Virus record (IMG/VR): IMGVR_UViG_3300032246_000349
Span: 1 to 23,399 of that record
Reading direction: 5' to 3' (one strand)
Origin: a virus
Length of the DNA stretch: 23,399 bases
Part shown: positions 1 through 23,399 of the stretch, piece after piece
Position numbering within the stretch: the stretch's first letter is position 1
Layout: each line of letters begins with the position of its first letter
Translations under genes and position numbers: made by a program
The notes under the pieces: generated by a model
What the model saw: the letters and a program-made list of their open reading frames with translations, nothing else
The model's database searches: none
What the model was told of the DNA's origin: nothing

Positions 1-1
1 A

Positions 2-511
2 GTATTCTTTCAAGCATCTAAAACAGGTGGTGCTCCTTCTATTGTATCTGGTATTGTTCCTAAAGCTGGTGAAGCACAAACAAAACAAGTAATGGGTATT
101 GAAAATACTCAAAGAGCTATTGGTGACTATAAAGATGCTTTAAAAACATGGAGTCCAACAGATGCACTAGACCCTGCTAAACGAGCAGAAATGGGCACAT
201 ATTACAATACTATGATGTTACAAGCTAAAGAAGCATTTAATCTTGGTGTATTAAATGGTAATGATTATAAGATTCTTACAGATGTAATTGCAGACCCAAA
301 TTCTGCTAAAGGTATAGCTTATGCTTCATTTGGTGCATTAGATAAACAAGCAGATGCTTTAAATAAAATCATGGATAAAATGAAAACAGGTATGCAAGGT
401 AAAACAACATCTTCTATTACATCACCTACTAGTAAACCTGCTACAAAATCATCAAAAGACTTAACAGACGAAGAATTGCAAAACTTATATCTTCCCAAAA
501 AACCTCGTTAA
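2..511 (+). CDS. C-terminal part of a phage virion-associated protein (5' end outside window)
   Basis: The reading frame is open from base 2 to the TAA at 509-511, giving 169 visible residues, so the true start lies upstream of the window. An internal ATG at 92 has no clear ribosome binding site and should not be taken as the start. The visible part is alanine-, lysine- and glycine-rich and mostly helical, and ends in a low-complexity Ser/Thr/Lys linker and an acidic-then-basic tail (DEELQNLYLPKKPR). It lies 12 bases before another virion-type gene on the same strand. I do not recognise the family. By position between the structural and lysis genes, a minor virion or ejection protein is the best guess. 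Confidence 0.6.
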   Translation, partial: VFFQASKTGGAPSIVSGIVPKAGEAQTKQVMGIENTQRAIGDYKDALKTWSPTDALDPAKRAEMGTYYNTMMLQAKEAFNLGVLNGNDYKILTDVIADPNSAKGIAYASFGALDKQADALNKIMDKMKTGMQGKTTSSITSPTSKPATKSSKDLTDEELQNLYLPKKPR

Positions 512-523
512 TAGGAATAAATA

Positions 524-2209
524 ATGGCAACGTATCAAGAATTAATGGATGCTGCAAGAAATGCACATAATGCTGGTGATGCAGAAGGTGCTGCAAGACT
601 TGTTCAAATGGCTACTAATGTAAATAAAGAAGTTAAAAAACCTATTGACTTTAGCATACCTACAGAAGAAGCATTACGCACAAGTTCTGTTAAAGAACAG
701 CCTAATGTTCGTTCTTATGGTGAAGAAACAGCTAGGCAATTAGGTCTTACAGGTAGATATTTAACTGAAGGTGCATTAGGTGGTGTAGATGCTGCTGCAA
801 ACCTAGTAAGAAAAGGTCTTAATGTTGCATTGCCACAAAATATGCAAATTCAACAAAGGTCATTAGCAGAAAATGTTTCATCTGGTCTTGGATTACCTAA
901 ACCAGAAACAAGACTTGAAAGAATGGTTGCTGCACCTAGCGAAGCATTAGTTGGAACTGCAACAGGTGCTGGAATAGCTAAAGCATCACAACCTGTATCT
1001 CAAGTTGGCAATATTATTAAAGAAGCATTAACATCTAATATGCCTTCACAAGCTGCATCTTCTGTTGGTGCTGGATTTGGTAGTCAAATTGCACAAGAAG
1101 CTGGTGGTGGAATGTGGTCACAATTATTAGGTAGTTTAATTGGTGGTGGTGTTGGAACTATGGCTGTTAAACCTGTAGCTACTACTCCATCTACACAACA
1201 ATTACAAAATATAAACAAAGATACATTATTACAAAAAGCACAAAAAGAAGGTTATATTGCATTACCTAGTGATGTTGGTGCTGGTAAAGGTGCTAAAGCA
1301 TTAGAAACAATTTCTGGTAAGTTTAAATCAGAAGAATTAGCTAGTGCTAAAAATCAAAATGTATCTAACAATCTTACTCGTAAATATTTAGGATTACCAG
1401 AACAAGCACCTCTTAATGTAGACACATTAGATAGTATTCGTTCTAGTATGTCACCTGCTTATGAAGCAGTAAAGCAAACAGGTATCATTAATCTAGGTGA
1501 AAAAAATCCTTTATCTAAATTAGTTGAAGGTGTTCAATTTACAAAAGGTGGTAAAAATGCACTAATGGGTGAAGTAAAACCTAATTATGCTATTGATGCT
1601 GCTGACGCTGTAGAACAAATTAAACAATTAAGAGCTACTGGTGATGCCTATTATAAGTCTGGTACTAATATTCAAAAGCCAGACCCAGCACATTTAGCAT
1701 TAGGTAAACAATATATTGCTGAAGCAAATAAACTTGAAAATATTTTAGAGAATCATGTATCACAAATTGGACAACCAGAATTAATCCAAAATCTTAAAAA
1801 TGCTAGAAAAGAAATTGCTAAAACATATACAGTTCAAAATGCTTTAATAGGTGAAAATCTTATTGATTATCGTAAGATTGGTAAAATGCTTGATAAAAAA
1901 CCTATTACAGGTGAATTAGAATTAGCTGCTAAATTTGCTAAAGAGTTTCAAAGAGTAAATAAACCTGTAGCATATCAACCTACAGCATTTACATTGCCAG
2001 ATGTCTATGGAACTGCTATTGGTGGTGCTTTAGACTTAATAACTGGTGTTCCTTTAGCAACTGCTATTCCTGCTGCAAGGGTAGGTAGTCGTTATCTTAT
2101 GGAGTCAGCACCGTATCAACAAAGATATGTAAAACCTCAATATCCATCTAATGCTATGAAAGTATTACCATACTCAAGCCTATTAGATATTACTAACCAA
2201 CAAAAATAG
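524..2209 (+). CDS. Putative internal virion / DNA-ejection protein
   Basis: A 561-residue protein whose ATG is preceded by an AGGAATAA ribosome binding site. Residues about 4-30 (YQELMDAARNAHNAGDAEGA) form an amphipathic helix pair like those at the start of many phage internal virion proteins. Residues about 170-215 and about 495-525 are glycine- and alanine-rich hydrophobic stretches that could insert into a membrane or pack inside the capsid. The middle is charged and helical. There is no catalytic motif and no signal peptide. Large Ala/Gly-rich proteins at the end of a podovirus structural block, just before lysis genes, are often ejected with the DNA. The family assignment is inference from composition and position. 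Confidence 0.55.
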   Translation: MATYQELMDAARNAHNAGDAEGAARLVQMATNVNKEVKKPIDFSIPTEEALRTSSVKEQPNVRSYGEETARQLGLTGRYLTEGALGGVDAAANLVRKGLNVALPQNMQIQQRSLAENVSSGLGLPKPETRLERMVAAPSEALVGTATGAGIAKASQPVSQVGNIIKEALTSNMPSQAASSVGAGFGSQIAQEAGGGMWSQLLGSLIGGGVGTMAVKPVATTPSTQQLQNINKDTLLQKAQKEGYIALPSDVGAGKGAKALETISGKFKSEELASAKNQNVSNNLTRKYLGLPEQAPLNVDTLDSIRSSMSPAYEAVKQTGIINLGEKNPLSKLVEGVQFTKGGKNALMGEVKPNYAIDAADAVEQIKQLRATGDAYYKSGTNIQKPDPAHLALGKQYIAEANKLENILENHVSQIGQPELIQNLKNARKEIAKTYTVQNALIGENLIDYRKIGKMLDKKPITGELELAAKFAKEFQRVNKPVAYQPTAFTLPDVYGTAIGGALDLITGVPLATAIPAARVGSRYLMESAPYQQRYVKPQYPSNAMKVLPYSSLLDITNQQK

Positions 2210-2220
2210 AAAGATTGTAA

Positions 2221-2430
2221 ATGAGTAACGAAATTGACCCAATACAATATGGCAAACTCATTGCCGAAGTGCAAAATTTACAAGATAAAGTAGAAAAGCT
2301 AGAAAACAATATTGACTTATTATTAGAACTTGCTAACAAATCTAAAGGTGGCTTCTGGGCTGGTATGACCATAGCTTCATTTTTAGGTGGACTAGCAACA
2401 TTCTTCATGCACAACCTTTTAGGAAAATAA
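2221..2430 (+). CDS. Small coiled-coil protein with C-terminal membrane segment (possible lysis accessory)
   Basis: 69 residues. Residues about 10-42 form a short leucine heptad coiled coil (LQDKVEKLENNIDLLLELA). A single membrane helix follows at about 45-66 (FWAGMTIASFLGGLATFFMH), then a short basic end. This resembles the layout of XhlA-type holin-associated proteins, with an N-terminal helix in the cytoplasm and one TM anchor. It begins the lysis block, 11 bases after the virion gene and one base before the next gene. A role in holin assembly or membrane anchoring is inferred; no family is recognised with certainty. Confidence 0.6.
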   Translation: MSNEIDPIQYGKLIAEVQNLQDKVEKLENNIDLLLELANKSKGGFWAGMTIASFLGGLATFFMHNLLGK

Positions 2431-2431
2431 C

Positions 2432-2761
2432 ATGAAAAACTTTCTAATGGCAATAACTTTAGTATTACTATGGTTGTTTCTTTTTGACTATGCAGATGCG
2501 AAAGAATTGCCAAAAGAAATGGTTATGAAAACAGAAGTAGGCGAAATGGTGCTTACTACAGAAGAATGTACATTTAAGAAGATGGGATTGCAAGACTATG
2601 AGTATGCAGCTTATGCTACAGAAAAAGGCAAAGCTAATCACGAAGGTTGCTGGAAAATGGATACTGTGAATAATATGCAATCTGTTCTTATCTACTTTCC
2701 AGAAATAGATGCTACAGGAGTATATAATCCAAAATTATTTGCACCTAGAGCATCACTATGA
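2432..2761 (+). CDS. Secreted small protein with signal peptide and cysteine pair
   Basis: 109 residues with an AGGAAAATAAC ribosome binding site. Residues 1-23 form a classic signal peptide: a basic start, the hydrophobic core FLMAITLVLLWLFLF, and a likely cleavage site after A21-D-A23. The mature part has two cysteines (C46 and C73) that could form a periplasmic disulfide. The end overlaps the next start as ATGA, implying translational coupling. The function is unknown. Placement among lysis genes suggests a periplasmic or envelope role such as a spanin-like or inhibitor protein, but no lipobox is present. Confidence 0.6.
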   Translation: MKNFLMAITLVLLWLFLFDYADAKELPKEMVMKTEVGEMVLTTEECTFKKMGLQDYEYAAYATEKGKANHEGCWKMDTVNNMQSVLIYFPEIDATGVYNPKLFAPRASL

Positions 2762-3120
2762 GTTGCTTTATCACCGAAAATAACATAGCAAATCTATATT
2801 CTGCGTTTATAGAGATGCCTATATTTGACGAGTTTAAATTCCCTCCTGCGTCTAAAGTAGATTTTGTAGTAAATAATGACCCAGAAATTTATGGTGAATA
2901 TGCTCCACCAGAAAATGGTGAGCCACATACCATTACCATTAGCACAGCTAAATGTGGTCATTTAGATACAGTTATAAAAACACTTATGCACGAACTTATC
3001 CACATGGCAATCTATATAGAATATCCTAATACAGAACGCTATGTAAAACATGCAGGTCTTTTCAAGAAACTTCAAAAACGAGTAGCCACAAAATATGGTT
3101 ATGACCCAAAGGAGCTTTAA
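2758..3120 (+). CDS. SprT-like zinc metallopeptidase domain protein
   Basis: 120 residues. HELIH at residues 78-82 is an HExxH zinc site with catalytic Glu79. H98 in KHAGLFKKL is the likely third ligand. The order HExxH, about 15 residues, then H-x-G-x-F/W matches the SprT/Wss1-like fold, known for cleaving proteins bound to DNA; many phages carry short single-domain versions. There is no signal peptide, so it should act in the cytoplasm. It overlaps the preceding gene by ATGA and shares its final base with the next start (TAATG). The substrate is unknown. Confidence 0.7.
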   Translation: MSCFITENNIANLYSAFIEMPIFDEFKFPPASKVDFVVNNDPEIYGEYAPPENGEPHTITISTAKCGHLDTVIKTLMHELIHMAIYIEYPNTERYVKHAGLFKKLQKRVATKYGYDPKEL

Positions 3121-3509
3121 TGTTCAGTTCAATCTTATCTTTAATATTACCAGCTTTAGTACCAGCTTTTAGTGATGGTGTTCGTGGCATCATAGCTAAA
3201 TTTACAGGCGGTGCTGGTGGACAACCACAAAATGTAGAAGAACGAGTAAAACTTATGGAAGCAGAAGCTGCAAAACTGCAAGCATTAGCTGCACTAGATG
3301 GTGTCAATGGTGAACCTTCAAAATGGATTGTAGACCTACGAGCATCATTCAGATATATTATTATTAGTGCCATCATGTTATTTACTGCTGTTGTGGTATT
3401 TAACCCAGATGTTGTTGGTGCGTCTGTAGTAGCAGTATTTCTTGACATGACTGGAGCTTGTATGTCTTTTGTTATTGGCGAAAGAATGTACCTGACACTT
3501 AAAAAATGA
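3120..3509 (+). CDS. Holin, 3-TM type (GTA-holin-like)
   Basis: 129 residues. There is a hydrophobic N-terminal helix (about 2-17), an amphipathic charged region (about 35-60, EERVKLMEAEAAKLQALAAL), the motif GEPSKWIVDLRASFRYI, then two membrane helices at about 76-93 and 99-119. This order resembles the three-TM holin family described for gene-transfer-agent release and found in many phages. It would form holes in the inner membrane to start lysis. It is coupled to its neighbours at both ends (TAATG before, ATGA after). The family call rests on recall of the pattern, not on a search. Confidence 0.75.
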   Translation: MFSSILSLILPALVPAFSDGVRGIIAKFTGGAGGQPQNVEERVKLMEAEAAKLQALAALDGVNGEPSKWIVDLRASFRYIIISAIMLFTAVVVFNPDVVGASVVAVFLDMTGACMSFVIGERMYLTLKK

Positions 3510-3673
3510 TTGTATTAAACATACTAAACTTTATCGGTTTATCTATACTTAAATTACTCGTAGTAGGAATGTTATTCTTGGCTATGGGTATGTCCCTTGT
3601 ATTCCTAGCTGTTATGGAATATCTCACAAAAGCATTAAATTATCTAAACGATATTTATGAAAATCAAAGTTAA
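3506..3673 (+). CDS. Small inner-membrane protein of the lysis cassette
   Basis: A 55-residue ORF that starts on an ATGA overlap with the holin stop and ends 17 bases inside the next gene. Almost the whole length is hydrophobic: residues about 3-20 and 22-38 could form one long or two short membrane helices. The tail is polar (LNDIYENQS). The tight coupling on both sides argues that it is translated. The overlap with the downstream lysis enzyme recalls overlapping spanin or holin/antiholin pairs, but no lipobox or specific motif is visible. The function is unknown. Confidence 0.6.
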   Translation: MIVLNILNFIGLSILKLLVVGMLFLAMGMSLVFLAVMEYLTKALNYLNDIYENQS

Positions 3674-4046
3674 GCGTTACGAATTTAAAGATACATACAC
3701 AGTAGGTCGTATGTATATAGATGATGTTTATTTCTGCTATACCCTTGAAGATAAGGTTAGAGAAGGAGAAAAAGTAAATGGACAAACAGCTATTCCTAAT
3801 GGCACTTACTCTGTCATTATTGATGTTTCTACTCGTTTTGGTAAGCAACTTCCCCATGTATTAAGTGTGCCTGGTTTTGAAGGTATCAGGATTCATTCTG
3901 GCAATACATCTAAAGACACAGAAGGATGTATCCTGTTAGGACAAACTTACGCTGGTAAAGACTTTATCGGTAACTCTAAATCTGCATTTGATGTATTCTT
4001 TAAAAAATTACAAGAAGCAAAAACAGCTACTATTGAAATATGCTAG
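3657..4046 (+). CDS. DUF5675 family protein, candidate peptidoglycan enzyme of the lysis cassette
   Basis: 129 residues. The central block GFEGIRIHSGNTSKDTEGCILLG holds a conserved His (about residue 80) and a Cys (about 92) spaced like the His and Cys of YkuD-type L,D-transpeptidases. The N-terminal half has the DUF5675 features YTLED and a TAIPNGTY motif. The family is common in phages near holins. No other endolysin is seen in this cassette, so it may act on the wall, but the chemistry is not established to my knowledge. No signal peptide is seen, so export would depend on the holin. Confidence 0.7.
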   Translation: MKIKVKRYEFKDTYTVGRMYIDDVYFCYTLEDKVREGEKVNGQTAIPNGTYSVIIDVSTRFGKQLPHVLSVPGFEGIRIHSGNTSKDTEGCILLGQTYAGKDFIGNSKSAFDVFFKKLQEAKTATIEIC

Positions 4047-4123
4047 AGTATCTTATCTGTGATGTGCTCTGTGCATTAGACCATCTTAAATATATTATCT
4101 GTATGTTATTGATTTTCATAGTG

Positions 4124-4129
4124 TATAAT
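4124..4129 (+). promoter_or_regulatory. Candidate -10 box upstream of the exonuclease gene
   Basis: A perfect TATAAT sits 27 bases upstream of the TTG start at 4157, inside the 110-base gap (4047-4156) after the lysis genes. The hexamer 17 bases upstream (GTATGT) is a poor -35, and TTGATT at 4109-4114 is too close to pair with it. It is therefore a plausible but unproven promoter. I see no convincing terminator in the gap. Confidence 0.35.
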
Positions 4130-4156
4130 AAAGTATCTCAACAATAGGAGAGCTAC

Positions 4157-4897
4157 TTGAAGATATTACTTTTAGATATTGAAACCAGTCCAAATACTGC
4201 CCATGTATGGGGTTTATGGCAACAAAATGTAAGCATAAATCAACTTATGGAGTCATCTTACGTTATGTGTTGGGCTGCTAAATGGTTAGATAAAAAAGAA
4301 GTAATGTTTGACTCTGTATATGAATCTAAACCTAAAGAAATGATTAAGAAGATTCATGCTCTTATTGATGAGGCAGACGCAATTATTCACTACAATGGAA
4401 GTAAGTTTGATATTCCTACTCTTAATAAAGAGTTTTTGTTATATGGTTTACCACCGCCTAGCCCTGTAAAACAAATTGACTTATTACAAACATCTCGTCA
4501 TAAATTCAAGTTCCCTAGCAATAAATTAGACTATGTAGCACAAGCATTAGGTGTAGGTGCTAAAGTTAAACACATAGGTCATGAGTTATGGATACGTTGC
4601 ATGAATAAAGATGCAGAAGCATGGGCTATGATGAAGAAATACAATAAGCATGATGTAGTTATTTTAGAACGTGTATACGCAAAAATGCTTGGTTGGATAT
4701 CTAATCACCCTAATAGAAATGCGCATGACGCAAATTCATGTTGCACAAATTGCGGGTCTAGCAAAATTCATCATAGAGGTTATTCTGTATTAACAAGTGG
4801 TAAATATAGACGTATGCAATGTCAAGATTGTGGTACATGGTTTAGAAGTAATAAGAAAGAACAATCCGATAAATCAGAGAAATTTGTAAAGGTTTAA
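4157..4897 (+). CDS. DnaQ-like (RNase H-fold) 3'-5' exonuclease with C-terminal zinc ribbon
   Basis: 246 residues starting at TTG, with AGGAG six bases upstream. Motif Exo I is DIET (D7, E9). Exo II is HYNGSKFD (D85). Exo III is YNKHD (Y162, D166), so this is a DEDDy-type exonuclease that would need two metal ions. A C-terminal ribbon (SCCTNCG about 194-200 and CQDCG about 222-226) carries CxxC pairs like those of transposase or topoisomerase zinc ribbons and could bind DNA or RNA. No polymerase domain is attached. It lies after the lysis cassette, away from the replication genes, and has its own candidate -10 box. A role in DNA processing is inferred. Confidence 0.75.
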   Translation: MKILLLDIETSPNTAHVWGLWQQNVSINQLMESSYVMCWAAKWLDKKEVMFDSVYESKPKEMIKKIHALIDEADAIIHYNGSKFDIPTLNKEFLLYGLPPPSPVKQIDLLQTSRHKFKFPSNKLDYVAQALGVGAKVKHIGHELWIRCMNKDAEAWAMMKKYNKHDVVILERVYAKMLGWISNHPNRNAHDANSCCTNCGSSKIHHRGYSVLTSGKYRRMQCQDCGTWFRSNKKEQSDKSEKFVKV

Positions 4898-5071
4898 ATG
4901 TCACTTACTCCTCAACAAGTAGTTAATCACATGGTAGGAAAAACAGTTCTATCATGTGAACTTGACTATGCAGACAATCTTATTATTCTTGAATTAGATG
5001 ATGGTAGCTATATAGAAATATCTGGAGAAGAACTATCAGTTTATGCAGAAATACCTCAATTAGACGATTGA
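4898..5071 (+). CDS. Small acidic protein of unknown function
   Basis: A 57-residue ORF starting directly after the exonuclease stop (TAA then ATG). It is acidic, with an alternating pattern (ILELDDGSYIEISGEEL) that suggests a small beta-barrel or hairpin. Its 3' end overlaps by 16 bases the 3' end of the opposing nuclease gene on the - strand, so it closes the rightward block. No family is recognised. Confidence 0.5.
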   Translation: MSLTPQQVVNHMVGKTVLSCELDYADNLIILELDDGSYIEISGEELSVYAEIPQLDD

Positions 5072-5421
5072 TACCAAGCATTAATAAAGTCTTTTAATCC
5101 TTTTACACCATTACCCAACATTATAAGTTTGTTTTGAGTAACTTTATAGAAGTTATTGACTTCTGTTCCTGTATTATCGCTATATCCATTAATGACTATA
5201 ATAGTAAAGTTATTTTCATCTGCTAATGCTTTTAGCAATATCTTTTGACCTAGTGAAATTTCTTCACCTTCTCGTTTCCACTCACCTACAAGAAACTTAC
5301 CATTACGTTCAAAAACCATGTCAATGTTAGATGGCATGGCTTTCGGATTATCTAATATTACACTTCGTAAAAAACCAAAATCAGTATGACTAGCATACGA
5401 ATTACGCATTGCATTAGACAC
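5056..5421 (-). CDS. Putative PD-(D/E)XK-fold nuclease
   Basis: 121 residues. D34 in NIDMVFERNGKF, then E47-W-K49 and Q59 in the following helix (SLGQKILLKAL), form the D...ExK...Q pattern of the PD-(D/E)XK nuclease superfamily, which cuts DNA with Mg2+. The longest form begins at GTG 5421, inside the end of the upstream small gene (8-base overlap). ATG at 5409 is an alternative that would lose four residues. Neither has a strong ribosome binding site, so coupling is likely. It is the last gene of the leftward operon. The substrate is unknown; Holliday junction or end-processing activity is possible. Confidence 0.65.
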   Translation of the reverse strand: MSNAMRNSYASHTDFGFLRSVILDNPKAMPSNIDMVFERNGKFLVGEWKREGEEISLGQKILLKALADENNFTIIVINGYSDNTGTEVNNFYKVTQNKLIMLGNGVKGLKDFINAWYQSSN

Positions 5422-5566
5422 AAAGAACTATGCCTTGACCTGTAGTGCATACTGTTACAGTTCCGTTAGGTGCAAATATAGTGGTTGTTTCAGAAAATGA
5501 CTTTTCTGTATAAAAGATAGCTAATGCAGCAACAACAATAATAAAGATAAAATGAATTTTATTCAT
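5414..5566 (-). CDS. Small secreted or membrane-anchored protein with terminal cysteine pair
   Basis: 50 residues. A lysine-led hydrophobic N-terminus (residues about 5-19) forms a signal peptide or single TM helix. It is followed by a short outer part with the pattern TTTIFAPNGT and two cysteines near the end (C40 and C49 in CTTGQGIVLCV). Similar tiny signal-peptide proteins with a paired-cysteine end are common in phage genomes, with unknown function. It overlaps the DUF3310 gene end by 8 bases and the nuclease start by 8 bases, which supports real translation. Confidence 0.6.
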   Translation of the reverse strand: MNKIHFIFIIVVAALAIFYTEKSFSETTTIFAPNGTVTVCTTGQGIVLCV

Positions 5567-5834
5567 CATCTACTCTACCTAAAATAGCTTCTAACTCTGG
5601 AGAATTTTTAGCATCTTCATCACGAGTTGCTTGTAATAACTTATTTTTATACCAGTCAGATTTATCTAAATCTTGTTGTGGATTGTCTTTAAATGGATAA
5701 CGTAAATCATATTTCAATTTACAACCTTTAAGATAACCAATGTATTCTTCTTTAGTTAAACGACTCTTAATTACATCTATTGCTTCAATACCACCCACTA
5801 AATAATGTGGAGGTTTATTAACCATATCTACCAT
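5559..5834 (-). CDS. DUF3310 family protein (T7 gp1.7-like domain)
   Basis: 91 residues with the family signature: VNKPPHY near residue 5, GGIEAIDVI at about 14-22, then GYLKGCKLKYDLRY and QDLDKSDWYKNKL. DUF3310 is widespread in phages, and the T7 member gp1.7 is a nucleotide kinase, so a role in nucleotide metabolism is possible but not shown here. AAGGGG upstream of ATG 5834 is a good ribosome binding site. The gene lies late in the leftward operon, between two tiny membrane-protein ORFs. Confidence 0.8.
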   Translation of the reverse strand: MVDMVNKPPHYLVGGIEAIDVIKSRLTKEEYIGYLKGCKLKYDLRYPFKDNPQQDLDKSDWYKNKLLQATRDEDAKNSPELEAILGRVDDE

Positions 5835-5836
5835 AA

Positions 5837-5953
5837 CTATCCCCTTAAAATAAATAAATCAATTAATTGATAACTACCATAAATAAAAGCAATGATACTT
5901 GCTACTATTAAAGCATATATAATAAAATCAATTACTTTTAATATCCTATCCAT
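5837..5953 (-). CDS. Micro membrane protein
   Basis: A 38-residue ORF whose centre (residues about 9-26, DFIIYALIVASIIAFIYG) is one membrane helix, ending LFILRG. It overlaps the upstream gene end by 16 bases and stops two bases before the DUF3310 start; the last codons contain the AAGGGG ribosome binding site of that gene. No family is recognised. It could be a chance open frame, but its hydrophobicity and spacing fit the other micro-ORFs of this operon. Confidence 0.45.
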   Translation of the reverse strand: MDRILKVIDFIIYALIVASIIAFIYGSYQLIDLFILRG

Positions 5954-6186
5954 TTACCATACTCTCTTCCAATAGTTACAGAAATTCTATTTTTAAATCT
6001 TCTATTTAATATATCTTGATGAGTTAATTTAGGCAAAACAATATATCCATTAAGTTCTAAATCTTTTAATCTATATTTAGTTGTTGTGCAACCTTTAAGA
6101 ATATCTTTTATACAACAATTTGGATTGTTATTCATAAAAGAAATAACTTCTTTTGCTTTTTTTTGGTCATCTAATTTTGTATACAT
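5938..6186 (-). CDS. Small helical, possibly winged-helix DNA-binding protein
   Basis: 82 residues, basic. Predicted helices at about 6-18, 26-32 and 36-44 are followed by a strand-rich part (NGYIVLPKL then RISVTIG), which looks like a small winged helix: CIKDILKGCTTTKYRLKDLE would be the turn and recognition helix. It overlaps the upstream FkbM gene by 16 bases. No specific family is recognised; a regulatory role is inference from the fold-like pattern. Confidence 0.55.
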   Translation of the reverse strand: MYTKLDDQKKAKEVISFMNNNPNCCIKDILKGCTTTKYRLKDLELNGYIVLPKLTHQDILNRRFKNRISVTIGREYGKWIGY

Positions 6187-6764
6187 AATTCAGTTCTAAC
6201 ATATTTAAGTATTCCATAATTCCAACCACGCATAGTTGTTTCTATAAGCGTATAATCACATAATAATTCATCTATACGTCTACGGTCATGTGCTGAATGA
6301 AATTCTATCAGAAATACTTTGGGAAAGTGGATTAAATTTTCTATAATTTCTACTTCTGCACCTTCTGTATCTATCTTCATAATATCACATTCTAATAAAT
6401 GACTAGATGACATTACTTTAACTAATTCACCTTTTGTATCTTGTTCTTCACCTTGATATAAACTTGCTTCACCACAATTATGAATACCATAATACATTTG
6501 ACGTTCTTCATCTTTAGCACCAATAGCTATATTTCTAATTGCTATATCAGTTCCTTCAATGTTCTGTCTTAATAATTCATAGTTAGCTTTTATAGGTTCA
6601 TAGCAATCAATTTTAGCATTATTAAAATATTCATGTGCCCATACTGCAAAACCACCTACATTAGCACCAATGTCAATAATATAAGGGTTATCTATTTTAC
6701 CTATAGCATATTCACCTTGAAATATATTTCCAACATGAGCAATCATGTTATTAGGGATAATCAT
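6171..6764 (-). CDS. FkbM family SAM-dependent methyltransferase
   Basis: 197 residues. DIGANVG (31-37) is the SAM-binding glycine loop, YEP (55-57) the acidic ribose-binding strand end, and DIMKIDTEGAE (127-137) plus IEFHS (153-157) are the FkbM hallmarks. FkbM enzymes O-methylate sugars and small molecules. The start overlaps the glycosyltransferase stop as ATGA, so the pair is probably translated together and acts on the same glycan or modified target. No signal peptide is seen, so it is cytoplasmic. The acceptor is unknown. Confidence 0.85.
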   Translation of the reverse strand: MIIPNNMIAHVGNIFQGEYAIGKIDNPYIIDIGANVGGFAVWAHEYFNNAKIDCYEPIKANYELLRQNIEGTDIAIRNIAIGAKDEERQMYYGIHNCGEASLYQGEEQDTKGELVKVMSSSHLLECDIMKIDTEGAEVEIIENLIHFPKVFLIEFHSAHDRRRIDELLCDYTLIETTMRGWNYGILKYVRTELCIQN

Positions 6765-7498
6765 ACAAGTCTACCACTATATTGATAAGTTCCTGTATGA
6801 ACTAATTGTGCCCATGCTGCACCCCATACTTTAATATCGTTATTTTTTGCTAGTTTACAAAAATGATAATCTTCTGACAATAGTTTTTTATCTTCATCAA
6901 TGCTAGTTGCAAAATATTCTACTATTTCATTACCTAAATCAGAATTATCAATAGTATCATTCATATTATGGATATATTTAGGGCACTTGTCTTTTAACTT
7001 ATTAAACACTTCACGTTTGATTACCATAAATCCTGTGCCACCATGTTTAATCTCAAAAGGTTTATTCAATGGCACTAATTGTTCTTTAGCATCACCAATC
7101 ATATTAACTACATATTCACCTGTAAAGTATTTAAGTTGATGTTCTGGAACTTTCTTTTCTATAGCATAAGCTACACCACCCCAATTAATCTCTTTTTTAG
7201 GATATAAACCACATATAATCTCTACATCTGCTTCAATCATTTTAAATAAATGTGATGGTTGAAACTGAATGTCAGCATCAATAAATACCATGTGAGTGCA
7301 ATCAGATTTTAAAAAGTCATTAACTAATGTATTGCGACCACGAGTAATAAGACTTTCGTTATAAAGAAATGAAAAGTAAGCGTCATAGTCTTTAGCTATT
7401 AGATTGGCTTGTAGACTTAACATTGACTCCATATAAGTACCATAACAAAGACCACCATACATAGGTGTTGCAATAAATAAATTAGGTTTAGTGTCCAT
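6761..7498 (-). CDS. GT-A fold glycosyltransferase
   Basis: 245 residues. It opens with FIATPMYGG, has SLITRGRNTLVNDFL, then the metal/nucleotide-binding DxD motif as VFIDADIQF (D74, D76), followed by CGLYPKK, HGGTGFMVIKREVF and SEDYHFC. This is the arrangement of phage and bacterial GT-A glycosyltransferases that use nucleotide sugars. It overlaps the upstream small gene by 11 bases and the FkbM gene by 4 bases. Likely jobs are decorating host surface glycan, virion proteins or modified DNA; the sequence does not decide between them. Confidence 0.8.
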   Translation of the reverse strand: MDTKPNLFIATPMYGGLCYGTYMESMLSLQANLIAKDYDAYFSFLYNESLITRGRNTLVNDFLKSDCTHMVFIDADIQFQPSHLFKMIEADVEIICGLYPKKEINWGGVAYAIEKKVPEHQLKYFTGEYVVNMIGDAKEQLVPLNKPFEIKHGGTGFMVIKREVFNKLKDKCPKYIHNMNDTIDNSDLGNEIVEYFATSIDEDKKLLSEDYHFCKLAKNNDIKVWGAAWAQLVHTGTYQYSGRLV

Positions 7499-7718
7499 TA
7501 TTAGCTTCCGTTAGTTTTTTAGAATCGTATTTTTTAGTATTAGTTACTTTAATTATATTTTTTGTGTCAGATATAAGTGGAGTTATAGTAACATTATGTA
7601 ATTTTGATTTAAGGTCTTTAAACCAAGATAGCTCTGTAGGTTGAGATGTCATGAGCCCAGACCATACAAGTTTACCTGTGCTATCAAATTCTTCTACAAG
7701 CCATGCTAAAGGTTTCAT
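7488..7718 (-). CDS. Hypothetical small phage protein
   Basis: 76 residues starting PLAWLVEEFDSTGKLVWSG, with the start on a TGATG overlap with the SleB-like gene stop. The N-terminal half looks like a beta-hairpin rich in aromatics and is often seen in small accessory phage proteins. The C-terminus is lysine-rich and polar. No motif allows a function. It is transcribed in the leftward operon between the hydrolase and the glycosyltransferase. Confidence 0.55.
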   Translation of the reverse strand: MKPLAWLVEEFDSTGKLVWSGLMTSQPTELSWFKDLKSKLHNVTITPLISDTKNIIKVTNTKKYDSKKLTEANNGH

Positions 7719-8098
7719 CAGTAGAATACCATTCTTCCTATTTTAACCATTTTCTTTTTACCAAACCAATGATTTTTTTCTTGCATACTGTCATCATGGA
7801 AGTATAAAGCATTACCAACTGGGTTTGCATATTTATGAAACACAACTGCATCAAGTACCAATAGTTTAGTTTGAAGATACATTTTTTCATTAACTGGATA
7901 GTGGCTTTCTTCTCTAACAGCAAACTGACCATCAGCGTAAACGACAGAGCATACAGAATAACCCCAGCGACCAGAGTTAAGACGATTGCGAATAACATTA
8001 ATAACTCCTAACTTTTCTTCTAATGAACGAGTATTGACTTCGTGGTATACAGCCGTTGCATAACACGCCACATCAAGTTCTAAATTGTGAATATCCAT
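7718..8098 (-). CDS. SleB-type cell wall hydrolase (Hydrolase_2 family)
   Basis: 126 residues. CYATAVYHEVNTRSLEEKLG (12-31) holds the catalytic Glu20, followed by VINVIRNRL, CSVVYADGQF and VGNALYFH, all hallmarks of the SleB/Hydrolase_2 lytic transglycosylase or muramidase fold that cleaves the glycan strand. It is a short, single-domain form with no signal peptide. It is unusual to find it in the early-type leftward operon, far from the holin. It could be the true endolysin or serve an envelope role. The ribosome binding site (AGGAC, about 10 bases upstream) is weak. The gene follows the region where pqqA lies on the other strand. Confidence 0.75.
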   Translation of the reverse strand: MDIHNLELDVACYATAVYHEVNTRSLEEKLGVINVIRNRLNSGRWGYSVCSVVYADGQFAVREESHYPVNEKMYLQTKLLVLDAVVFHKYANPVGNALYFHDDSMQEKNHWFGKKKMVKIGRMVFY

Positions 8099-8122
8099 AT
8101 ATTACATAGTCCTATTTAATGA

Positions 8123-8141
8123 TTTTACAGTCGTAGTAAAA
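8123..8141. promoter_or_regulatory. Operator-like palindrome at the pqqA promoter
   Basis: TTTTAC (8123-8128) and GTAAAA (8136-8141) are perfect inverted arms of six bases around a seven-base spacer. The element covers the place where a -35 box would lie for the TATAAT at 8154. An inverted repeat there could bind a repressor or activator dimer. A short AT-rich palindrome may also arise by chance. Confidence 0.35.
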
Positions 8142-8153
8142 CACACATAAGCG

Positions 8154-8159
8154 TATAAT
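8154..8159 (+). promoter_or_regulatory. -10 box of a probable pqqA promoter
   Basis: A perfect TATAAT lies 33 bases before the pqqA ATG. The hexamer 17 bases upstream (TCGTAG, 8131-8136) is weak, so transcription may need an activator, perhaps acting at the palindrome that overlaps this hexamer. The start of the RNA would be near 8166, giving a leader of about 27 bases that includes the strong ribosome binding site. Confidence 0.45.
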
Positions 8160-8192
8160 GCTAACATAAATCTAAAGAAAGGAGTATAGACC

Positions 8193-8264
8193 ATGTGGAC
8201 AAAACCTACAGCTAGTGAAATGCGTTTTGGATTTGAAGTAACCATGTATGTAATGAATAAATAA
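8193..8264 (+). CDS. pqqA: PqqA-like PQQ precursor peptide
   Basis: A 23-residue ORF with an AAAGGAG ribosome binding site eight bases upstream, on the strand opposite to all its neighbours. It has every landmark of PqqA, the ribosomal peptide from which pyrroloquinoline quinone is built: W2, K4-P5, R11, G13 and the core RFGFEVTMY. Glu15 and Tyr19, the two residues that PqqE crosslinks, fall at the same numbers as in the 23-residue Klebsiella PqqA. The peptide would be presented by host PqqD, processed by PqqE, PqqB/F and PqqC, and used up one per cofactor molecule. No other pqq gene is present here. It has its own -10 box and a 3' hairpin. The main doubt is the short length, offset by the near-complete motif match. 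Confidence 0.85.
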   Translation: MWTKPTASEMRFGFEVTMYVMNK

Positions 8265-8278
8265 TGTTTACTGTGTAA

Positions 8279-8311
8279 ATGGGGGTGTTCCTTAAAAAGG
8301 AACATCTCCAT
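8279..8311 (+). terminator. 15-bp hairpin at the 3' end of the pqqA unit
   Basis: ATGGGGGTGTTCCTT (8279-8293) pairs with AAGGAACATCTCCAT (8297-8311) around a three-base loop. Two pairs are G-U in the + strand RNA (8285/8305 and 8283/8307) and would be A-C mismatches in the - strand RNA, so the structure belongs to the + transcript, that is the pqqA mRNA. No T-run follows, so it may stabilise the mRNA end or act with Rho rather than as a simple intrinsic terminator. Its right arm lies in the last codons of the opposing SSB-like gene. Confidence 0.6.
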
Positions 8312-8534
8312 CTACATCTTCAGTAGCACTTTTAGTTGCACCAGCAGAGTTATTATCTTTTAGCTGAATAGAACCACTAATAAACTTACCATTAGCACCT
8401 TCTCTAACCCAACCTGATAAAGTAAATTCAATACCGTCCACGTTGAGTTTTCCACGATAGTCTGGTCGTTTAGGATTATCACCTTTATCATTCTTGTTTA
8501 ACGTAAACGTGTTTGTGTTGTCATATTGCGCCAT
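8292..8534 (-). CDS. Small single-stranded DNA-binding-like protein
   Basis: 80 residues. The body alternates strands (NTFTLNKNDKG, YRGKLNVDGIEFTLSGWV, GKFISGSIQL) as in a small OB-like barrel or DUF736-type fold. The end is a low-complexity Ser/Ala/Thr linker followed by DVDGDVPF, very like the acidic D-x-D-x-PF tail by which SSB proteins recruit partners. It follows the YqaJ exonuclease with AAAGGAG before its ATG. The set of annealing protein, exonuclease and SSB-like protein makes a complete recombination cassette. The fold is inferred; the tail is clear. Confidence 0.7.
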   Translation of the reverse strand: MAQYDNTNTFTLNKNDKGDNPKRPDYRGKLNVDGIEFTLSGWVREGANGKFISGSIQLKDNNSAGATKSATEDVDGDVPF

Positions 8535-8537
8535 ATA

Positions 8538-9161
8538 CTACTCCTTTAGTTTAATAATTGTTTGTTCTACTTCATTCAAAAACTTCTCTACCTCAATCTC
8601 TAATTCTGATATATAAGTCTGGTCTCTGTCTACTCTTGATATAAATAACTGAAGTTCTGAAGGGAAATTTGGGTTATAGCTCACAAAATCTACCCAACTA
8701 GCACCTACACAAGCCATTTGCCATTGTATTTGAGGAATATATTTACTAGGAACAGACTTACTCATCAAGGTGTTTGTATGCGTAGTTTCAATGGGACACT
8801 TAATTTCAATGAGCCCAGCATACTTACCTTCAATTTCTGCATGAACTGCACCATCTGGACTAGCACCACTATTCTTAATTACAGGATGGTCAAAGAATCC
8901 TACTTCCGTTACAGAAACATCATTCTTTAACTCATAAAGCGTTCTAGCAGCACTTTCTCTTTCAATACCATCTAACATGGCTTGGTTGACAAAACTATCT
9001 CCTTTCTTACCTGTTAAGCGTTCTGATACTAATTGGATAAGATAATTTTGGCGAGATGTAGACACACCTGTTTTGGTCTTGGCGATTACATCCGATATTC
9101 TGGATGCAGTCACCTTACCAAGTCTTTGTTGAAACCACTCATCTGTGCGTTGTTCTATCAT
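8538..9161 (-). CDS. YqaJ-like viral recombinase / lambda-exonuclease family
   Basis: 207 residues. EQRTDEWFQQRLGKVTAS (3-20) is the family's N-terminal motif. GASPDG carries catalytic D103, LIEIKCP gives E119-x-K121, and YIPQIQWQM (141-149) is the glutamine-containing helix, all typical of the PD-(D/E)XK exonucleases that resect double-stranded DNA 5' to 3'. Length and motif order are those of a whole enzyme. The start overlaps the annealing-protein stop as ATGA. It would generate 3' single strands for the DUF1071 partner during phage recombination or concatemer formation. Confidence 0.88.
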   Translation of the reverse strand: MIEQRTDEWFQQRLGKVTASRISDVIAKTKTGVSTSRQNYLIQLVSERLTGKKGDSFVNQAMLDGIERESAARTLYELKNDVSVTEVGFFDHPVIKNSGASPDGAVHAEIEGKYAGLIEIKCPIETTHTNTLMSKSVPSKYIPQIQWQMACVGASWVDFVSYNPNFPSELQLFISRVDRDQTYISELEIEVEKFLNEVEQTIIKLKE

Positions 9162-9559
9162 AGAAAGTCCTTGCTAGATACAGCTTTTAATGTTGGTTGT
9201 TCTGAATCTGGAATATCCTCACCACTATAAATGTAAAGACCAATGCCATGCAATGCAATAGCTTTTGCTAAACATCTTTGCATAGCAGTATTAACTGCCA
9301 TAGCATCAGGATTAGGAATAGCTTGATTTCTAAAGTTAAGCACAGGTAATTGTGATGTCATTGACTTACCAAACGCATAGACTGTGCAAAATACCATAAG
9401 TGTTTCACCAAATTGTTTAGGTTCACCATAGTGCCATGTAGCAGTTGGGTCTTGCTGCAGAAGTGTATCTACAGCCCAAGCCCATGATAAGTATGATAGA
9501 CCATTCTTTTTCTCAATGTGGTCAGATACATTGATTTTGCGTAGTTCGTTATAGTTCAT
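9158..9559 (-). CDS. DUF1071 single-strand annealing protein
   Basis: 133 residues from ATG 9559, which has AGGAGAG four bases upstream. The N-terminal NGLSYLSWAWAVD and the later TVYAFGKS, LNFRNQAIPNPDAMAVNTAMQRCLAKAIALHGIG are the DUF1071 hallmarks, a family grouped with Sak/Rad52-like annealing proteins. It would anneal the strands exposed by the neighbouring YqaJ exonuclease. The same frame stays open upstream to ATG 9634, which also has an AGGAGAG site, and to ATG 9658. A longer form with a glutamine-rich head (SQQQHYDQVMMQQHQQEL) is therefore possible, though that stretch overlaps another gene in a different frame. Confidence 0.8.
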   Translation of the reverse strand: MNYNELRKINVSDHIEKKNGLSYLSWAWAVDTLLQQDPTATWHYGEPKQFGETLMVFCTVYAFGKSMTSQLPVLNFRNQAIPNPDAMAVNTAMQRCLAKAIALHGIGLYIYSGEDIPDSEQPTLKAVSSKDFL

Positions 9560-9734
9560 CTTTCTCTCCTGTTGTTGTAATTCTTGTTGATGTTGTTGCA
9601 TCATTACTTGGTCGTAGTGTTGTTGCTGACTCATTCTTTTTTCTCTCCTGTTCATCATATTTATCGTTAAGTTCTTTTAAATCTTTATACACTTCTTGTA
9701 ATATTGAAGATATATGTTTTAAATCATTCGCCAT
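9549..9734 (-). CDS. Small coiled-coil protein ahead of the annealing protein
   Basis: 61 residues from ATG 9734, with GGGG about 10 bases upstream. The first half is a charged helix (HISSILQEVYKDLKELNDKYDEQ), and the second half is a Thr/Ser-rich low-complexity tail ending TTTGEKDEL. The frame is also open to ATG 9776, but that would absorb the micro-ORF region. It ends inside the first codons of the DUF1071 gene, so translation is probably coupled. No family is recognised. Confidence 0.5.
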   Translation of the reverse strand: MANDLKHISSILQEVYKDLKELNDKYDEQERKKNESATTLRPSNDATTSTRITTTGEKDEL

Positions 9735-9784
9735 ATTATATATCCCCAAAACACAAAAAGAAACAATAATATCCATTTATTCAT
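9719..9784 (-). CDS. 21-residue membrane micro-ORF
   Basis: ATG 9784 overlaps the stop of the previous micro-ORF (ATGA), and the end overlaps the next start. The product is nearly all membrane helix (WILLFLFVFWGYIIW). It could be a toxin-like or membrane-modulating micropeptide, or simply coupling filler. Chance cannot be excluded at this length. Confidence 0.3.
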   Translation of the reverse strand: MNKWILLFLFVFWGYIIWRMI

Positions 9785-9876
9785 ATTGCACCTGCCAATT
9801 TGCCCATAACCCAAAGGCATAATTCAATATAACAATAAAAAGCTATACAACTTATAATCATACCTTTTATTTTCAT
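9781..9876 (-). CDS. 31-residue membrane micro-ORF
   Basis: It starts on an ATGA overlap with the first gene of the operon. The peptide (MKIKGMIISCIAFYCYIELC and onward) is hydrophobic with a basic start, suggesting one membrane helix. It ends on an ATGA overlap with the next micro-ORF. The function is unknown; support is the chained overlaps and the absence of any other explanation for bases 9781-9872. Confidence 0.35.
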   Translation of the reverse strand: MKIKGMIISCIAFYCYIELCLWVMGKLAGAI

Positions 9877-10073
9877 TTTGAGTATCCTTGTAATTTTTTA
9901 ACAATACTTAATTTTGGTTTAGATATAACACGACCACTTACTTCATTACCATAAGCATAAGGCAATAATTGTTGAAGTAAATCTTTTATATCTTTATTAT
10001 TTCTAATATCAAAACCATCTGCAACCCATGTTGAATCTATTGCAAGTTCTACTATATATTTGATTTTAACCAT
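9873..10073 (-). CDS. First gene of the leftward operon, hypothetical
   Basis: 66 residues, with AGGAGAG ahead of ATG 10073 and a strong promoter about 35 bases upstream. The pattern VKIKYIVELAID, then an amphipathic helix KDIKDLLQQLLPYAYG, then KPKLSIVKKL suggests a small alpha/beta fold. First genes of phage early operons often take over host functions, but nothing here identifies a target. Confidence 0.6.
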   Translation of the reverse strand: MVKIKYIVELAIDSTWVADGFDIRNNKDIKDLLQQLLPYAYGNEVSGRVISKPKLSIVKKLQGYSK

Positions 10074-10106
10074 TTTTCTCTCCTAAAGTTAAATACTACA
10101 ATAGTC

Positions 10107-10134
10107 ATTTTAATGATATAAATATGACTGTCAA
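10107..10134 (-). promoter_or_regulatory. Strong sigma70-type promoter for the leftward operon
   Basis: Read on the - strand: TTGACA (10134-10129), a 16-base spacer, then TAAAAT (10112-10107). That is a consensus -35 and a five-of-six -10. The RNA would start near 10100, giving a short leader before ATG 10073. The phased A-tracts at 10142-10177 lie directly upstream, at about -42 to -77, and may act like an UP element. Confidence 0.75.
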
Positions 10135-10141
10135 GCATTTT

Positions 10142-10177
10142 TAGTAAAAAACTAGTAAAAAAGTAGTAAAAAAGTAG
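10142..10177. repeat. Three 11-bp tandem repeats with phased A-tracts
   Basis: TAGTAAAAAAC, TAGTAAAAAAG and TAGTAAAAAAG run without a gap, followed by a fourth TAG at 10175. The A6 runs recur every 11 bases, about one helical turn, a pattern known to bend DNA. It lies midway between the two divergent promoters. TTTTTA-G-TAAAAA at the left edge (10138-10150) is also a perfect palindrome. It may serve as a shared upstream element, an operator array, or part of an origin. Confidence 0.7.
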
Positions 10178-10206
10178 TTTACAAGCGTTTTTTAGTGTGT
10201 TAGTGT
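10178..10206 (+). promoter_or_regulatory. Probable extended -10 promoter for the rightward operon
   Basis: TTTACA (10178-10183), a 17-base spacer, then TAGTGT (10201-10206) preceded by TG-n (TGT). The -10 itself matches only three of six bases, but the extended TG and good -35 help, and the A-tracts lie just upstream. The predicted start near 10213 is two bases before the first ATG, which would give a leaderless message. CAAGC plus a T-run occurs at both promoters (10132 and 10182). Confidence 0.5.
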
Positions 10207-10214
10207 TCTTTTCT

Positions 10215-10391
10215 ATGGAAATCTTACGTTTTATCGTTTTAGACGAATTTGATGGAAAACCCTTGAGAGCTTTCAGTAACAAGGCTTCTGCTCTATGGTT
10301 TCTTGAGAATAGACCTAATTGTAAGCTCCATGTGCTAAAAAGAGTCAAAAATGTGATGAATTTTGAACAATATGAAGAATGTCTATTTTAA
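10215..10391 (+). CDS. Small hypothetical protein, first gene of the rightward operon
   Basis: 58 residues from ATG 10215. A GTG at 10197 would extend it by six residues but would overlap the promoter. There is no Shine-Dalgarno, in contrast to most genes here, which fits a leaderless mRNA starting at the predicted promoter. The sequence (FIVLDEFDGKPLRAFSNKAS, then ALWFLENRPNCKLHV) resembles small phage proteins with a strand-helix-strand layout. The function is unknown. Confidence 0.6.
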   Translation: MEILRFIVLDEFDGKPLRAFSNKASALWFLENRPNCKLHVLKRVKNVMNFEQYEECLF

Positions 10392-10399
10392 GGAGAAAT

Positions 10400-11011
10400 A
10401 TGTATAAAATTAAGAACTGGGAAAAATTTAATCTATATAGAGCTAAAAACCCAAGGTATCAAAAAAAGATGACTTGGTTCAAGTTTTATGGTACAGATTA
10501 CATAAATAATATAGAGATTCATAAGTTATCTTTTGAACAAAAAGCTGTTTTAGTTGAACTATGGTGTTTAGGGTCTGAAAATGATGGTCTTTTACCTGAC
10601 CATTTTGAGATAGCTTTTAGACTTCATTATCCTATTGAATTTATTGATAAAATTTTAAAAGAACTATTTACTAGAGGTTGGCTAGAAGAAAACTATGAGC
10701 CTGTTAGGATAGAGAAGAAAAGAGAAGAAAGAGAAAAGATATATGTCGTTAAAACGACTGATAGATTTTCTGAATTTTGGGACTTATATCCTTCTACTAG
10801 AAAAGTGAATAAAAAAACTTGTTTAGAGAGATGGGCAAATAAAAATCTTGACGCAATAGCAGATGAAATTATAAGCTATGTTAAAAAAATGAAAGATAGT
10901 AAATCTTGGAAAGATGGGTTTTCACCAGCACCATTAACGCTGCTAAATCAAGAACGTTGGAATGATGGTGATATTCCTAATGTTCGTAAAGTTTGGGAAG
11001 GTGGAATTTAA
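10400..11011 (+). CDS. Phage replication initiator / helicase-loader-like protein
   Basis: 203 residues from ATG 10400, which has AAGGAGAAAT upstream; ATG 10379 is in frame but has a weaker site. The N-terminal half (NWEKFNLYRAKNPRYQKKM, SFEQKAVLVELWCLGSENDG) looks like a winged-helix replication-protein domain. The C-terminal block (FWDLYPSTRKVNKKTCLERW, then ISYVKKMKD and PLTLLNQERWND) is the classic end of phage primosomal and loader proteins. It sits directly before the helicase, with a TAATG junction. It probably recognises the origin or loads the helicase. Confidence 0.7.
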   Translation: MYKIKNWEKFNLYRAKNPRYQKKMTWFKFYGTDYINNIEIHKLSFEQKAVLVELWCLGSENDGLLPDHFEIAFRLHYPIEFIDKILKELFTRGWLEENYEPVRIEKKREEREKIYVVKTTDRFSEFWDLYPSTRKVNKKTCLERWANKNLDAIADEIISYVKKMKDSKSWKDGFSPAPLTLLNQERWNDGDIPNVRKVWEGGI

Positions 11012-11925
11012 TGAATTTAGGTGATGCTTTAGATAAGCTAACTGTTAATCAGTCTGTAGTTAATGACTATTATCAAAACGAATATAGTAATGCAGAGTTC
11101 AAAATTAAATCAACCGACATTTTTACAGATGACGTTGTTAAATACTTTAACGAAGAAATCCATTCTGGAAAATCATTAGGTTGGGTAAAAACAGAAGATA
11201 GATTTCGTGTTAGAAATTCAGAGCTAACAATTTTGACAGGAGTATCAGGACATGGCAAATCTATGTGGCTTTCACAAGTTATATTAGCTTTGATGCGACA
11301 AGATACAAAATGCTTGATAGCTTCTTTGGAAATGAGGCCTGTATTAACTATTGCTCGTATGATAAATCAGACATTAGGTTCACCAGAGCCAACAGATGAT
11401 TACATACGCAAGTTCTGTGAACGTGCAAAAGATAAATTGTATGTTTACGACCAGACAGGAACCACTTCTTCAGATGACATGATAGCTACATTGTATTATG
11501 GTAAACACATATTAGGAGTAGATGTTTTTGTTATTGACAGTCTTATGAAAATGAGTGATATTAGCGAGGAGTCATTAGAGAAACAAAAATTATTTGCCGA
11601 TAGACTGGCTGTAACTGCCAGAGACCTGCAGATACAAATTTTTCTTGTTGCTCATACTCGCAAGATGAAAGACGAAACAGAAATACCAGATGCAACAAAT
11701 ATTATGGGGTCTAGTCATATTCGGAACCTCTGCGATAATATTATTTGTGTTTGGAGAAATAGATATAAGGAAAAACTAATTGAGGAAGGTAAAACTTCTG
11801 ATGATGAACTTAAAATTATTCCTGATGCAAAAGTTTTTGTGCAAAAGAATCGTAATGGACAATGGGAAGGTTCATTTAACTTTTGGTTTAGTCAAAAAAC
11901 TTTATGTTATAGAGAAACACCATGA
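11011..11925 (+). CDS. DnaB-type replicative helicase (RecA-like domain only)
   Basis: 304 residues from ATG 11011, overlapping the upstream stop; an in-frame TTG at 10993 is less likely. Walker A is GVSGHGKS (77-84), Walker B is VDVFVIDSL, and VAHTRKM is the conserved His/Arg switch region of DnaB/RadA-like ATPases. DATNIMGSSHIRNLCDNII resembles DnaB motif 4. The DnaB N-terminal domain and a primase domain are missing, so it is a short helicase that probably depends on the preceding protein. It unwinds DNA 5' to 3' if it behaves like the family. Confidence 0.85.
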   Translation: MNLGDALDKLTVNQSVVNDYYQNEYSNAEFKIKSTDIFTDDVVKYFNEEIHSGKSLGWVKTEDRFRVRNSELTILTGVSGHGKSMWLSQVILALMRQDTKCLIASLEMRPVLTIARMINQTLGSPEPTDDYIRKFCERAKDKLYVYDQTGTTSSDDMIATLYYGKHILGVDVFVIDSLMKMSDISEESLEKQKLFADRLAVTARDLQIQIFLVAHTRKMKDETEIPDATNIMGSSHIRNLCDNIICVWRNRYKEKLIEEGKTSDDELKIIPDAKVFVQKNRNGQWEGSFNFWFSQKTLCYRETP

Positions 11926-12104
11926 CAATAAATGATTTTATAAAAGAATGTAAGAAGTTGTTTGGAGATGATATACAATACAAAGCTGTATCTAAAGATG
12001 GACAAATTTTTAAAACGAAAGGTTGGAGAGATGATGTTAAGGTGGAATTTGACAAAAGACAATTTAGAGAATTTAATTCACAAATTAAAAGAACTAGATT
12101 TTAG
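11922..12104 (+). CDS. Small hypothetical protein coupled to the helicase
   Basis: 60 residues starting on an ATGA overlap with the helicase stop. It is basic and partly helical (INDFIKECKKLFGDDIQ), then strands (YKAVSKDGQIFKTKG). The last third overlaps the NinB-like gene in another frame. No family is recognised. The coupling argues for a real gene. Confidence 0.45.
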   Translation: MTINDFIKECKKLFGDDIQYKAVSKDGQIFKTKGWRDDVKVEFDKRQFREFNSQIKRTRF

Positions 12105-12390
12105 CAAACGTTGGAGAGTTACAATAACAGATGCAAAACTTAATCGCAGTTTAGAACAAAATGAAAGACTATGGGAACTATATACTAGTTTAAGTCAGCA
12201 TTTAGGCATTGAAAAAGACCGTATTCATGAACTCATGGGTTACAAGTTTTTGCGTTATCAAACTGAAATTGCAGGAATGTCAGTAGAACTTATTAAATCA
12301 ACAACAAAACTTACAACAAGTGAGATGACTGAATATCAACATCAAATTGAGATATGGGGTCAAACTATGGGGTGGGGTTGGGACTATTAA
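12034..12390 (+). CDS. NinB-like recombination protein
   Basis: About 118 residues from ATG 12034 (GGAG five bases upstream). TTG 12049, with AAGG upstream, is a possible alternative, and the frame is open further 5' to 11962. The motifs WRVTITDAKLNRSLEQNERL, LYTSLSQHLG, HELMGYKFL and STTKLTTSEMTEY match the lambda NinB (Orf) family, which binds single-stranded DNA and helps phage recombination. It lies between the helicase and the ATPase/GNAT gene. The exact start is uncertain. Confidence 0.75.
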   Translation: MLRWNLTKDNLENLIHKLKELDFSKRWRVTITDAKLNRSLEQNERLWELYTSLSQHLGIEKDRIHELMGYKFLRYQTEIAGMSVELIKSTTKLTTSEMTEYQHQIEIWGQTMGWGWDY

Positions 12391-12403
12391 CTAGGAGAGA
12401 GTT

Positions 12404-13558
12404 ATGAATGATTTATTTGCAATAGAAGAAAAAACAACAGTAATTACTAAAAAAACAAAGTTTGACAAAACAGAACGTAATAATTATATATGCAAAATGT
12501 ATGATATTAGTTTTGATGAAATTGTTGATGAGTTTATGGTTAACTTTGAAACAGACTTTGATTGGAATATTGGATTAATTGTAGGTCAAAGTGGAACAGG
12601 TAAAACAACAATAGCAAAAGAAAAGTTTAAAGATTTTTATTTGTTTAAAGAACATAAATGGGACGAAACAAAATCAATCGTAGATAATTTTGATGTAAGT
12701 TTACCAAGTGATAAAATTATTGAGTCACTTACAAAAGTAGGTTTTTCAAGTCCATTAAATTGGTTAAAACCATATCATTTATTATCTAATGGTCAAAAAA
12801 TGCGTGTAGATTTAGCACGATTACTATTAGAAAAAAATGAAACAGTTATATTTGATGAATTTACTAGCGTTGTAGATAGAGATGTAGCTAAAGTCACTTC
12901 ATTAGCTGTTAGTAACTTTATTAGAAAAAATAACTATAAGTTTATCGCAGTATCATGTCATAGTGATATAATTGAATGGTTACAACCAGATTGGATATTT
13001 GATACTAATGCTAAAAGTTTTAATAGGGGGTTACTTTGGCAAAGACCAAAACTTACATTCCAATTACGAACAGCATCAGTTGATGAATGGAAATCATTTG
13101 CTAACTATCACTATTTAACACATGAAATATTAAGAGGTAGTCATTGTTACGCTTTAGACTATAAAGGATTTCCTATAGCATTTGCAGCTGTAACTCATTT
13201 TCCACACCCTAAATGTTGTAACTTTAAAAAGATACACAGAATGGTTGTGCTACCAGACTTTCAAGGTATAGGTATTGGTAAACAATTTCTAAATGCTGTA
13301 TCTGAAATATACTATAAACAAAACTTTAGAGTATTGCTTACTACAGGTGCTTTAAGTTTTATTAATAGTTTAGATAAAGAAAAAGATTGGAAGATGACAA
13401 GAAAATTAAGTAAAGTAGGAGAAAGTAAAGGTATTCTTAAAGGTTCAACATCTAAAAATAGAGAAACAGCTAGTTTTGAATACAAAGATTGTCCTACAAG
13501 AACTATGAATCAACCTGTAGTAGAGATAAATAATATTCCTAATCATGATTTATTTTAA
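12404..13558 (+). CDS. ABC-type ATPase fused to a GNAT acyltransferase domain
   Basis: 384 residues, with TAGGAGAGAGTT before the ATG. Residues about 50-200 form one ABC nucleotide-binding domain: Walker A GQSGTGKT (61-68), signature LSNGQ (127-131), Walker B TVIFDE (147-152) and switch His186. Residues about 218-340 form a GNAT fold: the A motif is HRMVVLPDFQGIGIGKQ (278-294), where QGIGIG binds the CoA pyrophosphate. There are no membrane helices and no partner permease, so this is not a transporter. The next gene is a cytosine-C5 methyltransferase and a second DNA methyltransferase lies 2.5 kb on, so nucleic-acid modification (compare Mu Mom, also GNAT-fold) is one hypothesis. The acyl donor and target are unknown. 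Confidence 0.75.
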   Translation: MNDLFAIEEKTTVITKKTKFDKTERNNYICKMYDISFDEIVDEFMVNFETDFDWNIGLIVGQSGTGKTTIAKEKFKDFYLFKEHKWDETKSIVDNFDVSLPSDKIIESLTKVGFSSPLNWLKPYHLLSNGQKMRVDLARLLLEKNETVIFDEFTSVVDRDVAKVTSLAVSNFIRKNNYKFIAVSCHSDIIEWLQPDWIFDTNAKSFNRGLLWQRPKLTFQLRTASVDEWKSFANYHYLTHEILRGSHCYALDYKGFPIAFAAVTHFPHPKCCNFKKIHRMVVLPDFQGIGIGKQFLNAVSEIYYKQNFRVLLTTGALSFINSLDKEKDWKMTRKLSKVGESKGILKGSTSKNRETASFEYKDCPTRTMNQPVVEINNIPNHDLF

Positions 13559-13569
13559 GAAAATATAAT

Positions 13570-14406
13570 ATGAATGTATTATCATTATTTGACGGAATGT
13601 CATGTGGACAAATAGCATTAAAGCAATTAGGATTTAAAGTAGATAATTATTTTGCATCTGAAATAGATGAAAAAGCAATAAAAGTTGCTAAACATAATTT
13701 TCCAAATACAATACATATTGGTGATGTTACACAAATAAAAGGCAATGAATTACCAAAAATAGATTTACTTATTGGTGGTAGTCCATGTCAAGGTTTTAGT
13801 TTTGCTGGTAAAAAATTAAATTTTGATGATAAAAGAAGTGCATTATTTTTTGAGTTTGTTAGATTACTTAAAGAAACTAATCCAAAATATTTTTTACTTG
13901 AGAATGTAAAGATGTCTAAACAATGTCAAGATGTTATTAGTGAATATTTAGGAGTAAAACCAATAGAAATAAATTCATCTTTATTATCAGCTCAAAATAG
14001 ATTAAGATTATATTGGACTAATATACCAAATATTGAACAACCAAAAGATAAAAATATTTCATTTAAAGATATATTAAATCCAATATATGAATTTAAGCCA
14101 TTAACTAAATGGTTTTTTTCTACATGGGGAACAAAACAAAAAATTAATACATTAAGAACAATAGATGCAAATAAATCTTTTTGTATAACAACTAATAAAA
14201 GTCATTCAAAAAACTATTATTTAAATTCAGAAAAAACAATGGCAAGAATGTTAGAAAGAGATGAAGTTGAAAGATTACAAACTTTACCTGAAGGATATAC
14301 AAATATAGTTTCAAAAACTGAAGCTCATAAAATGATTGGAAATGGTTGGACTGTAGAAGTTATTAAACATATTTTTAGGAACATGAATGAATTATCGCAA
14401 TCCTAA
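13570..14406 (+). CDS. DNA (cytosine-5) methyltransferase
   Basis: 278 residues. Motif I LSLFDGMSCG binds SAM. Motif IV GGSPCQGFS carries the catalytic Cys73. Motif VI is ENV (111-113), motif VIII is QNRLR (142-146), and motifs IX-X are ERLQTLPEGY and MIGNGWTV at the end. The target-recognition part between VIII and IX is short. No restriction endonuclease is adjacent, so it is an orphan, probably protecting phage DNA from host restriction or marking it. It follows the ATPase/GNAT gene by 11 bases and overlaps the YbcO-like gene by 20 bases. Confidence 0.9.
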   Translation: MNVLSLFDGMSCGQIALKQLGFKVDNYFASEIDEKAIKVAKHNFPNTIHIGDVTQIKGNELPKIDLLIGGSPCQGFSFAGKKLNFDDKRSALFFEFVRLLKETNPKYFLLENVKMSKQCQDVISEYLGVKPIEINSSLLSAQNRLRLYWTNIPNIEQPKDKNISFKDILNPIYEFKPLTKWFFSTWGTKQKINTLRTIDANKSFCITTNKSHSKNYYLNSEKTMARMLERDEVERLQTLPEGYTNIVSKTEAHKMIGNGWTVEVIKHIFRNMNELSQS

Positions 14407-14677
14407 ACTACTTAAACTTGCAGACGGTGCACCATGTATGATGTGTTCTATGCAAGACGGTACAGTTGTCGCTGCACACTCTAATCAACTAAGAGATGGC
14501 AAAGGCACAGGTATTAAATCTCATGATTATCGCATAGCATTTTTATGTCATCAATGCCACCACATGATAGATAATGATAAAAGTTTAGATAAGCATGATA
14601 GAATGGCAGCATGGGAAGAAGCTCACCGTAAAACTATAGGTTGGTTATTTACTAACAATCATTTAGGAGTAAAATAA
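14387..14677 (+). CDS. YbcO-like (DUF1364-type) zinc nuclease
   Basis: 96 residues. RNPKLLKLADGAPCMMC gives C17 and C20, VVAAHSNQL gives H31, GTGIKSHDYRIAFLCHQCHH gives C54 and C57, and a helical end with H80 follows. This is the layout of the YbcO/DUF1364 family and related HNH-like zinc proteins found beside NinB-type genes in lambdoid phages. They are thought to be structure-specific nucleases. TAGGA lies six bases before ATG 14387, within the end of the methyltransferase gene. Confidence 0.7.
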   Translation: MNYRNPKLLKLADGAPCMMCSMQDGTVVAAHSNQLRDGKGTGIKSHDYRIAFLCHQCHHMIDNDKSLDKHDRMAAWEEAHRKTIGWLFTNNHLGVK

Positions 14678-14968
14678 ATGGGTAAAGGAAGTGCACCAAG
14701 ACCTTTTACAAACAGAGCAATCTTTGAAAATAATTGGGATAAAATATTTGATAAACAAAAAACAATAGACCCATTACCAAAAGAAACTCCACATAAAATA
14801 TTAAAACAATCACGCATAGATACTATTGGTCAAAACGGAAACAATGGCGACCATTATGAATATGAGTTGAATAAGTCCACAGGTGAGGTTGAAAAACGCT
14901 TTACTGATGGAACATCTAAACCTAATGGAGAACAATTTGGCAACGAGTCCGACTCAACTGAGTCTTAA
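14678..14968 (+). CDS. Conserved small phage protein (MGKGSxPRP type)
   Basis: 96 residues starting directly after the previous stop, with TTAGGAG upstream. The opening MGKGSAPRPFTNRAIFENNW followed by DKIFDK is a recurrent pattern in small phage proteins of unknown function found in replication regions. The C-terminal half is polar and low complexity (NGNNGDHYEY, then ESDSTES) and is probably disordered. It overlaps the next gene by 32 bases. Confidence 0.6.
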   Translation: MGKGSAPRPFTNRAIFENNWDKIFDKQKTIDPLPKETPHKILKQSRIDTIGQNGNNGDHYEYELNKSTGEVEKRFTDGTSKPNGEQFGNESDSTES

Positions 14969-15254
14969 AAAGTTACGAGATGAAGGATACACAGTTGCTA
15001 TAGTAGAACATTGGAACGCATTTGCTCGTATTAGACAAGACCTATTTGGTTTTATAGATTTACTAGCATTAAAAGATAAAGAAGTATTAGCAATTCAAAC
15101 AACCACAGCAACAAATATGTCAGCAAGAGCAAAAAAAATAGGTGACAATGAAAATGTAGATGCAGTTCGTAAAGCAGGTTGGACTATTCACATTCATGGT
15201 TGGCACCAAGATGATAAACGTAAATGGCATTGTAAAGTAAAAGATGTATCCTAA
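14937..15254 (+). CDS. Nuclease-fold protein with degenerate PD-(D/E)XK active site
   Basis: 105 residues from TTG 14937, which has GGAG six bases upstream; the frame extends further 5' but without a good site. SPTQLSLKKLRDEGYTVAIVE, then RQDLFGFIDLLAL (D41) and VLAIQTTT follow the core strand pattern of VRR-NUC-like nucleases. The usual E-x-K is here Q54-T-T56, so catalysis is doubtful. NMSARAKKI and a GWTIHIHGWH end are typical of the phage family. It may bind DNA or a nuclease partner without cutting. It overlaps the next gene by 11 bases. Confidence 0.6.
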   Translation: MATSPTQLSLKKLRDEGYTVAIVEHWNAFARIRQDLFGFIDLLALKDKEVLAIQTTTATNMSARAKKIGDNENVDAVRKAGWTIHIHGWHQDDKRKWHCKVKDVS

Positions 15255-15648
15255 ATTATCACTAGACCATTTATCATCAGATGACAAAAAGAAATTCTTG
15301 AAAGAAAGAATTATGGAAATTATTGGTGGTGACCAAAAAACATCTGTGCAATTAGCAGTAATTATTAGAGTGCATCAATACGAACTTAAATATCCACTTA
15401 TGGAGTTAGTAGCAGAAGGATTGTTGTATAATGACGTTAGAGGAAGTAAATTATATCTATACTATAAACCTAAACGGCATCCATTAGATGAAATCTTTAA
15501 TCACAATTTAAACATACCACAAAACAAAATATTAGAAACGCACAAGTATACAGAAAAAAATACTAAACATAATTTAAGACATAATGTAACTGTAGATTCA
15601 TTTGATGAAAGTGCGTTAGCAAGTGAAGGAGTGAAAATAAGAATATGA
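15244..15648 (+). CDS. Putative winged-helix DNA-binding protein
   Basis: 134 residues. Residues about 18-65 (FLKERIMEIIGGDQKTSVQL, then HQYELKYPLMELVAEGLL) read as a winged helix, with the wing at NDVRGSKLYLYY. The remaining 60 residues are polar and look disordered. It starts inside the previous gene and ends on an ATGA overlap with the next. A transcription or replication role is inferred from the fold pattern only. Confidence 0.5.
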   Translation: MYPKLSLDHLSSDDKKKFLKERIMEIIGGDQKTSVQLAVIIRVHQYELKYPLMELVAEGLLYNDVRGSKLYLYYKPKRHPLDEIFNHNLNIPQNKILETHKYTEKNTKHNLRHNVTVDSFDESALASEGVKIRI

Positions 15649-15764
15649 CACAAGAAGAAATTATTGCTATATACAGAAAAGTATTTCCAACAGGATATGA
15701 GTCTGTTACCATAGAACGTATTACTATATTTGCTAGATTGATAGAAGAAAAAGTTAAATCATGA
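15645..15764 (+). CDS. 39-residue helical protein
   Basis: A small ORF with ATGA overlaps at both ends and GGAG upstream (GAAGGAGTGAAA). The product is a charged helix-turn-helix-like peptide (QEEIIAIYRKVF, then TIERITIFARLIEEK). No family is recognised. The two exact overlaps with flanking genes support real translation. Confidence 0.5.
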   Translation: MTQEEIIAIYRKVFPTGYESVTIERITIFARLIEEKVKS

Positions 15765-16090
15765 TAACTATGGAACGTTTACTATCAATCCTAGATGATT
15801 GGAAAGTATACATGAAGTCTACTAATACTAGACTTGGTTATCCATCTAAAAGTCTTGGTATGTCATCTGGTGGTGAATCTACAAAAGATGAGTTTGAGCA
15901 CATGGTAAATGCTATGGATAAATCTAACGTCAGAACCATAGATGCAATTATACATAGTCTTGATAAAGGACAGCAACAAGCCATATATGCCAAATATCTA
16001 GGTACTAAACCTCCATTAGCTTACTCATGGCAATTAGACATGGCAATTGATAATCTATTAATTATTAGCTCTAGGAGAATTAATGCTTAA
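15761..16090 (+). CDS. Possible Q-like late-gene regulator
   Basis: 109 residues, in a pattern I associate with small phage antitermination or late-regulator proteins: ERLLSILDDWKVYMKS, then LGYPSKSLGMSSGG, a long helix, and DKGQQQAIYAKYLG with a terminal RRINA. The last part reads like a sigma-type or HTH DNA-binding region. It precedes the late promoter/terminator element at 16864-16977, separated only by the methyltransferase gene, as lambdoid Q genes lie just before pR'. Family membership is not certain; the function is inferred mainly from position. Confidence 0.4.
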   Translation: MITMERLLSILDDWKVYMKSTNTRLGYPSKSLGMSSGGESTKDEFEHMVNAMDKSNVRTIDAIIHSLDKGQQQAIYAKYLGTKPPLAYSWQLDMAIDNLLIISSRRINA

Positions 16091-16859
16091 ATTATTACAA
16101 GGTGATTGTTTAGAGTTAATGAAAGATTTAGATAATGATAGTATAGATTTAACTGTTACTAGCCCTCCTTATGATAATTTAAGAACATATAATGGATTTA
16201 CATTTGATTTTGAAAGAATAGCAAAAGAATTATTTAGGATTACAAAACAAGGTGGAGTTTTAGTTTGGGTAGTAGGTGATGCTACAATTAATGGAAGTGA
16301 AAGTGGAACATCATTTAAACAAGCATTATATTTTAAAGATATTGGATTTAATTTACATGACACAATGATTTATCAAAAGGGTTCTTTCCCTCCAACATTT
16401 CCAAAAACTAAAAGATATCAAAATGCTTTTGAATATATGTTTATATTAAGCAAAGGAACTCCAAAAACATTTAATGGCATACAAAGAGATAAAAGTCCAA
16501 ATTCAATTTATACAAGAAAAAGCAAATCATCATTTAGAAAAGCAGATGGTAGCTTTACATACAATGAACAAATAAATACTAGCAAAACTACAACCATTGA
16601 ATTAAATATATGGAAGATTGATTGTGGTTATATGAAATCCACAAAAGATAAAGAAGCATATAAACATTCAGCTATTTTTCCAGAAAAATTAGCTTATAAT
16701 CATATTATCAGTTGGAGCAATGAAAACGATACAGTTTTTGACCCATTTTTAGGAAGTGGAACAACTGGCAAAATAGCAAAACAATTAAATCGTAATTTTA
16801 TAGGCATGGAAATATCTAAAGAATATTTAGATATAGCAACTGCTAGAATAAACGCATAA
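16083..16859 (+). CDS. DNA methyltransferase, N4-cytosine or N6-adenine type
   Basis: 258 residues. Catalytic motif IV is TSPPY (26-30), typical of beta-class N4-cytosine and some N6-adenine enzymes. Motif I is DPFLGSGTTG (220-229), near the end, which is the beta-class order. LLQGDCLELMKDLDNDSIDL is the usual opening, and GMEISKEYLDIATARI the usual closing. No restriction partner is seen. It overlaps the previous gene by 8 bases. It would methylate phage DNA to avoid host nucleases or for regulation; the target base and site cannot be read from the sequence. Confidence 0.85.
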   Translation: MLKLLQGDCLELMKDLDNDSIDLTVTSPPYDNLRTYNGFTFDFERIAKELFRITKQGGVLVWVVGDATINGSESGTSFKQALYFKDIGFNLHDTMIYQKGSFPPTFPKTKRYQNAFEYMFILSKGTPKTFNGIQRDKSPNSIYTRKSKSSFRKADGSFTYNEQINTSKTTTIELNIWKIDCGYMKSTKDKEAYKHSAIFPEKLAYNHIISWSNENDTVFDPFLGSGTTGKIAKQLNRNFIGMEISKEYLDIATARINA

Positions 16860-16863
16860 TCAC

Positions 16864-16893
16864 TAGACTTAATATACTAATCTGTGATATAAT
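16864..16893 (+). promoter_or_regulatory. Extended -10 promoter, probable late promoter
   Basis: TAGACT (16864-16869), an 18-base spacer, then TATAAT (16888-16893) preceded by TG-A, which makes a full extended -10. Transcription would begin near 16900. It is the best + strand promoter in the window and lies just before the block that leads to the terminase, portal and scaffold genes. TACTAT at 16910-16915 in the early transcribed region is a weak -10-like element of the kind that pauses sigma70 at lambdoid late promoters. Confidence 0.65.
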
Positions 16894-16903
16894 ATAGCTT
16901 GTT

Positions 16904-16990
16904 ATGGCATACTATTGCCGAAAGAAACGTAATCCCTTCAAAACCCTGCCTATAACTCTCTCCATAGGTGGGGTTTTACTTTTATTATGA
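16904..16990 (+). CDS. 28-residue leader ORF spanning the terminator
   Basis: ATG 16904 lies about four bases after the predicted transcript start and has no ribosome binding site, so it would be leaderless. The peptide has a basic head (YYCRKKRNPF) and a hydrophobic tail (SIGGVLLLL), and it stops on an ATGA overlap with the zinc-ribbon gene. The ORF covers the whole terminator hairpin, so ribosomes on it would block the hairpin. It may be a leader peptide or chance. Confidence 0.3.
   Translation: MAYYCRKKRNPFKTLPITLSIGGVLLLL
16940..16977 (+). terminator. Strong intrinsic terminator between middle and late blocks
   Basis: AAAACCCTGCCTAT (16940-16953) pairs over 14 positions with ATAGGTGGGGTTTT (16964-16977) across a 10-base loop. 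Two pairs are G-U in the + RNA and would be mismatched in the - RNA, so it acts on rightward transcripts. A T-rich stretch follows. It ends transcripts from the methyltransferase side and also any RNA from the promoter at 16864, which would give a short RNA of about 75-80 bases unless antiterminated. Confidence 0.8.
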
Positions 16991-17151
16991 CATTATCTGT
17001 ATCAATCTGTGACTGCTGTGGTGAACCATTTGACCGCACAGAATATTCTCTTTGTAACGATTGCAGATACGACAAAACATACATTAAGCTAGATAAAGAA
17101 TTTACACAGGACAAAGAAGATGGCAGAATCATTCAAGATGAAAGTAAGTGA
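16987..17151 (+). CDS. Small zinc-ribbon protein
   Basis: 54 residues. SICDCCGEPF and SLCNDCRYD give two CxxC knuckles (C8/C10/C11 and C23/C26), a one-zinc ribbon. The rest is a charged tail (KLDKEFTQDKEDG). ATG 16987 follows directly on the terminator T-tract, so translation depends on readthrough. It overlaps the next gene by 32 bases. First genes after a late promoter are often small regulators, but the role here is unknown. Confidence 0.6.
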   Translation: MTLSVSICDCCGEPFDRTEYSLCNDCRYDKTYIKLDKEFTQDKEDGRIIQDESK

Positions 17152-17518
17152 CGATAAAGTAGCAAGTATATTTGCTCTTATGTTGCTTCACGAAGTAACT
17201 AATGCACATTTGCTTCATTGGGCAACAAATTCATTTTCAGAGCATGAAGCATTAGGTGAGTTCTATTCTAGTCTTGATGACAAAGCAGATGCTTTTGTAG
17301 AAGCATATATGGGTAAATATGGACAACTCAAAATTGAAAACTACCCAGAAGTATATAGCTTACCTAAATCAGATTGTGTAGCACATTTAGAAGAATTATC
17401 AGATAATGTTAAAAATGTAAGAGAAAAACTCCCACAAGATTCAGAGTTACAAAACTTGGTAGATGAAATAGCAGACTTAATTGATTCAACTCTTTACAAA
17501 CTACGTTTCTTAAAATAG
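17120..17518 (+). CDS. DUF5856 family, ferritin/Dps-like helical protein
   Basis: 132 residues, nearly all helix. LLHEVTNAHLLHWATNSFSE and HEALGEFYSSLDDKADAFVE carry His, Asp and Glu spaced like the metal-binding helices of Dps/ferritin proteins, as in the DUF5856 family known from T4-like and other phages. It could bind iron or DNA, or simply use the fold. The start may instead be ATG 17138, six codons on. It lies before the head genes; its function in phages is not settled to my knowledge. Confidence 0.65.
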   Translation: MAESFKMKVSDDKVASIFALMLLHEVTNAHLLHWATNSFSEHEALGEFYSSLDDKADAFVEAYMGKYGQLKIENYPEVYSLPKSDCVAHLEELSDNVKNVREKLPQDSELQNLVDEIADLIDSTLYKLRFLK

Positions 17519-17525
17519 GACAAAT

Positions 17526-17699
17526 ATGAAAAAATCAACAACAAAAACAGCTAAAATGGCTAAAGTAGGCAAAGTAATGAAAGAATACGGTACAGGTAAA
17601 TTGCACTCTGGTTCTAAAAAAGGTCCAGTAGTTAAATCACAAAAACAAGCTGTAGCTATTGCTTTATCAGAAGCAGGCATGAGCAAGAAGAAAAAATAA
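17526..17699 (+). CDS. DUF6496 family small basic protein
   Basis: 57 residues, highly basic. KVGKVMKEYGTGKLHSGSKK and QAVAIALSEAGMSKKKK are the DUF6496 signature, seen in many phages and bacteria. It probably binds nucleic acid, judging by charge. It has AGGA just upstream of the start and joins the next gene by TAATG. The function is unknown; virion packaging of a small DNA-binding protein is possible. Confidence 0.75.
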   Translation: MKKSTTKTAKMAKVGKVMKEYGTGKLHSGSKKGPVVKSQKQAVAIALSEAGMSKKKK

Positions 17700-18175
17700 T
17701 GGCTAAAACTTGCCCATTAGCAACACAAGATATTAAACTTAATCTTAAACATAGGGATTGGGCTTTTAAAAACGTAGGATACGGTCCAGTAAACCCAGAT
17801 ATAGAAGATAAAGTATTTTGGGCTAAACGTGCAGATGAATGGGCAACTACTCCAGAGATTGCTAAACAATCACGCTGTGGTAATTGTTCAGCATTTATAC
17901 AGACACCAGAAATGATGAATTGTATTTTAAACGGTGTAGCAGGTGATGAACCTGTAAATGAATCATACGCACCAGAAGTTATTGCTAGTGCAGAACTAGG
18001 ATATTGTGAACTATTTGACTTTAAGTGTGCAGCAGATAGAACTTGCTCTGCATGGTTAGTAGGTGGTCCGATTAAAAAATCACTCACTACAGCACAAAAG
18101 AAAATGCTTATGATGGCTAAATTTGAAAACGGTAATAAAGAAAACGACACTAATGAATATACAAATGGAGAATAA
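17699..18175 (+). CDS. Cysteine-rich conserved phage protein near terminase
   Basis: 158 residues. CPLATQDIKLNLKHRDWAFK at the start, FWAKRADEW, RCGNCSAF (C60, C63), C75, LGYCELFDFKCAADRTCSAW (C103, C110, C116) and GGPI. This set of conserved cysteines recurs in phage head-gene regions and may bind a metal or iron-sulfur cluster. No function is known to me. It is coupled to the preceding gene by TAATG and lies two bases before the next. Confidence 0.6.
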   Translation: MAKTCPLATQDIKLNLKHRDWAFKNVGYGPVNPDIEDKVFWAKRADEWATTPEIAKQSRCGNCSAFIQTPEMMNCILNGVAGDEPVNESYAPEVIASAELGYCELFDFKCAADRTCSAWLVGGPIKKSLTTAQKKMLMMAKFENGNKENDTNEYTNGE

Positions 18176-18177
18176 CA

Positions 18178-18495
18178 ATGAGTAGCATAAGATTTGATGA
18201 TAATGAAAATTTAGTAGACGCTTATGTACCAAGTACATCACAAGTATTTTCAGTAGGTAATACAACAGCAACTTCAACAGCATTTGGTGCAGGTACAACT
18301 TTAGTAAGAGTATCTTGTTCACTTGGTCATTGCCATGTTTCATTTGGTGCAACACCAACAGCATCAATTACAACAAGCATGATGATTCCTACAAACTCTG
18401 TAGGTATATTTAAAGTTAATGCAGGTGATAAGATTGCATACATTAAAGATGCAACTGTAGCAGCTTCAACACTTTGCGTAACGGAACTAGCATAA
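18178..18495 (+). CDS. Putative small virion (decoration-like) protein
   Basis: 105 residues, rich in Ser, Thr, Ala and beta-strand patterns (TTLVRVSCSLGHCHVSFG, then VGIFKVNAGDKIAYI). GGAG lies before ATG 18178. Such small beta-sandwich proteins beside the terminase genes are often capsid decoration or fibre-like proteins. No family is recognised with confidence. A cysteine pair (SCSLGHC) is of unknown significance. Confidence 0.5.
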   Translation: MSSIRFDDNENLVDAYVPSTSQVFSVGNTTATSTAFGAGTTLVRVSCSLGHCHVSFGATPTASITTSMMIPTNSVGIFKVNAGDKIAYIKDATVAASTLCVTELA

Positions 18496-18538
18496 CATTT
18501 AATAACAAAGGTAATGACCCAGCAATGGAGTTACAAAC

Positions 18539-18841
18539 ATGGATAAAGAAGAACAATTAGCAGAAGCTAGAAAGAAAGCAGCTGAAGTAAACAAAGGCAA
18601 CACTCATTCTAGTAAAATCAATAGGTTAGCATCAGAAACTCTGAAAAGAGTATTGGTGCAAGAAAAAGCTATTAGATTAAGACAAGTTACAGAAGCCCTA
18701 GTAGCAAAAGCTGAAGGTGGTGATGTATCTGCTATAAAAGAAATCTTTGACAGAATAGACGGTAAAGTAGTTCAAGAGAACAAAATAACAGGCGACTCTG
18801 ATGAACCTGTAACAATTAAGATTGTGACTGGCATTGAGTGA
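18539..18841 (+). CDS. Probable terminase small subunit
   Basis: 100 residues, helical and charged. NKGNTHSSKINRLASETLKR and AEGGDVSAIKEIFDRIDGKV followed by VTIKIVTG at the end are typical of the short protein before phage large terminases, which recognises the packaging site and stimulates the ATPase. It has GGAG 8 bases upstream of the ATG and overlaps the large subunit gene by 8 bases. The assignment rests on position and this pattern. Confidence 0.65.
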   Translation: MDKEEQLAEARKKAAEVNKGNTHSSKINRLASETLKRVLVQEKAIRLRQVTEALVAKAEGGDVSAIKEIFDRIDGKVVQENKITGDSDEPVTIKIVTGIE

Positions 18842-20096
18842 TGTTATAGATACTGGGTATAGACCTAGAAAGCCACAAAAACTTATTCATCAGATGGTGA
18901 AAGATAATAGGTTTACTGTTGTAGTGGCACATAGACGGATGGGTAAGACTGTATCAGCTATCAATCAACTTATACATTCATCACTATTATGTGATAAACC
19001 TAACCCACGATTTGCTTATATTGCTGCAACATATACTCAAGCCAAAAGAATTGCTTGGGACTACTTATTACAATATACAAGACCATTAGGTGCTATAGCT
19101 AATATTGCAGAGTTAAGAGTAGACTTTATGGGTAGACGTATATCTTTATACGGTGCTGATAACCCAGACTCATTACGAGGTATATATTTAGACGGTGTTG
19201 TGATTGACGAGATTGGGGATATTAACCCATCTATATGGAATGAAGTGGTAAGACCTGCTCTAGCTGACCGTAAAGGTTACGCTATGATGATTGGCACACC
19301 AAAAGGTAATAACCATTTTAAAGACTTACGAGATAGAGCTGAAAAAGCTAAAGATGATTGGGCTTTACTAGAGTTTAAAGCATCTGAAACTAATTTGATT
19401 GACCCACAAGAACTAGCATCTGCTAGAAATGAAATGGGTGATGATAAGTTTCAACAAGAGTTTGAGTGCTCCTTCAATGCAGCAGTAGAAGGTTCATACT
19501 ACGGTCAAATAATAAACGATTTAGAAGCAAAGAATCAGATTACTACAATCCCTAGAGAAACATTATCTAAAACATATTGTTCATGGGACTTGGGTATGTC
19601 TGACTCAACAGCTATTTGGGTAGCTCAAGTTGTAGGTAAAGAAATACGACTTGTAGACTTTTACGAGAATCATAGTCAAGGATTGGATACTTATGTTAGT
19701 TGGCTTCGTGATAATGAATGGAGTGATGCAGTTCAACTTCTGCCTCATGACGTGGTAGTTAGAGAGTTAGGCACAGGTAAATCAAGACAAGAAGTTCTTG
19801 AAGAAGCAGGACTAGAAATAACAATAGTAAAGAAATTACCAGTAGCAGATGGAATACAAGCTGTAAGACGATTATTACCTCGTTGCTGGTTTGACAAAAA
19901 TGTAAAGCAAGGATTAGATGCGTTAAGAAACTATAGACGCAACTATGATGAAAAGCGTAATGTGTTCTTTGACTCACCACTACATGATTGGTGCTCTCAT
20001 GCAGCAGACTCTTTTCGTTATCTTGCAGTAGGGCTAGATGAATCTGGCACAGACTGGGGACAACCCTTAAACGTAAATAAATCTTGGATAGTATAA
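18834..20096 (+). CDS. Terminase large subunit
   Basis: 420 residues from TTG 18834, chosen because no upstream ATG exists in frame and later ATGs would cut into PRKPQKLIHQ. The ATPase: Walker A AHRRMGKT (32-39), Walker B VVIDE (122-126, D125 and E126), coupling motif MMIGTPKG. The RNase H-like nuclease: SWDLGMSDST (D252) and HAADSFRYL near the end. It cuts and pumps concatemeric DNA through the portal. Its stop overlaps the portal start (TAATG). It is complete, at a normal length. Confidence 0.92.
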   Translation: MSDVIDTGYRPRKPQKLIHQMVKDNRFTVVVAHRRMGKTVSAINQLIHSSLLCDKPNPRFAYIAATYTQAKRIAWDYLLQYTRPLGAIANIAELRVDFMGRRISLYGADNPDSLRGIYLDGVVIDEIGDINPSIWNEVVRPALADRKGYAMMIGTPKGNNHFKDLRDRAEKAKDDWALLEFKASETNLIDPQELASARNEMGDDKFQQEFECSFNAAVEGSYYGQIINDLEAKNQITTIPRETLSKTYCSWDLGMSDSTAIWVAQVVGKEIRLVDFYENHSQGLDTYVSWLRDNEWSDAVQLLPHDVVVRELGTGKSRQEVLEEAGLEITIVKKLPVADGIQAVRRLLPRCWFDKNVKQGLDALRNYRRNYDEKRNVFFDSPLHDWCSHAADSFRYLAVGLDESGTDWGQPLNVNKSWIV

Positions 20097-22207
20097 TGGC
20101 ACAAAACTTCGCAACAAAATCTAAAAAGAACGAATATGTAATGGACGATAATAAACTCAAAGCCATTATTGATTCAGAGATTTGGTCATCACTTGGTTAC
20201 ATTCAATCAGAAACAACAGGTGAAAGACAAAAAGCATTAGAGTATTATCTACGCAGACCTTATGGCAATGAAGTAGAAGGTAAGTCACAGATTGTTACTG
20301 GTGAAGTAGCTGAAGCTGTAGACGGTGCATTACCACAACTCATTCGTATCTTTACATCACAAGACAATATTGTAGAGTTCTCACCAATGCACGAAGGTGA
20401 CCAAGAGTTAGCTGACGGTGCTACTACTTATGTCAATCATGTATTCTATAAAGACAATGATGGTTTTCATATTCTACATAATTGGTTTAAAGACGCATTA
20501 TTAGAAAAAGTAGGTGTTGTTAAAGTCTATTGGGACGATGAAACAAATATCACTAAAGAGTCATACAAAGGTTTAACAGATGACGAACTTGCACTTATCA
20601 TGCAAGACCAAGAAGTTGATTTAGTATCTCACGAAGAAGTCATCAACATTGAAAAGATTATTGACCCTATTACAGGTCTTGAAACAGAACATAATACTGT
20701 AACGCACAATGTTAAGGTTCGTAAAACAGTTCGTAATGGAACTGTGAGAGTAGAGAATGTTCCTCCAGAGGAGTTCTTAATCTCTAAACGTGCTAGAAAT
20801 ATCCAAGAGTCTGGTTTCTGTGCTCACCGTAAGATGATTACTCGTTCAGAGTTAATCGCTATGGGCTTTGACCCTAAAATCGTAGAAGGTTTAAATACTG
20901 CTGACGCATTAGAATATAGTCCAGAAAGAATTGCTCGTTATACTCGTGGTGAACAACCAACTGACATGATGTCACAAGACCACTCTATGCAATTAGTAGA
21001 GGTTTATGAGTGCTATATTAAGGTTGATTACAATGATGATGGTGTAGCTGAATTAAGACGCATATTCTACGCATCTAATGAGATTTTAAGTGATGAGGAT
21101 TGTGATTACATTCCTTTTCACTCTATTTGCCCATTACCAATACCACACAAATTCTTTGGTAACTCATTAGCAGATAGAACTATGGACTTGCAACTTATCA
21201 AGTCTACAGTAACAAGACAAATCCTAGACAATCTATACTTAACTAACAATGCTCGTGTATTGGCAGTAGAAGGTCAAGCTAACTATGATGACTTGCTAAC
21301 ATCTACAGCAGGTGGTGTAATTCGTGTTAAATCACCTACAGCAGTAACGCAATTACAAGTATCTAATAGTGCAGCAGGGTCATTTCCAATGCTAGAGTAT
21401 TTAGACTCTGTTCAAGCTAAACGAACTGGTGTTAGCGACATGAATCAAGGTTTAGACCCTAATGTGCTACAAAACGCTACAGCTACAGCAGTTGCTACTA
21501 TGTCTAATGCTGCTAACGGTAAGCTAGAACTTATTGCTCGTATCTTTGCAGAAACAGGTGTTAAATCACTATTTCAATCTATATTCAGATTGCTATGCAA
21601 ATATCAAGTTAATTCAAGAACACTAATGATTAACAAGAAACCAATGGTATTTAATCCTCGTGAGTGGTCAGAACAATATGGCATCAATATCAATGTAGGT
21701 TTAGGTACTGGCTCACGTCAAGAGCAATTAGCTACAATGCAAATGATTCTTGGTAAACAAGAACAAATCATTGGTCAATATGGTCTATCTAACCCACTAG
21801 TAAACTTAAATCAATACAGAGATACATTAGCTAGATTTATTCACATGGCTGGATTTAAAGATGCTTCTGGTTTCATTAATGACATTACTTCAGAACAAGC
21901 TCAACAAATTGCTCAAGCTCAAGCTCAAAATCAACCTGTAGACCCAAGTGTTCAAGCAGCACAAGAGTTTGCTAAAGTAGAAAGAGATAAAGCAGAGTTA
22001 AAAGCACAAACAGAAATGGCTAAACTTGAGCTACAAAAACAACAAATGGAATTAGACAATGCTCGTAAGCAATTAGAGCTACAAATGCAAGAGTTTAAGA
22101 TTCAAGCAGATGCTCAAAATGCAGCAGAGAAATCTAAATCTGATTCAGTTAAATCAATTATGTCATCATTAAAAGATATTAAGGATTTGCAAACTCCTAA
22201 CTTCTAA
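20096..22207 (+). CDS. Portal protein
   Basis: 703 residues from ATG 20096, which overlaps the terminase stop; an in-frame TTG at 20084 is less likely. RPYGNEVEGKSQIVTGEVAE is the usual portal opening, with later NVPPEEFLISKRAR, a long helix-rich stem, SNSAAGSFPMLEYLDSVQAK and TGVSDMNQGLDPNVLQNATA. The C-terminus is a long Gln/Lys coiled coil (about 625-680, LELQKQQMELDNARKQLEL) typical of the large podovirus-type portals with a barrel. It forms the dodecameric ring for DNA entry. The next start overlaps the stop (TAATG). Confidence 0.9.
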   Translation: MAQNFATKSKKNEYVMDDNKLKAIIDSEIWSSLGYIQSETTGERQKALEYYLRRPYGNEVEGKSQIVTGEVAEAVDGALPQLIRIFTSQDNIVEFSPMHEGDQELADGATTYVNHVFYKDNDGFHILHNWFKDALLEKVGVVKVYWDDETNITKESYKGLTDDELALIMQDQEVDLVSHEEVINIEKIIDPITGLETEHNTVTHNVKVRKTVRNGTVRVENVPPEEFLISKRARNIQESGFCAHRKMITRSELIAMGFDPKIVEGLNTADALEYSPERIARYTRGEQPTDMMSQDHSMQLVEVYECYIKVDYNDDGVAELRRIFYASNEILSDEDCDYIPFHSICPLPIPHKFFGNSLADRTMDLQLIKSTVTRQILDNLYLTNNARVLAVEGQANYDDLLTSTAGGVIRVKSPTAVTQLQVSNSAAGSFPMLEYLDSVQAKRTGVSDMNQGLDPNVLQNATATAVATMSNAANGKLELIARIFAETGVKSLFQSIFRLLCKYQVNSRTLMINKKPMVFNPREWSEQYGININVGLGTGSRQEQLATMQMILGKQEQIIGQYGLSNPLVNLNQYRDTLARFIHMAGFKDASGFINDITSEQAQQIAQAQAQNQPVDPSVQAAQEFAKVERDKAELKAQTEMAKLELQKQQMELDNARKQLELQMQEFKIQADAQNAAEKSKSDSVKSIMSSLKDIKDLQTPNF

Positions 22208-22434
22208 TGAACACACAAAATATTAAAAACATCTTAAATGATGATGATTTTAAGTCAGTCTTACAAGAATTGATTGATGGTCATATACAAAGAATCATAA
22301 ACTCTAATGACTCTGATACAGAAATTAGAGAGCAGTCCTATCATAGAATAGCTGCTATAAAAGAATTAATCGGCAGTCTTGAAGCTGTTGCAGCAGGTCA
22401 AGCAATAGCAGAGAACCGATTTAAGATATTGTAG
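22207..22434 (+). CDS. Small helical protein between portal and scaffold
   Basis: 75 residues, helical and charged (FKSVLQELIDGHIQRIINS, then IREQSYHRIAAIKELIGSL). Small proteins in this position are common in podovirus head modules, with unknown function; some act in assembly. The start is fused to the portal stop (TAATG). The stop lies within a short palindrome at 22430-22445. Confidence 0.55.
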   Translation: MNTQNIKNILNDDDFKSVLQELIDGHIQRIINSNDSDTEIREQSYHRIAAIKELIGSLEAVAAGQAIAENRFKIL

Positions 22435-22445
22435 AAAATTCTACA
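22430..22445. other. Short perfect palindrome after the small head gene
   Basis: TGTAGAA and TTCTACA are perfect 7-base arms with a two-base centre, and they include the TAG stop of the preceding gene. A second small hairpin (ACCTC/GAGGT, 22454-22468) follows before the scaffold ribosome binding site. These may tune mRNA processing between portal and scaffold, which are needed in different amounts, or be chance. Confidence 0.3.
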
Positions 22446-22484
22446 TTTGGTACACCTCCCATAGAGGTAATATAGGAAAATTAA

Positions 22485-23399
22485 ATGAGTGAAAACACCA
22501 TGACTCCAGAAGATTCTGGAAGTGGCACGCTTACTGTAAGTCAAGCAGCCAATGCGTTTGAAGGTTTAATGGACACCCCAGCTAACTCTAGCGAGCAACT
22601 AGCAGGTGAACAGGAAGCACAAGAACAGGCACAGGAACAAGAAGCAGAGCCACAACAAGAGCAAGAAGAAGTAGTTGAGGATGATGCAGAAGTACAAGAA
22701 AATGACAGTCAAGAAGATGAGCCTTCTTATGTGGTGAAAGCCGCAGGTGAAGAAAAAGAAGTACCTCTATCTGAATTGATTAAAGGTTATCAACTTGGTG
22801 CTGACTATACGAAAAAAACTACCGAAGTAGCTGAACAACGTAAGCTAGTGGAAGCTGAACGTGTTGCTATTGAGGAAGCAAAGTATGCTCGTGATAATTA
22901 TGCTCAACGTCTGCAAGCAATAGATAACTTTCTAACTTCGCAGATGCCACAAGAGGACTTAAATTCTCTTAAAGAAAACGACCCTATAGGTTATGCAGTT
23001 AAAATTGCTGAACTTTCTGAAAAGAAAGAACAACTCGCAGCTATAAGAGCCGAACAAACCAGAATTGCCCAAGAGCAACAATCTGACTATGCTCGTGCCA
23101 TGTCTGAAAGAGTTGCACAGGAAGCACAAAAACTAGCACAAGTCCTACCAGAGTTTTCAGACCCAGCCAAAGGCGATAACTTCCGTAAAGAAATTCGTTC
23201 TTATGGCAAGACGTTAGGATTTACAGACGAAGAACTTTCATCTGTGATTGACTCTCGTCATGTTGTGACATTACATAAGGCAATGATGTATGACAAACTT
23301 CAAAAATCAAAGCCAGCTATCACCAAAAAAGTAAATGAAGCTCCTAGAATGTTAAGAGCAGGTACTTCTGGTGCTAATAAGCAAAGTGATGCACAAAAA
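22485..23399 (+). CDS. Scaffolding protein (3' end outside window)
   Basis: 305 residues visible; the frame is open to the last base, so it is truncated by the window. The ATG has AGGAAAA eight bases upstream. The first 80 residues are acidic and Gln/Glu-rich (QEQAQEQEAEPQQEQEE), a disordered stretch. Then come VVKAAGEEKEVPLSELIKGY and QLGADYTKKTTEVAEQRKLV, a well-known scaffold motif, a long coiled coil, and a basic C-terminal part that would contact the coat protein. It guides capsid assembly and leaves before DNA fills the head. The coat gene should follow outside the window. Confidence 0.85.
   Translation, partial: MSENTMTPEDSGSGTLTVSQAANAFEGLMDTPANSSEQLAGEQEAQEQAQEQEAEPQQEQEEVVEDDAEVQENDSQEDEPSYVVKAAGEEKEVPLSELIKGYQLGADYTKKTTEVAEQRKLVEAERVAIEEAKYARDNYAQRLQAIDNFLTSQMPQEDLNSLKENDPIGYAVKIAELSEKKEQLAAIRAEQTRIAQEQQSDYARAMSERVAQEAQKLAQVLPEFSDPAKGDNFRKEIRSYGKTLGFTDEELSSVIDSRHVVTLHKAMMYDKLQKSKPAITKKVNEAPRMLRAGTSGANKQSDAQK

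Follow-up and report, generated by a model that had tools for sequence, protein, structure and literature searches.

The cofactor PQQ is derived from the peptide PqqA, whose Glu and Tyr residues are crosslinked by PqqE together with PqqD, after which a protease, PqqB, and PqqC complete the synthesis (PMC10906245). In the Methylophilaceae, 3 to 12 copies of pqqA are found while the other pqq genes are usually single copy (PMC4109929), as would be expected if the peptide must be supplied in quantity. These hosts also contain solitary pqqA copies, showing that pqqB-E neighbors are usual but not required (PMC9851590). PqqA has been described in viruses as well. A T4-like methylophage population from Lake Baikal, VP_266, was reported in 2020 to encode PqqA along with methanol dehydrogenase (PMC7678222), and a reservoir-sediment study included pqqA among virus-encoded genes (PMC13188868). 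A first-pass annotation of the DNA studied here was unsure whether phage pqqA had been reported; it had. In the open-access literature we searched, there was no report of pqqA with OM43 and phages and no further report of phage or viral-auxiliary pqqA or PQQ. As far as searched, its near-universality in methylophages, its solitary form, its promoter-like element, and a phage variant with the motif GMEITAY are new.

The stretch of DNA analyzed, hereafter the window, is a 23.4-kb IMG/VR virus record representing a podovirus-like phage fragment. Its large terminase shares 71% identity with those of Methylophilales phage Venkman and the Manatee Spring phage genome. On its plus strand, an ORF of 23 codons plus stop, running from the ATG at 8193 to the TAA ending at 8264, encodes MWTKPTASEMRFGFEVTMYVMNK. 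The first-pass annotation had called this ORF PqqA, and that identification held, as both curated family cut-offs were passed: the peptide scores 40.5 bits against Pfam PF08042 (cut-off 21.1) and 38.5 bits against NCBIfam TIGR02107 (cut-off 20). Moreover, a PqqA model built from bacterial sequences only gave the ORF 63.7 bits, compared with 12.2 bits for the best of ∼87,000 peptides from 100 Markov-shuffled windows. These family scores and the shuffle control show that the ORF is a genuine PqqA. It resembles the Methylophilaceae PqqA proteins in length (23 residues) and in harboring W2, K4-P5, R11, G13, Glu15, and Tyr19, the last two being the crosslink residue pair of the E-x-x-x-Y motif. Near-identical peptides are present in Methylophilaceae genomes, and the PqqA of related phages is often letter-for-letter the same as that of the host (e.g., MWTTPAATEMRFGFEVTMYVMNK). 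The phage gene differs from its host counterparts in being phage-borne and solitary and in having its own promoter-like element. No other PqqA was found in the 23.4-kb window. An exact copy of AAGCGTATAAT at 6246 falls within an oppositely oriented coding gene, and we take it to be chance.

The pqqA gene is the sole plus strand ORF between minus strand genes on both sides. To the left, and divergent from it, lies a cell wall hydrolase predicted to function in lysis (7718 to 8098; PF07486, 1e-16; phrog_938 endolysin). To the right are a convergent single-strand DNA-binding protein (SSB) gene (8292 to 8534; phrog_7364, 3e-15), a RecE/YqaJ-type exonuclease (8538 to 9161; phrog_149, 3.5e-45), and a Sak-like annealing protein (9158 to 9658). 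As all four are on the minus strand, the claimed antisense position of pqqA held. The flanking phage SSB, exonuclease, and hydrolase genes, together with the terminase in the same record, place pqqA in phage DNA rather than host DNA. Left of the hydrolase, on the minus strand, positions 6171 to 7498 encode a methyltransferase and a glycosyltransferase-like protein. These genes were found in none of the 34 relatives that share the pqqA module and have at least 3.5 kb of sequence on that side; hence, this region looks like a variable island. Elsewhere, this small phage genome encodes two plus strand DNA methylases of different types, C5-cytosine and N4/N6 (13570 to 14406 and 16083 to 16859). Beside them, a 384-residue plus strand protein (12404 to 13558) consists of an ABC-type ATPase half fused to a GNAT acetyltransferase half, and it could possibly act in the modification of DNA or tRNA.

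The sequence preceding pqqA contains putative signals for its expression. The predicted ribosome binding site, AAAGGAG, was confirmed at 8178 to 8184, 8 bases before the ATG, and a Shine-Dalgarno-like motif is present in all 119 phage pqqA leaders examined. Further upstream is a −10-like element, GCGTATAAT (8151 to 8159, plus strand), which includes TATAAT at 8154 to 8159. Among relatives, all 55 distinct sequences preceding pqqA contain this element, and it occurs 74 times in 498 kb, nearly one per locus, against 6.3 expected. A simple scan revealed no consensus −35/−10 (sigma-70) pair upstream of the window pqqA. Thus, the claim that the gene has its own −10 box held by conservation among relatives and not by the consensus scan; the assignment is likely, with expression itself inferred. 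The element was not found upstream of pqqA in other isolate lineages and is therefore clade-specific. In addition, an intrinsic terminator, a hairpin followed by T residues, closely follows the gene in 9 of 49 relatives, compared with 0.9 in shuffles.

PqqA is encoded in at least 140 IMG/VR contigs. The pattern MRFGFEVTMY alone gave at least 120 matches, and when codons 15 and 19 were left free in the pattern, Glu and Tyr were present in all of the 120 matches examined. Proteins are shared with known methylophages at 118 of the 123 environmental pqqA loci. Relatives were also chosen solely by the neighboring exonuclease, a bait that is independent of pqqA. In this sample every one of the 64 contigs that extended far enough encodes PqqA, in each case on the strand opposite the exonuclease gene. 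Among the distinct alleles, Glu15 was kept in 50 of 50 and Tyr19 in 49 of 50, consistent with what the first-pass annotation had expected of related phages; the sole allele without Tyr19 (L264) has a lost or rearranged 3′ end. Because the neighboring genes in the window's clade are almost as conserved (hydrolase in 63 of 64 contigs, SSB in 57 of 64), the presence of pqqA in 64 of 64 is by itself weak evidence. The argument draws its weight instead from selection and from the reappearance of the gene in separate lineages. Over the 49 intact alleles of the bait sample, the differences are mostly synonymous and dN/dS is 0.11, showing that pqqA is a real gene under purifying selection at the protein level, with the caveat that the alleles used are kin to one another.

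A second phage form of PqqA, in which GMEITAY replaces GFEVTMY, was found in 22 phage contigs and still scores as PqqA. The carriers are L282, L309, and L323, which are close relatives of the window phage, and further contigs among L373 to L399. Its occurrence in such close relatives indicates that the flanking residues can vary while the Glu and Tyr stay. The form differs from the host GFEVTMY and was absent from all 187 Methylophilaceae genomes searched. A wider search of 369 genomes of the class gave three matches, which proved to be unrelated proteins. The Pseudomonas-type RIGFEVTMY was seen in only two viral contigs, both encoding the same otherwise Methylophilaceae-like peptide.

A search of 50,697 phage records with the window peptide revealed PqqA in all nine methylophage isolate records identified: Venkman, P19250A, MEP301, MEP401, MEP402, and four of Melnitz. 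These nine records correspond to six phages in at least five unrelated lineages, and the Manatee Spring phage genome also encodes PqqA. The terminases of the PqqA-bearing methylophage lineages are mutually unrelated. Their nearest relatives on SAR11, cyanobacteria, and Vibrio (HTVC010P-type, the Mosig/HTVC008M pelagiphages, Hodr, and ICP2) gave no PqqA match. Thus, the gene tracks host lifestyle and not phage ancestry. Outside the methylophages and the Manatee Spring genome only two records matched, both named Acinetobacter phage. One of these, CAKLQF020000010 (Acinetobacter phage MD-2021a), was rejected as a case of PqqA in a phage of another host, as the stretch examined belongs to a bacterial contig that encodes polyphosphate kinase and has the complete pqqABCDE operon. 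MW202697, a MEP401-like metagenomic phage of unknown host, does not contain pqqA. The isolates share the PqqA ORF with the window mostly without annotation, in line with the first-pass expectation that gene callers would miss it, and their open-access descriptions say nothing about a phage pqq gene. In GenBank records MT375522, KX815270, MW452941, OP830906, OP830907, MW202481, and MZ577095 to MZ577098, the gene either lacks an annotation or has a hypothetical ORF overlapping it.

The remainder of the PQQ pathway resides in the hosts. We detected pqqA in 149 of 150 Methylophilaceae genomes, at 1 to 12 copies, and PqqE over cut-off in 57 of 60. No PqqE over cut-off was present in 50 phage records, of which one encodes a PQQ-dependent alcohol dehydrogenase; it therefore appears that the phages mostly bring the consumed peptide alone. 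That one record, L044 (IMG/VR, 72,356 bases, G015), has PqqA together with the dehydrogenase, the latter over its cut-off, like the Lake Baikal populations. The claim that no other pqq gene is present held, and none was found alongside phage pqqA: pqqB, C, D, and E were sought near pqqA in 123 phage loci, 120 pattern matches and three further, and were not found at any. This result, along with the presence of the gene in isolated phages with complete genomes, rules out host DNA contamination.

We consider it likely, with a probability of roughly 0.74, that the phage provides just the consumed substrate peptide and that host enzymes use it to make PQQ for methanol dehydrogenase. The identity of the gene, its conservation and purifying selection, the promoter-like element, the restriction to phages of methylotrophs, and the absence of other pqq genes are shown. 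In the proposed mechanism, the ORF would encode an authentic, substrate-competent PqqA, which the phage would transcribe using a promoter of its own, antisense to the recombination genes. Host PqqD would bind the phage peptide, host PqqE would crosslink Glu15 and Tyr19, and host PqqF/G, PqqB, and PqqC would complete PQQ. As each PQQ made uses up one PqqA and infection may deprive the host of its own pqqA messages, the phage would in this way top up the spent part, and the PQQ-dependent methanol dehydrogenase (XoxF/Mxa) would stay supplied, maintaining energy and carbon flow during phage replication. Expression, processing to PQQ by host enzymes, an increase in PQQ, altered host metabolism, and a benefit to the phage are all inferred, as there are no transcript, peptide, or PQQ data. 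Counting against this reading, it is an assumption that PqqA limits PQQ in these hosts, which already hold several pqqA copies. Also on this side of the balance are the single PQQ-dependent alcohol dehydrogenase among 50 phage records, the lack of pqqA in MW202697, and the L264 allele without its 3′ end. The raised cofactor supply proposed in the first-pass annotation nevertheless remains the best explanation, supported but inferred.

The decoy that had been offered as its alternative is less likely but not excluded. As a decoy or brake, the peptide would occupy PqqD/PqqE or the protease, lower host PQQ, and either stop methanol oxidation or arrest the host. Such a peptide would bind the same partners, a small gene would be enough, and the GMEITAY variant is unlike host peptides. 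However, a dead-end inhibitor need not retain Glu15 and Tyr19, yet both persist even in searches that did not require them, and many phage peptides are identical to those of the host and would therefore be processed alike. We regard this explanation as very unlikely. We likewise give very little credence to the idea that the conserved element works as an RNA, antisense or regulatory, that targets the overlapping transcript for recombination or lysis, with the ORF incidental. In its favor, pqqA lies opposite recombination genes and beside a lysis gene, with a −10-like box and sometimes a terminator. Against it stand the mostly synonymous differences and the low dN/dS, the Shine-Dalgarno-like motif in every leader examined, and the recurrence of the peptide in unrelated lineages with other contexts and orientations.

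The gene might also be a host-derived neutral passenger that is often acquired because hosts have many pqqA copies, a view favored by the up to 12 copies in hosts and by phage peptides that equal host ones. It is countered by the strong purifying selection, by the presence of the gene in all isolates identified, and by the lack of host pqqB-E flanks. In general, small phage genomes seldom keep neutral host genes, and we find this possibility highly improbable. Finally, PQQ might be raised for another purpose, either for a different quinoprotein dehydrogenase or for redox protection of the infected cell. Several dehydrogenases are known to use PQQ. But the gene is confined to phages whose methylotrophic hosts rely on PQQ for their central oxidation step, and the Pseudomonas-type motif was seen in only two viral contigs, both with the otherwise Methylophilaceae-like peptide, leaving this explanation with very little support.

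A bolder form of the substrate-supply reading is that methylotroph phages have convergently come to donate, of all the parts needed for a ribosomally made cofactor, only the substrate peptide that is consumed, and that some have evolved their own form, GMEITAY, which is unlike any host form searched and is possibly a better substrate. Our judgment leans slightly against this version. If true, it would mean that PQQ in infected cells is limited by the supply of PqqA rather than by the enzymes of the pathway. On the substrate-supply reading itself, phages probably keep methanol oxidation fueled in infection, an inference that is likely though indirect, and pqqA is present in nearly all of the viruses known to infect these hosts. 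A 72-base gene that most annotations miss is common to every cultured methylophage identified, across unrelated lineages, and is missing from their nearest relatives on other hosts. It marks PQQ supply as a putative pressure point when the abundant methylotrophs of marine and fresh waters are infected, would link viruses to methanol turnover, and provides a straightforward genetic means of asking whether PQQ synthesis is limited by its precursor peptide. Surveys of metabolic genes in phages should accordingly cover substrate peptides of ∼20 residues.

Comparison with the Lake Baikal VP_139 and VP_266 populations, which are T4-like, shows that in both settings a phage-encoded PqqA is proposed to aid methanol oxidation (PMC7678222). 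There, however, it was reported as a single annotated gene in one large phage population, which has methanol dehydrogenase as well, whereas here small phages carry the peptide alone, and they do so in nearly all methylophage lineages. The psbA gene of cyanophages duplicates, in the phage, a host component that becomes depleted and needs resupply. Phage PqqA would be alike as a resupplied component, but in this case the component is a 23-residue modified-peptide substrate rather than an enzyme or reaction-center protein.

Follow-up and report, generated by a model that had tools for sequence, protein, structure and literature searches.

A probable phage 21-like late-gene switch in an uncultured virus and its metagenomic relatives

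The stretch of DNA analyzed here (the window) comprises 23,399 nucleotides, positions 1 to 23,399 of the IMG/VR virus record IMGVR_UViG_3300032246_000349, and its genome order is replication, NinB, Q-like gene, promoter, terminase. From the Q-like gene onward the following features are found, all on the plus strand.

15761..16090, +: predicted Q-like antiterminator gene, 109 aa (phrog_248, sub-threshold PF06530 matches in relatives, fold)
16083..16859, +: DNA N4/N6 methylase gene, 258 aa (PF01555, E 2.9e-44)
16864..16893, +: predicted late promoter, pR'-like, TAGACT-18-TATAAT with a TG extended -10
16900..16985, +: predicted short leader RNA, ~79-86 nt (start placed by spacing, end by the terminator)
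16904..16990, +: leaderless 28-aa ORF over the hairpin, probably non-functional
16905..16919, +: conserved start-proximal block TGGCATACTATTGCC (GGN8YG in relatives)
16940..16985, +: intrinsic terminator, tR'-like (14-bp stem 16940-16953/16964-16977, 10-nt loop, U-rich tail)
16954..16963, +: terminator loop AACUCUCUCC; its UCUCC patch is conserved and complements phage ribosome-binding sites
16987..22434, +: late-gene block past the terminator (Zn-ribbon-like small ORF, DUF5856, DUF6496, unknowns, terminase, portal)
18834-20096, +: terminase large subunit
20084-22207, +: SU10-type portal

A first-pass annotation of this DNA had postulated an extended -10 promoter starting RNA near 16900, a strong intrinsic terminator immediately after it, and late genes beyond the pair. 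The promoter can be read directly in the sequence: the -35 TAGACT occupies 16864-16869, and after an 18 nt spacer, with TG at 16885-16886, comes the -10 TATAAT at 16888-16893, a spacing that would put +1 at 16900 or 16901. The terminator has a 5' arm AAAACCCTGCCTAT (16940-16953), a loop AACTCTCTCC (16954-16963) and a 3' arm ATAGGTGGGGTTTT (16964-16977), forming a stem of 14 bp that includes two G-U pairs, with ACTTTTATT directly 3'. RNA 16899-16985 folds at -24.6 kcal/mol (z -4.1), and none of 200 shuffles is as good. An Rfam search of the window returned no family match, and consensus RNA folding of the mixed leaders mis-aligned the terminators. The leader lies just ahead of the terminase and portal genes, which are indeed found downstream, within 16987..22434. 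It would be much shorter than the leader of lambda, which is about 190 nt.

The hairpin is covered by a leaderless ORF (ATG 16904, 28 codons, TGA 16988-16990), which the first-pass annotation had noted as a possible basis for ribosome-based attenuation, with its translation deciding termination. The frame is open, its ATG lies at +5, it spans the hairpin and it ends on the start codon of the next gene. Against this, the ATG is replaced by AGG in a close relative (L007), an ATG is missing from +1..+12 in 47 of the 72 unique leaders, and the length and frame of the ORF vary, from 2 to 43 aa. Because the ORF is not conserved, attenuation of this kind is hardly to be credited.

Promoter-like matches in 12000-23399 are not commoner than in shuffled sequences (41 versus 51), and the window has two TGnTATAAT sites where 3.3 would be expected. 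As its frequency is not above chance, the promoter motif alone is no evidence, and the case rests on comparison with relatives. Related viral contigs were fetched with the 109-aa product of 15761-16090, giving 163 loci (2.13 Mb counting both strands). These contain 208 TGnTATAAT sites. A terminator follows within 140 nt at 132 of them, every one downstream of the Q-like gene (at most 150 bp away in 121 cases and at most 1.5 kb in the other 11), and at none of the 66 sites elsewhere; the counts are not independent, as many of the loci are related by shared ancestry. The single motifs are not rarer than chance, but the combination of promoter and terminator is far beyond it.

The orthologous promoter is found in 140 loci, representing 72 unique sequences in four clades, and the order of gene, promoter, terminator and late genes is kept across these clades. 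The stop codon of the Q-like gene is directly followed by the promoter in most relatives; in one clade the -35 is TTGACA and overlaps that stop codon. EBPR podovirus 1, with a protein of 30% identity, has in order the stop codon, TTGACA-17-CAGAAT, GGGGCAGAGGTGCGCCC, a strong terminator and TerS. It could be argued that the hairpin serves only to terminate the early operon and that the promoter match is an accident of AT-rich DNA, as might be expected from promoter-like motifs no commoner than in shuffles. However, 72 unique relatives have perfect promoters in the corresponding position, conserved despite variable flanks, and a terminator-followed promoter is associated exclusively with the Q-like gene. 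We therefore regard a chance match as very improbable.

A motif-only scan of viral contigs (TATAAT, GG-N8-YG-YCC and CTCTCC) returned 80 sites, 63 of them with a terminator, and a Q-like gene lies upstream of 61 of these 63; because the motif had been derived from this very family, the scan replicates the association on new contigs and is not a blind test. The remaining two terminator-bearing sites are on contigs cut within 90 bp, and the 17 sites with neither terminator nor Q-like gene are chance matches. In about 19 loci with a Q-like gene, no such promoter was found within 1.6 kb downstream (marine clades L031-L045, L059 and L073; Venkman; L159). In Methylophilales phage Venkman (L160/L176) the patterns used found no promoter-block-terminator module. 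The Venkman late genes are on the other strand from the Q-like gene, so the target site there must be elsewhere or different. Bacterial genomes gave one remote match only (L159, 36%), so that neither a prophage context nor a host can be assigned.

The methylase gene lies between the Q-like gene and the promoter in the window, and its start overlaps the end of the Q-like gene. Methylases in about ten related loci (L018, L019, L023, L087, L100, L109, L122, L124, L127 and L128) begin at the same point with respect to the Q-like gene. They are 29-33% identical to the window methylase, apart from one short partial match at 70%. Methylases entering at the same point and mostly this divergent suggest what looks like an insertion slot, with the promoter still tied to the Q-like gene.

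Sequence similarity of the 109-aa protein to known families is low. It matches phrog_248 ("transcriptional activator") at E 3.8e-4 and no Pfam family, PF06530 included. Three of 29 family members match PF06530, all below threshold (best E 6e-4). L012 scores 17.3 bits and the Venkman protein 16.4, against a cut-off of 26 bits. Neither this gathering score nor the NCBIfam cut-offs are reached by the family, and we therefore do not claim formal PF06530 membership. Alignment with hhalign to the QuuD-type PF06530 alignment gave P 0.0016 and a probability of 16%, with the N-terminal tryptophan helix in register; the same comparison with HK629/ST64T-type Q found no similarity, and a PDB sequence search with the family profile found repeat-protein artefacts only. 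Relatives detected by tblastn are annotated "phage antitermination protein Q" (60%) and "antitermination-like protein" (47%), and the two public relatives bearing antitermination annotation are an uncultured podovirus and phage Venkman.

Structure prediction against Q families, which the first-pass annotation had named as a check, was made with AlphaFold2 models of two family members (pLDDT 81), and both rank phage-21 Q (21Q) first when the solved structures listed by Foldseek are re-ranked with VIA-align. For the first model the best match is 6jny (Z 6.0, rmsd 3.6, 88 aligned residues) and the first rows are all 21Q entries (6/6, Z 5.3-6.0); for the second it is 6p18 (Z 6.8, rmsd 4.4, 90 aligned), with three 21Q entries at Z 6.1-6.8 in the first rows. 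In both cases these come ahead of sigma region 4. Foldseek alone places 21Q fourth (E 2.3), and VIA-align scores of Z 6-7 are middling. A following position for sigma region 4 is expected, since 21Q itself has been described as resembling sigma region 4 together with an anti-sigma helix (PMC6606751). The predicted models fit the 21Q-type fold, which has an N-terminal helix, a ring loop and a sigma-region-4-like helix-turn-helix (HTH). The most conserved stretch, LGYPSKSLGMSSGGES, is a low-confidence unstructured loop between helix 1 and the next helix, and in the models it would correspond to the part of 21Q from which the ring in the RNA exit channel is built.

These matches also bear on whether the protein might instead be a sigma-region-4-like activator of the promoter (RinA/ArpU-like) and not an antiterminator. 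Sub-threshold matches to Sigma70_r4_2 (sigma-70 region 4) in 12 of 29 members, along with the phrog_248 label, are consistent with that role. However, a consensus extended -10 is present (and in other clades a TTGACA as well), so no activator is needed; a terminator nearly always follows the promoter; and the models match 21Q more closely than sigma region 4, with more residues aligned. We consider an activator decidedly unlikely. A Q-like identity for the 109-aa protein is supported by its predicted fold, the sub-threshold PF06530 matches, the annotated relatives and the gene order. The small gene suspected of being Q-like in the first-pass annotation has thus kept that description, though not its supposed position immediately upstream, as the methylase gene intervenes.

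Just past the predicted start lies the conserved block TGGCATACTATTGCC. It begins with an extended -10-like TGG-CATACT (16905-16913, +6..+14), in which the G-11G-10 pair falls at 16906-16907, followed by Y-1 at T16916 and G+1 at G16917. GG-N8-[CT]G is present in 64 of the 72 unique relatives (89%) compared with 8.5% of shuffles, and the sequence between the -10 and this block is variable. The elemental pause consensus is G-10Y-1G+1 (PMC7876045), and the GGN8YG block fits it as a candidate pause signal; in the window Y-1 would be T16916, corresponding to an RNA of 16-17 nt. The block also holds a GGCA/TGCC dyad, in which the third pair alone shows changes on both sides (A-U versus G-C), in two clades. 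As a family-wide pause element we rejected the strict -10-like hexamer, which is CATACT at 16908-16913 in the window and is present in only about a third of sequences (36%, versus 20% in shuffles). From the start of this hexamer to the consensus pause site is 9 nt here, shorter than at lambda pR', and either element may set the pause.

A phage-21-type Q site, a 6-bp direct repeat between -35 and -10, was not found family-wide: repeats at 8-bp spacing occur in 3 of 14 representatives (1.1 expected), and TGAGCA is not in the window spacer. The sequence of the Q binding element (QBE) differs between Q families, so another Q site is possible.

Taken together, the locus is in all likelihood a late-gene switch of a lambdoid-type phage that works like Q/pR'/tR' of phage 21. 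The lambdoid-style reading of the first-pass annotation is thus strengthened by the linkage (132/132 versus 0/66), by the 21Q-like fold and by a layout kept in relatives. In the mechanism we propose, host RNA polymerase would start constitutively at the extended -10 promoter near 16900 and pause after about 14-17 nt on the conserved start-proximal element. Without the phage protein, transcription would stop at the terminator (16940-16985), leaving the RNA of ~79-86 nt. Early transcription would yield the 109-aa Q-like protein (15761-16090), which may bind the promoter DNA together with the paused polymerase and narrow the RNA exit channel. The modified polymerase would then ignore this terminator and later ones, and terminase, portal and the other late genes would be expressed.

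The closest parallel, Q/pR'21/tR'21 of phage 21, shares the order Q, promoter, short leader, terminator and late genes, a small alpha-helical protein of similar predicted fold with a sigma-region-4-like HTH, and a pause at about the distance predicted here (in the 21Q complex, arrest is at +14; PMC6606751). It differs in that the protein here has 109 aa and sub-threshold sequence similarity, the promoter has a strong extended -10 and no TGAGCA direct repeat between -35 and -10, and there is a conserved GG-N8-YG dyad along with the UCUCC patch. A known Q21-type phage (L175) has the TGAGCA repeat and the same gene-promoter-terminator layout. The lambda Q/pR'/tR' system shares the logic and gene order, and its pause at 16-17 nt (PMC7876045) compares with a predicted pause RNA of about 14-17 nt here; the lambda Q fold is unrelated to the 21Q type outside the HTH (PMC6606751). 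AlpA of Pseudomonas aeruginosa (AlpA/ABE/tB), which has no sequence similarity to 21Q, forms a similar ring in the RNA exit channel, and likewise uses a promoter-proximal pause, a binding element and a downstream terminator (PMC9371919). Unlike the present system, AlpA governs a chromosomal cell-lysis programme, and its ABE, GGGACG at about -25, is not seen in the window.

The terminated leader may have a role of its own. UCUCC is present in 68 of the 72 unique leaders (94%) versus 9.6% in shuffles; one clade has it in the terminator loop, other clades upstream of the terminator. In the window, the loop AACUCUCUCC is exactly complementary to the ribosome-binding site of gene 12404 (12394-12404), and when extended by one base it complements GGAGAGAGUUA at that gene's start over 11 nt, the best such match in the window. 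The complementarity of the patch to phage ribosome-binding sites is more frequent and longer than in flank-shuffled controls: sites with at least 7 nt number 22, versus 9.2 in the controls, and none of 100 controls reaches 22. There is a precedent in StxS, the terminated pR' leader from the Stx-phage pR'-tR' region, reported as a small RNA (sRNA) acting on a ribosome-binding site (PMC7873438); the leader here, in contrast, is a candidate sRNA proposed from sequence complementarity.

The promoter-terminator pair could accordingly be mainly a small-RNA gene, its ~80-nt RNA pairing the UCUCC patch with ribosome-binding sites of phage mRNAs in trans, a role that may coexist with the Q switch. However, many of the targets are homologous genes sharing one ribosome-binding site, any CU-rich patch matches Shine-Dalgarno sequences, and an sRNA alone leaves the strict coupling to the Q-like gene unexplained. 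We think it fairly unlikely that this is the main function. That the leader is both the substrate of the Q switch and a conserved trans-acting sRNA, with the exposed UCUCC pairing with ribosome-binding sites of early genes (NinB, the Sak-type annealing protein and the ABC-ATPase/acetyltransferase at 12404), is a quite doubtful proposition; if true, one promoter-terminator pair would time late transcription and damp early translation.

The switch is largely of the known phage-21/lambda type, in a little-studied phage group. Most work on the Q/pR'/tR' late switch has been done in enterobacterial phages, and this locus would extend its range to widespread uncultured phages of metagenomes. A compact 109-aa Q-like protein with a recognisable promoter module would make late operons findable in metagenomes by DNA motif alone, and the conserved pause block and UCUCC patch offer concrete, testable features.

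Two further observations concern the early region. The gene at 12404-13558 encodes an ABC-type ATPase fused with a GNAT acetyltransferase (PF00005 and PF00583; phrog_11143, unknown function). In the divergent region between the left and right early operons, 10142-10185 holds three overlapping copies of an 11-bp-spaced repeat, TAGTAAAAAAG, possibly an operator or origin.
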